NCBI RefSeq assembly: GCF_038632915.1
Contig: NZ_CP152050.1
Location: 2,635,001 to 2,699,000 of the forward strand
Reading direction: 5' to 3'
From: Paenisporosarcina sp. FSL H8-0542
GTDB lineage: Bacteria; Bacillota; Bacilli; Bacillales_A; Planococcaceae
Length of the DNA: 64,000 bases
Of this stretch, positions 1 through 64,000 are shown piece after piece (within the stretch, counting starts at the first letter, position 1; the number at the start of each line of letters is the position of its first letter). The translations under genes and the position numbers were made by a program. The notes beneath the pieces are model-generated. The model did not search any database, was not told where the DNA came from, and saw nothing but the letters and a program-made list of their open reading frames with translations.

Positions 1-936
1 TCTTCCAACTTTAGCAACAGGCGAGAAGAGCTTACGGAAGACAGTTAATTGACATAACAGTGCAATCAGTCCTGCATAGCCAATAGCGACCAAGGGACCT
101 CCAAATATATCTTGCACATACATTGTGAAAAAGTCCGCTTCTTTTGTGAAAGGCAAGAACTTGATGAAATAGCCCACTGCCAATGTTAGTACCGTCAATC
201 CAATCCAAAAAATCTTCTTCTCTGATGTGCGTTCAATCAATTTCGCTTTAGCCGCCGCAGCACCAAGCAGCATATAAGGGAAAATCGTTATACCTATTAA
301 TAATAAGGTCCCCGACTCAATATTGGCATAGCTCCAATCGGCTGCCCGCTGAATGAAAATATCAGTCCAGCTTCCAGAACCAAATGCCAGGATAGAAGAT
401 TCAATCTCCTGTACACCGGCATAAAATTCTTGGCCAGTTTGCGCTGCGTAATAAAGTAAAAACGAGAAACCTAAGTTCGGTATGAGATAAAGAGGTAACG
501 CAATTCCAAGTAACCAGCCACTTGAAAGTCGCAACAACAAAATGATAATAAACCCACTCAGTGCATATGTGATCAATATGTCACCTGACCAAATAAGGAA
601 AGCATGTAGAATTCCGATGATCAATAATACGCTTAACCTGCGTATTGCAAGTGGTAGGAAAGATCCTCCTCGTTGCTTTGATTTAAGGAATTGCATCATC
701 AATCCATAGCCAAATAGCATGGAAAATAAAGGATATACACTTCCTTGTAACACTATATCTATCCATTGAAACGTTTCTTTATCACTCAGATCTGTATACC
801 AAGTGTACGGATTTATGTAGTAATAGGGAGTATGAAACGCCAGCATATTGACGATAAAAATCCCTAGGAGTGAGAAGCCGCGCATCATATCGATTGCAAC
901 GACCCGTTCCTGTAATTCTGTAGGTCTTAAATTCAC
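1..936 (-). CDS. DUF418 family membrane protein, 3' end beyond the window
   Basis: Reading the minus strand from a GTG at 936 gives 312 open codons up to the window edge, so the gene is truncated by the window and not by mutation. The N-terminus carries the DUF418/YeiB-type signature (ERVVAIDMMRGFSLLGIFIV), followed by several hydrophobic segments as expected for a polytopic membrane protein. The GTG was chosen because GGAGG stands seven bases upstream, inside the end of addA; the gap to the addA stop is two bases, so the genes are probably co-transcribed. The function of DUF418 proteins is poorly defined; a transport or acyl-transfer role would be a guess. Confidence 0.85.
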   Translation of the reverse strand, partial: MNLRPTELQERVVAIDMMRGFSLLGIFIVNMLAFHTPYYYINPYTWYTDLSDKETFQWIDIVLQGSVYPLFSMLFGYGLMMQFLKSKQRGGSFLPLAIRRLSVLLIIGILHAFLIWSGDILITYALSGFIIILLLRLSSGWLLGIALPLYLIPNLGFSFLLYYAAQTGQEFYAGVQEIESSILAFGSGSWTDIFIQRAADWSYANIESGTLLLIGITIFPYMLLGAAAAKAKLIERTSEKKIFWIGLTVLTLAVGYFIKFLPFTKEADFFTMYVQDIFGGPLVAIGYAGLIALLCQLTVFRKLFSPVAKVGR

Positions 937-938
937 CT

Positions 939-3900
939 TCAATCCTCCAATACAATGATTTGATTCGAGTCAAACAAATACAATATTTTTTCCTTGATGG
1001 TGATGGAAAGAATATTTTCTATAGCTTTTTGATAGAGCGACAGCTGTAAACCATAGCGATGCTGCATTTCCCGCAAAATCGAAGTCTCGTTATGGAAAAC
1101 ACCTTTAATTCGATCGGTTTTATAGTCGAGTAATACCCACTGTCCATCTTCTTCCTGGAATAAGCAATCTGCGATACCCTGCAAAATTTGAATGTCCCCA
1201 TCCTCGTCTTTCATACCATACGTAAAAGGTACTTCACGCAGGACTTCGGAAGCATGACGCAATCTGTCCACAAGCGGTGATTGCAGGAAGTTTTCAATGG
1301 CATTCACTTTTATGGCTTTTGCTTCATTTGTAGTCAACAACTGACGATCTGCAAGCAGTTGAATAAAGGATTCAATCATTTCCCTGCCAGGATGTAAATT
1401 GAAATCGAGGTGCTGCATGGCCGTATGCATCGCTGTACCAATTTCTGCACTAGTTAGTTTGTGCTCCCCTTGTTGTAGAAAAGCAGGCCGTTTATGAACA
1501 CTGGTAATGGCTTGCTGAACTTCTTTCGTCCTGAAAAATTCGGGTTCTTCTTCTTTTCGCAGTTGATCAATTCGTTTCAGTTCACTTACCGATTGCTTGG
1601 AACGTTTGACGGTTGAACGCTCGTGAATATAGACTGTATTGAATCGACGTTCCACTTCACTCATTATTTCCGGGGAAATTCCTTTTTGCTTCGTGGCATC
1701 AGACGGCTCTGAAGTAGTATCGATTGCAATGACCTGTCGTAATTCTTCTACATGAATCGTTTCAAACGACCATTTTGATGGATGTTGCAATGCATCTGAA
1801 TCCACCTGTCCTTGCCACAACGCGAAGTCATGATGTCTAGCGACGGCAGGACCAATCCAATCCAGGAACCCCTTCGCACGTGAACGTACATATTCCGGTA
1901 ACATATCGCCACTGGAAGCGGAAATATCCTGCCACTTGTCAATCGATTTTTGTGCATCCTTAACAGTCGCGACGAGCATTAACTTTTCCTTTGCTCGTGT
2001 CATCGCTACGTATAAAACCCGCATTTCTTCCGACTTCAGCTCCAGCTGCTTCTTTTCTTTCATGGCCAAAAATGGCAGTGATGTAAAGGAAATTCGTTTA
2101 TCCGGATCCACTGCTTTTACAGCCAAACCGAACGTCTGATCAAATAAATACAGTTCATTGAAATCCATTTGATTGAAGTCACGGCCAAGACCGGCAATGA
2201 ACACATAAGGAAATTCAAGTCCCTTGGAAGAATGGATTGTCATTAAACGGACGACGTTTTCTTTTTCACTCATTGCACGTGCTGTTCCCAAGTCGTCTCC
2301 ACGCTTTTTCATTCGGTCGATAAATCGCAAAAAGCGGAAAAGTCCACGGAAGGACGATTTTTCATAAGACAGTGCACGGTCATGCAACGCACGCAAGTTC
2401 GCTTGTCTTTGTTTTCCTCCTGGCATGGCGCCGACCATTTCGTAATAGTGGGTATCCATATAAATTCGCCAGATTAAATCTGCCAATGATCCCCGTCGTG
2501 CCAAATCACGCCATTCTTCATAATGAAGGAAGAATCGCTGCAGCTTTTCAGCTGTTTCGGAAGCGATGCCACTGCCACCCATTCGGACGAAGTTTTTAAG
2601 TGCTTCATAAAATGGTTCTTTAGGAGCGGATAGACGGATATGGGAAAGCTCTGCTTCCGTTAACCCGACAAATGGTGCCCTTAGCACCGAAGCCAGGGGA
2701 ATATCCTGATATGGATTATCGACAATACGCAGGGTATTCAACATAATCATCACTTCAAGCGCATCAAAATAACCTTTTGAAAGGTTAGCATATAACGGAA
2801 TGCCCGCCTGCTTGAATTCTTCCGTTAGATCAGCTGACCAAGTCATAGATCTCGTCAGGATCACTATATCCCGGTATTCAAGTGGACGTTCTTTTTTTGT
2901 CCACGCATCGACGACCATCGTTTTCTGATCCATTAATGAGCGAATTTTTCGGATGATATAGCGAGCTTCCCACTGGGATTTTTTCAACTCGTCAATTTCT
3001 AAGATTTCTTCATTGATTTCTTTGTCTTCACTCGCACCTTCATCGACATCTTCCGTTTGCTGAGACAGAATCGTAAGCTCTACTGAAGATGGCTGATCCG
3101 GATACGGAGCTCCTGCTTTTAAGGCTGCCGCTTCATCGTACTGAATTTCCCCAACTCGTTTCCCCATGATTTGAGAAAATATAAAATTGGTTGCATCCAA
3201 AACTTCCGCGCGACTTCGGAAGTTGGCATTTAAATCGATTTTCACACCTGTATGTTGCGGTTCTATCGTAAACTTCAAGTACTTCTCCAGGAACAACATC
3301 GGTTCAGCCAATCGGAAGCGATAAATCGATTGTTTGACGTCACCCACCATGAACATATTGCCATTTGCTTCCGTACCGGTTTTGACAATTTGCAAAATGG
3401 TTTCTTGCAAACGGTTTGTATCCTGATATTCATCCACTAGAACTTCTTTGTATTGCATCATGATGTCATGTGCCGTGCTTGAAGGAACAAGTTGGCCATC
3501 TTCTTCTTCCGTCAATATTTGCAAGGCAAAATGCTCCAAATCCGAGAAATCGACTAACCCTCGCTCACTTTTTGCCAAACGATATTGGTCACCATAAGTT
3601 AATGTCAGTTCCACCAATGTTACTAGAAGAGGGTGCATCATTCTCATTTCCTGCAATAATCTTGCTGGTGTTCGTGTGAAATAGGCTTCTTTCACACCAT
3701 TGACGCGTTTCTTCAATTGATCACGTTTATCTTTCGCTTTTTGAACGAGTTCGTCGTCGAACGTATCTTTCGGGATGCGGGCAGCCGTCGCAAATTTCAA
3801 CGTTTGGAAAAAGTCAAAAGTCGACTGCCACGATTGTGTGGAAATACGACGAATCGCTTCAGCAATTACGAGTTGATCTTGTTCCACTGTGGTCCCGTAA

Positions 3901-4661
3901 GGAGCTGGACCTGCCGGAAGCAACGCATATTGACGAATCTCTTCCGTCATCGCATACGCTTCTTCCATAGCATGCTGGATGGTCAGTTTAAGCGCTCCGA
4001 TAAAGGGCAGATCATCGATTACCATATCGTCAGGCACATTATAGCTTTGTGGGATTGACTGTAACCATTTCTTCGGTTCCGGATGTACACTTGCTGTGTC
4101 ATATAATTTATCAATCAACGTTTCAATCATTTGATCGTCCCGGTCTGTCGTGAAACTGTCAACAAGTCTGTACAGCGCTTCCGGATTTTCCGCTTTATGC
4201 GCCGACTCCAATATCGCAGCCAATACATCATCACGAATTAGAGCTGCTTCCGCTTCGTTTGCCAGTCTGAATCCCGGATCCAAATCGAGGATGTAAGCGT
4301 ACTGCTTAACAATGGATAAACAAAAAGAGTGAAGTGTCGAGATTTGCGCTTTATTCAATAGACTCAATTGTCTTCTTAAATGACTGGAATTCGGATTTTT
4401 CACAAGCGCTTTTTCCAGCGCTTCCGCCATCCGGTGTCGCATTTCGGCCGCCGATGCATTGGTAAATGTCACAACGAGAAGCTCATCCACATCAATCGGA
4501 TTATCTTCACGAATCATCTTTTGGATTAGACGTTCAATCAGGACAGCCGTTTTTCCTGAGCCAGCTGCCGCTGAAACGAGTATGTCACGTCCTTCTGCAA
4601 AAATGGCGCGCCATTGAGCGTCAGTCCATGTAACATCTTGTGGTTTAATCGGTATGAGCAT
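939..4661 (-). CDS. addA: ATP-dependent helicase/nuclease subunit A (AddA)
   Basis: AddA is the UvrD-like 3'-5' helicase and nuclease subunit of AddAB, the Gram-positive counterpart of RecBCD that resects double-strand breaks until it meets Chi. The 1240-residue length matches B. subtilis AddA (about 1230). Visible motifs are the Walker A loop near residue 31 (SAAAGSGKTAVLIERL), the Walker B motif VDEYQDTN near residue 410, the late helicase motif VLYVAMTRAKEKL, and a C-terminal PD-(D/E)xK nuclease core ending in LLDYKTDRI. It overlaps the end of addB by 17 bases, which suggests translational coupling. Confidence 0.98.
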   Translation of the reverse strand: MLIPIKPQDVTWTDAQWRAIFAEGRDILVSAAAGSGKTAVLIERLIQKMIREDNPIDVDELLVVTFTNASAAEMRHRMAEALEKALVKNPNSSHLRRQLSLLNKAQISTLHSFCLSIVKQYAYILDLDPGFRLANEAEAALIRDDVLAAILESAHKAENPEALYRLVDSFTTDRDDQMIETLIDKLYDTASVHPEPKKWLQSIPQSYNVPDDMVIDDLPFIGALKLTIQHAMEEAYAMTEEIRQYALLPAGPAPYGTTVEQDQLVIAEAIRRISTQSWQSTFDFFQTLKFATAARIPKDTFDDELVQKAKDKRDQLKKRVNGVKEAYFTRTPARLLQEMRMMHPLLVTLVELTLTYGDQYRLAKSERGLVDFSDLEHFALQILTEEEDGQLVPSSTAHDIMMQYKEVLVDEYQDTNRLQETILQIVKTGTEANGNMFMVGDVKQSIYRFRLAEPMLFLEKYLKFTIEPQHTGVKIDLNANFRSRAEVLDATNFIFSQIMGKRVGEIQYDEAAALKAGAPYPDQPSSVELTILSQQTEDVDEGASEDKEINEEILEIDELKKSQWEARYIIRKIRSLMDQKTMVVDAWTKKERPLEYRDIVILTRSMTWSADLTEEFKQAGIPLYANLSKGYFDALEVMIMLNTLRIVDNPYQDIPLASVLRAPFVGLTEAELSHIRLSAPKEPFYEALKNFVRMGGSGIASETAEKLQRFFLHYEEWRDLARRGSLADLIWRIYMDTHYYEMVGAMPGGKQRQANLRALHDRALSYEKSSFRGLFRFLRFIDRMKKRGDDLGTARAMSEKENVVRLMTIHSSKGLEFPYVFIAGLGRDFNQMDFNELYLFDQTFGLAVKAVDPDKRISFTSLPFLAMKEKKQLELKSEEMRVLYVAMTRAKEKLMLVATVKDAQKSIDKWQDISASSGDMLPEYVRSRAKGFLDWIGPAVARHHDFALWQGQVDSDALQHPSKWSFETIHVEELRQVIAIDTTSEPSDATKQKGISPEIMSEVERRFNTVYIHERSTVKRSKQSVSELKRIDQLRKEEEPEFFRTKEVQQAITSVHKRPAFLQQGEHKLTSAEIGTAMHTAMQHLDFNLHPGREMIESFIQLLADRQLLTTNEAKAIKVNAIENFLQSPLVDRLRHASEVLREVPFTYGMKDEDGDIQILQGIADCLFQEEDGQWVLLDYKTDRIKGVFHNETSILREMQHRYGLQLSLYQKAIENILSITIKEKILYLFDSNQIIVLED

Positions 4662-7600
4662 CAGGTGAGACCTCCTCTTTAATTCGTTGCGTGACTTCTT
4701 CTAGTGTACCTACCGACAGTTTACGATAGTGCTGTTCAGGATCTGTAGGATCAAACTGGCATACACTACGGAAATTACAATAGTCGCATGCTGTTTTATC
4801 CTTCATCCTGTAGGGCAGAACCCGTGTATCGCCAGCGAGCATCCCATCTCCGGCTTGCTGATGCTTTTTACGTACAAATGTCCGCAAATTCGCCATGTCC
4901 TGTGTGGACACAACTTTCGAAAAAGATTTGGATATGGAGCCATCTTTATTGATGCGGGCTGGTATAACTTTTGAAGTGCCTGCTATTTCCGTATCCATTT
5001 CACTTAAGACGTTGGCATCGTCTATCAGTAAACCGCGCATTTTATATTTCTTAAATACTTCTTCCGCAAGGTCCATGTCAGAAAGCTCTTTAGCCAATTT
5101 CAACATTGGATTATGAACATGCATATATAACACGCCTGCCGGACTGGCATCTTCACCTAACCAAATTGCCGAGTTACTGACAGCCACATCCAAATACGTA
5201 AGCATCTGCAGGGAAATTCCATAATACACATCATTTAAATCAAGTCCTTTAGCGGACGATTTGTAATCAACGATTCGCACAAATGGCTGGCCATCCACAA
5301 CAGCTGCGTCCACGCGGTCTATTCGACCACGCATTTTCATGGCGTGACCATTTTTCAATGGGATTTCCAATGTGGGCAATTCTTCTCCAGGACCAAAACC
5401 AGCTTCTATCGCGATTGGAACAAAAGTCGAGACACTGGCATGATCACGTAAAGTCGTCATGGTGCGTTGCAAAATCTGGACGAGTTTACGTTGAATATAG
5501 GTATATCTTTTTGTGCTGAGTAAAATTTGATGGACAAAAAATGGCGAAATTTCTTCTACTGCTTGTCTCGCCAGTTCCCAAGCCTGAGTAGTTGAAAGCT
5601 GTGCCCAAGTTAACCCCAATCGCTTCGTTTCGTCAGAAATCCATTTCAAAGCGGCATGGAATAAATCTCCGATGGCCGGGGCTTCTAGTAAATATTCTGC
5701 GCGTTCTTCCAAGCGCAAACCATACGTTGCGAAATGTGCAAAAGGACAACTGTAATATTTCTCGACACGTGACACACTGGATGTAAACGTATCCCCATAC
5801 AAGGCATTGGTCGTTTCACGGTCCAGACGCTCTGCGATTATTGGATTCGTCAGTGGTCGAATAATCCGTTCGAAAACGCTATGCCAAAATGGATCATTTT
5901 CATAATAGGAAGCAACCGCCTGCCATTCTTCCTCCAGATTTCCTTCTACAACCGCTTGTTTTAATTTAGTGGCAAGGTACGGCAAAGTTGCCCGAGGATG
6001 TTGGATATAGTAATCTGTACTGTCTTTCAAAACAGCCGGATCAATGACAGCCAGTTCCAATTCGATTTTCGGCAACAATTGTTGCAATCGTTTGATGAAT
6101 GTCGAAGGAAGCAGTGCTTTCCCTTCTTCATCCGCAACAGCGTATGACACAAACAGTTTTTCGGAAGCTGTTGTCACCGCTCGGTACGCCATATAGGATT
6201 CGTCCATCAGACGCATTTTTGACGTCGGAGCCAGCTCAAAGCCAATTTGCATAAACCATTCCCGCTCGGTATCCGAAAGCAACCCTTCCTGTTCGAGTCG
6301 TTTTGGAAATACCCCGTCATTGACGCCAATTACAAATGCTGCCCGAATATCAGACAATCGGGATAAATCAACCGTTGCTACGGTTACTTGATCGAGTGAC
6401 GGTGGAATGCGGGAGAACTCCAACGTGTCAAAACCTTCTTCCAATAGTAGCAAGCTTTCTTTAGGAGTCAGTTTTTCATCACCAAACATCAACACAAATT
6501 GATCCAGTACATCTACCCACTGTGACCAGGCCTGGTCATGCTCGGTAGCTAACAAAAGACGCCCCTGTTCATTTTCCTCATCTTTTAACCCTTGCAGCTT
6601 ATCGTAAATCTGTAACTCTTCGATTAATTCAAATAGTGCCTGTGCGACGTCTCTTCCTGTCCCGCATGCCTCTATTTTCCGTCTAAACTCCTGAAGAGGG
6701 GTCAAAACGATGTTTCTCACTGCAGTTATGTCAGCTTGGATAGCACGTTCTTCATCTGTTTGAACTTTTGAATGGAATTCAAGTCCACGGTATTTTTTCA
6801 CGAGCCAGCGTCGTTCATCCGACCAGCGATCGCCATAAATCCCTTGTGAAATCACGAAATTCTCTAAACGATCTGCGCGTTCACGCCATACTCTTTTATT
6901 TGCTTGTAGCGGGAAGAACAAATCCGTTTTGATGGCCCTGAACATTGGCTCATATTGAAAATCATTTAAAACTGCTTCAAAAACAGAACGACTGAATTCG
7001 ACCAATGGATGATGAAGCATGGCCTTTTTCCGATTGATGAATACAGGAATATCGTATTGAGCAAATGTGGTTTCAATCAATTCATCGTACACTTCGGGTT
7101 GGCGATATAAAATCGCAACATCACGATAGCGAAGCTGTTCGTCACGAACAAGACTTCGGATATGTCTTGCAACTGCGTGAATTTCTGCCCTTCTACTGTC
7201 CGCTTCCACCACAAGTACATGATTATGATCGTCAATGGATGGTACGGGATAACTATGTAAGTTCGCTTCAATATGTTTAATCTCATTTGTCATAAAACGC
7301 TTGTTTTCGTTTAAATGGATTGAAGGTTCAATTGCTATGGATTCAGTACGTGCCACTTCCTTTAAACGTTCTGCAGTCTTAGCGGCACTGTGGAATAATG
7401 ACTGCTCATCCATCAAATCAAGGCTTTCATCATCCAAAGGCAGTGCAATGGTGACGCGTTTCGCATGTTTAATCAGTTCTCCGATAATTTCGTATTCCCG
7501 GGTTGTCATCGTCACAAAACCATCAATATAAACGTCCGCCTCAGCAATTAATTCCGATTGAACAATTTGCTTGGACAGCAAAGCATAGTAACCTTCGCTG

Positions 7601-8145
7601 TCAATATAAGCAGTTCCAAGCCGTTCCTCCAAAGCACGCAACAAAACCGACAAGTCATGTGACTTATCTTGTAAAGTGCGCGGGGCATTCAGTTGTTTAA
7701 GAGATTCCTCAAGAGAAATTAAAGTTGTACCGTCAAGGCAGTATCGGGTGAACTCCTTTAACAGCATTTCCATCTGGTTAGTAAATCCTCGTTTATTGGC
7801 GGCTTGCTTAAAAAGAGAGAACTCTTCCTTGTGTTCTTCAAGCAATCGGCGGATTAACATGCGGTAGCCGAATCCACTGATTTCCTGACGGCTTATCCCT
7901 CCGGTTTCCTGTAATACACGCCAAGCCAGTCGTTTGAATGTAGTGACTTGTGTACGGATGATTCCTTTTGAATGATCCATTGCTGAAAGTGCAAATTCAG
8001 TGGAAAAGGACATTTGGTCAGGTACCACAAAAAATATAGGCGCACCCAGTGGATTACTCATGGCATTTTCAGTTACTTCATGCCGCATGAATTCAGATTT
8101 CCCTACACCAGCTCGTCCGGTAATTAATCGTAATGACACATCCAT
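4645..8145 (-). CDS. addB: ATP-dependent helicase/deoxyribonuclease subunit B (AddB)
   Basis: AddB is the second subunit of the AddAB recombination enzyme. It recognises Chi and cuts the other strand. The 1166-residue product has the family's N-terminal nucleotide-binding loop (LITGRAGVGKSEF), a C-terminal nuclease motif (RIVDYKSSAKGLDL) and the cysteines of the AddB iron-sulphur cluster: one in YYSCPFAHF before the nuclease domain and three in CDYCNFRSVCQFD after it. It is the first gene of the addB-addA-DUF418 unit. A terminator at 8179-8249 separates it from the signal peptidase gene upstream. Confidence 0.98.
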   Translation of the reverse strand: MDVSLRLITGRAGVGKSEFMRHEVTENAMSNPLGAPIFFVVPDQMSFSTEFALSAMDHSKGIIRTQVTTFKRLAWRVLQETGGISRQEISGFGYRMLIRRLLEEHKEEFSLFKQAANKRGFTNQMEMLLKEFTRYCLDGTTLISLEESLKQLNAPRTLQDKSHDLSVLLRALEERLGTAYIDSEGYYALLSKQIVQSELIAEADVYIDGFVTMTTREYEIIGELIKHAKRVTIALPLDDESLDLMDEQSLFHSAAKTAERLKEVARTESIAIEPSIHLNENKRFMTNEIKHIEANLHSYPVPSIDDHNHVLVVEADSRRAEIHAVARHIRSLVRDEQLRYRDVAILYRQPEVYDELIETTFAQYDIPVFINRKKAMLHHPLVEFSRSVFEAVLNDFQYEPMFRAIKTDLFFPLQANKRVWRERADRLENFVISQGIYGDRWSDERRWLVKKYRGLEFHSKVQTDEERAIQADITAVRNIVLTPLQEFRRKIEACGTGRDVAQALFELIEELQIYDKLQGLKDEENEQGRLLLATEHDQAWSQWVDVLDQFVLMFGDEKLTPKESLLLLEEGFDTLEFSRIPPSLDQVTVATVDLSRLSDIRAAFVIGVNDGVFPKRLEQEGLLSDTEREWFMQIGFELAPTSKMRLMDESYMAYRAVTTASEKLFVSYAVADEEGKALLPSTFIKRLQQLLPKIELELAVIDPAVLKDSTDYYIQHPRATLPYLATKLKQAVVEGNLEEEWQAVASYYENDPFWHSVFERIIRPLTNPIIAERLDRETTNALYGDTFTSSVSRVEKYYSCPFAHFATYGLRLEERAEYLLEAPAIGDLFHAALKWISDETKRLGLTWAQLSTTQAWELARQAVEEISPFFVHQILLSTKRYTYIQRKLVQILQRTMTTLRDHASVSTFVPIAIEAGFGPGEELPTLEIPLKNGHAMKMRGRIDRVDAAVVDGQPFVRIVDYKSSAKGLDLNDVYYGISLQMLTYLDVAVSNSAIWLGEDASPAGVLYMHVHNPMLKLAKELSDMDLAEEVFKKYKMRGLLIDDANVLSEMDTEIAGTSKVIPARINKDGSISKSFSKVVSTQDMANLRTFVRKKHQQAGDGMLAGDTRVLPYRMKDKTACDYCNFRSVCQFDPTDPEQHYRKLSVGTLEEVTQRIKEEVSPDAHTD

Positions 8146-8169
8146 GCCCCCCTATTGAATCATGTATAA

Positions 8170-8249
8170 AAAACAAACAAAATCCCGAATATTTTCCTTC
8201 CCTCTATTGTACCTAACTACTGCAAGAGGGGGAAATTATTCGGGATTTT
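8170..8249 (-). terminator. Intrinsic terminator after signal peptidase I
   Basis: A long imperfect stem pairs 8179-8204 with 8226-8249. On the minus strand it is followed by a T-rich stretch (TTTTGTTTGTTTTTT). The 5' arm begins inside the coding end of the signal peptidase gene and contains its stop codon. Confidence 0.8.
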
Positions 8250-8808
8250 CACCTGAGAAATTCATTGTTGCTGATTCAAGTGGCCAGTACCTTGCGACTA
8301 CTTTTCCAACGATATCTTCTTTGTTGACGAATTGAAAATAACGACTGTCCAAACTTTGTCTGCGATTATCACCAAGAACAAAATACGAATCAGGGGGAAT
8401 ACGTACTGCCCCAGTGATTCCTTCAAGCGTAAAGTTCTCTGTTAATCGGTCGTCGGGGTTTTGATAGGCATCATATGACTGCAAATACGGTTCTTCCACT
8501 CTTTGGTTGTTGATAAAGAGCTTGTCGTTCTTGTACGTGAGGACATCTCCTGGTATTCCAATGACTCGTTTTACAAAATCTTCATTGTCAGCGGAATGAA
8601 AAACCAAAACATCCAGACGATCAATATCACCAACGGAATACGAAATTTTACTCACTAGTACTTTATCCAAATTGTGGAGTGTAGGCTCCATCGAATGGCC
8701 AGAGACGGCATAATTCGTGATAAGAAATGAACGAATGATGACAATGATCATTACTCCGATGACAATCGCTTTTAACCATTCCCATGCCTCTTTTTTCATT
8801 GAAGTCAA
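8236..8808 (-). CDS. sip: Signal peptidase I
   Basis: A type I signal peptidase of 190 residues that removes signal peptides from Sec substrates at the outer face of the membrane. It has one N-terminal membrane segment, the serine motif SGHSMEPTL, the lysine motif KRVIGIPGD and the box LGDNRRQSLDSR, so the Ser-Lys dyad is intact. The TTG at 8808 overlaps the stop of the upstream TVP38 gene (TTGA) and has AAGGGG eight bases upstream; an ATG at 8799 is the alternative. The pairing with a TVP38 protein next to addAB matches B. subtilis yhjE-sipV, so it is sipV-like. Confidence 0.95.
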   Translation of the reverse strand: MTSMKKEAWEWLKAIVIGVMIIVIIRSFLITNYAVSGHSMEPTLHNLDKVLVSKISYSVGDIDRLDVLVFHSADNEDFVKRVIGIPGDVLTYKNDKLFINNQRVEEPYLQSYDAYQNPDDRLTENFTLEGITGAVRIPPDSYFVLGDNRRQSLDSRYFQFVNKEDIVGKVVARYWPLESATMNFSGENPE

Positions 8809-9443
8809 ACCGTTGGCCCCTTCCCTTCCTGTCGTTCTTTTTGAACCAATAAAAAGTTAGCTTCCACCCGTGCATTCAATCGACGTTCAATTTGTTTTCC
8901 GATGAACCAAAGCAAAATGATTACGCCAATGACTATAGCAGTCCGTATCGGCTGTGTAATTAGGGCTTTGATATCATAACCGATGAAGCTGATTGTCAAA
9001 ATCATCACAAATTTCCCAGCCAACAATGTCCATAAATAAGAATTCTTTTTCATGTTAGACAATCCTGCTACCAAATTGACTAATGCTGACGGGGTAAAAG
9101 GAAAACATAACAGCAAAAATAATGGAGCGAAACCATGGGTCTCAACCCAATGGATTAATTTTTGAACACGCTCGTGTTTGGTCATGAAACGAAGAAAGCG
9201 CGCCCGTCCATATTTTCGAACCAGTAAGAAAACTAAATATGAACCCACAACTGTCCCCGCCCACGATAATAAAAACCCTATCCATAAACCATATGCGCTA
9301 GCATTTGCAAAAACGAATACAAATAGAGGTAAAAACGGTAAAAATGCTTCTAAAAATGGTAACAGGAAGCCAATGAGAGGTCCCAGTGAACGATAGTCCC
9401 TTGTTAGTTCCAATAAATTTTCAGTTGTTAACCAATCGAACAT
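8805..9443 (-). CDS. TVP38/TMEM64 family membrane protein
   Basis: A 212-residue polytopic membrane protein of the SNARE-associated/DedA-like superfamily, comparable to B. subtilis YhjE. The central VTT-type domain is recognisable from FVFANASAYGLWIGFLLSW and from the segment FTPSALVNLVAGLSNM, where re-entrant loops sit in this fold. Proteins of this superfamily have been linked to lipid scrambling and undecaprenyl-phosphate recycling, but no specific substrate can be read here. ATG 9443 is preferred because GAGG lies nine bases upstream; a TTG at 9458 would add five residues. Its stop overlaps the signal peptidase start. Confidence 0.85.
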   Translation of the reverse strand: MFDWLTTENLLELTRDYRSLGPLIGFLLPFLEAFLPFLPLFVFVFANASAYGLWIGFLLSWAGTVVGSYLVFLLVRKYGRARFLRFMTKHERVQKLIHWVETHGFAPLFLLLCFPFTPSALVNLVAGLSNMKKNSYLWTLLAGKFVMILTISFIGYDIKALITQPIRTAIVIGVIILLWFIGKQIERRLNARVEANFLLVQKERQEGKGPTV

Positions 9444-9501
9444 GTTCCTCATCCTCAAAAAAATTATAGTTATCCTTCAGTTTCCCCGTCGACTGCCAAC
9501 A

Positions 9502-10059
9502 TCAAACATACTGATAATGGATGATTAAATGAATGACCGTCGTTTCTTCGCTATTATTCACATACCGATGTGTCTGATTTCCGGAAAAAACAAGTGTGTC
9601 TCCTTTTAGTAAATCAACTTGTTCACTTTCAAGGATGACTTTCAGTTGTCCATCTACTATTGTAAGCGATTCCTCGACACCTTTCAGGTGAGGGGCACTT
9701 TCATAAGAACATAAAGGATCCATTTCAATCCGATAAAACTCCCAGCCCCGTTTTGGATCATACGGAATAATGGAAAATACACGGTAACGGCCTTCGTCTT
9801 CTGTTAAAAAAGGAATATCTGTAGGTGATATTTTTTTTGCATTCAGCCTCGGTGGTTGCAATAAAGATGAGAAGCTGATTTTAAGTCCGTCTGCAATTTT
9901 CCAAATGGTAGAAACCGTAGGATTGGATTCACCTTTTTCCATTTGCGCCAATTGTGCTTTACTTACATCCGTCAGTTTGGCTATATCATCTAAACTCATC
10001 CCGCGTTGTTGTCGTATCATTTTTAATTGTAGGCCTAAATTACGTCTCATCTGTTCCAT
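9502..10059 (-). CDS. XRE-family regulator with C-terminal cupin domain
   Basis: A 185-residue DNA-binding protein. The N-terminal helix-turn-helix is of the Cro/CI type (GMSLDDIAKLTDVSKAQLAQ, then GESNPTVSTIWKIADGL), at about residues 19-62. A cupin beta-barrel follows (GVEESLTIVDGQLKVI, then LLKGDTLVFSGNQTHRYVN) and probably senses a small ligand. It is divergent from azlCD with 76 bases between the start codons, so it is the obvious candidate regulator of that export operon and of itself. The ligand is not evident; an amino acid would fit the neighbour. GAGGTG lies five bases before the ATG. Confidence 0.92.
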   Translation of the reverse strand: MEQMRRNLGLQLKMIRQQRGMSLDDIAKLTDVSKAQLAQMEKGESNPTVSTIWKIADGLKISFSSLLQPPRLNAKKISPTDIPFLTEDEGRYRVFSIIPYDPKRGWEFYRIEMDPLCSYESAPHLKGVEESLTIVDGQLKVILESEQVDLLKGDTLVFSGNQTHRYVNNSEETTVIHLIIHYQYV

Positions 10060-10073
10060 CTCTTCACCTCTTA

Positions 10074-10102
10074 TTGTTTACTTTACCATACAGATGTATA
10101 AT
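10074..10102 (+). promoter_or_regulatory. Promoter of azlCD with overlapping 12-bp palindrome
   Basis: A sigma-A-like promoter with -35 TTGTTT (10074-10079), a 17-base spacer and a perfect -10 TATAAT (10097-10102), about 34 bases before the azlC start. The perfect palindrome ATACAGATGTAT (10088-10099) overlaps the -10 box. By position it could be the operator of the divergent XRE-cupin regulator; that link is inference. Confidence 0.6.
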
Positions 10103-10135
10103 ATATTAAACTTTGAAGCGGGAGGAATTCGACCA

Positions 10136-10822
10136 ATGACATTTATGAATGGAATAAGAGCTGGGTTAAGCATTGCCATTGGCTACTTTCCTATCGCATT
10201 AACCTTTGGATTACTAGCAAAAACAACCGGGTTGTCTATGTGGGAAGCAACAGCCATGAGTATATTCGTTTTTGCTGGTGCTGCACAATACATATCGTTA
10301 ACTCTGATATCAACAGGTGTAGACCCTATCTTAATTGTTCTTAATACGTTTGTTGTCAATATCCGACACTTTCTTATGACGGCCTCATTAAATGAAAAGA
10401 TGCAACCTGAAGCACGTTGGAAAAAAGCCATATATGCGTTTGGGGTGACGGATGAAACGTTCTCCGTATTAGCAACAAATAAAGCCGACAAAATCCGGAC
10501 TCCTTTTGCAGCCGGTGTTATTCTGATTTCTTACGGCAGCTGGGTGGTCTTCACTGCTATAGGTCATGTCATTGGTGCCAATTTACCCGAGTTCCTTCAA
10601 GCAGCCATGTCGATTGCTTTATACGCAATGTTTGTCGGACTGCTCGTTCCATCCATGAAAGGTAACCGTAAAGTGATGCTGCTGGCTTTCTTCGGTGCAG
10701 TGATTCACAGTGCTTTGTATTGGAGCGGCCTCCTTTCAACAGGATGGTCCATTTTAGTAGCGACGCTCGGTTCAGCCATTTTGGTTGAAATGCTGTATGC
10801 GAAGAAAGGAAGTGCAAGTTAA
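10136..10822 (+). CDS. azlC: AzlC family branched-chain amino acid exporter, large subunit
   Basis: AzlC is the larger subunit of the AzlCD exporter, which exports branched-chain amino acids and analogues such as 4-azaleucine. The 228-residue product is strongly hydrophobic and has the family N-terminus (RAGLSIAIGYFPIALTFGLL) and the conserved segment FVVNIRHFLMTASL. The reading frame is open upstream to 9905, but that part lies antisense to the XRE gene. ATG 10136 was chosen because GGGAGG precedes it by nine bases and a good promoter lies just before it. Its stop overlaps the azlD start by one base (TAATG). Confidence 0.93.
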   Translation: MTFMNGIRAGLSIAIGYFPIALTFGLLAKTTGLSMWEATAMSIFVFAGAAQYISLTLISTGVDPILIVLNTFVVNIRHFLMTASLNEKMQPEARWKKAIYAFGVTDETFSVLATNKADKIRTPFAAGVILISYGSWVVFTAIGHVIGANLPEFLQAAMSIALYAMFVGLLVPSMKGNRKVMLLAFFGAVIHSALYWSGLLSTGWSILVATLGSAILVEMLYAKKGSAS

Positions 10823-11130
10823 TGGAAAAATCGTACTGGTGGATGTTACTTGGAATGGCTGTGGTCACCTATATACCACGCGCATTTCCACTAACATTTC
10901 TGGAAGGCCGAGAATTGCCTCCCATTGTCAGCGGAATACTGCGTAATATTCCTTACGCTGTTTTGGGCGCACTGATCTTTCCCGCTATGTTGTTTGTACA
11001 GGAAGGAAATATGTTATTCGGGCTTATTGGTGCACTTGCCGCTTTTACACTAGCATTTGCTGGAGCGAATGTAATTATCGTTGTCATGGGGTCCATTGCT
11101 GTTCTGGCGATATATGGTTTGATAGGTTGA
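10822..11130 (+). CDS. azlD: AzlD family branched-chain amino acid exporter, small subunit
   Basis: A 102-residue membrane protein that partners AzlC. Four hydrophobic segments are visible and the family N-terminal pattern VVTYIPRAFPLTFLEGRELP is clear. The start overlaps the azlC stop by one base, so translation is coupled and the subunits are probably made in balance. A bidirectional terminator follows at 11155. Confidence 0.92.
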   Translation: MEKSYWWMLLGMAVVTYIPRAFPLTFLEGRELPPIVSGILRNIPYAVLGALIFPAMLFVQEGNMLFGLIGALAAFTLAFAGANVIIVVMGSIAVLAIYGLIG

Positions 11131-11154
11131 TGTAATATATTTGGATTATATGAC

Positions 11155-11190
11155 AAAAAACGAATAGCATCATAGCTATTCGCTTTTTAT
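11155..11190. terminator. Bidirectional terminator between azlD and glutaredoxin
   Basis: A perfect 8-bp stem (CGAATAGC / GCTATTCG, 11161-11182) with an A-run before it and a T-run after it, between two convergent genes. It can serve azlD on the plus strand and the glutaredoxin gene on the minus strand. Confidence 0.85.
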
Positions 11191-11213
11191 TATACTTCAA
11201 TTCATTATATGTT

Positions 11214-11238
11214 CGGCTAGCGCAAATGTAAGATAAAC
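11214..11238. repeat. Dispersed repeat A, short copy
   Basis: The stretch reads GCTAGCGCAAATGTAAGATA in its core and matches, in the same orientation, the copy at 15364-15404 and, in reverse, those at 21372 and 27966. It lies in the gap downstream of the glutaredoxin gene. Confidence 0.55.
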
Positions 11239-11265
11239 TAGGCAGTCCCTTAACAAATCCCCTTT

Positions 11266-11502
11266 TTAAGCTTTTACAAGTTCCAGAACTCGATCCGGAT
11301 CGAATCCCAAAACCCATTGACCGTTAATATTTGTTTGTGGAACTCCCATTTGCCCAGTTGTTTCCACTAATTTTTGTGCTGCTATAGGATCTGCTTGAAC
11401 ATTCACTTCCGTGAACTCCATTTCATTTTGTTTCAGGAAACTTTTCATCATGTCGCAATATGGACATGTGTTGGTTGAATAAACAGTAATTTGTGGTTTC
11501 AT
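11266..11502 (-). CDS. Small glutaredoxin / NrdH-like thiol protein
   Basis: A 78-residue thioredoxin-fold protein with the redox motif CPYC near residue 13 (VYSTNTCPYCDMM), the cis-proline loop TGQMGVPQT and the final GFDPDRVLEL, as in glutaredoxins and NrdH redoxins. It would reduce disulphides in the cytoplasm; the electron donor cannot be told from sequence. It stands alone between a terminator and the csbA unit, with no nrd genes nearby. Confidence 0.9.
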   Translation of the reverse strand: MKPQITVYSTNTCPYCDMMKSFLKQNEMEFTEVNVQADPIAAQKLVETTGQMGVPQTNINGQWVLGFDPDRVLELVKA

Positions 11503-11713
11503 TTTGTATACCTCCGATATTATGCTTTTTTATAAGCAACATAATTGCCAGTTAAATGTTTAATATTTTCGCTTGTCTTGCTAATTTATCATAAAAAATG
11601 AGATTGAAAATACATTTACTTTCCCTCCAGTTTTTATGAAAATCCACATTTTATTTACAATATACTACTAGGGGTCTACAAGTTCAAATAATTAGTATTC
11701 ACAATGTTTCCCA

Positions 11714-11752
11714 CAAAAAAAACGTCTCTACACATAAGTGTAAAGACGTTTT
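11714..11752 (-). terminator. Terminator after csbA
   Basis: Stem AACGTCTCTACAC / GTGTAAAGACGTT with one mismatch and a four-base loop, followed on the minus strand by eight T. It lies two bases beyond the csbA stop and closes the minJ-csbA unit. Confidence 0.85.
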
Positions 11753-11753
11753 G

Positions 11754-11999
11754 TTAATCATCCTGTCTTTTTCCTCGTTCCATCATACGTGTCGCGTACC
11801 AAAATCCGATTGTCAATGATAATGCATCAACAATAAATAACAGCCATGTATGCGTATACCCGACATAGACGGAGGCGGTTATAAGAGCTACGGTTAAAAT
11901 TAAAGCAACGATATGTGAAAATGTGATTCTTGTAAACAGTACGACGAGCAGTCCTGGTAAAAATAATGCAAATAGTATTTTTGTAAACATTGATTCCAT
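11754..11999 (-). CDS. csbA: CsbA family small membrane protein
   Basis: An 81-residue protein with three hydrophobic segments. It closely resembles B. subtilis CsbA, a sigma-B-controlled membrane protein of unknown function (shared pattern: IxFALFxPxxLVVLFTRxTF). It starts ten bases after minJ, as in B. subtilis. There csbA is followed by uvrBA; here a terminator and a glutaredoxin gene follow. No sigma-B promoter was identified with confidence. Confidence 0.85.
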   Translation of the reverse strand: MESMFTKILFALFLPGLLVVLFTRITFSHIVALILTVALITASVYVGYTHTWLLFIVDALSLTIGFWYATRMMERGKRQDD

Positions 12000-12009
12000 T
12001 ATTGCTCTC

Positions 12010-13179
12010 CTATCTTACAACCAATAAACCGAGTCGATGATGATCGTGACGATAAATAACATGTTGTCTTAATCTGACTTCACCTTGATGATCCAATACT
12101 TCAAGTCGGCAATGTGCAGCATTTATTTGAATCGCTTCATATAATTCCCGTTCATTCGTGACCGTCTGCCCGTTAACCCTGCGGATACATTCTCCAATAA
12201 CAAGTCCCATCTTATCCGCTGGAGATTCCGGTAATACGCCTGCAATCATCACACCTGAATCTTGTGGAGAAACGGCGTAATTTCCTTGTCTTTCCTTTAT
12301 GGCAAAATACATCCATACCCCTATTCTTGCAAAAGCACCTAGAGCTAAACTAATAGCCGCGACAATTGGTAGCCAATAAGCAATGAGTGATAAACCTATT
12401 GTGGCCACCCCAACGATGATGACGGCTTTACCTAACTTCGGATATAAATTCACAGGGAGTGTCCTGCGTGCTTTTTGCTGGAACCCGATTACAATTGGAA
12501 ATAACACAAAAGCAAACGTTTCATTTCCAATTGTAAATTGTGGCCAATAAGTCATGAAATCCGGTACTACACTTCCAGGTACAATGCCCAATACAGGCAA
12601 CAACCACAGTCGTTTTGATAAATAACTGGCAGATGTCAAACCACGTGCCGATTTTTCCAATATAGGAGATGCCGATTCAGCACCTGTTTTTCGGATTAGC
12701 AACCCCTCTGCAATTACCGCTGCCCCCATTAACAGACTGACAGGCAAAGACAGTTCAATCCAATTGCGATCCCCGACCCATTCGAAATTCAAAATTGAAA
12801 AACTAGTATTCATTTCATAGCCAATCCACAATGCGCAAGTTGCAAGCGCTGCAGAAATGACGGGCGATCCAATCTGATACATAAAAAGTACGACAATAAT
12901 CGCACTGATCAAACTGAACGTTACCACCCAATCTGTCGTAAGCGTCAGACCAATACCTGTACTGAGTAAGGATAAAATCAGTGCATACATCCATATATCC
13001 GTGAACATTCTCTTAACCTCTGTCCAACCCCAAAGAATCCGTGTACGGAATGAACGTCGTTCCCTCTTTACGCGTACGTATCCTAGAAGCACCGCAAAAC
13101 AGATTGCCACATAAAATAATGGATTAATAAAAAATTTTCCGATTCCCTTAATCAATTCTAGTCCAATTTCTTGCCACAT
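12010..13179 (-). CDS. minJ: Division topology protein MinJ (PDZ domain)
   Basis: MinJ bridges DivIVA and MinD at the poles and septum and so places the division-inhibiting Min system; it also affects secretion and swarming in B. subtilis. The 389-residue product has about seven or eight hydrophobic segments in the first 280 residues and a C-terminal PDZ domain (MIAGVLPESPADKMGLVIGE, then IRRVNGQTVTNERELYEAIQ). Assignment rests on this architecture and on its place between ctpB and csbA, as in B. subtilis. Confidence 0.88.
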   Translation of the reverse strand: MWQEIGLELIKGIGKFFINPLFYVAICFAVLLGYVRVKRERRSFRTRILWGWTEVKRMFTDIWMYALILSLLSTGIGLTLTTDWVVTFSLISAIIVVLFMYQIGSPVISAALATCALWIGYEMNTSFSILNFEWVGDRNWIELSLPVSLLMGAAVIAEGLLIRKTGAESASPILEKSARGLTSASYLSKRLWLLPVLGIVPGSVVPDFMTYWPQFTIGNETFAFVLFPIVIGFQQKARRTLPVNLYPKLGKAVIIVGVATIGLSLIAYWLPIVAAISLALGAFARIGVWMYFAIKERQGNYAVSPQDSGVMIAGVLPESPADKMGLVIGECIRRVNGQTVTNERELYEAIQINAAHCRLEVLDHQGEVRLRQHVIYRHDHHRLGLLVVR

Positions 13180-13260
13180 TTACGAATCACCACCCAATCA
13201 ACGGTTCGTGCATTTCTTTCCATTGTAACAAACCGTTGATGGAATGCGTATAGGTTTTTT

Positions 13261-14694
13261 CTACTTTTGAATAGAGTGGAATAAATAGCCTAGAGACATT
13301 TGAAGCTGATTATCATGTTTCTTGCTTGATTTATAGGTCATAATGGTCTCTCTGACTTCTTTATAAAAAACGATATCCATTTTCGCTTCTGCCTTGAGTT
13401 TCTTTTGTTCCTTGAAAGATTTCACGGCTCTTGCTGTATCTTCATCGAAATAGCCATCGACTCTTGTAACAGGGAATCCTAATGCCTTCAGTACCTTTTG
13501 GCCATACTGTACATCTACATTAAAATCTCCTACTTGATAAGTTCCACTCATCGGAAGGGGTTCGAGCTGGTAAAGTTCGCTTGCTTTCACTTCAAAATCC
13601 GCCTTAATCCCAGTTCCATGAATCCACTGCTGTTTAGGTGTTAACCATTTGTGCGAAGATAACTTCATTTCTCCCCCATTTGTTAACTCCCATGTTTCTT
13701 GCACGGTGCCTTTTCCAAAACTCTTGGAACCGGCGATTAGTGCCCGTTGGTTGGATTTTAAAGCACCACTCAACACTTCACTTGCAGAGGCGCTACCTTC
13801 GTTCTGTAATAATACAATCGGAATCTTTTTCATAACTTTTGTATAGTCATCTTCATTTGTTGATTTTACGGCCAATGGCTCGAGTGCACCTTTTGAATCT
13901 TGCATGTAAGCAAAGATTTGCCCGCTTTTCAACATGGTGCCAATTACTTGTTCTACACTATGTAAATATCCTCCTGGATTACCACGCACGTCTATCAATA
14001 ATCCATCAATTCCCTGTGTTACGAGTGTGCGGGTTTGCGTTTCCCATTCTTCTGCTGTTTTTTCTCCAAACACGGAGATGCTTACATAGCCAATCGAAGA
14101 ACTATCTTGTTCAATTATCTCACTAGTCACCGTTTGTATCTGAAGTGCGGATCTGGTCATCTTTAATTCCACATGTCGATCTTCCGTTTCTCTGAAGACC
14201 GTTAATGAGACATTGGTTCCTTTTTTTCCTTTTATGGCCGACAGCAAATCAGCTAAGCTTTTTCCCTCTACTCGCTTCCCATCTACTCTTACAATTTCGT
14301 CATACGGTTTAACTCCTGCTTTTTCAGCAGGTGATTCTTTCATCGGTGTCACAACTATAAATCGACCTTTATTTTCTACAATCTCCAGCCCTATTCCCAC
14401 GCGTTCGTCCGATAAGGATTCACGGTGAGCCTTTGCTTCCTCTTTGGTCATGTATTTGCTATAAGGATCTCCAAGTGTATCTGCCATTCCCCGTAATGCA
14501 CCTTCAATCAATTGTTTCCCCTCGACGGGATGAACAGAACTTGCCAAGATACGTTCATAAGCCTGATCTATCGGTGACAGTTGGCTGATTGGTACACTTG
14601 CCACCTTGTCCTTTTTAAAAGGCGCCCAAAAAATGAGGAATAGAAGAATCAAAATCACTAAAAAACCAAACAAAAAAACCCTGCTTCGTCTCAA
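13261..14694 (-). CDS. ctpB: S41 family carboxy-terminal processing protease CtpB
   Basis: A secreted, membrane-tethered serine protease of 477 residues. In order it has an N-terminal membrane segment (about 5-25), a PDZ domain near 90-170 (GIGLEIVENKGRFIVVTPMK, then SPAEKAGVKPYDEIVRVDGK), the S41 core with serine in NEGSASASEVLSGAL and lysine in GSKSFGKGTVQE, and a C-terminal peptidoglycan-binding repeat (YGQKVLKALGFPVTRVDGYF). In B. subtilis CtpB cleaves SpoIVFA during sporulation, so a spore former is plausible. Start TTG 14694 is supported by AGGGGG seven bases upstream. Confidence 0.92.
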   Translation of the reverse strand: MRRSRVFLFGFLVILILLFLIFWAPFKKDKVASVPISQLSPIDQAYERILASSVHPVEGKQLIEGALRGMADTLGDPYSKYMTKEEAKAHRESLSDERVGIGLEIVENKGRFIVVTPMKESPAEKAGVKPYDEIVRVDGKRVEGKSLADLLSAIKGKKGTNVSLTVFRETEDRHVELKMTRSALQIQTVTSEIIEQDSSSIGYVSISVFGEKTAEEWETQTRTLVTQGIDGLLIDVRGNPGGYLHSVEQVIGTMLKSGQIFAYMQDSKGALEPLAVKSTNEDDYTKVMKKIPIVLLQNEGSASASEVLSGALKSNQRALIAGSKSFGKGTVQETWELTNGGEMKLSSHKWLTPKQQWIHGTGIKADFEVKASELYQLEPLPMSGTYQVGDFNVDVQYGQKVLKALGFPVTRVDGYFDEDTARAVKSFKEQKKLKAEAKMDIVFYKEVRETIMTYKSSKKHDNQLQMSLGYLFHSIQK

Positions 14695-15018
14695 AAAATC
14701 GCCCCCTACTTTCTTCGTTTCAGTGTATGAACGAATAGGTGACGATAGGACAAGAATAAGCCAGATTTATTTTTATTGGCTATGTTATTTTTCACTGTTG
14801 ATTTTATGAAAGAATGAATCTGTGCCCTTTCCGCGGACGAACTGGCAAGCCTCCTCGGGCCAACAGGATGTTGGTCACGAAGGCGTTGACACAAAATTGT
14901 ATTTTGCGACGAGTAACCGCAGGAGCAGGGAGGTGGTGGTGTCCTTAGCCTTCATTCCTTTATCCTCACTGTGGGGTCTTGCCAGCCAAGATTATGGTCA
15001 AAGGTGTTTGACCATATC
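14695..15018. repeat. Intergenic repeat region before the 34-bp array
   Basis: No gene is seen. From 14822 the stretch holds dispersed repeat B: CTTTCCGCGGACGAACTGGC, then CTCGGGCCAACAGGATG and GGTCACGAAGGCGTTGACAC, and one isolated copy of the 26-bp core of the neighbouring tandem array at 14903. Similar sequence recurs at 28033-28113, with a related piece at 50004-50080. Elements of this CTTTCCGCGG...GCCTCCTCGG type are common between genes in Bacillales. Confidence 0.7.
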
Positions 15019-15316
15019 TTTGCGACGAGTAACCGCAGGAGCAGCTTTATTCTTTGCGACGAGTAACCGCAGGAGCAGACCTATTCTTTGCGACGAGTAA
15101 CCGCAGGAGCAGCCCTATTCTTTGCGACGAGTAACCGCAGGAGCAGCCCTATTCTTTGCGACGAGTAACCGCAGGAGCAGCCCTATTCTTTGCGACGAGT
15201 AACCGCAGGAGCAGCCCTATTCTTTGCGACGAGTAACCGCAGGAGCAGCCCTATTCTTTGCGACGAGTAACCGCAGGAGCAGCCCTATTCTTTGCGACGA
15301 GTAACCGCAGGAGCAG
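15019..15316. repeat. Nine-copy 34-bp tandem repeat
   Basis: Nine head-to-tail copies of a 34-bp unit start at 15019, 15053, 15087, 15121, 15155, 15189, 15223, 15257 and 15291. The 26-bp core TTTGCGACGAGTAACCGCAG+GAGCAG is invariant. The 8-bp linker is CCCTATTC in six copies and differs slightly in the first two; the last core runs into unique sequence. The unit is not a multiple of three and has no obvious dyad symmetry. Confidence 0.95.
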
Positions 15317-15330
15317 TACTTTTGAAAAAT

Positions 15331-15367
15331 GAGACCCACAAGTATGTTTTTCATACTTGTGGGTCTC
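15331..15367 (-). terminator. Perfect 16-bp hairpin downstream of the TlpA gene
   Basis: GAGACCCACAAGTATG and its exact complement enclose TTTTT. On the minus strand it lies 62 bases past the TlpA stop. A T-run directly after the stem is poor (CATTTTTC), so it may act as a terminator or as an RNA-stabilising end. It also forms part of repeat A. Confidence 0.6.
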
Positions 15368-15404
15368 ATGCGGAACGTGCGGCAAGCGCAAATGTACGAT
15401 AAAC
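15364..15404. repeat. Dispersed repeat A, full copy
   Basis: Reads CATGCGGAACGTGCGGCAAG then CGCAAATGTACGATAAAC. The reverse complement recurs at 21372-21427 (TTTATCGTACATTTGCGCT...GCCGCATGTTCCGCATGAG), and shorter versions stand at 11214 and 27966. Confidence 0.8.
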
Positions 15405-15429
15405 ATCCATACCTATTAACAGATCATTT

Positions 15430-16005
15430 TTATTCTAAATTAGACACAAAATCTTTAATCATTTGGTCATCCATCGGTCCTACAATCTTGTTCTGAATGC
15501 GGCCTTTAGTATCAATCATATATGAAGTAGGTATAGTGATGGCTTCAAAGGTTTGACCAACGGCACCTTCAGTATCCATAGGAATCGGAAAAGTCAGCCC
15601 GTAGTCCCGTACAAAATCGTTCACTTTCTCTTCACTGTCTCCGCTTGTTAGATTGACAGCTAATATTTCCACATTTTCTTCTTCTGCGAAATCTTCATAG
15701 TAATTTTGCATATGAGGCATTTCGGCCTTACAAGGAGGACACCACGTCGCCCAGAAATTAACGATTACTTTTTTCCCTTGATAGTCAGAGAGCTTCACTT
15801 TTTTCCCATCAAGTGTTGTTAATTCAAAATCTGGTGCTGTATCGCCTTTATTCAATCCTTCGGATGCAGCAACACCTGTCATTTCGATACCTAATTGTTC
15901 ATTTTCAAAGGACTTTGCCTCATCGATGTTATTTTTCACCATCGTCGCGATGACAATCGTTATAAGAACAGCAAGTATCACGAGTCCAAATACTTTTTTG
16001 GTCAT
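15430..16005 (-). CDS. TlpA/ResA-like membrane-anchored thiol-disulphide oxidoreductase
   Basis: A 191-residue thioredoxin-fold protein with one N-terminal membrane anchor, so the active site faces outside. The redox motif is in NFWATWCPPCKAEMPHM and the cis-proline segment in EAITIPTSYMIDTKGRI, as in ResA and TlpA, which reduce disulphides on the outer face of the membrane, for example in apocytochrome c. A c-type cytochrome is encoded at 19977-20318, a possible client. The start overlaps the stop of the upstream membrane gene by four bases. No CcdA-like electron supplier is nearby. Confidence 0.9.
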   Translation of the reverse strand: MTKKVFGLVILAVLITIVIATMVKNNIDEAKSFENEQLGIEMTGVAASEGLNKGDTAPDFELTTLDGKKVKLSDYQGKKVIVNFWATWCPPCKAEMPHMQNYYEDFAEEENVEILAVNLTSGDSEEKVNDFVRDYGLTFPIPMDTEGAVGQTFEAITIPTSYMIDTKGRIQNKIVGPMDDQMIKDFVSNLE

Positions 16006-16655
16006 TTGTTCTCCTCCATTTGTTGTTTATTCAAAAATATAGAAACGGTAAAACCGCAAATCACGAATAGTACCGTGACCATCAGCGGACTTTGGAACAC
16101 ACCTTCAGGCTGTAAAACGGCCGCAAGGATATGTGTAAATAAAAAGAGAGTAAGCAATTGTAATCTCCAAACATTTGATGCAAATGCTTTCTTCCAGGTT
16201 AAGGTAGTCATCCCAGTAAAAATAACAATTGTCATCAGTTTCTGCCAAATTTCCGCTTCATTCATAACAACCATAAGGAATTGATACAAAGATTGCAACA
16301 AAACGAACCCAATAAGCATCGCGCCAAACTCGCGTTCAGGCAAACCTCTGCTTCTTATTTGCCATACTAAACGACTAAGTGCTATAACCAATGCAATGTA
16401 GAAGCCGGTTTCACCCCCATTGAAATAAAGAATCCCAAGTGGGTATTTAACAATCATATCAAAATCAGTAAACACTACACTAAATTTCCATACAATTAAA
16501 AAGAGTATTGCTGCATCCGAAAACCAATCTACTGTATCTTTCCCAAATTTCATCCTTAATACGATTCCCGTAATAAATAACGCCAAAAGTATTGCTATCC
16601 ACGATGAAGGAATTGTTAGAGACTTGATAATAAACCAATCCGTTACCGGCAACAC
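16002..16655 (-). CDS. Hypothetical polytopic membrane protein paired with TlpA
   Basis: A 217-residue protein with about seven hydrophobic segments and one cysteine (VICGF), so it cannot be a two-cysteine CcdA-type electron conduit. The family is not recognised with certainty. The stretch KYPLGILYFNGGETGFYIAL weakly recalls the first half of prolipoprotein diacylglyceryl transferase, but the catalytic signature of that enzyme is absent. GTG 16655 has GAGGAG seven bases upstream. It overlaps the TlpA start by four bases, so the two act in one operon. Confidence 0.75.
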   Translation of the reverse strand: MLPVTDWFIIKSLTIPSSWIAILLALFITGIVLRMKFGKDTVDWFSDAAILFLIVWKFSVVFTDFDMIVKYPLGILYFNGGETGFYIALVIALSRLVWQIRSRGLPEREFGAMLIGFVLLQSLYQFLMVVMNEAEIWQKLMTIVIFTGMTTLTWKKAFASNVWRLQLLTLFLFTHILAAVLQPEGVFQSPLMVTVLFVICGFTVSIFLNKQQMEENK

Positions 16656-16748
16656 TTTTCAACTCCTCAAGACATTCCAAATATACCCTATATCGTATAT
16701 CAAACTACTTAATATGTGGAGAAATATGCTTGTGAACGTCAATAAAAA

Positions 16749-16780
16749 AGCTCACACTCAGTTTACCTGAGAGTGAGCTC
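16749..16780 (-). terminator. Terminator after the M23 peptidase gene
   Basis: Stem GAGCTCACTCTCAG / CTGAGTGTGAGCTT on the minus strand with a six-base loop, followed by TTTTTTATT. It lies about 13 bases past the M23 gene stop and closes the ftsE-ftsX-M23 unit. Confidence 0.88.
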
Positions 16781-16792
16781 AATTGACTTACT

Positions 16793-18100
16793 TTAGAATG
16801 ATACATAACGAATCGGATTGACCGCATTTGAACGTTCACTATTCCAAGGTCCTTCATGAACTTCAAAATGTAAATGAGGTCCAGTCGAACGACCAGTATT
16901 TCCCATTCTACCTATCATTTGTCCTTTAGAGACTGATTGACCTGAACTTACATTGTATCCACTTAAATGCGCGTAGACAGTCGTGAAAATTTGACCATTA
17001 ATAGAATGTGTAACCATAATTACATTTCCGTATGTTCCCATTGGCCCTGCATGAGAAACAATGCCATCCGCTGCTGAGACAATCGGTGTACCGATGCTGT
17101 TTGCAATGTCACTGCCGTAATGGAATTCCGCGCCTGATCCGATATTACGACCACCGAAAGTGGAAGAGAAACGTCCTGCAGCAGGGCGTGTCCAATCACC
17201 AGAAGATACTACTGGTGGAGGTGTTCCATTTGAATTTGAAGAATTATGTTTATTGCGTTCAGCAGCATCTTTTTTCTTGCGTGCGATTTCAGCTTGACGT
17301 GCAACTTCGATTAATCTCTCTTGTTCAGCTACTATTTTACTCTCTACCGCTTTACTGATTTCGAGTGTTTCAGAATATTCTTTTTCAAGTGAATTCTTTT
17401 GTTGGATTAATTTTCCTTGTTCCGCTTCTAGTTGGTCTACTAATCTACCTTTTGAAGCTTTTTGGGAATCAAGATTTGATTTAAGACTTACTAATTTATC
17501 ACGGCTTGTCTTTTGTTGAGCCAATTTTTCTTCAACCGAAGATTTCTGCGCTTCCAATGACTTTTTATCTGCAGCCTGTTCTTCCAAAATCTTGCGGTCT
17601 GCATCCATTAGCGTATTTACAGCTGAGAAACGGTCAATGAAATCTGAGAAACTGCTAGCTCCAAGTAACACATCAAGATAATTGACGGAACCGCCACTTT
17701 CCTGAACGGAGCGAAGACGCTCTTTAATTAACTCGTCACGATCAGCGATTTTCTTTTCTAAAACCGTAATACTTTCATGCAATTTTTCAATTTCTAAGTT
17801 CGTGCGTTTAATGTCTCCAAGCACACGATCTATTTCGCTATTTGTCTCAATAATTTTGCTATCGAGAGCTTGAATTTGAGCAAGCAATTTTTCTTGGTCC
17901 GATTGATTTTCTGAAATATCGCCTTTTTTCTGATTAATAGTCGAATTCAATTGTGATTTTTTATGATCCAATTGTTTCTGTTCATTTTTCAAATCGTTCA
18001 AGGAGTTAGCCAATGCATCCGCAGGTTGTGTCATAAATAATGAACACCCCAATACTGTTGCAATGGAAACTGCCATCCATTTAGATTGTTTCTTTCTCAT
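16793..18100 (-). CDS. Secreted M23 metallopeptidase with coiled coil (EnvC/PcsB-like)
   Basis: A 435-residue secreted cell wall hydrolase or hydrolase activator. A signal peptide (about 1-30, cut near ADALA) is followed by a long coiled coil (about 30-270) rich in Lys, Glu and Gln, a linker rich in Ser and Asn, and a C-terminal M23/LytM domain with metal-binding motifs (EFHYGSDIANSIG, TVYAHLSGYN, TGPHLHFEVHEG), so it is probably catalytic. It lies 24 bases after ftsX in the same direction. FtsEX is known to drive coiled-coil hydrolases (EnvC, PcsB, CwlO), so this is the likely FtsEX-controlled partner here. Confidence 0.9.
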   Translation of the reverse strand: MRKKQSKWMAVSIATVLGCSLFMTQPADALANSLNDLKNEQKQLDHKKSQLNSTINQKKGDISENQSDQEKLLAQIQALDSKIIETNSEIDRVLGDIKRTNLEIEKLHESITVLEKKIADRDELIKERLRSVQESGGSVNYLDVLLGASSFSDFIDRFSAVNTLMDADRKILEEQAADKKSLEAQKSSVEEKLAQQKTSRDKLVSLKSNLDSQKASKGRLVDQLEAEQGKLIQQKNSLEKEYSETLEISKAVESKIVAEQERLIEVARQAEIARKKKDAAERNKHNSSNSNGTPPPVVSSGDWTRPAAGRFSSTFGGRNIGSGAEFHYGSDIANSIGTPIVSAADGIVSHAGPMGTYGNVIMVTHSINGQIFTTVYAHLSGYNVSSGQSVSKGQMIGRMGNTGRSTGPHLHFEVHEGPWNSERSNAVNPIRYVSF

Positions 18101-18124
18101 GTTCTGCCCCTTTCAAGCTCGCGT

Positions 18125-19009
18125 TTAAACGCGTAAAAACTTACGTACTGACATAAAACTTCCCCACACACCAATGAAAATGCCCATCAATAAAATGAGG
18201 CCGTTAACTTGATACAAAAATGGAGTAAGTGGTAATAAATTAAACAATTCGCCTTTCAAATAAGGTTGAACAGCGTGATATAAGTTGTAATAAAGTAAAG
18301 TGACGAGAGTTATTGGCAATATTGCACCAAGGATTCCGATCCACATTCCTTCTAAAACGAACGGTATACGAACAAACCAATTTGACGCTCCTACCAGTTT
18401 CATAATTTCAATTTCACGTCGACGTGCAACAATTGTGATACGGATTGTATTCGAAATTAGGAACATCGCAGTAAATAGTAACGCTAGGATTAATACTAAA
18501 CCTATATTTCTAGCAACATTCAGGAAACTGAATAGTTTCTCAATCTTTCCTTCACCATATTCGACAGAATAGGTGTTTTTAAGACGATCTATTCGTTGAG
18601 CAACTTTCTCAGTTTCCTGAGGGTTTTCAGCCTTCACGTAGTAGGCTGCACGAAGCGGGTTATTTTGATCGGACAATCCCATTGTCGCTCCGAAATCTTT
18701 TATTAAATCTTTTAATTCAGCTTCTTTTGTTGAATAGACGACTGTTGCAACACCATCTAATTCTTTAATATCTTTTTCTAATTGCGTTGCAGCTTTGTCA
18801 TCTGCAGTAAGTTCAAGCAACACTTTTATTTCAACATCTTTTTCTAAATCATCAGCCACTTTACTTAAATTCATCATGATCATTACGAATACGCCGACAA
18901 GCAACAACGTGACAGTCACTGCACTGGCAGATGCAAAAGTCATCCAGCTATTTCGGCCGAGACTTTTAAAACTTTCACGGAAATGACGTCCTACAGTCCT
19001 AGCTTTCAT
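18125..19009 (-). CDS. ftsX: Cell division ABC transporter permease FtsX
   Basis: FtsX is the membrane subunit of FtsEX, which passes an ATP-driven signal to cell wall hydrolases outside the membrane. The 294-residue product has the family N-terminus (RHFRESFKSLGRNSWMTFAS), one membrane segment, a large outer loop and three C-terminal membrane segments, with RRREIEIMKLVGASNWFVRI before the last two. ATG 19009 was preferred to upstream ATG 19063 because GGAGGTGA stands eight bases before it and the length then matches B. subtilis FtsX (296). It overlaps ftsE by 11 bases. Confidence 0.95.
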   Translation of the reverse strand: MKARTVGRHFRESFKSLGRNSWMTFASASAVTVTLLLVGVFVMIMMNLSKVADDLEKDVEIKVLLELTADDKAATQLEKDIKELDGVATVVYSTKEAELKDLIKDFGATMGLSDQNNPLRAAYYVKAENPQETEKVAQRIDRLKNTYSVEYGEGKIEKLFSFLNVARNIGLVLILALLFTAMFLISNTIRITIVARRREIEIMKLVGASNWFVRIPFVLEGMWIGILGAILPITLVTLLYYNLYHAVQPYLKGELFNLLPLTPFLYQVNGLILLMGIFIGVWGSFMSVRKFLRV

Positions 19010-19685
19010 AACCGTAGTCACCTCCGACTTCATCACGTACGACGAGTCCGCCTTCAACTGCAATTACTCGATGTTTGATTGTATTAACAATTTCTTTATT
19101 ATGGGTGGCCATTATAATGGTTGTCCCACGACGATTGATTTCCTCGAACAAATTCATGATATCCCAAGAAGTTTCAGGATCTAAGTTTCCAGTTGGCTCG
19201 TCCGCAATCATCACTTTTGGGATGTTGACAATGGACCGGGCAATCGATACTCGCTGTTGTTCTCCACCAGACAGCTCAGTTGGGAACATACGAGCTTTAT
19301 GTTTAAGCCCTACCAAATCCAAAACTTCCATAACACGTTTACGAATCACTTTTGGCGATTCTTCAATTACTTCTAAAGCAAATGCTACATTTTCAAAAAC
19401 ATTCAATCTCGGTAATAATTTAAAATCTTGAAAGACAACACCTATTTGTCTTCTTAAATATGGAACTTTTTTCGACTTCAATGTCGCCAAGTTTATGCCA
19501 TTTACTAGTATATCTCCACTCGTAGGACGCTCTTCTCTGTACATCATTTTGATAAATGTAGATTTACCAGCCCCACTTGGACCTACAACATATACAAATT
19601 CACCTTGTTTGATTTCTACATTAATTCCGTTTGCAGCAACAATGCCGTTTGGATATTTTTTGTAGACATTTTTCATTGAAATCAT
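18999..19685 (-). CDS. ftsE: Cell division ABC transporter ATP-binding protein FtsE
   Basis: The ATPase of the FtsEX complex, 228 residues. It has Walker A (VGPSGAGKSTFIKMMYREE), the ABC signature (LSGGEQQRVSIARSIV), Walker B followed by the D-loop (VMIADEPTGNLDPE) and the switch histidine (MATHNKEIV). It is the first gene of ftsE-ftsX-M23. The 290 bases upstream hold no recognised gene; they are AT-rich and must carry the promoter. Confidence 0.97.
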   Translation of the reverse strand: MISMKNVYKKYPNGIVAANGINVEIKQGEFVYVVGPSGAGKSTFIKMMYREERPTSGDILVNGINLATLKSKKVPYLRRQIGVVFQDFKLLPRLNVFENVAFALEVIEESPKVIRKRVMEVLDLVGLKHKARMFPTELSGGEQQRVSIARSIVNIPKVMIADEPTGNLDPETSWDIMNLFEEINRRGTTIIMATHNKEIVNTIKHRVIAVEGGLVVRDEVGGDYGYES

Positions 19686-19930
19686 ATTTTTGTAACCACC
19701 TATGTTTTTTCCTAGCTGTTCGAAATTTTTTCCGACAAGCTCATTATATCAAGTTTGTCGACAAAATTTTATTACAGTACTATTACAAAATTTAGACAGA
19801 AACCTTGTGATACCTCCTCATTAGTTCTTTATCCCTAAAATTCAACACGATATTTCGACCTATTAAATACTAAAATTCGGCATTAGGTTCCTGAAATCCT
19901 CCTTTTAGTTCGACACTTTTTTGACAAAAA

Positions 19931-19966
19931 CAAAGACCAATGACATAAACAGTCATTGGTCTTTGT
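19931..19966 (-). terminator. Terminator after the cytochrome c551 gene
   Basis: Stem AAAGACCAATGAC / GTCATTGGTCTTT with a seven-base loop, followed by TTGTTTTTGT on the minus strand, ten bases past the cccB stop. Confidence 0.88.
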
Positions 19967-19976
19967 TTATTACAAT

Positions 19977-20318
19977 TTATTTTTTATTAGCCAACCATTC
20001 TGCAACTACTTCAGCTTCTGCGCCTTCAATAATGTTCGGAGGCATTTGACCACGGCCTTTTTGAATTACCTGTAAAATTTCCTCTTCAGTAAGGCGGGAT
20101 CCCACATCTGTCAGATTTGGGAAGTTGCCTTGCCCTTCTAAATTACCACCGTGACAGCTTGTGCAATTACCCTGTACAATTTTTTCAGCATCCTGTGTAT
20201 CAGTTACTTCTCCGCCATTTTCATCATTGGTTGGCGTCGGTTTTTCATCATTTCCACCACCACATGCGGCAAGCATTAGTGCAGAACCAAAAATAGCTGC
20301 AAGAAATTTTTTGTTCAT
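19977..20318 (-). CDS. cccB: Cytochrome c551 lipoprotein
   Basis: A 113-residue membrane-anchored c-type cytochrome. The lipobox (ALMLAACGGG) gives a lipid-attached cysteine near residue 19, followed by an acidic flexible linker. The haem c site is NCTSCHGGNL and the distal methionine is in GRGQMPPN. It carries electrons to terminal oxidases on the outer membrane face, as B. subtilis CccB does. It lies next to the YitT (yvjA) gene, as in B. subtilis. Confidence 0.92.
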   Translation of the reverse strand: MNKKFLAAIFGSALMLAACGGGNDEKPTPTNDENGGEVTDTQDAEKIVQGNCTSCHGGNLEGQGNFPNLTDVGSRLTEEEILQVIQKGRGQMPPNIIEGAEAEVVAEWLANKK

Positions 20319-20369
20319 CTTGTTCCCTCCCTCAAAATAGTTTATATATACTTTTTAAGTATACCTAAA

Positions 20370-21233
20370 TTATGGACGTTTGAAACCCTCACCGAGTACT
20401 TCGTAGGCATCTGAAACAATGACAAATGCTGATGGATCAACCATTTTAACTAATTGTTTCAATTTCGTGAATTCGGTTTGATAAACAACAACAAGTAGCA
20501 TTGGTCGTTCTTGTTCGGTATAGCCACCAACTGCCGGAAGCTTGGTTACACCACGATTTATTTCGGTATAAATAGCATCCCGTAATTCTTCCTGTTTATT
20601 CGTAATAATGTAAACCATTTTCGATTGGCTGAATCCAAGTTGAATAATATCAATGGTTTTGGTTGTCACAAATAGACCAATCAGAGCATATAATCCTTTT
20701 TCAATATCGAAAACTAGGGCTGCAGAAAGAACAATCAGTCCGTCAATCAGCATAACGCTAGTTCCAAGGGTAAATCCGGTGTACTTCGCTAAAATTTGAG
20801 CCGCTAAATCTGTTCCGCCAGTTGATGCATGTCCTCGGAAGACAATACCCAATCCAACTCCTACTGAAATCCCGCCAAATAGTGCCCCGAGTAACGGATT
20901 TAATGTTGCGGGTTCCCATCCTGCAGTTAGTAGGACAAACATGGGAAGCGTAAGTGTTCCGACTAGTGAACGTGCGCCGAATTGTTTACCAAGAAAAATT
21001 ACTCCTGCAATAAATAAAGGAATATTAAATGCGTATTGCACATATCCTGGATTCCAATTGAACAATCCTTTTAAAATCGTACTGATTCCACTAACTCCGC
21101 CAGATGCCACTTCGTTCGGCAATAAGAAAACGTTAAAACCTACAGCGATAATAGCAGCACCGGCGATGATATACATATATTCTAAAACGGAAGCCAAAAT
21201 AGGATGTGGCTCTACCCGTGTTTTTCTATTCAT
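20370..21233 (-). CDS. yvjA: YitT family membrane protein (YvjA-like)
   Basis: A 287-residue protein with about five or six membrane segments (DUF161) and a C-terminal DUF2179 domain (SKMVYIITNKQEELRDAIYT onward). The conserved segments NEVASGGVSGISTIL and GRGHASTGGTDLAAQIL-like pattern near the middle identify the YitT family. Its transport substrate is unknown. Its place between cccB and prfB matches B. subtilis yvjA. Confidence 0.88.
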   Translation of the reverse strand: MNRKTRVEPHPILASVLEYMYIIAGAAIIAVGFNVFLLPNEVASGGVSGISTILKGLFNWNPGYVQYAFNIPLFIAGVIFLGKQFGARSLVGTLTLPMFVLLTAGWEPATLNPLLGALFGGISVGVGLGIVFRGHASTGGTDLAAQILAKYTGFTLGTSVMLIDGLIVLSAALVFDIEKGLYALIGLFVTTKTIDIIQLGFSQSKMVYIITNKQEELRDAIYTEINRGVTKLPAVGGYTEQERPMLLVVVYQTEFTKLKQLVKMVDPSAFVIVSDAYEVLGEGFKRP

Positions 21234-21559
21234 AAAATTTCCTTCTTTCTATTATGTCCATTTTTCCCTAATGAAGTATAGCAGAGGATATATAGTGTGT
21301 GAACTTCATCATGTTAAAGTGAGCCTGTATGAAAATTTTCTTTCAACGTAACAATTGGCATATATACGTTGATTTATCGTACATTTGCGCTGGCCGCATG
21401 TTCCGCATGAGCTAACAAGTATGAAAACCACCTACTTAATTGTTTTCCCTTAATTTTAGTAAGCTATGTATTATTTCTTTGTTGTTGTTTAGGGATATGG
21501 AGCAAAACAGCAAAAATTAACTGAGCTTTTTTATCCTTCGTAAGAGTTTACAGAACCAT
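21234..21559. repeat. Intergenic region with dispersed repeat A (21372-21427)
   Basis: No gene is seen. From 21372 it reads TTTATCGTACATTTGCGCTG then GCCGCATGTTCCGCATGAG and ACAAGTATGAAAA, the reverse complement of the copy at 15364-15404 including part of its hairpin. The remainder is AT-rich without recognisable signals. Confidence 0.75.
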
Positions 21560-21594
21560 AAAAAAACGGACACCTCTGTAGGATGTCCGTTTTT
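21560..21594 (-). terminator. Terminator after prfB
   Basis: Stem AAAACGGACA / TGTCCGTTTT with an 11-base loop and a T-run on the minus strand, four bases past the prfB stop. Confidence 0.88.
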
Positions 21595-21597
21595 GCC

Positions 21598-22702
21598 TTA
21601 ATTCATTTTTGATCGCAAGTAGGAATTGATGAACAAATCGATATCGCCGTCCATTACACCTTGCACATTGCCACTTTCAGCATTTGTACGGTGATCTTTT
21701 ACCATTGAATAAGGATGGAAGACATATGAACGAATTTGAGATCCCCAACCGATTTCCTTTTGCTCCCCTCGAATTTCGAGCATCTGAGCTTCTTGTTCTT
21801 CGATTTTCAATTGATACAATTTCGCTTTTAACATCGTCATTGCTTTTTCACGGTTCTTGATTTGAGAACGTTCTTGTTGACACGTAACGACTGCACCTGT
21901 AGGTAAATGAGTGATACGGACAGCGGAGTCAGTCGTATTGATATGCTGACCACCTGCACCACTGGCACGGTACGTATCGATTTTCAAATCTTCCGTACGA
22001 ATGTCAATTTCGATTTCATCATTAAATTCAGGCATAACTTCACAGGATACGAAAGAAGTATGACGTCGGCCAGAAGAATCGAAAGGAGAAATTCGTACTA
22101 AACGATGAACCCCTTTTTCAGCTTTCAAATAGCCGTATGCATTGTGGCCTTTAAAGCCTAGTGTGACGGACTTAATTCCAGCTTCGTCACCAGGTAAATA
22201 ATCGAGTGTCTCCACTTTGAAGCCACGCTTCTCGCCCCAACGTGTATACATGCGCAGTAGCATGGAGCCCCAATCCTGAGACTCCGTTCCTCCTGCTCCA
22301 GGATGAAGTTCAAGAATGGCATTGTTTTTGTCATACGGTTCGCTCAGTAATAATTGCAGTTCAAAATCGCCCAATTTCGCAGTAAACTCTTTCATCTCAC
22401 TGCTGAGTTCTTCTTGTAATTCCTCGTCAGGTTCTTCGCGTAACAATTCCAATGTCATTTCTAAGTTTTCCTGGGTATCAAGCAATTCGTTATATTCGTT
22501 CACAATTTCTTTTAATCCATTTGCTTCACCAATGACCACTTGCGCTGCTTGTTGATCATTCCAAAAGTCAGGCATCGACATATTTTCATCCAACTCAGCA
22601 ATTCTTGCCTCTTTGTTTTCTAAGTCAAAGAGACCCCCTAAAGTCGGATAATTTTGAAGCTGTTCTGTCTAATTCATTACGTACATCTGATAATTCCATC
22701 AT
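21598..22702 (-). CDS. prfB: Peptide chain release factor 2, with programmed +1 frameshift
   Basis: RF2 ends translation at UGA and UAA. The gene is in two frames. Frame one runs from ATG 22702 (or 22699) for 25 codons to an in-frame TGA at 22627-22625. After a +1 shift, GAC begins frame two, which runs to 21598, giving about 367 residues, the usual RF2 length. The tripeptide anticodon SPF ([16 protein letters not shown]) and the GGQ motif ([18 protein letters not shown]) are intact. GGAGG precedes ATG 22702 by nine bases. The gene lies just after secA, as in B. subtilis. Confidence 0.97.
22624..22640 (-). promoter_or_regulatory. prfB autoregulatory frameshift site
   Basis: The minus strand reads AGGGGGTCTCTTTGAC: an internal Shine-Dalgarno-like AGGGGG, then CTT in the P site and TGA followed by C. 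This is the classical RF2 recoding signal: when RF2 is scarce the ribosome slips +1 at CTT and completes the protein. Confidence 0.97.
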
Positions 22703-22717
22703 GTCTAAATTCCTCCG

Positions 22718-25231
22718 TTATCTTTCAACAGCACCATGGCAATTTTTGAATTTCTTGCCACTGCCGCATGGGCACATTTCATTTCTTCCTACTGAAGCTT
22801 CTGTACGAACTGGCTTTTTCTTGACAGATCCGCCTTCTTCTTTCGGATTAACAGCTTGGCCCTTCGCTACTTCTTCACGTTCCAGGTTATTGCGTATTTC
22901 TGCCTTCATAGCATATTTCGCAACATCATCCTGTACAGACTCAACCATCGCTTCGAACATCGCAAATCCTTCGTTTTGATACTCACGAAGTGGATCGATT
23001 TGTCCGTAAGCACGCAAGTGAATTCCTTGGCGCAGTTGATCCATCGCATCAATGTGATCAATCCATTTTGAATCAATTGAACGCAACAGGACAACTTTTT
23101 CAAATTCACGCATACGTTCAGGAGACATTTCCTCTTCTTTTTCATCATAGCGTTTGTAAACTTCCGCTTTAATAAATTCTGTGATTTCGTCCGCAGATTT
23201 ACCTTCCAACTGCTCACGAGTTATGGCACCTTCAGATAGTAAATTTGCTTGAATTGTATCTTCCAGACCTTTATAGTTCCAATCTTCGTGCTTGTCTGAA
23301 GCAGTATGAGCTGCAACTGATCGTTCAATAACTTCGTCGATCATCGTTTCTACCAATCCACGCATGTTATCGGTTTCCAGCACTTCCAAACGTTCTTTAT
23401 AAATGATTTCACGTTGTTGACGTAAAACATCATCATATTGAAGCAATCGTTTACGTGCATCAAAGTTATTTCCTTCGACACGTTTTTGTGCTGATTCAAC
23501 CGCACGTGTCACCATTTTCGACTGGATTGGCTGAGAATCATCCATACCCAATCGAGACATCATAGCACGCATATTATCCGAACCGAAACGGCGCATCAAA
23601 TCATCTTCCATTGATAAATAGAACTGAGTCACACCAGGATCGCCTTGGCGTCCTGAGCGTCCACGAAGCTGATTGTCAATACGACGGGATTCATGTCGTT
23701 CTGTACCTATGACAGCTAATCCACCAACTTCGATGACACCTTCACCAAGTTTGATGTCTGTTCCACGTCCAGCCATGTTCGTAGCAATCGTTACAGATCC
23801 TTTATGGCCAGCAGTTGTGATGATTTCAGCTTCACGTTCATGATTTTTCGCATTCAGTACATTGTGGCGAATGCCATGTTTTGTCAACAAGTTCGAAATA
23901 ATTTCAGAAGTTTCGATAGCCACTGTACCAACAAGAACTGGTTGACCAGCTTTGTGTCGTTGTGCAATATCTTCCGCTACGGCTTTATATTTACCTTCCA
24001 TTGAAGCGTAAATTAAATCAGCACGATCATCACGTCCAATGACACGATTCGTTGGAATGGCAATGACATTCATATTGTATATATTGCGGAATTCTTCTTC
24101 TTCGGTTTTGGCTGTACCCGTCATCCCAGAAAGTTTTTCGTACATACGGAAATAGTTCTGGAATGTAATGGTTGCCATGGTCATCGATTCATTTTGAATC
24201 TCAAGGCCTTCTTTCGCTTCAATCGCTTGATGAAGTCCATCCGAATAACGGCGACCTTTCATCAGACGTCCTGTAAAGGAGTCAACAATTACGACGTTGC
24301 CTTCTTGAACCACATAATCAACATCGTTATGCATACTTGCATGTGCCTTCAAGGACTGGTTAATGGCATGGTTTAAGCGAACATGTGTTAAATCGAATAA
24401 ATTGTCGATTCCAAACGCTTTTTCAACCTTTTCAATTCCTGCCTCTGTTAATACGACACCTTTAGTCGACTCATCATATGAAAAGTCTTCTTCCTTACGA
24501 AGTACACGGACAAGAGCATTTGATTGTTGGTAAAGTTGAGCAGATTTTGCTGCTTGTCCTGAAATAATCAATGGCGTCCGTGCTTCATCAATTAAAATGG
24601 AATCGACTTCATCGATTACTGCATAATAGAGTGGTCGCTGAACATGTTCTTCTTTGTACAACACCATATTGTCACGTAAGTAGTCGAATCCAAGTTCGTT
24701 GTTTGTTGAATACGTAATATCAGCTGCATACGCTTCACGTTTCTCGTCCTTATTCAAACTGTTTAAATTCAATCCAACAGTTAATCCTAAGAAATTATAC
24801 AACTGACCCATTTCGGCAGCATCACGGCTTGCCAAGTACTCATTGACCGTAACCACATGAACTCCTTTTCCAGTGATGGCATTTAAATAAACAGCCATAG
24901 TGGACGTCAACGTCTTCCCTTCACCGGTTTTCATCTCTGAAATATTGCCTTCATGAAGTGCAGCCGCACCCATAATTTGAACGCGGAAAGGATACATACC
25001 AAGAACTCGTTTGGCTGCTTCCCGAACTACTGCGAATGCCTCCGCTTGAATTTCCGATAAATCGGAACCACTTTCCAATCGCCCTTTAAATTCATCAGTC
25101 TTAGCACGTAACTGATCATCAGTTAATGCTTCCATGTCTTTTGCAAACGCCTCTACTTGATCGGCAACTTTTTCTAATCTTTTTAAATCACGCTTATTTA
25201 AGTCAAATACTTTATTTAATACTCCAAGCAT
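22718..25231 (-). CDS. secA: Preprotein translocase ATPase SecA (housekeeping)
   Basis: The ATPase motor of the general Sec pathway, 837 residues, as long as B. subtilis SecA. Walker A is in [18 protein letters not shown], the DEAD-like box in [19 protein letters not shown], and the helicase C segment in [19 protein letters not shown]. The C-terminal zinc-binding SEC-C tail is present ([17 protein letters not shown]). A second SecA (38732-41092) lacks this tail, so this is the essential copy. A 21-bp duplication lies just upstream (25247-25288). Confidence 0.98.
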
Positions 25232-25246
25232 TTAAATTCACTTCCC

Positions 25247-25288
25247 ATATAGTCTCAAGGTTTTTTTATATAGTCTCAAGGTTTATTT
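25247..25288. repeat. 21-bp tandem duplication in the secA leader
   Basis: ATATAGTCTCAAGGTTT occurs at 25247 and again at 25268, so the period is 21 bases. It lies 16-57 bases before the secA start codon, in the 5' leader or promoter area. Confidence 0.85.
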
Positions 25289-25328
25289 TACCACTGCAAC
25301 TATAGGGGTGCAAATGACGGCTATATCT

Positions 25329-27719
25329 CTACAGTGTTTGTCTATCTTTTAGAAAATCATGCAGTTGTGTCCAGTTCAAAGGTTTGCTGCCATAAAACCC
25401 TTGAATGACATCTGCATTCAAAGCCTTTATTAAGAAGAGCTGTTTTTGTGTTTCCACCCCTTCTGCAACTACGTTGAATCCTAAATCGTGGGACAAGTCA
25501 ATGACGGACTTAATAATCGCCTGCACACGCGAATCATTCTCCATTTTCTGAACAAATGAACGGTCAATTTTCACACGGTTTATCGGTAAAATACGCAAAT
25601 AATTTAATGAGGAATAACCTGTTCCGAAATCATCAAGCGCAATGGAAATGCCCATTTCTCGAATTTTTTCGAGCGTTTCCAACACTTCTTCTCCACCCTC
25701 AATAAAGATGGACTCAGTTATCTCGATTTCGATGAGGCCAGGATCTACATGATATTTATTCAACAACGATTTCAAGAGATGAATGAAGGTTGTTTCCCGT
25801 AGTTGAATCGTACTGACATTGATCGCTACAGACGACACATGTGGGTATTCCATATGAATACTCTTAATTTCGCGAATGGCTGTTTCAAGTACCCAATCAC
25901 CTATCTCCTGAATTTTCCCAGACTCTTCCGCCACGGGAATAAACTCGGCAGGAGAAATCATTCCCCATTCTGGATGTCGCCACCGCAGCAATGCTTCCAG
26001 ACTTTCGGTATTGCCTGTTTTTAGGTTGAACTGTGGTTGGTAAACGAGTGAAAGTTGATTGTACTTGATGGCCTCACGTAAACCTTGCTCCATCATATGC
26101 TGTTTTTCGAATGCTTCCTTCATTTCATAATTGAAATAGAGGACTCTGTTTCTTCCTACTGCTTTTGCTTTATAAAGTGCGGTATCTGCATTGATTAGTA
26201 ATTGCTCACATGATTGAGCATCCGTGGGATAAAGTGAAACTCCTATGGAAGAAGTCACAAAAAACGCTTGTTCATTCAAATAAAATGCTTTTGCGAATGA
26301 AGTATGTATTGCAGTAAGGGTTGCTCGGACACCCGGGAATTTGTCTTTTTTGGAATGTAGCAAGACAATGAATTCATCCCCACTGAAGCGACCAAAGCAG
26401 CTGTTTTCTGGCAATAAGTCTTTTATCCGATGTGCTACTTGTACTAATAGCGAATCCCCGTAAGCATGTCCTTTCGAATCATTGATTTGTTTAAAATGAT
26501 CAAGGTCAATAAATGCCACAGTTATCATTTGATCGGAATCGGTTAATTCTTCGATCCATCCGGCAAGTTCACGTTCAATCGAAAAACGGTTTGGCAAGTT
26601 CGTTAATGAGTCAAATCTTGCCTGATAGTCAATTTCTTGTACTTGTAGGTTTAGCAAATTGCCCATCTGCTCGATAGATTGTGCAATTTCACCAATTTCG
26701 TCCTTACTTTTGATTCCCATCTTAGCGACTAAATTCCCTTGTTCCATTTGACGGACATGCTTCACAATGGTCGGTAAGTCTTTTAACATGGAGCGAAGCA
26801 ACCAGGATAAGGTGATTAAAATAAGAATTGCTGCGATGATCCATGATAAACCGATGATTTGTCCAAAACCTGCAAGTGGTTGGGTAACTGTTTTTTCGGG
26901 TGCATAACTAATCAATTGCCAACCAGTACTATCAATTTCTCGTGTTTGTACATAAAAGTTTCCTTTTGATGTTTTAACTAACTCGAATACATTTTCAGCG
27001 AGTGAAATGTTTTCGAATTCACTATTAATGTTGTCAGAGTCAAATAATGTTTGCCCTGTCTCTGTCAATAAAATATGCTTGTTTTCCTTTGTTTCATATG
27101 GATCTATCAATTTAGGAATCGTATCCAGGTGCATGTCCAAACCAAAATAACCGAGACGTCTGCCCTCTGATTCGACTGGATAAATGACACTCACGGTTAA
27201 TTCCTTAGTTGTGTAATCGACATAAAGATCTGAGTATGATAAGCCTTCTGCTTCATTCGCTTTTTTAATCCACGGTCGTTTATGTATATCATAAGCGGCA
27301 TCGGTAACGTATCCATTATCTGCAATTAAAAAATTCTGCTCGAGAAAGGCCATCCATACTAAACCAACACCATCTGTATTTTCTTGTACTCTTGTCATAA
27401 GCTGATTTGCTTGCTGATATGTATTTGACTCCTCTACATTTTCCCGTTCAATTGAAGATTCCATAAGTTCCCGTACATCTTCAAGTTCTCCAAGTTGTTT
27501 TGTAATTTCACTTTTACTACTTAACAACGTGTAGATTTGCTGAACCACCAATTCGTTTTCAAGGGCCAATTCTTCTTCCATTTGTGATTCAAATAAGTTT
27601 TTTGAATAATTGTATGAAAAAGAAGCCATCACAAAGAGGATTGGGATGACAATTGCACTCATGGCAAATAACACTTTCCCACGAAATCCAAGTCTTTTCC
27701 AAAATCGACTTTTCTTCAT
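25329..27719 (-). CDS. Membrane sensor GGDEF-EAL protein
   Basis: A 796-residue cyclic di-GMP turnover protein. In order: membrane segment (about 15-35), extracellular dCache-like sensor (about 40-280), second membrane segment near 295, HAMP-like region, GGDEF domain (about 365-530) and EAL domain (about 545-795). The cyclase motif is SGDEF (FGRFSGDEFIVLL), a conservative variant of GGDEF. The phosphodiesterase motifs look complete: SLEALLRWRHPEWG, EIEITESIF, IALDDFGTGYSSLNYL, KIDRSFV and NVVAEGVETQ. It may degrade, make, or do both. It sits between secA and hpf, where B. subtilis has no such gene. Confidence 0.93.
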   Translation of the reverse strand: MKKSRFWKRLGFRGKVLFAMSAIVIPILFVMASFSYNYSKNLFESQMEEELALENELVVQQIYTLLSSKSEITKQLGELEDVRELMESSIERENVEESNTYQQANQLMTRVQENTDGVGLVWMAFLEQNFLIADNGYVTDAAYDIHKRPWIKKANEAEGLSYSDLYVDYTTKELTVSVIYPVESEGRRLGYFGLDMHLDTIPKLIDPYETKENKHILLTETGQTLFDSDNINSEFENISLAENVFELVKTSKGNFYVQTREIDSTGWQLISYAPEKTVTQPLAGFGQIIGLSWIIAAILILITLSWLLRSMLKDLPTIVKHVRQMEQGNLVAKMGIKSKDEIGEIAQSIEQMGNLLNLQVQEIDYQARFDSLTNLPNRFSIERELAGWIEELTDSDQMITVAFIDLDHFKQINDSKGHAYGDSLLVQVAHRIKDLLPENSCFGRFSGDEFIVLLHSKKDKFPGVRATLTAIHTSFAKAFYLNEQAFFVTSSIGVSLYPTDAQSCEQLLINADTALYKAKAVGRNRVLYFNYEMKEAFEKQHMMEQGLREAIKYNQLSLVYQPQFNLKTGNTESLEALLRWRHPEWGMISPAEFIPVAEESGKIQEIGDWVLETAIREIKSIHMEYPHVSSVAINVSTIQLRETTFIHLLKSLLNKYHVDPGLIEIEITESIFIEGGEEVLETLEKIREMGISIALDDFGTGYSSLNYLRILPINRVKIDRSFVQKMENDSRVQAIIKSVIDLSHDLGFNVVAEGVETQKQLFLIKALNADVIQGFYGSKPLNWTQLHDFLKDRQTL

Positions 27720-28202
27720 CCAATCCCCTCCCCTATTTAAGTGAAGTACCTAGCAATTAATAATGTAATAATTCGCTTCATTCGAGTGAATTCCTCCTCA
27801 ATCGACAAATAAATCAATTTTAAAGGCTATGTTCAGCAATACTGTTGCTTTTGTCCGTTTGTACTAGCCATTCGCTCCGCTTGAGGCATTCTGGCGCAAA
27901 TCATTTTTTAACATCAACTGCATTTATACAAATCATAATTTTTACTGCTGTTAAATGATGCTGCTGTTTATCGCCATTCGCGCTAGCCGCATGAGCCAAC
28001 AATTATGCATATCACATATTTGTTAGTCTCACACTTGGGCCAACATGAAGTGGGTCATGAAGGTGTTGCCACAAAATTTCTCGCATTGCATTTTGCAACG
28101 AGTAACCGGAGACTCAGGACAAGGCGTTTTTAACCTTCTTCCCCTGGAATGCAGGCGCAAATACACTCTTTCTTATCAACAGCTTTATTTTGCTTAATAA
28201 AT
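27720..28202. repeat. Intergenic region with degenerate repeats A and B
   Basis: No gene is seen. Repeat A is at 27966-28005 (GTTTATCGCCATTCGCGCTA then GCCGCATGAGCCAAC). Repeat B follows at 28033-28113 (TTGGGCCAACATGAAGTGGG, TCATGAAGGTGTTGCCAC, and TTTTGCAACGAGTAACCG, a relative of the 34-bp array core). Fragments near 27838-27905 and 28150 (GGCGCAAAT) also look related. Confidence 0.65.
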
Positions 28203-28236
28203 AAAAAAAGAAAGCCCAATTCTTTCTGGGCTTTCT
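28203..28236 (-). terminator. Terminator after hpf
   Basis: Stem GAAAGCCCA / TGGGCTTTC with an eight-base loop, followed by TTTTTTTA on the minus strand, about 16 bases past the hpf stop. Confidence 0.88.
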
Positions 28237-28252
28237 CATTTATTGATTAAGA

Positions 28253-28813
28253 TTAATTTGTTTCGATTAAACCATACTTACCGTCTCTACGCTTGTAGAC
28301 GATATTTGTTCCATTAGATTCTGCATCAGTGAATACGTAAAAATTATGTCCAAGCATATCCATTTGAAGAACCGCTTCTTCCTGATCCATTGGTTTCAAT
28401 TCAAATTGTTTTGTACGGACGATGTGTAATTCTTCTTCACTCTCGTCCTGATATGCCGCTTGCTCAGGAGAAACAACGTTTGCGAAGTATGCACCTACTC
28501 CTTCACGTTCACGGAACTTACGGTTTACTTTCGTTTTATATTTACGAATTTGACGCTCAAGTTTATCGACGATTAAATCGACCGCTGCATACATATCATT
28601 GTGACGTTCTTCAGCTCGAAGCGTTAAACTCTTCAAAGGAATTGTTACTTCCACTTTCGTTTGACTGTCGTTATACACTTTTAAATTGACATTTGCGTTC
28701 GCTTGGAGATCTTCGTTGAAATAGCGCTCTACCTTATTGATTTTGCTTTCAACGTGCTCACGAATCGCAGGAGTTACCTCGACGTTTTCACCACGGATAT
28801 TAAAATTTAACAT
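28253..28813 (-). CDS. hpf: Ribosome hibernation promoting factor, long form
   Basis: A 186-residue protein (B. subtilis YvyD/Hpf). The N-terminal S30AE domain (MLNFNIRGENVEVTPAIREH) binds in the ribosomal decoding centre. The C-terminal domain (VRTKQFELKPMDQEEAVLQM) mediates 100S ribosome dimers, which makes it the long form. AAAGGAGG precedes the start. It stands alone between two terminators or gaps; in other Bacillales it is controlled by stress or stationary-phase signals, which cannot be read here. Confidence 0.95.
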   Translation of the reverse strand: MLNFNIRGENVEVTPAIREHVESKINKVERYFNEDLQANANVNLKVYNDSQTKVEVTIPLKSLTLRAEERHNDMYAAVDLIVDKLERQIRKYKTKVNRKFREREGVGAYFANVVSPEQAAYQDESEEELHIVRTKQFELKPMDQEEAVLQMDMLGHNFYVFTDAESNGTNIVYKRRDGKYGLIETN

Positions 28814-28931
28814 GTAAACTCCTCCTTTAATTAAGGCTATGTAAACCTTATTCTACATATCCCCTATAAACTCCTGCTACAAACCAAAAACTTTTCTGGA
28901 TTTTGTCGAATAAATGCCTTTTTCTGTCGCA

Positions 28932-29552
28932 TCATGCTCGAATCAATGTAATTGCATCTACTGATTCAGCCCCCGCTTTTTTCAAAACAAATGCGGCATG
29001 ATGCAGTGTGGTGCCTGTTGTATATAAATCGTCGACCAATATAATGTGTTGATTTTGAACACTCTTGGACACGGAAAAAATTAATTCGGAGGACATCCGA
29101 TCTTTTCTTGTTTTTCCGACTTGTGAACGATTTACAGTTTTGTCCAACACATGCGTATAAGGAACATGTGCAGCCATGAGCAATTGATCCACTTGTGAAA
29201 AGGTTCTCTCCTGTAACTTTTCCGGATGTAGAGGAATAGGGACTATCAACTTCTGAACATTTCTTAACGGTTTGAAATCTTCAGCAAAAATCGTTGCCAG
29301 CTCCACGTCCAACTGGAATTTGTATTGTTGAAACACATGCTTCATCCAGTCATTGTAAGTGTATATGGATCTGACGGTATCCAGTGCACCTTCATATATT
29401 GTCCCCGACCATTCATTTTCAATCTGATTATTTTGTACTTTTTCAAATTTTGCTCTGCAACCATGACAAAGAACGTCCGATTGTTTTAAGAAGAATAGTT
29501 TTTGCCAAGAAGCACTTTCTAAAAATGGTGTTGAACAGAGTAAACACGTCAT
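28932..29552 (-). CDS. comFC: ComF family phosphoribosyltransferase-like protein (ComFC)
   Basis: A 206-residue protein required for efficient DNA uptake in naturally competent bacteria. A zinc ribbon at the N-terminus has two CxxC pairs (MTCLLCSTPF and DVLCHGCRAKFE). The C-terminal half has the PRPP-binding loop of type I phosphoribosyltransferases (HIILVDDLYTTGTTLHHAAF), though the reaction is not settled. It overlaps comFA by four bases (ATGA). comFB, between them in B. subtilis, is absent. Confidence 0.93.
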   Translation of the reverse strand: MTCLLCSTPFLESASWQKLFFLKQSDVLCHGCRAKFEKVQNNQIENEWSGTIYEGALDTVRSIYTYNDWMKHVFQQYKFQLDVELATIFAEDFKPLRNVQKLIVPIPLHPEKLQERTFSQVDQLLMAAHVPYTHVLDKTVNRSQVGKTRKDRMSSELIFSVSKSVQNQHIILVDDLYTTGTTLHHAAFVLKKAGAESVDAITLIRA

Positions 29553-30904
29553 TGCCTGTATCCACCCTGCTTATTGTGAGCTTCTATAGTAGCTTTGGCT
29601 GTATCCATGGCAGACGAAATTCCATGATGAAAAAACACCAGATCTCCATCAGGATAATCTATCGCTCGACCGACACGCCCACCTATTTGGATTAATGCAC
29701 TGCTCGTAAAAATCGTCTCATCAGCACCTACTACTGCTACTTGAACATTAGGAATCGTGATTCCTCGCTCCAAAATGGTCGTTGTCAGCAAGCCACAAAC
29801 TTTTTTCTGACGCAATTTAATGACCTTATCTTTTCTATCATTGTCTTCTGCATGGACTGACAAAATTTCCGGATGCAACAGCTGAAATAAGGGCAAAGCT
29901 TTTTCCATGAGTTCAATAGTAGGGAAGAAAATTAAAAAAGGTCGGGAGTGGTTCAAGCAATTTAAAGTCCACATCTTTAATTTTGGGGGAAGTTTACCTT
30001 TCTGAATGTGCTTATGATAATTCCACAACCCGACAAAACGTGGTATCGGTAGAGGAAAACCATGAAACCTTACAGAAATGACCGATTTATTAACAGCTTG
30101 TCTTAAAAGTTCATCAGATGGTGTAGCTGTAATAGTATGGACAACAGCTTCTTTCTTTTTCGCTTTTTGCACTGCATATTGCAGAGCTTTATCCACTGTA
30201 TATGGGAAAGCATCCGCTTCATCGACAAACACGACATCAAAAGCTTCTTCAAATCTGTAAAGTTGATGTGTTGTTGCGATGATGAGCTGTGCGTAGTCCG
30301 TGTAACCCGGAGAGCCACCATATAAAGCATGAATAACTGTTTGCGGAAAAACTTGCTGGAATCTCGGCGCAAGCTCCAGTACAACATCTGTCCTTGGAGT
30401 AGCCACACATACACGTTGTCCCCTCTCAAGCAAATCAAATACAGCAGGAAACAATAATTCCGTTTTTCCAGCTCCGCATACGGCATGAACTAAATGACTT
30501 TGATTTCGACGGACGCTGGCTAGCAATTCATTTGAAGCTCGTTCTTGTTGGGATGTCAATTTGCCAGACCATGAAAACCGATGTGACTGGACTTGTTCAA
30601 TCACAGGTCCAGTCCATGTTATCAACTCCGTGCAACTGCTCACTCTGCCCATACGAATGCAATGCCTGCAATAAAAGCAAACACCTTTACATTTTGCACA
30701 GTGGAAAGAGGTCAATTGGTTAACTCCGCAACGACGACATTGGTGTTGATTGGTTTTTAGTAATGGTGAAAAATGAGTTGATGAAATGCCTTGATGAGGG
30801 GTAATAAATCCTTTTTCAATTAAATCTTCTATGTCGGATAAAGGAAATGGGGTTTGTTCCTTCAACCATAATCGGCCACTTAAAAATGTTTGTATCTCTT
30901 TCAT
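29549..30904 (-). CDS. comFA: Competence DNA helicase ComFA
   Basis: A 451-residue DEAD-box ATPase that pulls incoming single-stranded DNA into the cytoplasm. The N-terminal four-cysteine zinc site is visible (CRRCGVNQLTSFHCAKCKG and following CFYCRHC), then Walker A (AVCGAGKTELLFPAV), the DEAD box (VVFVDEADAFPY), SAT-like TITATPSDELLR and motif VI (ALIQIGGRVGRAIDYP). ATG 30904 is preferred to ATG 30910 because GGAGG is then seven bases away. comFA-comFC form a two-gene operon. No ComK box was recognised upstream. Confidence 0.94.
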   Translation of the reverse strand: MKEIQTFLSGRLWLKEQTPFPLSDIEDLIEKGFITPHQGISSTHFSPLLKTNQHQCRRCGVNQLTSFHCAKCKGVCFYCRHCIRMGRVSSCTELITWTGPVIEQVQSHRFSWSGKLTSQQERASNELLASVRRNQSHLVHAVCGAGKTELLFPAVFDLLERGQRVCVATPRTDVVLELAPRFQQVFPQTVIHALYGGSPGYTDYAQLIIATTHQLYRFEEAFDVVFVDEADAFPYTVDKALQYAVQKAKKKEAVVHTITATPSDELLRQAVNKSVISVRFHGFPLPIPRFVGLWNYHKHIQKGKLPPKLKMWTLNCLNHSRPFLIFFPTIELMEKALPLFQLLHPEILSVHAEDNDRKDKVIKLRQKKVCGLLTTTILERGITIPNVQVAVVGADETIFTSSALIQIGGRVGRAIDYPDGDLVFFHHGISSAMDTAKATIEAHNKQGGYRQ

Positions 30905-31177
30905 GAGCATCCCTCCAATACGGATATCTCATTCCTACCATTTAATCATAATCCCCAATTGTGGAACTCGCCAATTTAAGATGGGCATATTGGTGTATGG
31001 AGAGGGAAAATTTTTAACAAAGAAGTTGATATTATGAAGGAGTGTATTTGCACCTTAAATGCCGCAAGAGCTTGAAGCGTGTGTTAAGCGGATTTCATAC
31101 TAGTTAGCTCTGGCGGAAGATTGAAGATAGCTCAAATACGTTGATTTACAGTTTAATGTAACTGGGCCTAAATAATA
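30905..31177. repeat. Gap upstream of comFA with a faint repeat A relative
   Basis: No gene is seen. Around 31085-31140 the sequence CATACTAGTTAGCTC followed by TACGTTGATTTA resembles parts of the repeat at 21365-21427 in reverse order, but it is too degenerate to be certain. The promoter of comFA must lie between 30910 and about 31050. Confidence 0.3.
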
Positions 31178-31203
31178 AGAACCTCGCACTTATGCGAGGT
31201 TCT
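31178..31203 (-). terminator. Terminator after the lipoprotein gene
   Basis: Perfect 11-bp stem AGAACCTCGCA / TGCGAGGTTCT with a four-base loop, then TATTATTT on the minus strand, eight bases past the stop. Confidence 0.8.
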
Positions 31204-31211
31204 CGTCTTCT

Positions 31212-31796
31212 TTATTCCGCTACATCACCGATGAAGTAGACACTGCTGACACGCCAGTTTCCATCCTCTTTGGCAAAAACGGTTACTTGTCGACCTGTTC
31301 GGTCAAGTTTAGCACCTGTTGACTCCTGTTCAAGCGAGATTGCAAGTGACGCAAAGACCTGTGCTTGGCTTTTGTCATACTTAATGACTGTCACATCTTC
31401 AGCTGTCCGTTTAACTTTATATTCTTTAAACGTTTTTTTAATCATCTCTTCTTCTTCCTTGTAATCAAACCCTTCAGGTTCTTTAGCGATGACAGACATA
31501 TACGTCTCAAAGTCTTCGTTATTAAAAGAAGTCATATAGGTGTCAAACGCAGCCAATATTGCCTTCTTTTCATCTGCTGGCACATCTTGTGCCTCTTCAA
31601 TATCAGAACCCGACATCTCAAAGCCAACATCAGATTGTTCCTGATCCTGATTCTTCACACCATGTTCTAATGCGTTATTTTCACTTGAAGTTTCCCCATC
31701 GGAAACGGAACCTGCACCGCCTCGGTCTTCTTCACTTGCACAAGCAGACAGTAATATTGAAATTAGCGCTAACACCATCATATATTTGAATTTCAT
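31212..31796 (-). CDS. Lipoprotein with NTF2-like C-terminal domain
   Basis: A 194-residue secreted lipoprotein of unknown function. The lipobox ISILLSACAS puts the lipid-bearing cysteine at residue 19. A low-complexity acidic linker (about 25-75) is followed by a domain of about 115 residues (AILAAFDTYMTSFNNEDFET, then ending GNWRVSSVYFIGD) that has the look of an NTF2/SnoaL fold, often a ligand-binding or regulatory cone. It is monocistronic and, together with the neighbouring NERD gene, occupies the place between comFA and degU where B. subtilis has degV. Confidence 0.8.
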   Translation of the reverse strand: MKFKYMMVLALISILLSACASEEDRGGAGSVSDGETSSENNALEHGVKNQDQEQSDVGFEMSGSDIEEAQDVPADEKKAILAAFDTYMTSFNNEDFETYMSVIAKEPEGFDYKEEEEMIKKTFKEYKVKRTAEDVTVIKYDKSQAQVFASLAISLEQESTGAKLDRTGRQVTVFAKEDGNWRVSSVYFIGDVAE

Positions 31797-31953
31797 TATA
31801 ATTCGTCCCTCCTACTCGGCTATTTTGTCATAAAATGATTGCCCTTACAATAATTATAGCCGCAATCAGAATAGAGACGACACCCATCATGTGAAAGTTT
31901 CGTGTATTAAAGCGTAGGATTGTTGGATGGCTTCGGATTATAGTGGGCTGTTT
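31797..31953. other. AT-rich gap upstream of the lipoprotein gene
   Basis: No gene is seen. On the minus strand a perfect TATAAT (31856-31851) lies about 54 bases before the lipoprotein start and could be its -10 box, but no convincing -35 stands 16-18 bases upstream of it. Confidence 0.3.
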
Positions 31954-32040
31954 CCATTTTGTGCAACCTGGAAGGCTAAACTGTCTACCTGGAATCCAAT
32001 CTGTCTACCTGGATGGGCATTCTGTCTACTTGGAAATCTT
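31954..32040. repeat. 21-bp repeat array 1, left of the NERD gene
   Basis: After CCATTTTGTGCA there are four units beginning ACCTGGA or ACTTGGA at 31966, 31987, 32007 and 32028 (21, 20 and 21 bases, the last incomplete), each ending CTGTCT. The same leader and unit recur at 33175-33291 in the same orientation, on the other side of the NERD gene. Confidence 0.9.
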
Positions 32041-32119
32041 TTCTAGTAATTCAGTTGCAACTAGATGGATAAAAATGCTATTTTTACATTATCCCAAAGA
32101 CTAGAAGGAGTGATATTTT

Positions 32120-33106
32120 ATTGTCGGAAATCGAGAAACACCTAAATCGTTAACGGTTTACCTTCGCTTACTAAATAGAGTACCCAAAGAACATCCGCTT
32201 TATAAGGAAATCGAATCGAGAATCAATCGGATTCGTGCTGGGTACAGCGGTGAAACGTATGTGGACAATTTTTTAAAGAATATTGATTTCCCATGTCCAT
32301 ATGTCATCTTTAAAGACATTAATGTTCAAACTTCAGCAAACACAAAAGCCCAGTTTGATACATTAATCATTACACCAAAGTTTGTATGTATATTAGAAAT
32401 AAAAGCATTGAAAGGTCGAATCTCTTTCCACAAGACTCCTGCCCAATTAGTCAAAGAAGTCGACGGAGTTAAAACTTCAATGAAATGTCCAGAGGAGCAA
32501 CTGAAACGTCATGAAAGAAGATTGGTTAAATGGTTGAATACAAATCAAATATATCTACCCATACGAAGTGCTATTGTTTTCGCATTTTCTAGCACCCTTG
32601 TAGATTTGCCCCCTAGGTATTCCAACATAGTGATGGGCTGTGATGTCGGTTCTTATATTGAAGACCTATTTGATCTCCCTCCCGCACTTACAGAAAAAGA
32701 ATTCAATTCATTAATCGACTCCCTGCAACAGGCTAAAACGAATTATTCCCCCACCCCACTAGTAAATACTGTCCCAATTCTAGATTCAGAGATTGTCAAA
32801 GGATTACTTTGCCCGCAATGCTCTATGAATATTGGCTCTCTTTATAAATGTCCTACCTGCAAAATTACGAGGAAAGTAATCATTGCGAATGCTCTCGAGG
32901 ATTGGTTTTATCTAATGAAAAGCACTATTACTACAAGAGAATGTCTGGATTTTTTGCAACTAAGGGATAAAACATCTGCATCACATATTTTAAATAGAGC
33001 TAAATTGATACCTAAAAACAATGGTCGCTATAGATTTTATAAATTATTTGACGATGACTATGAGGGTTCTTTTTCAATTCGAGCTGAAGCGCTTGAAAAA
33101 AAATAG
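32120..33106 (+). CDS. NERD-domain protein with C-terminal zinc ribbon, apparent ATT start
   Basis: A nuclease-related-domain protein of about 328 residues. The PD-(D/E)xK-like core is visible (AQFDTLIITPKFVCILEIKA), then a Cys4 zinc ribbon (LLCPQCSMNIGSLYKCPTCK) and a small C-terminal domain. The first standard start, GTG 32261, would remove some 47 residues that fit the family N-terminus (PKSLTVYLRLLNRVPKEHPL, then RIRAGYSGETYVDNF). That frame opens after a TGA at 32111 without ATG, GTG or TTG; ATT 32120 stands nine bases after AAGGAG. So either ATT initiates or the start codon has decayed. Function, perhaps DNA processing, is unproven. Repeat arrays flank the gene on both sides. Confidence 0.8.
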   Translation: MVGNRETPKSLTVYLRLLNRVPKEHPLYKEIESRINRIRAGYSGETYVDNFLKNIDFPCPYVIFKDINVQTSANTKAQFDTLIITPKFVCILEIKALKGRISFHKTPAQLVKEVDGVKTSMKCPEEQLKRHERRLVKWLNTNQIYLPIRSAIVFAFSSTLVDLPPRYSNIVMGCDVGSYIEDLFDLPPALTEKEFNSLIDSLQQAKTNYSPTPLVNTVPILDSEIVKGLLCPQCSMNIGSLYKCPTCKITRKVIIANALEDWFYLMKSTITTRECLDFLQLRDKTSASHILNRAKLIPKNNGRYRFYKLFDDDYEGSFSIRAEALEKK

Positions 33107-33117
33107 GAGTTTGTGCT

Positions 33118-33291
33118 TCTTGGACGTTTATTCTGTCCCATGACAAGTTTTACATGAAAATACCATGTCACTTTTCATTTTGTGCAACCTGGATGGCCAT
33201 TCTGTCAACCTGGAACCCAAAACTGTCTACCTGGATCCTCATTCTGTCAACCTGGATCCTCATTCTGTCTACCTGGAACACTAAACTACAC
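33118..33291. repeat. 21-bp repeat array 2, right of the NERD gene
   Basis: A degenerate unit at 33118 (TCTTGGACGTTTATTCTGTC) is followed by leader TCATTTTGTGCA and five units starting ACCTGGA at 33187, 33208, 33229, 33250 and 33271, each exactly 21 bases apart. The two central units are ACCTGGATCCTCATTCTGTC plus A or T. Leader and unit match array 1 at 31954. Confidence 0.92.
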
Positions 33292-33321
33292 ACCCGACCC
33301 ATTGTCATCTCACTAAAAATC

Positions 33322-33348
33322 AAAAAACCCCTCACATTTGTGAGGGGT
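33322..33348 (-). terminator. Terminator after degU
   Basis: Stem ACCCCTCACA / TGTGAGGGGT with a two-base loop and six T on the minus strand, 12 bases past the degU stop. An opposing T-run is weak, so it mainly serves degU. Confidence 0.88.
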
Positions 33349-33359
33349 CCAATTAGTAA

Positions 33360-34034
33360 TTAGCGTACTTCAACCCAGCCATTTTTAATAGCTGTTACGA
33401 CGGCTTGTGTACGGTCGTTTACATTCATTTTTTGAAGAATGCTAGAGACGTGATTTTTCACTGTTTTTTCAGAGATGAACAATGTTTCACCGATCATGCG
33501 GTTACTTTGGCCATCTGTTAATAATTGAAGAACTTCACATTCACGTTTTGTTAGTAAATGGAAAGGACGTCGAATTTCGGATTGGTGGAACGTTCCTTTA
33601 TTTTCACGTTCACTCAAACGACGGAATTCCGCCACTAAATTACGTGTTACTTTTGGATGTAAGTAAGATCCACCTGCTGCAACCACTTTAATGGCTTGTA
33701 CAATTGCGTCAGCATCCATTTCTTTCAACATGTACCCAAGAGCACCTGTTTTCAGAGCGTGCGTAACGTAAGATTCATCGTCGTGGATAGATAACATGAT
33801 TACTTTGGCTTCTGGATATTTCGCCATTAGCTCACCTGTTGCTTCTACTCCATTTTTACGTGGCATGTTGATATCCATCAATATAACTTCCGGTGCATAT
33901 TGCTCATACAAATTTAAAGCGTCGCTTCCATCATCGCCTTCAGCAATTACATCAAATGAATCTTCAAAGTCTAGAATTCGTTTTACCCCTTCACGGAATA
34001 ATTGGTGATCGTCTATAATTACAATTTTCGTCAT
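33360..34034 (-). CDS. degU: Two-component response regulator DegU
   Basis: A 224-residue NarL/LuxR-type regulator that in B. subtilis controls secreted enzymes, competence, motility and biofilm. The receiver domain shows the acidic pocket ([17 protein letters not shown]) and the phosphoacceptor aspartate in [13 protein letters not shown]. The C-terminal helix-turn-helix ends in [22 protein letters not shown] 34034 is chosen over ATG 34040 because GGAGG is then eight bases away instead of two. It lies 29 bases after degS. Confidence 0.97.
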
Positions 34035-34063
34035 CGTCATTTCCTCCTAAATATAAGCAGACC

Positions 34064-35218
34064 TTATCTCTCTTTTTCCTCAATTAAAGGAATTCGAAAC
34101 ATCATTGTTGTTCCTTTGCCAGGTGAGGATTTCACAACCATTTCACCTTTTAATAGATCGACACGTTCTTGCATTCCAAGTAAACCAAATGAACTATCCC
34201 GAACAAGGCGCTGATCAAAACCAATTCCGTTATCTTTCACCGTAACGGCTACTTTGTTCTTATTCCATACAACTTCTACCCAAATTGTTTGGCATTTGCC
34301 ATGTTTTGTCGCATTCGTCACAGATTCCTGAATCAGGCGAAATAGCGCTACTTCATAATTCGGTAAAAGTCGACGCTGTTCTCCATTTGAATGGAAGTGT
34401 ATTTTGCACCCCATATTATATTCTTCGATAGTCATTAAGTATTTTTTGAGGGTAGGGACTAAACCTAAATCGTCCAATGCCATTGGTCGCAAGTCATAAA
34501 TAATTCGTCTTACTTCCGACAGAGCATTTCGTACCATCAATTTTAAACTTGAAATTTCTACTAGTGCCTGATCAACACCTTTTTCACGATAAGTCCGTTC
34601 AATCAAATCTGATCGAACTAAAACATTGGCCATCATTTGGGCGGGACCGTCATGTATTTCACGAGATAGCCTTTTTCGTTCTTCTTCTTGTGCTTCAATA
34701 ATTTTCAAACTGAAATCTTGTTTTAATTTCGCGGTTTCCAATGCTTGTCCAACATTTTTCAAATCCGATGTTAAGTAGTTGGTAACCACGTTGGCCTGTG
34801 TAACAAGTTGATCGGCATGCAAAATAGCATCGTTTAATTCATTTAAACGACGTTCCAAATCATCTCTACGTTCCCGTAGTTGGCGATCTTCCGTACGATT
34901 AATTGAAAGTTTAATTTGTAAATCGTTTGCTTGTTCATAAGCCTCACGCACTTGTTCTTCCGTAAACGTGTTAAAATGCTTGGATACATCGCCGAGCCGC
35001 TTTCTTGAAAGACGGGTATCTTCTTCAAGCAAATCACCTTCTATTAATACATCAGCTAATTTCGAATGGACAATTTCCAATTCTTTTTGCATTTGTAATA
35101 AGCTTTGTCGATTTTGTTCGCTTATAATGAAAATATCGTTTTTGGAGCGGTCCATCGTTTCAACCATTTGGCTGAAAATATGATCTAAAGAATTGATATC
35201 GACCTTTTTCCCTGACAT
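34064..35218 (-). CDS. degS: Sensor histidine kinase DegS
   Basis: A cytoplasmic HisKA_3-type kinase of 384 residues, the partner of DegU; B. subtilis DegS has 385. The first half is a long coiled-coil sensor. The phosphoacceptor histidine is in RLSREIHDGPAQMMANVLV and the ATP-binding domain has VTNATKHGKCQTIW and DNGIGFDQ. No membrane segment is present, as in B. subtilis. ATG 35218 was chosen over ATG 35242 because GGAGA precedes it by seven bases. It begins the degS-degU operon, divergent from yvyE. Confidence 0.96.
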   Translation of the reverse strand: MSGKKVDINSLDHIFSQMVETMDRSKNDIFIISEQNRQSLLQMQKELEIVHSKLADVLIEGDLLEEDTRLSRKRLGDVSKHFNTFTEEQVREAYEQANDLQIKLSINRTEDRQLRERRDDLERRLNELNDAILHADQLVTQANVVTNYLTSDLKNVGQALETAKLKQDFSLKIIEAQEEERKRLSREIHDGPAQMMANVLVRSDLIERTYREKGVDQALVEISSLKLMVRNALSEVRRIIYDLRPMALDDLGLVPTLKKYLMTIEEYNMGCKIHFHSNGEQRRLLPNYEVALFRLIQESVTNATKHGKCQTIWVEVVWNKNKVAVTVKDNGIGFDQRLVRDSSFGLLGMQERVDLLKGEMVVKSSPGKGTTMMFRIPLIEEKER

Positions 35219-35396
35219 CGGGTATTCTCCTTTTTCGAGCAACTGTCTGATGAATGCTTAATCATTCATTTCTCTATCTATATAATACGTCATATATGCC
35301 TTTATTCCTGCTATGACTGCATTTATTATATCACTATATACACAAAAACATATTAAAATTAGATGACAACTAGATGTCAGCGAGGAGTGGAAAGAT

Positions 35397-36029
35397 TTGA
35401 GAAAAGATTATGTCACAGTTAAAGGCTTCGGAGAATCAGAAATTATTATTCAAAAATCCCGATTCCTCACTTACGTAAACCGAGCTGAGACGGAACAACA
35501 GGCTCAAGCCTTTATTGATGAAATAAAATCTCAACATAAATCAGCGAATCACAATTGTTCAGCTTACATGATTGGAGAACATGACTCCATTCAAAAAGCA
35601 AATGATGACGGGGAACCAAGTGGAACAGCTGGTGTTCCAATGTTGGAAGTTTTAAAAAAACAAGGCTTAAAGGATACTGTCGTTGTCGTAACGCGATACT
35701 TTGGCGGTATTAAATTAGGTGGAGGCGGTTTAATTCGTGCGTATGGAAAAGCTACTACCGAAGGAATTCAGGCAGCGCATATTGTCGAACGCCGACTCCA
35801 CCATTTAATGAAAGTTTCTGTCGATTATACGTGGCTGGGTAAAGTCGAAAATGAAGTGCGTGGGTCCACCTATCCACTCGATCGTATAGATTACGCAGAT
35901 ACTGTTGAAATATTTCTCTACGTGCCTGTATCAACAGAAGAGACATTTGTAGAATGGATAACAGAAATGACGAATGGGCAAGCTAAAATCGAGCAACAAT
36001 CTTCTAAATTTCTTGAGTTTGACACCTAA
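35397..36029 (+). CDS. yvyE: YigZ/IMPACT family protein YvyE
   Basis: A 210-residue protein of the UPF0029/IMPACT family. The N-terminal domain has the family signature (GEPSGTAGVPMLEVL, then VVVVTRYFGGIKLGGGGLIR) and the C-terminal half is the ferredoxin-like domain found in many YigZ proteins. Its biochemical role is not established; relatives interact with translation. TTG 35397 is supported by GAGGAG upstream. Its position between degS and an LCP gene matches B. subtilis. Confidence 0.92.
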   Translation: MRKDYVTVKGFGESEIIIQKSRFLTYVNRAETEQQAQAFIDEIKSQHKSANHNCSAYMIGEHDSIQKANDDGEPSGTAGVPMLEVLKKQGLKDTVVVVTRYFGGIKLGGGGLIRAYGKATTEGIQAAHIVERRLHHLMKVSVDYTWLGKVENEVRGSTYPLDRIDYADTVEIFLYVPVSTEETFVEWITEMTNGQAKIEQQSSKFLEFDT

Positions 36030-36111
36030 ATTCGAGCCTTTATTGCGTATATATAGCAGGAAATATTTAACAGATGTAATGATTTTAAAGAAAATGTAAA
36101 AAACATTTCCT

Positions 36112-36140
36112 TTTACGGTATAGGTAAAGCATTGTATAAT
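36112..36140 (+). promoter_or_regulatory. Promoter of the LCP gene
   Basis: -35 TTTACG (36112-36117), 17-base spacer, perfect -10 TATAAT (36135-36140). The leader before the start at 36232 is about 85 bases and includes the hairpin GTAGGG-TTGAA-CCCTAC (36199-36215) just before the ribosome-binding site. Confidence 0.6.
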
Positions 36141-36231
36141 GAGGAGTGCTGTAGCTAGAGACGAAACAATGACCTAACTTGGGACGTCTTATTGAGTAGT
36201 AGGGTTGAACCCTACCCAGAGGAGATTAAAA

Positions 36232-37293
36232 ATGAATCGAAAACAATATAAAACGACAAGTAACGGTACCTCGAAAAAGTCATTAATACTAAAAATTTCA
36301 GCTATGCTTGTTGCGTCCCTCCTAATCAGCTTAACTGCTTATGGAATTTATTTAGCTAAAAAAGCAGAATCTGCTGCAGACAATTCTTATGAAGCAGTTC
36401 AAGATCGCGCAGGTTCAGAATTACGTGAAGAAGCTGTGAAACCCCTTGAAGATAATGTATCTATTCTTTTCATTGGCGTTGATGATAGTGAAGCACGCGG
36501 TCAAGGTGAAGGCAACAGCCGTTCAGATGCATTAATGCTTGCAACACTTAATAACAAAGATAAAACCGTAAAATTAGTCAGCATTCCACGTGACTCACTT
36601 GTATACATCCCTGAAGTGGGACACAAAGATAAAATAACTCATGCACTTGCTTATGGCGGCACGAAAGCTTCCATAGAAACTGTTGAAGAATTACTTGATG
36701 TACCTGTGGATTATTATGTTCGAATGAACTTTAATGCATTCATCGATGTTGTAGATGCACTAGATGGCATTTATGCACATGTTCCTTATGATCGACTTGA
36801 AAAAGATGAAAATGACATATACTCCATACAATTAAAAGAAGGCTATCAGAAATTAGACGGCCGCGAAGCCCTAGCTTTGGCCCGTACCCGTAAACTGGAT
36901 AATGATATTGAACGTGGCAAACGCCAACAAGAAATATTAAGTGCAATTATGAAGAAAGCATCTTCTGCTTCATCCTTTACAAAGTATGGCGATGTAATTG
37001 ATGCTGTTGGAGATAACATGAAAACAGATATGACGTTTAGCGAAATGAAATCATTCATTGCCTATATCAAAGATGGTGCTCCTCAAGTTGACACACTGTC
37101 GCTTGAAGGTTCAGACGACATGTCGACTGGCGTTTATTACTGGTTATTGGATGAAGAATCATTAAATGAAACGCAAGATGTGCTAAAAAGCCATTTGGGC
37201 TTAAATCCTGATGCATCCAGTTACTCCGATAGTGGTTCTGAAACAGACTCAACTGAGTTTGCAAAAGAAGACGATTTAGACAATAATGAATAA
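36232..37293 (+). CDS. tagV: LytR-CpsA-Psr (LCP) family glycopolymer ligase
   Basis: LCP enzymes transfer wall teichoic acid or other polymers from undecaprenyl carriers to peptidoglycan outside the membrane. The 353-residue product has an N-terminal membrane segment (about 20-40) and the LCP domain: FIGVDDSEARGQGEGNSRSD, then VKLVSIPRDSLVYIP and the arginine-rich ALARTRKLDNDIERGKRQQE. The acidic C-tail is disordered-looking. Start ATG 36232 follows GAGGAG. The neighbour is tagO, as with B. subtilis tagV (yvhJ); the exact paralogue name rests on that order. Confidence 0.9.
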   Translation: MNRKQYKTTSNGTSKKSLILKISAMLVASLLISLTAYGIYLAKKAESAADNSYEAVQDRAGSELREEAVKPLEDNVSILFIGVDDSEARGQGEGNSRSDALMLATLNNKDKTVKLVSIPRDSLVYIPEVGHKDKITHALAYGGTKASIETVEELLDVPVDYYVRMNFNAFIDVVDALDGIYAHVPYDRLEKDENDIYSIQLKEGYQKLDGREALALARTRKLDNDIERGKRQQEILSAIMKKASSASSFTKYGDVIDAVGDNMKTDMTFSEMKSFIAYIKDGAPQVDTLSLEGSDDMSTGVYYWLLDEESLNETQDVLKSHLGLNPDASSYSDSGSETDSTEFAKEDDLDNNE

Positions 37294-37300
37294 CTTTAAA

Positions 37301-37334
37301 ATCTCGACACTTCAAACAGTGTCGGGATTTTTTT
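37301..37334 (+). terminator. Terminator after the LCP gene
   Basis: Stem ATCTCGACACT / AGTGTCGGGAT (one G-T pair) with a six-base loop, followed by seven T on the plus strand, eight bases past the stop. Confidence 0.88.
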
Positions 37335-37405
37335 ATGCTTAAAGCGACATCTTTCATCTAATGGCAATTTGTTTCAATATGTTTATCTTTTCCCTATCAA
37401 ACCAT

Positions 37406-37439
37406 AAAAAAACCTCATGCGAATTTCGCATGAGGTTTT
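37406..37439 (-). terminator. Terminator after tagO
   Basis: Perfect stem AACCTCATGCGAA / TTCGCATGAGGTT with A- and T-runs on either side, two bases past the tagO stop. Confidence 0.9.
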
Positions 37440-37441
37440 GA

Positions 37442-38482
37442 TCATTTGCCGATCATTCGGACAAAGTTGATTAATGGTTTATAGTTCTTGCCAGCCAAGC
37501 CAACTGCTTCTACGAACAATTCGATAGCTACTAACATAACAGCGATTAATAAGATTGCCCCCCACAACGTTGCTTGTGAGAAAATCAAAGCTGCCAGACC
37601 AAACATCGATGCCAGTGCATAAATGATAAGAACAGTTTGACTGTGAGTAAATCCTACATTCAATAGGCAGTGATGTAAATGAGATTTATCTGGTGCTGAG
37701 AGCGGCTGTTTCAAACGCACGCGTCGCACGATGGCGAAAAATGTATCGGAAATCGGAACACCCAACATAATAATCGGGATAATCAACGAAATCACCGTAA
37801 CATTTTTGAAACCAAGCAATGCAAGTACACCAATCATATATCCAAGGAACAAAGCCCCTGTATCACCCATGAAAATTTTCGCAGGGTGGAAATTGTAGAA
37901 TAAGAATCCAGCAGAACTCGCTGCAAGTAGTGCAGCCATTGCAAACACGAACATGTTACCCATCATAAATGCCATTCCTGCAAGTGTGATTAATGCGATT
38001 GTAGATACTCCTGCAGCCAATCCATCAAGACCATCAATCAAATTGATTGCATTGGTGATTCCGACAATCCATAAAATCGTTAATGGGATACTGAAGTAAC
38101 CAAAATCCAATTCCCCACCAAAAGGTAAGTTAATGAAATCAATTTCCAAGCCGCCATAAATGACGATTCCTGCCGCAATGAATTGTCCAAGCAATTTTGC
38201 TTTTGCCGTTATTTCAAACATATCATCAAGTACACCTGTAATAATGATCATAAAAGCACCTAAAATAATATAAAGTGCAGTTGGATCTTCCGGGTGTAGC
38301 ACAAAGTAACCAATTAAAAATGAACCAAATATGGCTAATCCACCTAAACGTGGCATTATACGTGCGTGAACTTTTCTATAATTAGGTCGGTCGACGGCGC
38401 CCACCTTAAACGCGATTGCCTTCACCACTGGTGTTAGTAGTATCGAAGCGACAAATGCCAGAACCAAAGATAGGTAGAGCAT
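37442..38482 (-). CDS. tagO: Undecaprenyl-phosphate GlcNAc-1-phosphate transferase TagO
   Basis: A membrane enzyme of 346 residues that starts wall polymer synthesis by moving GlcNAc-1-phosphate from UDP-GlcNAc to undecaprenyl phosphate. It has about eleven membrane segments and the MraY/WecA motifs: VDRPNYRKVHARIMPRLGG, the aspartates of GVLDDMFEITAKAKL, INLIDGLDGLAAGVS, GDTGALFLGYM and the histidine-rich KSHLHHCLL. ATG 38482 is chosen because GAGGAGG stands six bases upstream. It would supply the carrier lipid for the polymer built by the genes at 57-64 kb. Confidence 0.94.
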   Translation of the reverse strand: MLYLSLVLAFVASILLTPVVKAIAFKVGAVDRPNYRKVHARIMPRLGGLAIFGSFLIGYFVLHPEDPTALYIILGAFMIIITGVLDDMFEITAKAKLLGQFIAAGIVIYGGLEIDFINLPFGGELDFGYFSIPLTILWIVGITNAINLIDGLDGLAAGVSTIALITLAGMAFMMGNMFVFAMAALLAASSAGFLFYNFHPAKIFMGDTGALFLGYMIGVLALLGFKNVTVISLIIPIIMLGVPISDTFFAIVRRVRLKQPLSAPDKSHLHHCLLNVGFTHSQTVLIIYALASMFGLAALIFSQATLWGAILLIAVMLVAIELFVEAVGLAGKNYKPLINFVRMIGK

Positions 38483-38731
38483 GTCTTTCCTCCTCAAGTT
38501 ATTACATAATCGTTTATACATATAAATCCATAAGTATTATAGCATGAAACCGATGATGGTAAACAGTATTCGTAAAAATGAATGTTTCTTCCTATGAATA
38601 TAACCATTAACTTGTCAAATAAAACACTTTCATCCTATTAGACGTCCGAAGTGATTATATGTTTCATAGTATTTCCTTCAATTTTTTGTTAAAATAAGTA
38701 GGTGTATAGAAATAAAAGGAGCGTAAAAATT

Positions 38732-41092
38732 ATGATTTCCCTTTTTAAACGGTCAACAGAAACTAGCGAACGCCAATTAAAGAAGTACCGTAAATTAGTA
38801 GATCAAATTAATAACCTGGAAGATACATATTCTCAAAAATCAGATGATGAATTAAGAGAAGCCACTCAAGTGTTCAAAAAACGAATTGAAAATGGCGAAA
38901 AAATTCAGGCCATTATTCCAGATGCTTTTGCTGTTGTTCGTGAAGCTTCGAAACGCGTCCTAAATATGCGTCACTTCGATGTCCAGTTAATTGGAGGTCT
39001 AGTATTGACTGAAGGCAATATTGCCGAAATGCCAACCGGAGAAGGTAAAACACTCGTTGCATCCCTGCCTTCTTACGTGCGCGCACTTGAAGGGAAAGGC
39101 GTTCATGTCATAACGGTAAATGAATATTTAGCGAATCGTGACTTTGAACAAATCGGACAGATCCATCGCTTTTTAGGATTGACAGTCGGCATCAATCTGC
39201 CATTGATGCAACCGGCCATGAAACAAGAAGCCTACAATGCGGACATTACGTACGGTGTGGGAACAGAGTTTGGTTTTGACTATTTGCGTGATAATATGGC
39301 ACCTGACCTTTCCCAAAAAGTTCAACGCCCTTACCATTTTGCCATTATAGATGAAGTGGATAGCGTATTGGTTGATGAAGCCAAAACACCGTTGATTGTG
39401 GCCGGCAAAATGTCAGCTGATGCAGATTTACATATGATTGCGGCTCGTTTGGCTAGACGATTTATCATAGAGCGGGACTACGATTTCGATGATGAAACGA
39501 AAGCAACATCATTAACTGAAACCGGAATCGAAAAAGTGGAAGCGGCTTTTGGCATTGATAATCTTTATGATTTGGAGCATCAGACTTTGTTCCACTATGT
39601 CATTCAGGCAGTTCGTGCTCATGTAATGTTTGAACGCGATGTTGATTATATCGTTAAAGAAGATAAAATCTTCTTAGTCGATATGTTTACTGGACGAATC
39701 ATGGATGGCCGTACATTGTCTGATGGATTACATCAAGCAATTGAAGCTAAAGAAGGCGTTACGATTACGGAAGAAAATAAAGCCCAAGCCCAAATCACCA
39801 TTCAAAACTATTTCCGGATGTATCCCCTACTTTGCGGGATGACGGGTACGGCAAAAACGCAGGAAAAAGAATTCCTTGAAGTATATGGAATGCAAGTTCT
39901 GCAAATTCCGACAAACCGCCCACGCATTCGTAAAGATGAAACGGATCAAGTCTATGAAACGATTGAGCAGAAATATACAGCTGTTGCCAAGGAAGTAAAA
40001 GCCCGTCACACAACTGGACAACCTGTTTTAGTCGGAACTACTTCTATTTTGCAATCAGAAGAAGTAGCGAAATATTTAAAACAACTAGACTTGGAATTCC
40101 AACTGTTGAATGCAAAAAGCGTGGAGCAGGAAGTATTCTTGATTTCACAAGCTGGGCAATTAAACCAAATTACCGTTGCCACTAACATGGCTGGTCGAGG
40201 AACTGATATCGAACTGGGTGATGGTGTTTCTGATGTAGGCGGACTATTTGTCCTCGGAACTGAAAAGCATGAAAATCGTCGAATTGATAATCAATTACGC
40301 GGTCGCTCTGGACGTCAAGGCGATCCAGGTGAGTCTCAATTCTTTATTTCCCTCGAGGATGATATGTTCAAACGTTTTGCAAAAGATGATCTAGAGAAAT
40401 TCAATAAAAAAGTGAAAACTGATAGCTTAGGTCTTGTCCTTGGTAAAGATGTTCATGAATTGACGGAACGTACACAGCGTATTGTCGAAGGATCTCATTT
40501 CTCCATGCGTGAGTACAACCTTAAATTGGATGATGTCATCAATGAACAACGAAAAGTCATTTATACCTTAAGAGACAAAGTGCTTGAAAGAAATGATTTG
40601 ATTGATCAATTACACAAAATGTTGGATGAAACAGTCGAGTTTGTTGTAGGGGAAAGTTGCTCAGAAGACGAACTTTCTGCACACTGGAATTTCGACCAAA
40701 TCGAACAAACGATGAATCAAATTCTTCTAGCACCTGTTACATTGAATCGTTCTGTTTCTAAAGTGAAAGATATTATTAAACAACTTCAGCCGGCAGTAAA
40801 TGAATTGAAAGATTACATGTCCACTTTCTCTGAGCAGCCTGAGGTTATGAATACCATTCCACAAGTGATGCTTGCCTACCTGGATTCGACATGGGTACGA
40901 CATTTAGAGGCGATGACACGATTGAAAGAAGGTATCGGTTTACGCGCATATCAACAAGAGGACCCAATGCGTATTTACCAAAATGAAGGTCTGGAGCTTT
41001 TTGAAATGCATTACCAGGAGCTACGCCGTTCAATCGCAACTGAGATTATCAACTTTATGAAAATTATTTCAACTCGAGAGGAGACGATTTAA
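38732..41092 (+). CDS. secA2: Accessory Sec ATPase SecA2
   Basis: A second SecA of 786 residues, shorter than the housekeeping one and without its C-terminal SEC-C zinc motif; it ends KIISTREETI. Walker A is in AEMPTGEGKTLVASLPSY, the DEAD-like box in AIIDEVDSVLVDEAKTPLI, and the helicase C segment in [19 protein letters not shown]. SecA2 proteins in S-layer-bearing Bacillales export S-layer proteins. Start ATG 38732 follows AAAAGGAG. Its stop overlaps the next start by one base, so it is coupled with the assembly protein gene. No secY2 is in the window. Confidence 0.96.
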   Translation: MISLFKRSTETSERQLKKYRKLVDQINNLEDTYSQKSDDELREATQVFKKRIENGEKIQAIIPDAFAVVREASKRVLNMRHFDVQLIGGLVLTEGNIAEMPTGEGKTLVASLPSYVRALEGKGVHVITVNEYLANRDFEQIGQIHRFLGLTVGINLPLMQPAMKQEAYNADITYGVGTEFGFDYLRDNMAPDLSQKVQRPYHFAIIDEVDSVLVDEAKTPLIVAGKMSADADLHMIAARLARRFIIERDYDFDDETKATSLTETGIEKVEAAFGIDNLYDLEHQTLFHYVIQAVRAHVMFERDVDYIVKEDKIFLVDMFTGRIMDGRTLSDGLHQAIEAKEGVTITEENKAQAQITIQNYFRMYPLLCGMTGTAKTQEKEFLEVYGMQVLQIPTNRPRIRKDETDQVYETIEQKYTAVAKEVKARHTTGQPVLVGTTSILQSEEVAKYLKQLDLEFQLLNAKSVEQEVFLISQAGQLNQITVATNMAGRGTDIELGDGVSDVGGLFVLGTEKHENRRIDNQLRGRSGRQGDPGESQFFISLEDDMFKRFAKDDLEKFNKKVKTDSLGLVLGKDVHELTERTQRIVEGSHFSMREYNLKLDDVINEQRKVIYTLRDKVLERNDLIDQLHKMLDETVEFVVGESCSEDELSAHWNFDQIEQTMNQILLAPVTLNRSVSKVKDIIKQLQPAVNELKDYMSTFSEQPEVMNTIPQVMLAYLDSTWVRHLEAMTRLKEGIGLRAYQQEDPMRIYQNEGLELFEMHYQELRRSIATEIINFMKIISTREETI

Positions 41093-41988
41093 TGGGCATT
41101 TTTTCGATTTTCAAGAAGACCGAAAAAACGGGTGCTGATAGTACCGTTGAGTCAACAGAGTTAGTTAATGGCACTGAACCGAGTGCTCAGTCGGAAGAAG
41201 TCACTACAGCATTGTCCCTTCATCCTGCTTGGGATGTACCAAAAGAACAACAATATGTATTCAGCTTCCTTTCGAATGAGCTTGAACCATTAAAACCAAA
41301 TCAAATTTCTTTATCAGGCATCGATATTGAGCAAGACGACAATACACAAGCTTGGTTGGTTAAAGCATTTTTACGGACATCATTGGCTACTCCCATTACA
41401 TTGAATACAGCTGAGCTCGTGCTGATCGATCAAAATGAACAAGTGGTGGCAGCAAAAGAATTCAATCTTGCGGAACTAGGCGAATTGCCTGCAACCAGTG
41501 CACGACCTTGGGTATTTGTTTTTGAACAGCCGACTTTAAAAGGAGAACTTCCTAAAGATGGTTGGCGTTTAGCTTTCAACGTTCAATCGTTGGTACCACA
41601 CAAGATCGAATTGGATGCAGCTTGGGAAGAAGCTCTAAGCGACGAACAAAAAGATGGCTTAAAGAAAATTGTTGATTCCCTGCCTAAACTTCATGACAGA
41701 GAAGTAAACTTCAGTGGATTCCAAGCAAAAGTTCAGCCAGATGGTACACTTGCGGTCTCACTGTTTATTAGAAATGGGCACTCCCAGCAAATCACATTAG
41801 AGCAACTTCCACTGGAAGTGCTCGATGCGAATGGCAAAATTGTGGCACAAGGCGCATTTACGATTGATCAACTTAAGGTTAATGCAAATACTTCTAAACC
41901 CTGGACCTTCTTGTTCCCTAAGGAAATGGTCATCAATAAAGATTCTGATATGTCTAAATGGACCGTCAGAGTGCCTCAGAGCGCTTAA
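41092..41988 (+). CDS. Accessory Sec system S-layer assembly protein (SLAP)
   Basis: A 298-residue protein without signal peptide, translationally coupled to secA2. After a disordered N-terminus (about 1-42) it contains two related domains: first LHPAWDVPKEQQYVFSFLSN to about residue 150, second LPKLHDREVNFSGFQAKVQP to the end. They share the pattern of a hydrophobic strand, an acidic turn and a final W(V/T)F(V/L)F motif (ARPWVFVFEQ, SKPWTFLFPK). This matches the duplicated SLAP domain defined beside secA2 in S-layer bacteria. It probably helps SecA2 handle S-layer cargo; the mechanism is unknown. Confidence 0.88.
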   Translation: MGIFSIFKKTEKTGADSTVESTELVNGTEPSAQSEEVTTALSLHPAWDVPKEQQYVFSFLSNELEPLKPNQISLSGIDIEQDDNTQAWLVKAFLRTSLATPITLNTAELVLIDQNEQVVAAKEFNLAELGELPATSARPWVFVFEQPTLKGELPKDGWRLAFNVQSLVPHKIELDAAWEEALSDEQKDGLKKIVDSLPKLHDREVNFSGFQAKVQPDGTLAVSLFIRNGHSQQITLEQLPLEVLDANGKIVAQGAFTIDQLKVNANTSKPWTFLFPKEMVINKDSDMSKWTVRVPQSA

Positions 41989-42024
41989 AAACCATTTATC
42001 GGTAAAAGTTATCATATTAAATAG

Positions 42025-42058
42025 AAAAAGCATGTGAGCAATCGCTCACATGCTTTTC
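42025..42058. terminator. Bidirectional terminator between SLAP and glycosidase genes
   Basis: Perfect 14-bp stem AAAAGCATGTGAGC / GCTCACATGCTTTT with a four-base loop, between convergent genes, one base from the stop of the minus-strand gene. Confidence 0.9.
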
Positions 42059-44569
42059 TTATTGCACTTTAAATTCCGTTATCGAGTCTTTTACCATTCG
42101 GACACCTTTTCCATTCGGTACGAAATGTGTAACGACTAGTCGATAGGATTTCCCTTTCACATATCCTCCCGTTGGTGCACTGACGACAACCTTAGTTGCA
42201 TCACTTCCCGTACGGACGGCTACACTTTGGCGAGCACCGAACTCATCCTCGACATAAACATGCTTCGTGTTGAAAAATGCGGAATTCATTTGTTGATTGA
42301 AAGTCACCGTAAATTGTTTATTTGTATCCACGACTCTCGCTGACGAAGAAGGAACAAACGATTTTGTAGGAATTGGTTGATTTGAATAAACGGCTTGGAC
42401 CTGGTCAATCCAAATCGAACCCTTACCTTTCTTCGCTGAAGAAGTTTCAGCAATATATATCTTGTTCAATTTCACTGGACTTTGGACATTAGTCGGAATC
42501 GTTGCTTCAACGTATTTCCAGCCTACCCAATTAAGTCCTCCATCTTGAGTAAAGTCAATCACTGTTTCGCGACCATTAGCATCTGTAATGGCTGCGCGTA
42601 ACCAATGATTTGCACCATCTCCATACACCCATGCACCAATTTTCTTAGGTGCCGCAGGAATGGACAAACCGTTCGGCCAAGTCAAGTACGATACGGAGGT
42701 ACCCTCAGCAAAGCTTGAAAAATCATAAGACAACTTAAGGGAACTGGATCCTTCTTTAGCCTGCAACGTTTTTTCTAAACCAATGGTTGCAGATGAACGG
42801 ATGGTTTCTGCCTTTAATCCAGTGAGTGAATCTAATCCACTGACTTGTAATGATTTATTTGAAACCGTAACAGGAATCGACACACGTGCAGACCCGAATG
42901 TTCCTGTGATTGAACCCGTAGCTTCACTATTTCCTGCATTGAAAGTAGTGCCGTTGATTGAACCTACGCCTCCTGTTGTCGTCCAGGAAACAGCTGCAGG
43001 ATTGAAAATGACTTTTTGATTTTTACTGATTCCATTCACTTGGAAATTAGCTGATTCTCCAAGTCCGACACGAACTTCTGAAGGAGATGCCACTAATTGT
43101 TCAATCGTATCGGTAACTGTAACAGGAATTGAAACCGTAGCGGTATCGTATTTTGCGGTGATTTGCCCTGTTCCTGCTTTCACTCCGACGAAGCGATTAT
43201 TTTCAATCTTCCCTACTCCATTTGAAACTTCCTGAAGTTCTAGTTTCGTAGAATCTACTTTTAAAGGATTATAATATTGATCTAACACATAATTTACTTT
43301 GAAACCTAGAGAAGCCCCAACAGCAACGATTCCCTCTTGATCTTGAGAGACATTTACATGAGTGGCTTGTCCATTAGGTGCAGTACTAATTGCTTCCAAA
43401 ATAGCAGAGACGGAACGTTCAGAACCATCCGAAGGTCGGTTAATTAGAGATGGATATACATTTCCATAACGGCGTGTAACCATTGCCGTTGATCCACCAC
43501 CATCCAAGTTGATGGCATTATAAGCACCGATTGAGACAAGGTACTTTGAAAATTCAATAAGTGTCATACCTTGGCTGTAACCAGACTGACGACCATCGAC
43601 CGTTATGAAATATGCACGACTGCCAGTGGCATCGGTCGCAACAGCGGTACGGGGAGTTCTTTCAGTCGCACGACCGGCAGTGATATCAATTGTCAAAGCA
43701 GACTTTCCATCCTGTACGAGTAAAGGACCTGATGCCAACATGAATTGTGAGCCTTTCCATGCAGAATCAACATCAACTGTCAGTGAAACGTCATCTCCTA
43801 TTTTCATAGATGATAATTTAGCACTCGATGTTCCAGATGCGGATAGAACAAAACCATCTTTCGGGATTGTCGAAGAAGTATACTGACCATACGGACGTAT
43901 AGCGGATACTTTACCGGTCACTTTTTCTCCGAATTTCAACTGGGAGTCTACTTTTTTTGTTACTCCCGTTACAACCACTTCAATTCCATATTGGTTTTGA
44001 CGGGTTTTATCTTCACGCAAACCTTCCGTGTATAAAATTAATTCGTTATTTGCTCTATCCCGGTTCATATCTGTCGTCTTAAATGACGACCCATTATGTT
44101 CAATCGTACGTTCTAACGAATAACGCCCAACTTTCGCTTTATTTTCAGCTGTCACACCAAATGCAGCTGGCACGTACATATAGTCATTAAAATTAGTCGA
44201 AACTCTTCCTAAATTAACGATTTGATCATTTTTTGCCAGTAAATATGAAGGATAACGATTTTCGAAGGTGTAAAAAGATGCATTAATTGCACCAACTACA
44301 TTATGGCTCGGATATGTATGTTCTTTTGATAAATTAGTTACTGTCTTAAGTGTATTGATTGGATTGGATACCCCGTATTCAATTTTAGTATACGGATTTG
44401 TGACATCGATGGAGAGTTTGTTTACTTTTTGTGGGTAACCTCCCACTGATGTCGAGATAGTTTCGTGGTGTATACCAGGAGATAACGTGGCGGCAGAAAC
44501 GGGTAAACTTGAAAAGACTAGAATGAATGCTAGTAGAAAAGCAGGCATTCTTTTAAATTTTAGGTACAT
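42059..44569 (-). CDS. Secreted phosphodiester glycosidase (NAGPA domain) with Ig-like repeats
   Basis: An 836-residue exported protein: signal peptide (about 1-27), NAGPA-type phosphodiester glycosidase domain (about 40-400) with GAINASFYTFENRYPSY, DDVSLTVDVD and the conserved NAINLDGGGSTAMVTRR, then bacterial Ig-like segments, a carbohydrate-binding-like domain and a final SbsA-type Ig domain (VVDTNKQFTVTFNQQMNSAF). NAGPA enzymes hydrolyse sugar-phosphodiester bonds; in Gram-positives a role in wall polymer turnover is proposed. It has no SLH domain. A TATAAT at about 44608-44613 on the minus strand may be its -10 box. Confidence 0.88.
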   Translation of the reverse strand: MYLKFKRMPAFLLAFILVFSSLPVSAATLSPGIHHETISTSVGGYPQKVNKLSIDVTNPYTKIEYGVSNPINTLKTVTNLSKEHTYPSHNVVGAINASFYTFENRYPSYLLAKNDQIVNLGRVSTNFNDYMYVPAAFGVTAENKAKVGRYSLERTIEHNGSSFKTTDMNRDRANNELILYTEGLREDKTRQNQYGIEVVVTGVTKKVDSQLKFGEKVTGKVSAIRPYGQYTSSTIPKDGFVLSASGTSSAKLSSMKIGDDVSLTVDVDSAWKGSQFMLASGPLLVQDGKSALTIDITAGRATERTPRTAVATDATGSRAYFITVDGRQSGYSQGMTLIEFSKYLVSIGAYNAINLDGGGSTAMVTRRYGNVYPSLINRPSDGSERSVSAILEAISTAPNGQATHVNVSQDQEGIVAVGASLGFKVNYVLDQYYNPLKVDSTKLELQEVSNGVGKIENNRFVGVKAGTGQITAKYDTATVSIPVTVTDTIEQLVASPSEVRVGLGESANFQVNGISKNQKVIFNPAAVSWTTTGGVGSINGTTFNAGNSEATGSITGTFGSARVSIPVTVSNKSLQVSGLDSLTGLKAETIRSSATIGLEKTLQAKEGSSSLKLSYDFSSFAEGTSVSYLTWPNGLSIPAAPKKIGAWVYGDGANHWLRAAITDANGRETVIDFTQDGGLNWVGWKYVEATIPTNVQSPVKLNKIYIAETSSAKKGKGSIWIDQVQAVYSNQPIPTKSFVPSSSARVVDTNKQFTVTFNQQMNSAFFNTKHVYVEDEFGARQSVAVRTGSDATKVVVSAPTGGYVKGKSYRLVVTHFVPNGKGVRMVKDSITEFKVQ

Positions 44570-44659
44570 GATGCAGCTCCTTTATGTTAGATTCTACTAA
44601 TAATTATACTAAAATATAGTAAAATAGAAATAGTCTATATGTAATTGTTTTCCATAAAC

Positions 44660-44701
44660 GAAAAAGAATCCACAGGAGACCAGTCCCGTGGATTCTTTTT
44701 C
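44660..44701 (-). terminator. Terminator after the orphan SLH gene
   Basis: Perfect 13-bp stem AAAAAGAATCCAC / GTGGATTCTTTTT with a 14-base loop. It is 113 bases past the SLH gene stop on the minus strand and upstream of the glycosidase promoter. Confidence 0.75.
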
Positions 44702-44813
44702 GCGCATCAACCAAGTTTTTAAGTTTATGAAAATACAAAACAGGAAGTTTAATACGTTTTCATTGTATCACAATTCAGAATTAGTACAAGATGGTAATTT
44801 TTCATTTTACAAT

Positions 44814-45443
44814 TTAATCAACTGAAATTACTTCTGGGGGTGTAAGTGACCCAGCAGTTTCTGCACGGTAGATGAATAAGGCAAATTCACCTCGTGTAAT
44901 ATTTGCTTTAGAACCAAATTCAGTAGCCGTTTTCCCTTGCGTAATATTACTTTCAAGCAAAGCTGCTACAAAAGGTTTCACTGTCGATAGAACATCAGTA
45001 AATGGAATATCCATTGAAGTAGCCTTTAAATCGTATGTAAGTGCAATGACCTTCGCCATTTGTTCACGTGACATCGATTGATAACTACCGAATGTATTCG
45101 TAGATAATCCGTTCATAATACCATTTGCGGCAAGAGCATTAACAGCCCATTGACGATCTTTAGGTACGTCCGTGAATCCTGCTTGTTGATAATTTCCTTC
45201 CGGAGTAAAACCATTTACACGGGCAATCATGACTGCTGCATCAATACGTTTGATTTCGTTGGAAATACCGAATTGCGTTTCACTGATTCCCTGTGCATAA
45301 CCTTTACTGACAATATGGTCCACAGCTGGTTTATATGTATTATTTACATCTGAAAAAGCCGCAAGAACCGAGTTCAAAGGAAGTAGGACGACAATTGCCA
45401 ATGACAAAAGCAACAAAGTTTTTTTTAACATTTTACTGCTCAC
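44814..45443 (-). CDS. Orphan SLH-domain protein
   Basis: A 209-residue secreted protein consisting only of a signal peptide and three SLH repeats (AFSDVNNTYKPAVDHIVSKG; GFTDVPKDRQWAVNALAANG; PFTDVLSTVKPFVAALLESN, ending TRGEFALFIYRAE). It stops just after the third repeat (LTPPEVISVD), at the point where the S-layer protein at 54233-56713 continues into its Ig-like domains (APSVVSVSAINAKE). The two share GFTDVPKDRQWAVN, so they are paralogues. SLH modules bind pyruvylated wall polymer. It may be a complete anchor module or the head of a truncated S-layer gene. Confidence 0.88.
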   Translation of the reverse strand: MSSKMLKKTLLLLSLAIVVLLPLNSVLAAFSDVNNTYKPAVDHIVSKGYAQGISETQFGISNEIKRIDAAVMIARVNGFTPEGNYQQAGFTDVPKDRQWAVNALAANGIMNGLSTNTFGSYQSMSREQMAKVIALTYDLKATSMDIPFTDVLSTVKPFVAALLESNITQGKTATEFGSKANITRGEFALFIYRAETAGSLTPPEVISVD

Positions 45444-45502
45444 CTCTTTTTAAGTCTCTTATTAGTGTAACAATATATGGAAATGAATACCACCATGTAA
45501 AT

Positions 45503-45564
45503 AGTGCCAGGCCCTCCCTCTCTCAGTTGGGACGATTGAGATTCAAACGGAATGACCTGACACT
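45503..45564. repeat. AGTGYCAGG inverted repeat
   Basis: AGTGCCAGGCC at 45503 and GACCTGACACT at 45554 are imperfect inverted complements around a 40-base spacer that includes CCCTCCCTCTCTCAG. Such AGTGTCAGG/CCTGACACT pairs recur between genes in Bacillales. It lies past the stop of the acyltransferase gene and may help end its transcript. Confidence 0.5.
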
Positions 45565-45578
45565 TAGTTTTGAATGCT

Positions 45579-46601
45579 TTATGGTACTAGTTTATTAACG
45601 AGTGGAATTTTTTGAAGAATCCACACGATGACAAATGATGAAAAGAATATAGCAATCCACACTAGCGGCACTGCAAGTACCGGATGAACCCAATATTCGT
45701 CAAACCCTATACGGCGACCATATAACTGAATGATGGGATGTAATAAATAGATTCCCATGCTGGCTGCACTGATTTTTTGTATAACAGTATTCGGCTTGAA
45801 GACATTCGGAAACTGCTGAAATAATACAAATAAGAAAACAGCAATAGCCACCGTATTCGGTGCAATATACAAATAGAAGAAACCATCCAATCTCCCGTCA
45901 TTCTGGAGAGTCAAAACATATGTGCCATAGGCTGTTACTGCATACCCGATAACGGCTAACAGTCCAAGTAAAGGCAACCATTTCCGTTTGAGAGGATATA
46001 AGATTAAATACGCGCCTAAAATAAAGTAGCCAATATACGTACCGAACAGTCCAGCAGACAAAGCCAGCCCAAAATCGAAGAATTTTGGTACGAATGGAAA
46101 CAAGCTTGACATGACAAACCAAGCTCCTATAAAGTATTGCAGCATTTGTTTAGAAGAGGAACTGACAATTTGTCTTAAAAACGGGGTCATTAAATATAAA
46201 CCCAAAATAACGTATAGAAACCATAAATGGAAGAACACAGAGTCCGTCAACACCATTTTAATCATTTGTTTCCACGTATGTTCTTCAAACCACATGAATT
46301 TGCGATAGACGATGTAAATAATACTCCACGCCAGTAACGGTATTGCAACCTTACTAACCCGCTTCTTGAAAAAAGGGATTAACGGTTCCTGTTGTTTGCG
46401 CGTCAACAATAGTGCCCCACTGATCATGAAAAATAACGGGACACTGTTACGTAAGGCAGAATCCAAAAGATTTGCAAACCACCAAATTTGGTGACCAATC
46501 TCCATACTTGATACTAACTGTGCTACTACATGTATACCTACGACTGAAAAGATGGCGAAAACTCTCATCCAGTCCATATAATCATAACGCTCATTCGACA
46601 T
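45579..46601 (-). CDS. Acyltransferase family (acyltransferase 3) membrane protein
   Basis: A 340-residue integral membrane protein with about ten membrane segments and the acyltransferase 3 N-terminal pattern (YMDWMRVFAIFSVVGIHVVA) in which the conserved histidine lies near residue 24. It has no extra C-terminal SGNH esterase domain as OatA has. Such proteins move acetyl or other acyl groups across the membrane onto sugars; given the surroundings, a wall polymer is a plausible acceptor, but nothing in the sequence fixes the substrate. Confidence 0.9.
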   Translation of the reverse strand: MSNERYDYMDWMRVFAIFSVVGIHVVAQLVSSMEIGHQIWWFANLLDSALRNSVPLFFMISGALLLTRKQQEPLIPFFKKRVSKVAIPLLAWSIIYIVYRKFMWFEEHTWKQMIKMVLTDSVFFHLWFLYVILGLYLMTPFLRQIVSSSSKQMLQYFIGAWFVMSSLFPFVPKFFDFGLALSAGLFGTYIGYFILGAYLILYPLKRKWLPLLGLLAVIGYAVTAYGTYVLTLQNDGRLDGFFYLYIAPNTVAIAVFLFVLFQQFPNVFKPNTVIQKISAASMGIYLLHPIIQLYGRRIGFDEYWVHPVLAVPLVWIAIFFSSFVIVWILQKIPLVNKLVP

Positions 46602-46707
46602 TCTCTCATATCCTTTCTACATCAAAAAATCTTGAACTAACTTCATTTATAAACTTCTTTGCTCTCGCGATTCTATTTCGAAGACTCACATCATATTATT
46701 CCATATA

Positions 46708-46746
46708 AAAACGCCTTATCGCAAATTGAATTTGCGACAAGGCGTA
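46708..46746 (-). terminator. Terminator after the NlpC/P60 gene
   Basis: Stem ACGCCTTATCGCAAA / TTTGCGACAAGGCGT with one mismatch, followed by TTTTATATGG on the minus strand, 14 bases past the stop. Confidence 0.85.
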
Positions 46747-46759
46747 TGAGAATGTAAGT

Positions 46760-47260
46760 TTATTTTTTAGCTGAAGCTACTTGGGATACGTTTGCAACAC
46801 GCTTAGCGCCAATGTATTTTGAACCCCAGTAGTAGGGATCGTTAAGTTTTGCAATTGAAACACCTTTGCTAGATGATGAGTGAGCGAATTTTCCTCCACC
46901 GATGTAAACTCCCACATGAGATACACCCTTACCTGAAGTATTGAAGAAAACCAAATCGCCCGCTTGTAGATTTTTCTTAGCAACTGAAGAGCCTGTTGAG
47001 TACATGCCTGCAGATGTTCTTGGAAGATCAACACCTACTTGGTTGTAAACATAACCGATAAATCCTGAGCAATCAAATCCGTTTGCTGTCGTTCCACCAC
47101 GTAAATACTTTGTTCCCATAACATTATTTGCTGCAGATACAAGCTTGCTTGAATCAACACCACTTGAAGCGTCCACTTCATTTGCTAATGGAGCAACAAT
47201 TAATAGTATAGCGAAAGTAATCATCGTAAGAACTTTAAGGAACTGAGACTGTAACTTCAT
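46760..47260 (-). CDS. Secreted NlpC/P60 (C40) cell wall hydrolase
   Basis: A 166-residue exported endopeptidase that cuts peptide stems of peptidoglycan. A signal peptide (about 1-32) is followed directly by the C40 domain with catalytic cysteine in ANGFDCSGFIGYVYNQ and histidine in KGVSHVGVYIGGGKFAH. There is no SH3, LysM or SLH anchor, so it may be free. ATG 47260 is chosen over GTG/ATG 47284 since GGAGG lies seven bases before it. Confidence 0.92.
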   Translation of the reverse strand: MKLQSQFLKVLTMITFAILLIVAPLANEVDASSGVDSSKLVSAANNVMGTKYLRGGTTANGFDCSGFIGYVYNQVGVDLPRTSAGMYSTGSSVAKKNLQAGDLVFFNTSGKGVSHVGVYIGGGKFAHSSSSKGVSIAKLNDPYYWGSKYIGAKRVANVSQVASAKK

Positions 47261-47430
47261 GTAGAATCCTCCGGTTTGGCCCATGGCTAAAAATTTTCTG
47301 AAAACTTAACTAAAGTCATCTTACCATGAAATATACCTGTTTTATTTTACAGTTGTGTAACAATGTCGTTACATTATGAGTCGAATTTAAGATAATCTTG
47401 TAATAATAGAATGTTCAGACTATTAAACAT

Positions 47431-47465
47431 AAAAAAAGCAGTGACCGCTTTGGTCACTGCTTTTG
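47431..47465 (-). terminator. Terminator after the SLH-nucleotidase gene
   Basis: Stem AAAGCAGTGACC / GGTCACTGCTTT with a short loop and seven T on the minus strand, eight bases past the stop. Confidence 0.9.
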
Positions 47466-47472
47466 CATGTTA

Positions 47473-49833
47473 TTATTTTAATAAGTACTTACCAAATCCA
47501 TCTGTACCTTCACCCAAGTAGCTGATATTACCACTAGTAGGAATAACTTCAACCGCTTTTTTAGATGATTCAAACATTACTTTAGCTGATGCAGGCAATG
47601 TTGTAAACTTCCAGTTGCCGTCAGCAGAAGGATCTATTGTTTTCTTTTCGATAATGTAGTCGATCACCGCTTGGCGGTTTTCAACAGTATATATTTCGAC
47701 TTCTTTAGCATTTCGTACGCCCGGGAAATTACCGTTTGCTCGGTAGTTGTTTGTAGCAACGATGAAATCCTGTTTAGGATCGATTGCTTTTCCATCATAC
47801 TTCAAGTTTTTGATACGTGCTGCATTGGCATTGATTTCTTTGCCATCAGCGTCATATTTTGCTGGTTGTGTTACATCGATTTCATACGTAACTCCATCAA
47901 TTACGTCAAAGTTGTATGAACGGAAGTTAGTATTGATCAGAGATTGTTCTACTGTTTTCGTTGCGTCGATTTGGTTGAACTGACCTGCAGACATCTCAAG
48001 CCATTCTTTCACGTCAGCTCCTGTAAGTTTTAAAGTAGAGACAGTGTTGTCGTATAAGTACAAATCTGCGACGTTCTTGATTGCCAATTCACCTTTTGGT
48101 ACATATGTGTAATACTCTGGATCGCTGCGGGTACCTGCTTTGAATGGTGCTCCTGCAGATAGAATAGGCAACTTGGCGTCAGCAGTTCCTGCTAATTCTT
48201 TTTCAACAAACCATTTTTGAGCATTTGTTACGATTTGAATTGATGGATCATCTTGAACTTGTGAGAAGTAACTATGGATGATGGCAGTCGTTGTTCCTAC
48301 TGCTTTACGCACATATTTAATTGTTCCTTCGTGTGCAACTTTAACCGCTTCTACTACTGTAGCATCTACATCACTTTCATCTTTTGCAATCGCTCGTACT
48401 TCAGCTTTAGAAGAAGAAACTGTCCAATCTTTTCCTTTCTTAGCTAACGTCAAATCGATTACACCCAAATGGCTGCCGAACTTGCCAGACATTACTACAG
48501 GTTTTCCGTTGATCGTACCTTGTTCAACATTCACGCCAGTCAATGAAGCATCAACTTTCCCAGGGAAAACTTGATGTGCATGTCCTGTAATGATTGCATC
48601 GACGCCTTCAACTTTTGTCATCAAATATGACACATCTTCTTCGCCTTTTTCGTGAACCATGTCACCCATACCCGAGTGGGACAACACAACAATTACGTCT
48701 GCACCGTCTTTTTCCATTTTAGGAATAAGTGCTTCTACAGCATCCACTGAATCGTCTACAGTGACTTTTCCTTCTAAATGAGACTTGTCCCATTTAAGAA
48801 TCGCTGGAGGGACAATTCCAGTTACACCGACTTTAATGGTCGTTTCTTTTCCTTTAGAATCTTTCACTTTTTTATCAATGATGACATACGGAGTATACAT
48901 ATTCTTCCCTGTCTTAGCGTCTTTCACGTTTGCATTTACATAAGGGAAGCCAGCATCGTCCATCACTTCATTCAAGTATGGAAGACCATAGTTAAACTCA
49001 TGGTTCCCAAGAGTGGCAACGTCATAATCCAACAAATTAAGAGCCGCTATCGATGGGTGAACTTCCCCATCTTTCAATGGCTCCACTGATGATTTGAATG
49101 AGCCTAGTGGAGTCCCTTGAATCAAATCTCCATTGTCGAATAACAAAGTATTGCCATTTTCTTTACGGGCATTTTTGATTAATGTTGCTGTCTTTGCAAG
49201 ACCCAAGCTGTTGGATGGTGTATCTTTGTAATAATCATAGTTCACTATATTCGTATGGATATCAGAAGTTCCAAGAATTCGTAGCGCTACTGTCGTATTC
49301 GCCACAGATGCCTTGTATTCTTTCAGGAAACGTTGCACGAGTGCACGCATTTCCCCTTTGCTTACATGGTGACCTGGTCTTACTGTTTTGTCGGCATATC
49401 CAAGTAAGAAGCCCATTCCAACTCCTTTTGAAAGATCAGAGCGTAAACTTCCGCTGATTTTGTTGCCATCCTTGAACTCTTTTAAGTTACTAATCGGAAA
49501 ACTCTTATCAGTCCCGATACCACGAACCGCAATTACAAATGCTTGTTCACGATTTAGAGTTCCGTTTGGATCAAATTTTGTTGCAGATTTGCCATTGATT
49601 AGTTTTAACTCAACTGCTTTTTCAATATACGGTTTCAGTTCATTTGGAACGTCATCAAATTTAATTGTTTTTCCAGTTCCAAGTTCCACGCCCATAGCAG
49701 TTATTAGTGCCTTCACATATTCTCCGCGCGTAGCATCTTTTTCTGCAGCAGATGTTTCTTGGCTTATCCCCAGACCACTTACAGCTAACGACATTGCTAA
49801 TGCTGAAGCGGATACTTTTTTCCACATTGTCAT
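47473..49833 (-). CDS. SLH-anchored 5'-nucleotidase / 2',3'-cyclic phosphodiesterase
   Basis: A 786-residue surface enzyme. A signal peptide (about 1-29) is followed by SLH-type repeats (about 30-175; FDDVPNELKPYIEKAVELKL, LGYADKTVRPGHHVSKGEMR), a metallophosphoesterase domain (about 185-470; RILGTSDIHTNIVNYDYY, LLFDNGDLIQGTPLG, ATLGNHEFNYGLPYL, VVLSHSGMGDM, AIITGHAHQVFPG) and a C-terminal 5'-nucleotidase domain with YTYVPKGELAIKNVADLYLY. All metal-binding motifs are intact. It should release phosphate and nucleosides from nucleotides outside the cell while bound to the wall polymer through its SLH part. Confidence 0.93.
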   Translation of the reverse strand: MTMWKKVSASALAMSLAVSGLGISQETSAAEKDATRGEYVKALITAMGVELGTGKTIKFDDVPNELKPYIEKAVELKLINGKSATKFDPNGTLNREQAFVIAVRGIGTDKSFPISNLKEFKDGNKISGSLRSDLSKGVGMGFLLGYADKTVRPGHHVSKGEMRALVQRFLKEYKASVANTTVALRILGTSDIHTNIVNYDYYKDTPSNSLGLAKTATLIKNARKENGNTLLFDNGDLIQGTPLGSFKSSVEPLKDGEVHPSIAALNLLDYDVATLGNHEFNYGLPYLNEVMDDAGFPYVNANVKDAKTGKNMYTPYVIIDKKVKDSKGKETTIKVGVTGIVPPAILKWDKSHLEGKVTVDDSVDAVEALIPKMEKDGADVIVVLSHSGMGDMVHEKGEEDVSYLMTKVEGVDAIITGHAHQVFPGKVDASLTGVNVEQGTINGKPVVMSGKFGSHLGVIDLTLAKKGKDWTVSSSKAEVRAIAKDESDVDATVVEAVKVAHEGTIKYVRKAVGTTTAIIHSYFSQVQDDPSIQIVTNAQKWFVEKELAGTADAKLPILSAGAPFKAGTRSDPEYYTYVPKGELAIKNVADLYLYDNTVSTLKLTGADVKEWLEMSAGQFNQIDATKTVEQSLINTNFRSYNFDVIDGVTYEIDVTQPAKYDADGKEINANAARIKNLKYDGKAIDPKQDFIVATNNYRANGNFPGVRNAKEVEIYTVENRQAVIDYIIEKKTIDPSADGNWKFTTLPASAKVMFESSKKAVEVIPTSGNISYLGEGTDGFGKYLLK

Positions 49834-50176
49834 GCAGTTCTCCCCTTAATTCGAAATAGTGAAACAAATCCATTATACCAAATTTAGGATGTCGAAATGT
49901 TAAGTCTATGTGACTGTTTTATGAAGTTTTTCTACTATTTTCCTATTCTTAAAGCTCATTTTTTATTGGCTATATTAAATGGTATTGTAGATGTTCCGCA
50001 ATACCGCTCCGCTTTCGTGGGCGAGCGCAGAGCCTCGGTCTCGACTGTCTCGCTTTCCCACATGAGTCTCCGCTGTTTTGCTGCATATCTCTTTATATGG
50101 AAAAATCAAAAGTGACCTTTAACATATCTTCTTTATTATCGATTAATATTAGTTCTTCAAAATAATAGAAAAAGAA
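49834..50176. repeat. Intergenic region with dispersed repeat B relative (50004-50080)
   Basis: No gene is seen. Around 50004 the sequence CCGCTCCGCTTTCGTGGGCG, AGAGCCTCGGTCTCGACTG and TCTCGCTTTCCCACATGAG is the CTTTC(C)G-GGGCGAGC type of repeat common between genes in Bacillales, related to the element at 14829. The promoter of the nucleotidase gene should be at 49850-49950. Confidence 0.6.
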
Positions 50177-50205
50177 AGAACCTATCTTTTTCACAGATAG
50201 GCTCC
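50177..50205 (-). terminator. Terminator after the 50.2-kb SLH gene
   Basis: Stem CCTATCT / AGATAGG with a seven-base loop, followed by TTCTTTCTTTTTCT on the minus strand, 12 bases past the stop. Confidence 0.75.
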
Positions 50206-50216
50206 TTATACTCTAT

Positions 50217-51440
50217 TTAGTTAACAGGATAGTACTCAGTTAGTTCACCAGTATTTACATCAAAGACATACGTTGTTTTCCCATTCACCTTAAACAAATC
50301 CAGTCCTAATCGAGGTTCTTTTCCTGTATGTTGAATGGAATCAACTTCTTCCTGGTAGTAAAGAGGAATAGCATATTTCAAGTAATCAATTGATTGCTCA
50401 ATTGTGAGTTTTAGTGGATCTTCTTTAAACGTACGTGGGACGTACGATTTGATTTTCCATGTATCATTGCTTCGTACTAATTCAATCGTGGCACGGTAAC
50501 CCGAGTTAATCCCATTTGAAGGAACGGTCGCATCCACTTTTAGGACATTGTCCGTTTTCGCAACGACTCTGAATGGTAATCCAAATTGGAAGTCATGTAT
50601 AACATTTGCGTTATCACAGTTATAACATGAAGCTTCATATCCTTTTAATGCTTGTGATAAGTATGGCTCCACCACTAGCTCTGACAAATCATCCTTAATA
50701 TCTGCAGCTTTATGATTCGGATGATATTTTTCAAGACCTTGAATCATGATAATTCGTGTTTTGCGAGTAGCTTCATTAATGGCATTCATCACTTCGAAGT
50801 CATTATAAGTAGATCCCGGAACCTTTTTAAAGGCACGATACATGAAAGCTGACATTTCACCTCGCGTCAACTTTTTATCCGGTGCAAACGACGTCGCCGT
50901 TACACCTTTGGTCACTCCATTGCGGAAAATCGCATCAACGTAAGGCGCCCAACGTTCATTGACATCAGTAAAAGGTACTTTAGCATTCATTGTCACTGAA
51001 TAATTGAAAGCTCCTGACAAGATGCGCGTCATTTGAGAACGTGTCAATTCAACTTCAGGACGGAATGTCCCATCTTCATAGCCATTGACATACCCTAGTG
51101 AAGCAATTGTGGAAATTGCTTCATAATGGGCACTGTCGGATTTAACATCTGGGAAGCTCTTGCTGATTTCTGGCTCCATGCCAAGAAGCATATACAGCAT
51201 GTATGCTGCTTCCCCACGAGTGACGATTCCAGCGGCGTCAATCAACACTTTACCATCATTCGTATATTCTGCTTCCCATACTTCTTTCATGTTCATGGAA
51301 TAGACAGCCTCATAAAAAGTGTTGTTCATGGATAAATCGGTATAGATTGAATGTTTTACGCTAGCATCGGCTTCATTAACAAATGAACTTGCAAACAAGA
51401 CTCCTAGTGCCAAGGATGCAATTGCTTTTTTCATCATCAT
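50217..51440 (-). CDS. SLH-domain surface protein with unknown C-terminal domain
   Basis: A 407-residue exported protein: signal peptide (about 1-26), three SLH repeats (about 28-215; SFPDVKSDSAHYEAISTIAS, PFTDVNERWAPYVDAIFRNG, TRGEMSAFMYRAF) and a C-terminal part of about 190 residues. That part has a CYNC pair (ASCYNCDNANVIHDFQFGLP) and a strand-rich section (YRATIELVRSNDTWKIKSYV) like a secreted NTF2-like or lipoprotein domain. The function is not recognised. It ends 21 bases after the carboxypeptidase start side, in the same direction, so the two may be co-transcribed. Confidence 0.88.
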   Translation of the reverse strand: MMMKKAIASLALGVLFASSFVNEADASVKHSIYTDLSMNNTFYEAVYSMNMKEVWEAEYTNDGKVLIDAAGIVTRGEAAYMLYMLLGMEPEISKSFPDVKSDSAHYEAISTIASLGYVNGYEDGTFRPEVELTRSQMTRILSGAFNYSVTMNAKVPFTDVNERWAPYVDAIFRNGVTKGVTATSFAPDKKLTRGEMSAFMYRAFKKVPGSTYNDFEVMNAINEATRKTRIIMIQGLEKYHPNHKAADIKDDLSELVVEPYLSQALKGYEASCYNCDNANVIHDFQFGLPFRVVAKTDNVLKVDATVPSNGINSGYRATIELVRSNDTWKIKSYVPRTFKEDPLKLTIEQSIDYLKYAIPLYYQEEVDSIQHTGKEPRLGLDLFKVNGKTTYVFDVNTGELTEYYPVN

Positions 51441-51461
51441 ATCCCTCTTTCCATTATTATA

Positions 51462-53276
51462 TTAATTCCGTTTCCAAGCTTCATTGGCAGCGTGCAAACC
51501 GACTTTATGATTCTGTTTCCAAATGCCATCCCAATAAGCAAGTGGAACAGGCGCCTCTCCAGCATACGGAGCAATCTCCACTGTAACACCAGGCATCTTC
51601 GTCACTTTAATAAACCAATCCGCGGAAGATCCTGTTCCTTTTCTATAATAAGGTGGGACAACTGTATATCCTGTAATCGATTTGAGCTGATTCACATATT
51701 GAACATCCCTGCTCAGTTGCGCTCCTGCTTGGAAATTGAACCAATACAGGACTTGTCCAGAGGAATGATAAGAGACATTGGACATAAACTTATGTTTCTC
51801 GACGAAATGCTTCAACGCAACTGCTTCTGGTTCAGAAAACGCACGTGGTCCACGGTAACCCATCCAGTTTGGCTTAGTAATATTATTATCAATATAGCTC
51901 CATCCTGCATCAAAGTTTTTGTTTAAATCGACTCCCCGCACATTCGCTTTCCAACGTGCAAAGTTACTCGAACCGTTGATTTTTCGAGCAAGTGCGCCAT
52001 TTGTAACAGCACCTTGCCCACCCTGAACCAGCGTAACACCGTCAGGATTCATCATTGGAACGAACCAAATGCTCGTTTGATCCAATACCGTTTTAACGTT
52101 ATATCCAGCAAAGGTTGTTTTGTTATTGTAATGAAGAGAGTAAGTATCAATCATTTCTAAAAGTACATTGGTTGTCATGTGCTCCCGTGCATGCATGGAT
52201 GCATCAAATAAGATTTCTTTCTTACCATTTCCTACTCTTAAAGCGTAGATCCCCCGTCCTTCTACACTCTTACCGATGAGTTCAAACTTAGTGAACTCCG
52301 GGTACATTCCCGCTATTACTTGCATCCAATAGGACATTTCTCTGTGAGAAATGTTTTTCTTTGGTTGAACAAGGTTGGAATGTGTCACATTTTTCAAAGG
52401 AATATACGCAACCGAACCAAGAAACTCAATTACGCCTTTATCTTTACTGAAGTTATGTAATGTCAGCATGCTTCCTCGACTCAAATAACCAATCGTAGTT
52501 CCCGAGCTGTTAGTGACAGCAGTTTCATTTTCCACTCGTACAGACGCGGGAAACATCGGTTTAGAAGCAGGTTTGATTGTTGCAGCTGTACTAGATGGCC
52601 AAGTGCCCTTTACAGGAATTTGATATGTCTTCCCTTTTGCGACAAATTGATGATAACCATTAACCTCTTTCTCACGATTAATGACAAAACCAGAAGCTAA
52701 GGATCCGACTTGAATTCGCTCACCACTACGTACTTCATATAACGGAAGCTTAGTTTCTAAGACTTGAATCGACATTGCAGGTTTTGAAAAAGAAATGATG
52801 GCATCATTCCCCGGGAAATATCCGATTTTCCCTGCAACCAAAACTTTGAAGAATCCATTTTCGTAGCCAATTGTCGTGAAAGAAACTGCTGAATTCCCAC
52901 GAACTAACACATTGCTTGACGAAGACTTTTCACCGAAAATTGTAAAGTTGGTTTTTGTATTAATTTGTCTTTCGGTGCCAGTTTGAACGTCCGGCAATAC
53001 TTTGTCGGTTGGTGCCAAAAATCGACTTTCCATGAAAAAGGTTTTTCCACCGATAGACACTTGCAACATTGCTGCATTTTGTGTCGGCTGGTATTGAACT
53101 GTGTTGCCTGCACCTTGCAAAGTTGCGACAGCATTTGTCATTCCCATTGATGAATACAATGGTACTTCATCATTAGTTAATTGACCATGCATCATAGTAT
53201 CATTTGCGGAAACCAGTTGTGGAAGTGAAAATCCAATTCCGATAACAAATAAAAAGATTAATAGTGATTTTTTCAT
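51462..53276 (-). CDS. Secreted M14 family zinc carboxypeptidase
   Basis: A 604-residue exported peptidase. After a signal peptide (about 1-25) come beta-rich, SH3-like stretches up to about residue 290, then an M14 domain. Its zinc site is in FDASMHAREHMTTNVLLEM with the third ligand in NVSYHSSGQVLYWFN. Substrate-binding NPDGV and RGVDLNKNFD and the catalytic glutamate in VTVEIAPYAG are present. Relatives cut gamma-D-Glu-mDAP bonds in peptidoglycan or act on peptides; the wall-rich context favours the former. No SLH domain is seen. Confidence 0.92.
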   Translation of the reverse strand: MKKSLLIFLFVIGIGFSLPQLVSANDTMMHGQLTNDEVPLYSSMGMTNAVATLQGAGNTVQYQPTQNAAMLQVSIGGKTFFMESRFLAPTDKVLPDVQTGTERQINTKTNFTIFGEKSSSSNVLVRGNSAVSFTTIGYENGFFKVLVAGKIGYFPGNDAIISFSKPAMSIQVLETKLPLYEVRSGERIQVGSLASGFVINREKEVNGYHQFVAKGKTYQIPVKGTWPSSTAATIKPASKPMFPASVRVENETAVTNSSGTTIGYLSRGSMLTLHNFSKDKGVIEFLGSVAYIPLKNVTHSNLVQPKKNISHREMSYWMQVIAGMYPEFTKFELIGKSVEGRGIYALRVGNGKKEILFDASMHAREHMTTNVLLEMIDTYSLHYNNKTTFAGYNVKTVLDQTSIWFVPMMNPDGVTLVQGGQGAVTNGALARKINGSSNFARWKANVRGVDLNKNFDAGWSYIDNNITKPNWMGYRGPRAFSEPEAVALKHFVEKHKFMSNVSYHSSGQVLYWFNFQAGAQLSRDVQYVNQLKSITGYTVVPPYYRKGTGSSADWFIKVTKMPGVTVEIAPYAGEAPVPLAYWDGIWKQNHKVGLHAANEAWKRN

Positions 53277-53637
53277 CTCTTTGCTCCTTCAGTATGTAAT
53301 ATAGGTAAAGTATATTTCATATAGAAGGCAGTTTGTGTGAATATTTACTAAATGAATCTATCTGCTTACTACTTACTACTATACAATATTCATTCCCTGT
53401 TACTATTAGTCCTATTTGCTTTACTAGTTAAAGGAATAAATTTAGTGAATATACGATTACAATTTTCTATCCTCATCAAAGGTAAACAGTTTATATATTA
53501 TCTTATTTTCTATAAATTAAAATACCATCAAAATGTGTTCACTTACTTAATTTATCACAACCTAAGTAATGATTGAACATACTATTTTCTCAGGATGATT
53601 CTACCCCAACGGGCAATGTAAGAATGAAAAACCATTT
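53277..53637. other. AT-rich gap upstream of the M14 gene
   Basis: Very AT-rich sequence between the carboxypeptidase start and the first S-layer remnant. No gene, terminator or repeat was recognised; the carboxypeptidase promoter must lie here. Confidence 0.4.
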
Positions 53638-53876
53638 CAATTCTTGTTTCTAGACAAAACAAGTTTAGAGGCTGTTCCTGTTACACTTACAGTTACTGCC
53701 TGTGAAGTGTTGTAAGTTGGAACTGTTAATGAAAAGTTTGTTATCTCCTACTACTCCATCAACAACAGCTGTGTAAGCTACTGTATTACCGTTGATTTTA
53801 ACAACAAAGTCGTTAAAATCTGCAGCTAACAATGCTGCATCAACATTTTCACTGAAAGTAAGTTCAACAGAAGTTG
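53638..53876 (-). pseudogene. S-layer protein tail remnant 1, frameshifted
   Basis: The minus strand encodes TSVELTFSENVDAALLAADF then NDFVVKINGNTVAYTAVVDG, closely like the tail of the intact S-layer protein (TTVELTFDEVLDDATVAALA, NDDFVVKVNGVTFAYTATTD). At about 53728-53738 one extra base shifts the frame: GDNK continues as LTVPTYNTSQAVTVSVTGTA in the next frame, matching LTTALYNTAQAVTVSVTTDS. Upstream (higher coordinates) it is cut off at a terminator, so there is no start. It is the decayed 3' end of an S-layer paralogue. Confidence 0.88.
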
Positions 53877-53902
53877 AAAAAAGGAGACCTAAAAGGCCCC
53901 CT
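53877..53902 (-). terminator. Terminator between the two S-layer remnants
   Basis: On the minus strand AGGGGGCC-TTTTA-GGTCTCCT pairs fully if two G-U pairs are allowed, and TTTTTT follows. It would end transcripts that enter from the S-layer side. Confidence 0.7.
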
Positions 53903-53909
53903 GTTTCTA

Positions 53910-54050
53910 TTTCATATCATAAAAATTGAGTTTATTTTATTATCTGCAACTTCAACAGTACCAACATATTGGTTTAAATTGTTTCATGATATAGATTTAA
54001 CTCCTGTTACAGTTAAAACTGCAACTTTTAAAATAAAACTTCACTACGTT
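53910..54050 (-). pseudogene. Possible S-layer protein tail remnant 2
   Basis: In one minus-strand frame the stretch reads VAVLTVTGVKSIS, a stop, then NNLNQYVGTVEVADNKINSI and a stop just before the terminator at 53877. AVLTVTG resembles AVTVSVTTDS/AVTVSVTGTA in the intact gene and remnant 1. The match is short and the assignment is tentative. Confidence 0.4.
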
Positions 54051-54087
54051 CAATTTGAAGTTAGTACTAAATTTAGTCATAAAAAAT

Positions 54088-54128
54088 TGCACCTCCAATT
54101 GTTAGTTGTGACTAACAATTGGGGTGCA
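54088..54128 (-). terminator. Strong 18-bp hairpin downstream of the S-layer gene
   Basis: TGCACCTCCAATTGTTAGT and ACTAACAATTGGGGTGCA pair with one bulged base around TGTG. On the minus strand ATTTTTTATG follows, so it can act as a second terminator or as an mRNA end stabiliser. Confidence 0.8.
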
Positions 54129-54160
54129 GTTCATTTACATTTATTATAGAACCATAAAAG

Positions 54161-54192
54161 AAGCCCTGTAGAGAATTCACTCTACAGGACTT
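54161..54192 (-). terminator. First hairpin after the S-layer gene
   Basis: AAGCCCTGTAGAG / CTCTACAGGACTT with one mismatch, 41 bases past the S-layer stop. The following minus-strand sequence TTTTATGG gives a short T-run. Confidence 0.8.
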
Positions 54193-54232
54193 CGAGAAAA
54201 TCGAGAATTATAATCCCCAACTTTTAATAAAA

Positions 54233-56713
54233 TTAGTTAGCTGTTACAGCAGTTCCTAATTTAATAGTGTTACCAGCAACATCTTTAACAGAAGCAAGAG
54301 CAGAATCAGTAGTTACTGAAACAGTAACTGCTTGTGCTGTGTTATAAAGTGCAGTTGTTAATACAAGCTTGTTATCGCCTGCTACATCAGTAGTAGCAGT
54401 GTATGCAAATGTTACTCCATTAACTTTAACAACGAAATCGTCGTTAGCAAGTGCAGCTACTGTTGCATCATCAAGAACTTCATCAAAAGTTAATTCTACA
54501 GTTGTAGCAGAAGCTTTCTTAGCAGATACTAATGTTGGTAGAACATTATCAACAAATCCAGTAGAAATATTTATAGTTTTTGTAGCAGCTGAAACTTTGC
54601 TTCCAGTAGTAGATACTACGCTGTCAGAAAGTGTTAATACAGCACCACCTGATGATTTAACTGATCCAGCTGGAAGTTCAATTTTAACGCTCTCTGTGTC
54701 GCCGTCAAAATAGATATTTGTTCCAGCAGGTAAAGCTTTTCCATCAAGTTGATAGTTAGCTAATGTTGTAGCAGAAGTAGTCATAGGTGTACCTGTGAAT
54801 TCTACTGCAATTACATTTACTGCTGCTGTAGCAGTTGCCGTTACAGTTGCTGCAGATGCAGACTTAGTAATTGCAACATTAGCAGCTGCAGAACTGTTAT
54901 TTGATGCATCTTTAACAAATCCAGCAGGAAGATTAATATTGTAAGCACCAGCATTAATTGCTCCAGATGTCTTCACATTTGTTGAATCAATACGTAATAC
55001 TTTATTGTCACCAGCAGCATTTGGTACAACTGTAGCTCCTGTAACATTTTGACGAACACCGTTTTTATCTGTAAGTGTAACTTGGCCAGTAGTACCAACT
55101 AAAGTTATTACTTCGTCAAAGTGAATATCGAAGAATTCATTTACAGCAGGTGCAGTTCCAGTATTAGTGATTGTGTTGAAACGGCTTACTACAGTAGGTG
55201 CAACTTTATCTTTAGATAAAGTAAGAGCTGAAGAGTAAACGTTTCCTACAATGTTATTAGCTGTCGCTTTAAATCCAGAAACTACAAGCGTTACATTAGA
55301 AGTGTCTACACCAGCATCATAAACTGTTACTGGAGGTACATTTGATAATGTTAAAGTAAATGTTTTGTTATCAGTAGTTGCAACAGCTACACCAAGATCA
55401 TAGCCATTCTTTTTAACTTGGAAGTTACCAGTTCCTACTAGAGTAACAACTTTATCAAAAGTTACTTTAACTGTGTTATCAGCCGATTGTACAACTTTTG
55501 ATACAGATGGAGCAGTAGTATCACTAGAAATTGTAACAGTAGAATTTAATACTGATGATTTATTACCAGCCGAATCAGTTACACCACTCACTAATACTGA
55601 ATGTGAACCTGCTGCTAATCCAGTTGCTCCACCAGTAATAGTAATTGTTTTAGTAAGTCCTGCGATAGCTACAACGTTAGAAGTTTTGTCAACGCCATCA
55701 ACTTTAGCAAGATCTAATGCAGAAACATAGTCATCAAAAGTAACTTCTAAATCGTTACCATTTCTTTCTACACTTGTGATAGTTGTAGCAGTTGTATCTG
55801 AGAATACCCAAGTTTTAGCGTAGTCTGCAGCTGCAGCTACTAATGATTTAGAAAGAACAGATTTTTTAACAGTAAGTTGTACCGCTTCATTGTTTGCTAA
55901 TTTAGCAGCATCAGTTAAAGTTAATACAACTTTCTTAGCATCATCTTCATCAACTACAGCTGTAAAGTTAGCTTCAGTAGCTCCAGCAACCAATAAAGAG
56001 TAATTAGACTCATCTTCAGCAGTTACTGCGTCCATAGCTTGATTGAAGTTAATTTCGATTTCTTTTGCGTTAATCGCACTTACTGATACTACTGACGGTG
56101 CAGCAGGAACAAACGTTTCAGCACGGTAAACGAACAATGCGAATTGACCGCGTGTTACGTTTTCACCAGTACCGAATTTAGTAGCAGTCAAACCTTTAGC
56201 TACACCAGCTTCATTTAAAGCGTCAACATATTGTTTGAAAGTATCAGAAACATCAGTGAATGGGAATGTGTTTGTTGCATCGCCTACGAATTTATAAGCG
56301 TTAGCAATAATTTTTGACATTTCTCCACGTGTAGTGAAATCGTTAGCGCCGAATTTTTCAGCTGTTTTACCAGAAACGATTTTCTTTTCAACTAGGAAGT
56401 TTACAGCCCATTGACGATCCTTAGGTACGTCAGTGAAACCAGCGTTTGCATAAGTTCCTGTTGGTGAAGCTCCTAGAGCTTTAGCGATCATTACTGCAGC
56501 ATCTTGACGTTTGATTTTGTCGTCAGTACCGAATTTACCGTTAGGATATCCTTGTGAGATACCTTTAGTAGATAGGTAATCTACTGCTGTTTTGTATTGC
56601 TCTGCCACGTCCGAGAATGCAGCCGAAGCTACTGGTGCGATTGCAGATGCAACAAGTGTTGCTGTCGCTGCTGTTGCAACGAATTTTTTGTACGACTTTG
56701 GTTGATAAGCCAT
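54233..56713 (-). CDS. Probable major S-layer protein (SLH plus Ig-like domains)
   Basis: An 826-residue exported protein. The signal peptide (about 1-31) ends PVASAAFSDV; three SLH repeats follow (about 32-205; GFTDVPKDRQWAVNFLVEKK, PFTDVSDTFKQYVDALNEAG, TRGQFALFVYRAE). The remaining 620 residues are SbsA/Big-type Ig-like repeats rich in Thr, Ala, Val and Asp (recurrent pattern VEITFDxxV..., as in TTVELTFDEVLDDATVAA). It has almost no cysteine, and its repeated use of a few codons (GCA/GCT, GTA/GTT, ACA/ACT) suggests strong expression. It fits a self-assembling lattice protein bound to pyruvylated wall polymer and possibly exported by SecA2. Confidence 0.92.
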   Translation of the reverse strand: MAYQPKSYKKFVATAATATLVASAIAPVASAAFSDVAEQYKTAVDYLSTKGISQGYPNGKFGTDDKIKRQDAAVMIAKALGASPTGTYANAGFTDVPKDRQWAVNFLVEKKIVSGKTAEKFGANDFTTRGEMSKIIANAYKFVGDATNTFPFTDVSDTFKQYVDALNEAGVAKGLTATKFGTGENVTRGQFALFVYRAETFVPAAPSVVSVSAINAKEIEINFNQAMDAVTAEDESNYSLLVAGATEANFTAVVDEDDAKKVVLTLTDAAKLANNEAVQLTVKKSVLSKSLVAAAADYAKTWVFSDTTATTITSVERNGNDLEVTFDDYVSALDLAKVDGVDKTSNVVAIAGLTKTITITGGATGLAAGSHSVLVSGVTDSAGNKSSVLNSTVTISSDTTAPSVSKVVQSADNTVKVTFDKVVTLVGTGNFQVKKNGYDLGVAVATTDNKTFTLTLSNVPPVTVYDAGVDTSNVTLVVSGFKATANNIVGNVYSSALTLSKDKVAPTVVSRFNTITNTGTAPAVNEFFDIHFDEVITLVGTTGQVTLTDKNGVRQNVTGATVVPNAAGDNKVLRIDSTNVKTSGAINAGAYNINLPAGFVKDASNNSSAAANVAITKSASAATVTATATAAVNVIAVEFTGTPMTTSATTLANYQLDGKALPAGTNIYFDGDTESVKIELPAGSVKSSGGAVLTLSDSVVSTTGSKVSAATKTINISTGFVDNVLPTLVSAKKASATTVELTFDEVLDDATVAALANDDFVVKVNGVTFAYTATTDVAGDNKLVLTTALYNTAQAVTVSVTTDSALASVKDVAGNTIKLGTAVTAN

Positions 56714-57027
56714 GTTAAGTATTCCTCCTGTTTTGTGTATAGTCTGTGTTTTGAGAACGGCAATACCGCATCAAAAATATTTCACAGTTTAAATTGTACC
56801 AACATTTGCAAGTTCACGCCAGTTTTTTCTATTTACCTAGTAAATATATATCTTCTGCGCAAGAAGAAAGGTTTATAGAAATGGCAGTAAAAGGACAAAG
56901 TTTTACAATTAAACTCCTATTTATTCTAACAGATTACATTTACATTTCAACTATTTTATAAAGATTACGTCAAATTAACTGTCGCTTTTTAGGAAATTTC
57001 AGATTTTTCTAGTCTAACAGCCTATTT
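56714..57027 (-). promoter_or_regulatory. Long upstream region of the S-layer gene with candidate promoter
   Basis: No gene is seen. A strong ribosome-binding site (AGGAGG) precedes the S-layer ATG. The best promoter candidate on the minus strand is TTGAAA (56950-56945), 16 bases, TAGAAT (56928-56923), which would give a leader of about 205 bases; a second TTGACG lies at 56973-56968. Long stable leaders are typical of S-layer mRNAs. Confidence 0.45.
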
Positions 57028-58410
57028 TTATAGGTCTATTAGCTTCTCTCTGACATTTAACATCGCTAAAATGGATGCGATATAGATAGAAACTGCTGGA
57101 GCAGTCAGTACATGGCCTGCTGTATATGCAATCCCCACTGCCAATAAGAAGGCCACCCCGTATAAAATATATAGATACGTAAAGTGTGTTTTAATATTTC
57201 GTACAAAATGTAGTAAAAACTTCCCTGTATACCAGAAGAATGGAGCCATTAAATAAAAGAAGCCAATCCATCCAAATGAATAGAACAAATCATGGAAGTC
57301 CATTTCAATCATTTTCAAGTCTTTTCCTGGTTCAGGTTCTTCATAGTTTCCTGCAAAGCCCATACCGAACAACTTTTGTGTGATTGGTGAAGAATTGAAA
57401 TCTGCATTGAATTCTTTTTCATACTTTTCTCGTGAACTGAAAATCAAGTTTTGAAGTTGTTCATTTGTTATTTCGGGATCTTCTTCAATAATTTCTTCCC
57501 CGTTGGCATCAAATTGGGGTTCATCATTCTCAGAATCTCCGAAAAGATCAATATTCAAGATGTCCAAATGAGCGTACATATTTCCGAAAACAGGTGTAAA
57601 TGGTGTTGCAGCTGCAAGCAAAACAATTAATCCAAATGAAATGATCAAACTTGATTTTACTTGTTGCGTTTTAAGCTTCATGAACACATACATGATGATG
57701 CTACCAATCAGTACTGATAAAAGGACAACCAGTATTCCACCGTAACCAACCTTAGTTCCTAATGCCAGCATTCCTAGTGACAACATGACAAATGGAATCC
57801 AGAACCACGGTTTCTTAGCATTTGTTGTTCGTTCGATTGCATACAGTGCAAGAATCGGTAAGATAATCGCCATAATTGCCCCTATTTCGTTTCCTGCATA
57901 GAACCAACCGGAGTAACCAACTTTGGTATGTGCATAGTTGGATAAACTCGTGCCAGTAAGCTGAGCTATGATAAATACTGCGCCGATAATAAAACCTGCT
58001 AACCACATATATTTCGTCGTATGTTTCTCGATATCCCAATCACGTGCTTGTAATTGTTTATACACAATCATGAATCCAAGGAACACGATATTGAAATATA
58101 CTACTTTATTGAAGAACTTTAATTCCTGGAATAGATAATAAGGATCTTTAACGCTTATATTCAGGAAAATGTTAATACCAATAATTAGTGCTAAGCCAAC
58201 TAGGTATATTATGTAGCCGCGTGCCAATTTATTCGAGCGGGCCATCCATAATAAAAATAAACCCATTGTTCCCATATAAGCAAAGCGGAGCATGACTCCG
58301 ATTGTAATATTCGAGCCCAATAAAAGTTTGGACCCAGCTGTTAATACATCAATGACGGGTTGAAGCACAAGAAAAGCAATAAAATAGATTAGAAATTTAG
58401 TTTGATTCAT
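57028..58410 (-). CDS. O-antigen ligase/Wzy-like polymerase membrane protein
   Basis: A 460-residue integral membrane protein with about eleven or twelve hydrophobic segments and a long outer loop between the last ones (about 285-375, acidic: GDSENDEPQFDANGEEIIEE). This topology and the segment GYGGILVVLLSVLIG fit O-antigen ligase or Wzy polymerase families, which act on undecaprenyl-linked glycans outside the membrane. Its likely substrate is the secondary cell wall polymer. It begins six bases after the GT4 gene and is the last gene of that unit. Confidence 0.82.
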   Translation of the reverse strand: MNQTKFLIYFIAFLVLQPVIDVLTAGSKLLLGSNITIGVMLRFAYMGTMGLFLLWMARSNKLARGYIIYLVGLALIIGINIFLNISVKDPYYLFQELKFFNKVVYFNIVFLGFMIVYKQLQARDWDIEKHTTKYMWLAGFIIGAVFIIAQLTGTSLSNYAHTKVGYSGWFYAGNEIGAIMAIILPILALYAIERTTNAKKPWFWIPFVMLSLGMLALGTKVGYGGILVVLLSVLIGSIIMYVFMKLKTQQVKSSLIISFGLIVLLAAATPFTPVFGNMYAHLDILNIDLFGDSENDEPQFDANGEEIIEEDPEITNEQLQNLIFSSREKYEKEFNADFNSSPITQKLFGMGFAGNYEEPEPGKDLKMIEMDFHDLFYSFGWIGFFYLMAPFFWYTGKFLLHFVRNIKTHFTYLYILYGVAFLLAVGIAYTAGHVLTAPAVSIYIASILAMLNVREKLIDL

Positions 58411-58416
58411 GGCAAG

Positions 58417-59550
58417 TTAAAATCCTCTTTCGTTAGTTGTTTGTGGATTCAATTCATTAAAAATAGCTGAAAGCTTCGATTGAATTGTTGTTTGTTCATA
58501 TTGTAAGGCGGTTTCATAAGCTGCTTGAGAAATCTTTTCATATTCTTCATTTGACAGTTCATCAAATTTAACCAATAAATCTTTTAATTGAACAGCGTCC
58601 CCTGGGGTAAATAACCATCCATTTTGACCATCTTGAACATAATCAAGGATGCCCCCTATTGCACTTGCAAGAATCGGAGTTTTGCATGCCATTGCTTCTA
58701 GTCCAACGAGACCCAGGCTTTCCCCTTTTCTGGTTGTCGGAAATATGAATGCTTCGATGACAGTATAGATATTTGCTAGATCAGATTGTTTCATCAAAGG
58801 ATAGTGAATGATGACATCTTCAATGCCCAATGATTTCGCAAGTTCTTTAAATGCATCATCTTCTTTACCGGAGCCTACTGCAATAAAACGGGTACGGTCT
58901 CTTTCCTCTGGCTTTTCGTTCATATAAAACGAAATGGCCCGCAAATAATGATCCCAACCTTTTCCGACATCCAGTCTCCCTACATATCCGATATAACGGA
59001 AAGCAGGATCTAGTTTTAGTTGAGATAAAATATCTATTCGTTGGTTTTTTTTCGGATGGAAGACTTCCGCATTCACCCCACCAGATGGAAACACGCGTAT
59101 AGGTGTTTTGACACCATATTTTTGTTGCACTAATTTTTCGTAATAATGAGAAGGTGTAATTATGAGTGATGATTGTTGAAGCAGTTTTTTAACTGCCGGT
59201 TGGTATTTTTCCTGTGAAGCAACTTCCGGTACCACATCGCTACCATGAACATTTGTCACAATTCGGACAGAAGGCTTCAGCTTTTTCAACCATAAAAGAG
59301 GCATGGCATTATGAGAAGCATAGTGCACATAAATTGCATCGTAGTTTCCAGTTAAACCTTTTGATAAGATTTTGCTGTAATAAATAGCGTAACCCAATAT
59401 TTTAGACAGTTTAGATGTTTTCTTCTGTAAAACAGCTTTATCAACTTGAAAGCCTTCATTTTGTAAAATCTTTTCGGTGTTTTGTACAAAGACACCGTAA
59501 CTTGGGAAGTTTGAGGATGGATACATATTGGCTACCAATAAAATCTTCAT
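58417..59550 (-). CDS. Glycosyltransferase family 4
   Basis: A 377-residue cytoplasmic GT-B enzyme. The N-terminal Rossmann half starts MKILLVANMYPSSNFPSYGV; the acceptor-site motif is VTNVHGSDVVPEVA, and the C-terminal nucleotide-sugar site shows YIGYVGRLDVGKGWDHYL and the EX7E-type segment FPTTRKGESLGLVGLEAMAC. It adds a sugar to a lipid-linked glycan; donor and acceptor cannot be read. It sits between galU and the Wzy-like gene in one direction and is probably part of polymer assembly. Confidence 0.93.
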   Translation of the reverse strand: MKILLVANMYPSSNFPSYGVFVQNTEKILQNEGFQVDKAVLQKKTSKLSKILGYAIYYSKILSKGLTGNYDAIYVHYASHNAMPLLWLKKLKPSVRIVTNVHGSDVVPEVASQEKYQPAVKKLLQQSSLIITPSHYYEKLVQQKYGVKTPIRVFPSGGVNAEVFHPKKNQRIDILSQLKLDPAFRYIGYVGRLDVGKGWDHYLRAISFYMNEKPEERDRTRFIAVGSGKEDDAFKELAKSLGIEDVIIHYPLMKQSDLANIYTVIEAFIFPTTRKGESLGLVGLEAMACKTPILASAIGGILDYVQDGQNGWLFTPGDAVQLKDLLVKFDELSNEEYEKISQAAYETALQYEQTTIQSKLSAIFNELNPQTTNERGF

Positions 59551-59587
59551 CTCTCACCCTCCTTTCCAATTAGTTCTAGACGCAAGT

Positions 59588-59609
59588 ACATCGCGATTGC
59601 TCGCGATGT
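59588..59609. other. Perfect hairpin between galU and the GT4 gene
   Basis: ACATCGCGA / TCGCGATGT around TTGC forms a 9-bp GC-rich stem one base past the galU stop. There is no T-run on either strand, so it is not a clear terminator; it could be a processing or attenuating site inside the operon. Confidence 0.65.
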
Positions 59610-59610
59610 C

Positions 59611-60483
59611 TTATTCATACTGTTCAATTTTCTTTTTCATGTAGGCGATTAAATCATCTTTTAAATCTGGACGTTGCAGGGCAAATTCCAAAGTGGTTTC
59701 GACAAAACCAAGTTTTTCACCTACATCATAACGATTTCCTTCAAAAGCAAAGCCATAAACGCCTTGTTCCCCGTTCAACTTTTCAATAGCATCCGTTAAT
59801 TGGATTTCGCCCCCCGCTCCTATTTCCATCTCATCTAAATACTTGAAGATTTCAGGAGTAAACACATAACGACCAATAATCGCCATATTTGAAGGAGCTG
59901 TACCTTGTTTTGGCTTTTCTACGAATTTACGAACTTTGTACCGTGAACCGATTTGTTCAGAAGGATCAATGACGCCATAACGGTGTGTTTCTGATTCTGG
60001 AACTTCCATTACACCAATCACTGAGGAAGCCGTCTCTTCGTAGTTCTCAATCAACTGTTTCAAGCATGGTGTTTCAGCTTGGACAATATCGTCACCGAGT
60101 AAAACCGCAAAAGGTTCATCCCCAATAAACTTACGTGCGGTCCAAACAGCATGTCCCAATCCAAGGGGTGCTTTCTGACGAATGTAATGAATTTCAACTT
60201 TTCCGGATTGTTGTACTTCTTCCAATAAGTCAAATTTCTCTTTTGCATATAATGTATTTTCAAGAAGTGGCGCAGAATCGAAATGATCTTCGATGGCACG
60301 CTTGTCTTTTCCTGTAACGATGATAATATCTTCAATACCTGAAGCAATAGCCTCTTCTACAATATATTGAATGGTCGGTTTATCAACAATAGGTAGCATC
60401 TCTTTTGGCATTGCTTTCGTTGCTGGTAAGAAACGTGTACCTAAACCTGCAGCTGGAATAATTGCTTTGCGTACTTTTTTCAT
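59611..60483 (-). CDS. galU: UTP-glucose-1-phosphate uridylyltransferase
   Basis: Makes UDP-glucose from UTP and glucose-1-phosphate (B. subtilis GtaB). The 290-residue product has the nucleotidyltransferase signature [20 protein letters not shown] with the catalytic lysine region [19 protein letters not shown], the metal-binding aspartates of [11 protein letters not shown] and the sugar-binding [23 protein letters not shown] 60483 is chosen because GGAGG stands eight bases before it; TTG 60489 would add two residues. It lies 14 bases after the UDP-ManNAc dehydrogenase gene. Confidence 0.96.
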
Positions 60484-60497
60484 CAACAATGCCTCCC

Positions 60498-61772
60498 TTA
60501 ATTCTTGGAATCACCTAAAAGATATACATCAAATCCAGCTGCTTCCCATTTCGCACGATCAATACAGTTTTTAGTATCGATGATGATATGGTTGGTCATA
60601 TGTGATTTGATTTCTTCAGGATTCAAGTCTCTAAACGCTTGGTGATCAGTTAATACTAAAATCGCCGAAGCATGTTGAAGCGCTACAAATTGATCTTGCG
60701 TCTGTTCCGGCAAATTGTTGTGTTTAATATGTGGATCGTATGCTGACAAACTCATTTGTCGCTCACGAAGTTGTTCCACTACGTCAACAGAAGGACTTTC
60801 ACGCATATCGTCAATGTTGCCTTTAAACGCTAATCCCAGTACAGCAATTTTCGGATCCTTAATGCCTTTTGCATTTAAAATATCTGCCGTTAATTGAGCA
60901 GTATAGGATGGCATGCCATCATTTGTTTGTCGTGACAAGTGAATGATCTTCGCTTGTTGCGGATCAAGTTCCACCAAGAACCAAGGATCAACTGCGATAC
61001 AGTGTCCACCAACACCAGGGCCTGGCATATGAATATTCACCCGAGGATGGAAGTTAGCAAGCTTGATTGCCTCCCAAATATTCACTCCAATATTCTGTGC
61101 GATTTTTGCCAATTCATTTGCGAAAGCAATATTAACATCTCGGTAGGTGTTTTCCATTACTTTTACAAGTTCAGCAGTCGTTGCATCGGTTTCATGCATC
61201 GTACCTTTTACGAATGATTGATAAAGTGCTGTCGTTTGTTTAGCTGACTCTACATTGACACCACCAATAATACGGTCGTTGGAAACCAATTCTTCAAATA
61301 CTCGACCTGGGATCACGCGTTCAGGTGAGTGGGACACTAACAATTCCATGCCAATTTCCAAGTTCGCCTTAATCAATTCAGGCATCATTACATCTTCTAC
61401 CGTGCGTGGAGGAACAGTTGATTCCAAAATAACCAAGTTACCTTTTTCAAGGAAAGGAACTGTAGATGCAGTAGCTATTCTTACATATTCTAAATCAGCT
61501 GTTTTGTCCGCTTTGATTGGTGAAGGAACAGCGATAATAAAGACGTCCGCCTTGATTGGTTCTGTAGAAACAGTCAGTGAACCAGAATCAATGGCTTTAT
61601 CTAAACGCTCCTGTAGACCGTTTTCTTCGATATGTAATTGTTTCTTTTGAATCATTTTAACCGTGTCTTCGTTAACGTCCACTCCGTGAACTTGGTGTCC
61701 ATGATTTGCAAACATGACAGCAGTCGGTAATCCGATATATCCGAGTCCAACTACGCAAATGGTTTTTTTCAT
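60498..61772 (-). CDS. wecC: UDP-N-acetyl-D-mannosamine dehydrogenase (WecC-like)
   Basis: A 424-residue NAD-dependent enzyme that oxidises UDP-ManNAc to UDP-ManNAcA. The N-terminal nucleotide-binding loop is [18 protein letters not shown]; the central domain has [20 protein letters not shown] with the catalytic cysteine, and the C-terminal domain has [20 protein letters not shown]-like sequence. The ENGLQERL segment and VNIHMPGPG favour the ManNAc branch over UDP-glucose dehydrogenase. No UDP-GlcNAc 2-epimerase is in the window; it must come from elsewhere. The product is a common building block of secondary cell wall polymers. Confidence 0.9.
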
Positions 61773-61883
61773 AAGTATTCTCCTTCTGAATGAAAATAAA
61801 TTAGTTTCTTCTATTATAAGTGTGTTTTGTATTGGTCACTCAAGTACCGCAATTATAGGAACAGAAATCACACGATTTCAATG

Positions 61884-62600
61884 TTATTTCTTACCTATTA
61901 ATACTCGCCATAAAAAGATCGGCAAGTTCATTTGACGTTTGATACGTGATGGGTTACTTGCCAAACGATATAACCATTCTAACCCAAACTTACGGAAAAG
62001 TGCGGGTGCTCTTTTGACCATTCCCGAAAATACATCAAAACTCCCACCGACCCCTTGAAAAACAAGAACGTTTGGAAGGTTAACCAGGTTTCTCTTTATC
62101 CATATTTCCTGTTTTGGGCTGCCGAGTGCAACGAATAATATCTTCGCTCCACTTTCATGAATACGTTGTACCAAAGCTGCCTCATCTTTCTCATAACCAT
62201 TTGTATATCCAGCAACGGTCAGAAGTGGTCTCTCTTTTTGAATCTCTGAAATCGCTTTAGTCACGACTTCTTCTTTTGCCCCATAAAAATAAACCGGATG
62301 GCCTTGTGATGCGGCGAAGTCCAGTAGTTCCCCCATCATGTCTACCCCAGTAACACGGGAAGTAATCTTGCCACCTCTTAGTTTTGATGCCAATAAGACA
62401 CCAACGCCATCAGGAATCTGGAAAGTTGATTCATTAATTAACGTTTTCACTTGTGGATCCCGATTTGCAGTTATGACTTTTTCCGGGTTTACTGCGATAA
62501 TTGTTGACTGCTCATTACGAGCCATTTTCTGTTGTAATTCACTGATAATTCCTTCATATGTTAATGGCGATACATCCACGCCTAAGTAGGTCTCTTTCAC
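61884..62600 (-). CDS. WecG/TagA/CpsF family glycosyltransferase
   Basis: A 238-residue GT26 enzyme. It has the family motifs AVNPEKVITANRDPQVKTLI, FQIPDGVGVLLASKL, RVTGVDMMGELLDFA, LFVALGSPKQEIWI and VGGSFDVFSGMVKRAP. The B. subtilis homologue TagA adds ManNAc to GlcNAc-PP-undecaprenol made by TagO, forming the linkage unit of wall teichoic acid; the same reaction would prime the polymer here, or ManNAcA could be the donor in view of the neighbouring dehydrogenase. Confidence 0.93.
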   Translation of the reverse strand: MKETYLGVDVSPLTYEGIISELQQKMARNEQSTIIAVNPEKVITANRDPQVKTLINESTFQIPDGVGVLLASKLRGGKITSRVTGVDMMGELLDFAASQGHPVYFYGAKEEVVTKAISEIQKERPLLTVAGYTNGYEKDEAALVQRIHESGAKILFVALGSPKQEIWIKRNLVNLPNVLVFQGVGGSFDVFSGMVKRAPALFRKFGLEWLYRLASNPSRIKRQMNLPIFLWRVLIGKK

Positions 62601-62766
62601 TATTTACAGCCTCATTTCGTTCACATTCAATTGATATAGTATAGCAGATTCTTTGTTTAGTTGCATAGCATCCGTGACAAGTGATAAAATTTGGACATAA
62701 GACGCTTTCACTTCGTTGTGAAAGCTTTTGTTATGGAAATTAAAAAGATAAATTTCTGTTATTATT
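62601..62766 (+). promoter_or_regulatory. Leader region of csaB with candidate promoter and hairpin
   Basis: A weak promoter candidate is TTGCAT (62661-62666), 16 bases, GATAAA (62683-62688). A perfect 8-bp hairpin GCTTTCAC-TTCGTT-GTGAAAGC (62704-62725) followed by TTTT lies just downstream and looks like a leader terminator or attenuator. The divergent WecG gene starts at 62600. Confidence 0.4.
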
Positions 62767-63000
62767 ATGTCTAGCTACAAGCGCCAGCTCACACTTAAGC
62801 TTCAGAAACTCATTCGGAAACAGGTTTCCGATTCGCTTCTTCCAGCGCCAGATCCAGTTGCACAGGCCAACCCGCTCCTAAGCTTCGCAACTTCATTCGA
62901 AAACAAGTTTTCGATTCAGTTGCTCCAGCGCCAGAGTCGGATTAGATTGGCCTGTTCCACATTTTAGAGCGTTGAGCTATAGTGGCGCTTTCCGCTTTTC
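62767..63000. repeat. Bacillales-type intergenic element with two 83-bp modules
   Basis: Begins GTCTAGCTACAAGCGCCAG and ends TAGTGGCGCTTTCCGCTTTT, like the dispersed TGTCTAGCTCCAGCGCC...GGCGCTTCCGCTTTTC elements known between genes in Bacillales. Inside are two diverged 83-bp direct repeats, from 62796 and 62879 (TAAGCTTC...CCAGCGCCAGA...), each with a palindrome (TCGGAAACAGGTTTCCGA at 62814; TCGAAAACAAGTTTTCGA at 62897). It ends 18 bases before the csaB start. Confidence 0.85.
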
Positions 63001-63018
63001 TTAAAAGGAGGACTTCAT

Positions 63019-64000
63019 TTGAAAATTGTATTATCCGGCTTCTATGGTCTTGGTAACACAGGAGACGAAGCGATACTAAAAGCGATCGTAGATAATCTGC
63101 GTTCTGAATTAAACAATCCTGAGATCACTGTGTTTTCCCTATCGCCTGAATTAACAGCGAAGGAACATGGCGTGAAATCTGTTTATCGTGGATGGAGACA
63201 TCAAAATAAGGAAAAAGTAAGAGCGTTGCGTGATGCAGACTTATTGATTTCCGGTGGTGGCGGCTTGCTTCAAGACACTTACCCAACGAAGTTTTTATTC
63301 GGCCCGCTTCCTTATTATTTACTAATTGTGTTCTTAGCTAAACTTTGTGGAGCAAAAGTAATGTTCTTTTCACAAGGAATCGGCCCCGTTACCTCTACAT
63401 GGGGTAAGATTTTGATGAAAATCTTTGCTAACCTGGCTGACTTCGTCACGGTTCGTGACCAATATTCAAAAGACTATCTGCATTCACTCGGTGTTAAACG
63501 ACCTGAAACAGTGGTGACTGCTGATATCGTTTTCGCATTCCGAGCAGACGAAGAAAACTCGGCATATGATTCACTTCCTTTAAAAGGTGACGAAAAAATC
63601 GTTGCCGTTACTGTACGTCCATGGTTTGAGCATCCGGACTACATTGAAAAGATGGCTCATTTATTAGATGAGTTAATAGAACAACGTGGCGTTACACCGG
63701 TTTTCGTTCCAATGGAAGGAAAATATGATGTACCTGCTTCCAATGATGTATTGTCACATATGAAACATGCAGACAAAACATATATGCTTGGTTCTGATTT
63801 TTCACCAAATCAATTCTTAAACTTTATCCGCCATGCGGATTTAACTGTCGGCTTGCGTTTACATGCTTTAATATTCTCAGCACTCAGCAATGTTCCTCAT
63901 CTTGGGTTCAGTTACGATAAGAAAGTAGAAAGCTTCCTAAAACGTTCTGGCATGTGGGACTACTCATTCCGTTTAGGTGAAATTGATCAGGCAAAACTTC
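63019..64000 (+). CDS. csaB: Polysaccharide pyruvyl transferase CsaB, 3' end beyond the window
   Basis: CsaB puts ketal-linked pyruvate on the secondary cell wall polymer; SLH domains bind this group. The frame is open from TTG 63019 to the window edge (327 codons). Visible motifs are LSGFYGLGNTGDEAILKAIV at the N-terminus, ADLLISGGGGLLQDTYPTKF, VMFFSQGIGPVTSTWGKILM and, towards the C-terminus, TVGLRLHALIFSALSNVPHL. AGGAGG precedes the TTG by seven or eight bases. It is transcribed away from the wecG-type operon and serves all SLH proteins in this region. Confidence 0.95.
   Translation, partial: MKIVLSGFYGLGNTGDEAILKAIVDNLRSELNNPEITVFSLSPELTAKEHGVKSVYRGWRHQNKEKVRALRDADLLISGGGGLLQDTYPTKFLFGPLPYYLLIVFLAKLCGAKVMFFSQGIGPVTSTWGKILMKIFANLADFVTVRDQYSKDYLHSLGVKRPETVVTADIVFAFRADEENSAYDSLPLKGDEKIVAVTVRPWFEHPDYIEKMAHLLDELIEQRGVTPVFVPMEGKYDVPASNDVLSHMKHADKTYMLGSDFSPNQFLNFIRHADLTVGLRLHALIFSALSNVPHLGFSYDKKVESFLKRSGMWDYSFRLGEIDQAKL

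Follow-up and report, generated by a model that had tools for sequence, protein, structure and literature searches.

A NERD-domain gene between direct 21-bp repeat arrays in Paenisporosarcina, and a candidate repeat-plus-enzyme system of Bacilli

Does a gene that lies alone between two matching repeat arrays travel with those arrays, or does its product act on them? This question is raised by a locus of Paenisporosarcina sp. FSL H8-0542 that was noticed in a stretch of 64,000 nucleotides (the window). The original prediction, made from the letters of the window, described a NERD-domain gene framed by two arrays of 21-bp units and offered two readings: a small cassette that entered or moved by recombination between the arrays, or a nuclease-like protein with its own binding sites. 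The locus was analysed within the window and compared with related genomes and with NERD loci from across the Bacilli.

The layout was confirmed in the window: two 21-bp arrays of the same orientation, with four and five units, and a single NERD gene between them (Table 1). This array–NERD–array segment stands between degU and the lipoprotein-like gene on the comFA side (31212–31796, minus strand), which also belongs to the degU–comFA interval. Both arrays have the unit core CTGTCWACCTGGA and lie on the strand of the NERD gene (+). Motifs of the ACCTGGA/ACTTGGA type occur at 31966, 31987, 32007 and 32028 in the left array (spacing 21, 20 and 21) and at 33187, 33208, 33229, 33250 and 33271 in the right array, where the spacing is uniformly 21 bp. 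The 21-bp period consists of a 13-bp core and 8 variable bases, unlike a CRISPR array with its long repeats and unique spacers, and a CRISPR-like array was rejected on this ground. Tandem Repeats Finder (TRF) gave scores of 84 (left) and 118 (right) at period 21; when the 64-kb window was shuffled 50 times under a first-order Markov model, no 19–23 bp array scored 80 or more (maximum 59). A known structured RNA family was ruled out for the arrays, as an Rfam search over 30500–34500 returned no match at E 0.5 or better.

The window also holds repeats of other kinds. A 34-bp tandem repeat occupies 15017–15316 (8.8 near-identical copies, score 579), and two copies of a 21–22 bp unit, ATATAGTCTCAAGGTTTATTTT, at 25247–25290 are perhaps a short array of another type. 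A separate dispersed repeat, TATTTGCGCCTGCATTCC ... TTGTTGGCTCATGCGG, is present at 27987–28163 (minus strand) and at about 31042, as well as in L251 and L376; it is intergenic in the window genome and in G101 and has a variant form in G006.

Table 1. Positions of the arrays, the NERD gene and the parts of its product in the window
Feature	Position	Strand	Basis or detail
Left array	31956..32035	+	Leader ATTTTGTGCA from 31956, four ACCTGGA/ACTTGGA units
Candidate ribosome-binding site AAGGAG of NERD gene	32105..32110	+	Sequence reading; probable
NERD gene	32120..33106	+	Probable ATT start, 327 residues (P0001) from 32123, TAG stop
NERD nuclease domain	32240..32581	+	Pfam match, residues 40-153
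Zinc ribbon C230-C246	32810..32860	+	CPxC...CPxC
C-terminal segment, three helices and two strands, residues 250-307	32870..33043	+	AlphaFold2 secondary structure
Right array	33177..33277	+	Leader and five units; orientation as left array

The first ORF with an ATG, GTG or TTG start in the NERD frame begins at 32261, and the conserved coding frame starts further upstream. Judged from the sequence, translation probably begins at the ATT codon that follows the AAGGAG motif. Such starts recur among the 105 NERD loci described below: 15 frames contain no ATG, GTG or TTG from the upstream stop to 15 codons into the conserved domain, and in most of these a good ribosome-binding site precedes an ATT, ATC or ATA codon. 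A looser count, in which starts at the 105 loci were chosen by a Shine–Dalgarno rule, gave ATT, ATC or ATA at 32 loci and no start at 16. Annotation will misplace the starts of the genes that lack ATG, GTG and TTG, and weak translation of these genes may be intended.

The enclosed gene had been named as encoding a NERD protein with a zinc ribbon, and this identification held. P0001 matched Pfam PF08378 (E 1e-14, 55.4 bits, gathering cut-off 22.1), with no other Pfam family and no reverse transcriptase match, and the CPxC...CPxC motif is visible; PF08378 likewise matched all nine members of A1. Residues E44, D79, E92 and K94, which from knowledge of the superfamily we take to be the PD-(D/E)xK catalytic residues, are invariant across 61 aligned sequences. 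In the zinc ribbon C233 and C243 are invariant, and C230 and C246 are present in at least 90 % of the 61 sequences. The AlphaFold2 model, built from 61 sequences (pLDDT 94.2, pTM 0.88), has the nuclease part, the zinc ribbon and the C-terminal segment in that order, and residues 250–307 appear winged-helix-like in our reading of it. The predicted product is a PD-(D/E)xK nuclease with a zinc ribbon and a winged-helix-like tail. Foldseek comparison of the model with solved structures gave no match at E 1e-3 or better. The top match, an R2 retrotransposon endonuclease chain, was weak (E 1.6e-3, TM 0.26 on the query). Next in the ranking came Can2, a Holliday junction resolvase and further chains, most of them nucleases; Nt.BspD6I was also among the top matches. 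A sequence search of solved structures reached E 0.076 at best and matched mainly zinc-ribbon regions.

NERD domains are common in Bacilli, with a relative in 67 of 250 genomes sampled from the class, and a check for co-occurrence of NERD genes and arrays gave a clear positive result. An array with a period of 19–23 or 39–44 bp was present within 1.5 kb at 88 of 105 complete NERD loci (84 %) vs 2 of 48 control windows (4 %; Fisher P about 3e-22, a value that ignores relatedness). The loci are a non-random set of genus search matches, loci of the best wider-search matches and 40 further hand-picked matches; 120 remained after removal of duplicates, and 15 were dropped for an incomplete domain or a flank shorter than 1 kb. 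The control windows were drawn from 12 regions in 12 genomes. Arrays stood on the left at 46 NERD loci, on the right at 72 and on both sides at 30, and on both sides in none of the controls. The best period was 21 bp on 66 flanks, 42 on 26, 40–41 on 18, 20 on four, 52 on three and 31 and 43 on one each; seven further flanks had other periods, one each. Array periods are thus mostly whole turns of the DNA helix. Two of the 17 loci that lack a 19–23 or 39–44 bp array have 52-bp arrays. A cruder test, the direct sharing of at least three 11-mers between flanks, separated loci from controls less (56/105 vs 15/48). Arrays of period 20–21 were carried by all 13 loci of a genome-contig search (Paenisporosarcina and Psychrobacillus-like records). 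In the genus search, TRF arrays of 20–21 bp were found at 22 of 30 loci, down to proteins about 25 % identical with unrelated cores; the eight loci with no TRF array include the eroded copies of G004 and G101.

Arrays of 52 bp were also observed elsewhere. They are scattered as tandem arrays over a sample of G251 (L391, L393, L395, L398, L400, L403, L404, L407 and L315), with TACCCTC...GAGGG arms in L391, L407 and L315, and they flank two distant NERD genes (L356 and L357). They could represent a second class of array.

Repeat cores vary from one NERD lineage to another, in step with protein relatedness. Sharing of at least two array 9-mers, oriented alike relative to the gene, was seen in 22 of 31 protein pairs with at least 60 % identity (one of these pairs also has inverted matches), in 8 of 34 pairs with 50–60 % identity and in 131 of 4030 pairs below 50 %, where inverted sharing was seen in 58 of 4030. 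Locus pairs are not independent, so P values for 9-mer sharing are only a guide. Between the two flanks of a single locus, shared 9-mers were direct at 27 of the 31 loci with arrays on both sides, inverted at one and undecided at three. An insertion sequence with inverted ends was ruled out by this direct arrangement, and the locus also differs from insertion sequences and MITEs in having no terminal inverted repeats. The winged helix was at first favoured as the seat of repeat specificity by 18 hand-chosen pairs. It was dropped when same-core pairs showed no relatively better conservation of the winged helix (P 0.67); the zinc ribbon was not relatively better conserved in these pairs either (P 0.31).

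Arrays of the window type are dispersed over the 3.63-Mb window genome, in which the 13-base core had 35 matches with at most one mismatch vs two for the backward pattern. Fifteen arrays were found at 13 places, each consisting of the leader and one to four further units. Fourteen array stretches were checked against stop-to-stop ORFs of 100 codons: 11 overlap none, and three overlap ORFs of 123–144 codons whose reality is uncertain. The window genome and G005 have a single P0001-like gene apiece, the next matches being 43 % identical or less. The 15-base leader, with one mismatch allowed, was found in 23 of 101 genomes, with nine matches in G003, four in G004, 15 in G005 and one or two in each of the others. 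Of 15 array loci fetched from G005, 11 have an aligning array locus in the window genome; the other four have none. A private, recently entered cassette is ruled out by these dispersed arrays, which are mostly at places common to relatives. Unit numbers differ between the window genome and G101 despite aligned stretches that are mostly 97.6–99.5 % identical.

Other NERD loci of the genus carry arrays of the same period and other sequence: CCAACTTGG at G003 C8:7467 and in G007 (where the left side is cut by the contig start), CCTACGTSA at G003 C8:83442 and G005 C36:599, and CCAACGAAA at G005 C36:184k. All three have a single orientation on both sides of the NERD gene. Tandem pairs of these cores were counted in nine genus genomes, with backward-pattern controls of 0–3 per genome. 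CCAACTTGG had 301 matches in G007 and 76 in G003, both of which carry the NERD gene of this type, seven in G004 and 0–2 elsewhere; because this core is almost identical to its reverse complement, the majority of places are counted on both strands, and the counts correspond very roughly to 150 places in G007 and 40 in G003. CCTACGTSA had 118 matches in G005, 84 in G006 (45 of them exact), 16 in G003, seven in the window genome and 0–1 elsewhere, and CCAACGAAA had 33 in G005, which carries the NERD gene of that type, and 0–4 elsewhere. A search of G006 for a CCTACG-type NERD gene found no cognate, the one relative being 25 % identical and having its own different array. In another genus, G044 has one NERD match with CGCTCATAG arrays on both flanks, and a 338-kb sample of its chromosome held 51 CGCTCATAG pair matches in five arrays vs none for the reversed core. 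A 418-kb sample of G251 gave one pair match for its own NERD core and one for the reversed control, which proves little alone. Across 99.5 kb of G040 just two arrays turned up, both of them weak and both unlike the units at its NERD loci L268 and L328. Array dispersal is general but uneven.

Many CCTACG and CCAACTTGG modules share one form, with GATT or CTATT, the units and then a terminal hairpin, CAACTGAGC-N4-GCTCA (TGAGC...GCTCA). Modules of this form lie on either side of the gene as well as at dispersed sites, and some copies vary. In L186, L205 and L135 many modules follow one another in tandem at intervals of about 290–315 bp, which indicates that module and flank together have been duplicated.

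The comparison of relatives at the window locus itself bears on the cassette reading. The order comFA, lipoprotein gene, interval, degU, degS is the same in G001, G003, G004, G005, G006 and G007, and the contents of the interval vary. It holds an intact NERD gene with CCTGGA arrays in the window genome and G005, a NERD pseudogene with eroded arrays in G004, a solo two-unit array in G003, a decayed CCAACTTGG-type module, read by eye, in G007 and a NERD gene 31 % identical with other repeats in G001; in G006 neither NERD nor array is visible. In G101, a strain of the same species (L132/L251), NERD and array remnants lie between the same flanks, split by an 8.4-kb insertion; its start lies within the left array, and the beginning of the NERD gene has been lost through it. 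These contents indicate gain, loss and replacement at an old shared position. Gain and loss of the segment were thus seen, and repeated loss fits the reading of a small mobile cassette in part. Recent entry does not fit, given that gene and arrays occupy the same interval in at least three species and that the array loci of G005 largely align. The arrays are also not strictly tied to the gene, and to this extent an outcome that the original prediction named as refuting it was observed: window-type arrays occur in G101 and G003, where an intact gene of the type is lacking, and G006 keeps its 84 tandem pairs of another type with no cognate NERD found.

Units look eroded where the intact gene of the type is gone, in what are small samples. 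In the two genomes that retain an intact window-type gene, the core is perfect in 23 of 40 and in 23 of 54 units, vs 17 of 38 in G101, none of four in G003 and none of seven in G004 (for G003 and G004, three arrays each, picked by leader matches). A decay test of G101 vs G000 gave core damage of 7 to 2 (P 0.18). One candidate for an insertion lies downstream of the HPF gene, where G006 has two CCTACG modules. No such module is present at this site in G004 and G007, in which the gene next to HPF (presumably SecA-like) matches that of G006, nor in the window genome, G003 and G005, in which another gene follows; the G101 stretch is incomplete. The site is filled in G006 and empty in relatives, with boundaries too diverged for a target-site duplication to be read. 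A clean pair of filled and empty sites with target duplication was sought and not found, and the comparisons revealed neither a transposition event nor a definable target duplication.

The second reading of the original prediction, a nuclease-like protein with its own sites, is supported at the level of sequence by array co-occurrence and by the match of array sequence to protein lineage. Recognition of its own array by the NERD protein would be the simplest account of the lineage-matched cores, the orientation and the helical phasing, and we consider it very probable. The protein would bind the 21-bp units as cognate sites, and sites two helical turns apart would place its copies on one face of the DNA. 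Each type would have one gene, flanked by its own repeat module, and many extra copies of the module in intergenic DNA, with protein and repeat co-diversifying over time. On balance we lean towards a two-part system of a sequence-specific NERD nuclease and cognate 21-bp units that recognises, maintains or spreads the modules. Maintenance or spread is suggested because the catalytic site is intact, because the modules have a recurring form and because copy numbers differ between relatives. The erosion of units where the gene is gone and the filled HPF site of G006 point the same way. The enzyme would copy, extend or refresh the modules over time, probably through a cut or nick at or beside the array DNA, after which repair would copy the array. 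We infer such cutting and active spread less confidently than binding. The association, orientation, lineage match, dispersal and intact catalytic motif that favour this explanation are all observed. So are the limits on module maintenance, namely the shared array places, the lack of any observed transposition, the small decay samples with the G101 result and, as the main counter-evidence, the orphan pairs of G006. Also counting against the explanation are the 17 loci with no 19–23 or 39–44 bp array, the weaker separation by shared 11-mers, the failure to map specificity to a domain and the G040 and G251 samples.

The arrays could instead be operators or anchoring sites in a chromosomal binding system that has no mobility, serving control of the NERD gene itself or a function linked to replication or the nucleoid. 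Their spread would then be due to duplication and recombination of the ordinary kind. Helical phasing agrees with this, as do array places that are largely common to two species and mostly outside long ORFs, arrays that flank the gene and the lack of an ATG, GTG or TTG start in some NERD genes, which is consistent with tight control. We nevertheless regard it as rather unlikely, because site numbers for one core range from hundreds to 0–7 between related genomes, all 61 aligned sequences retain the nuclease motif and whole modules with their terminal hairpin recur at unrelated sites. An improbable account of the whole is that array–NERD–array enters or leaves as a block by recombination between same-orientation arrays. 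Loop-out would leave just such a solo two-unit array as G003 has where relatives have array–NERD–array, and the direct flanking arrays at 27 of 31 loci would permit it; however, gene and arrays share one interval in at least three species, so that entry must have been old, and recombination, which can account for loss, leaves the lineage-specific cores, the helical phasing and the dispersed arrays unexplained.

A role in defence or self-marking, in which the host chromosome is labelled by its arrays and DNA that lacks or gains them is attacked by the nuclease, is very improbable. In a scan of defence models MAD6 weakly matched all nine aligned members (best E 2.5e-9) and PglW six of nine (best E 2.7e-5), but in the window protein these matches span part of the nuclease domain (residues 44–103 and 59–102) and the MAD6 score is 18.5 bits vs a cut-off of 460. 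Several NERD–array pairs coexist in one genome, and P0001 had no match in phage and plasmid collections and A2 no relative among viral contigs, which also ruled out phage or plasmid cargo. Hardly credible is a coincidence or hot spot that concentrates arrays around NERD genes independently of the protein: the controls were not free of arrays (2/48) or of 11-mers shared between flanks (15/48), but the core follows protein lineage and orientation, and the array rate was 84 % vs 4 %.

The two-part system of nuclease and cognate units that we favour has its closest parallels and clearest differences among known repeat systems. In the REP/RAYT system a gene of each type stands beside its own repeat cluster, with extra extragenic copies and a repeat flavour for each gene, and there is little lateral transfer at the species level (PMC3116915). 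Likewise, the NERD gene adjoins its own repeat type, NERD repeats are dispersed in extragenic DNA, and one gene per type was seen for the P0001 type (window genome and G005) and in G044. In contrast, RAYT is an HUH Y1 transposase and the protein here a PD-(D/E)xK NERD nuclease with a zinc ribbon and restriction-like structure matches. REP sequences are palindromes, mostly in inverted pairs, whereas the window repeats are direct, helically phased tandem arrays, although a TGAGC...GCTCA hairpin does close the CCTACG and CCAACTTGG modules. By analogy the NERD–array system would work like REP/RAYT, but it lacks both the Y1 transposase and the palindromic repeats that define the latter. Tn7-type transposons have several transposase sites of about this spacing arrayed at their ends; in the window, by contrast, the arrays on the two sides are direct repeats, and what they enclose is a NERD gene. 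The R2 endonuclease and Nt.BspD6I are weak structural matches, and R2 differs in that the NERD protein has 327 residues and no reverse transcriptase match.

Staphylococcal SmdA, PglW and MAD6 have the nuclease-related domain (PF08378) in common with the protein described here. According to the SmdA paper (PMC9040797), there had been no earlier study of NERD function in bacteria, and several residues conserved in NERD are missing from SmdA, whereas these are invariant in the 61 sequences here. A thaumarchaeal casposon carries a NERD-domain nuclease as accessory cargo on a mobile element, and the portion of that account drawn on here mentions no repeat array (PMC6563490). Among the papers listed in searches of the open-licence PMC literature, none was recognised as linking NERD proteins with repeat arrays. 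A gene between its own arrays, scattered copies of these arrays and the recurrence of the pairing with different repeats make this look like an undescribed repeat-plus-enzyme system. More tentatively, and with slightly less than even confidence, the NERD nucleases of Bacilli could be the enzymes of an undescribed class of dispersed repeats, each of them maintaining its own helically phased direct-repeat module and spreading it over the host genome. This would be a counterpart of RAYT/REP of independent origin, derived from a restriction-like nuclease, whose repeat specificity has switched many times. The role of NERD has so far been poorly understood, and through the arrays the family becomes linked to particular DNA sequences, legible in every genome, with dozens of natural protein–site pairs ready for binding tests. 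If the spreading of modules is real, it would give bacterial intergenic repeats a new origin, by way of a nuclease unrelated to RAYT.
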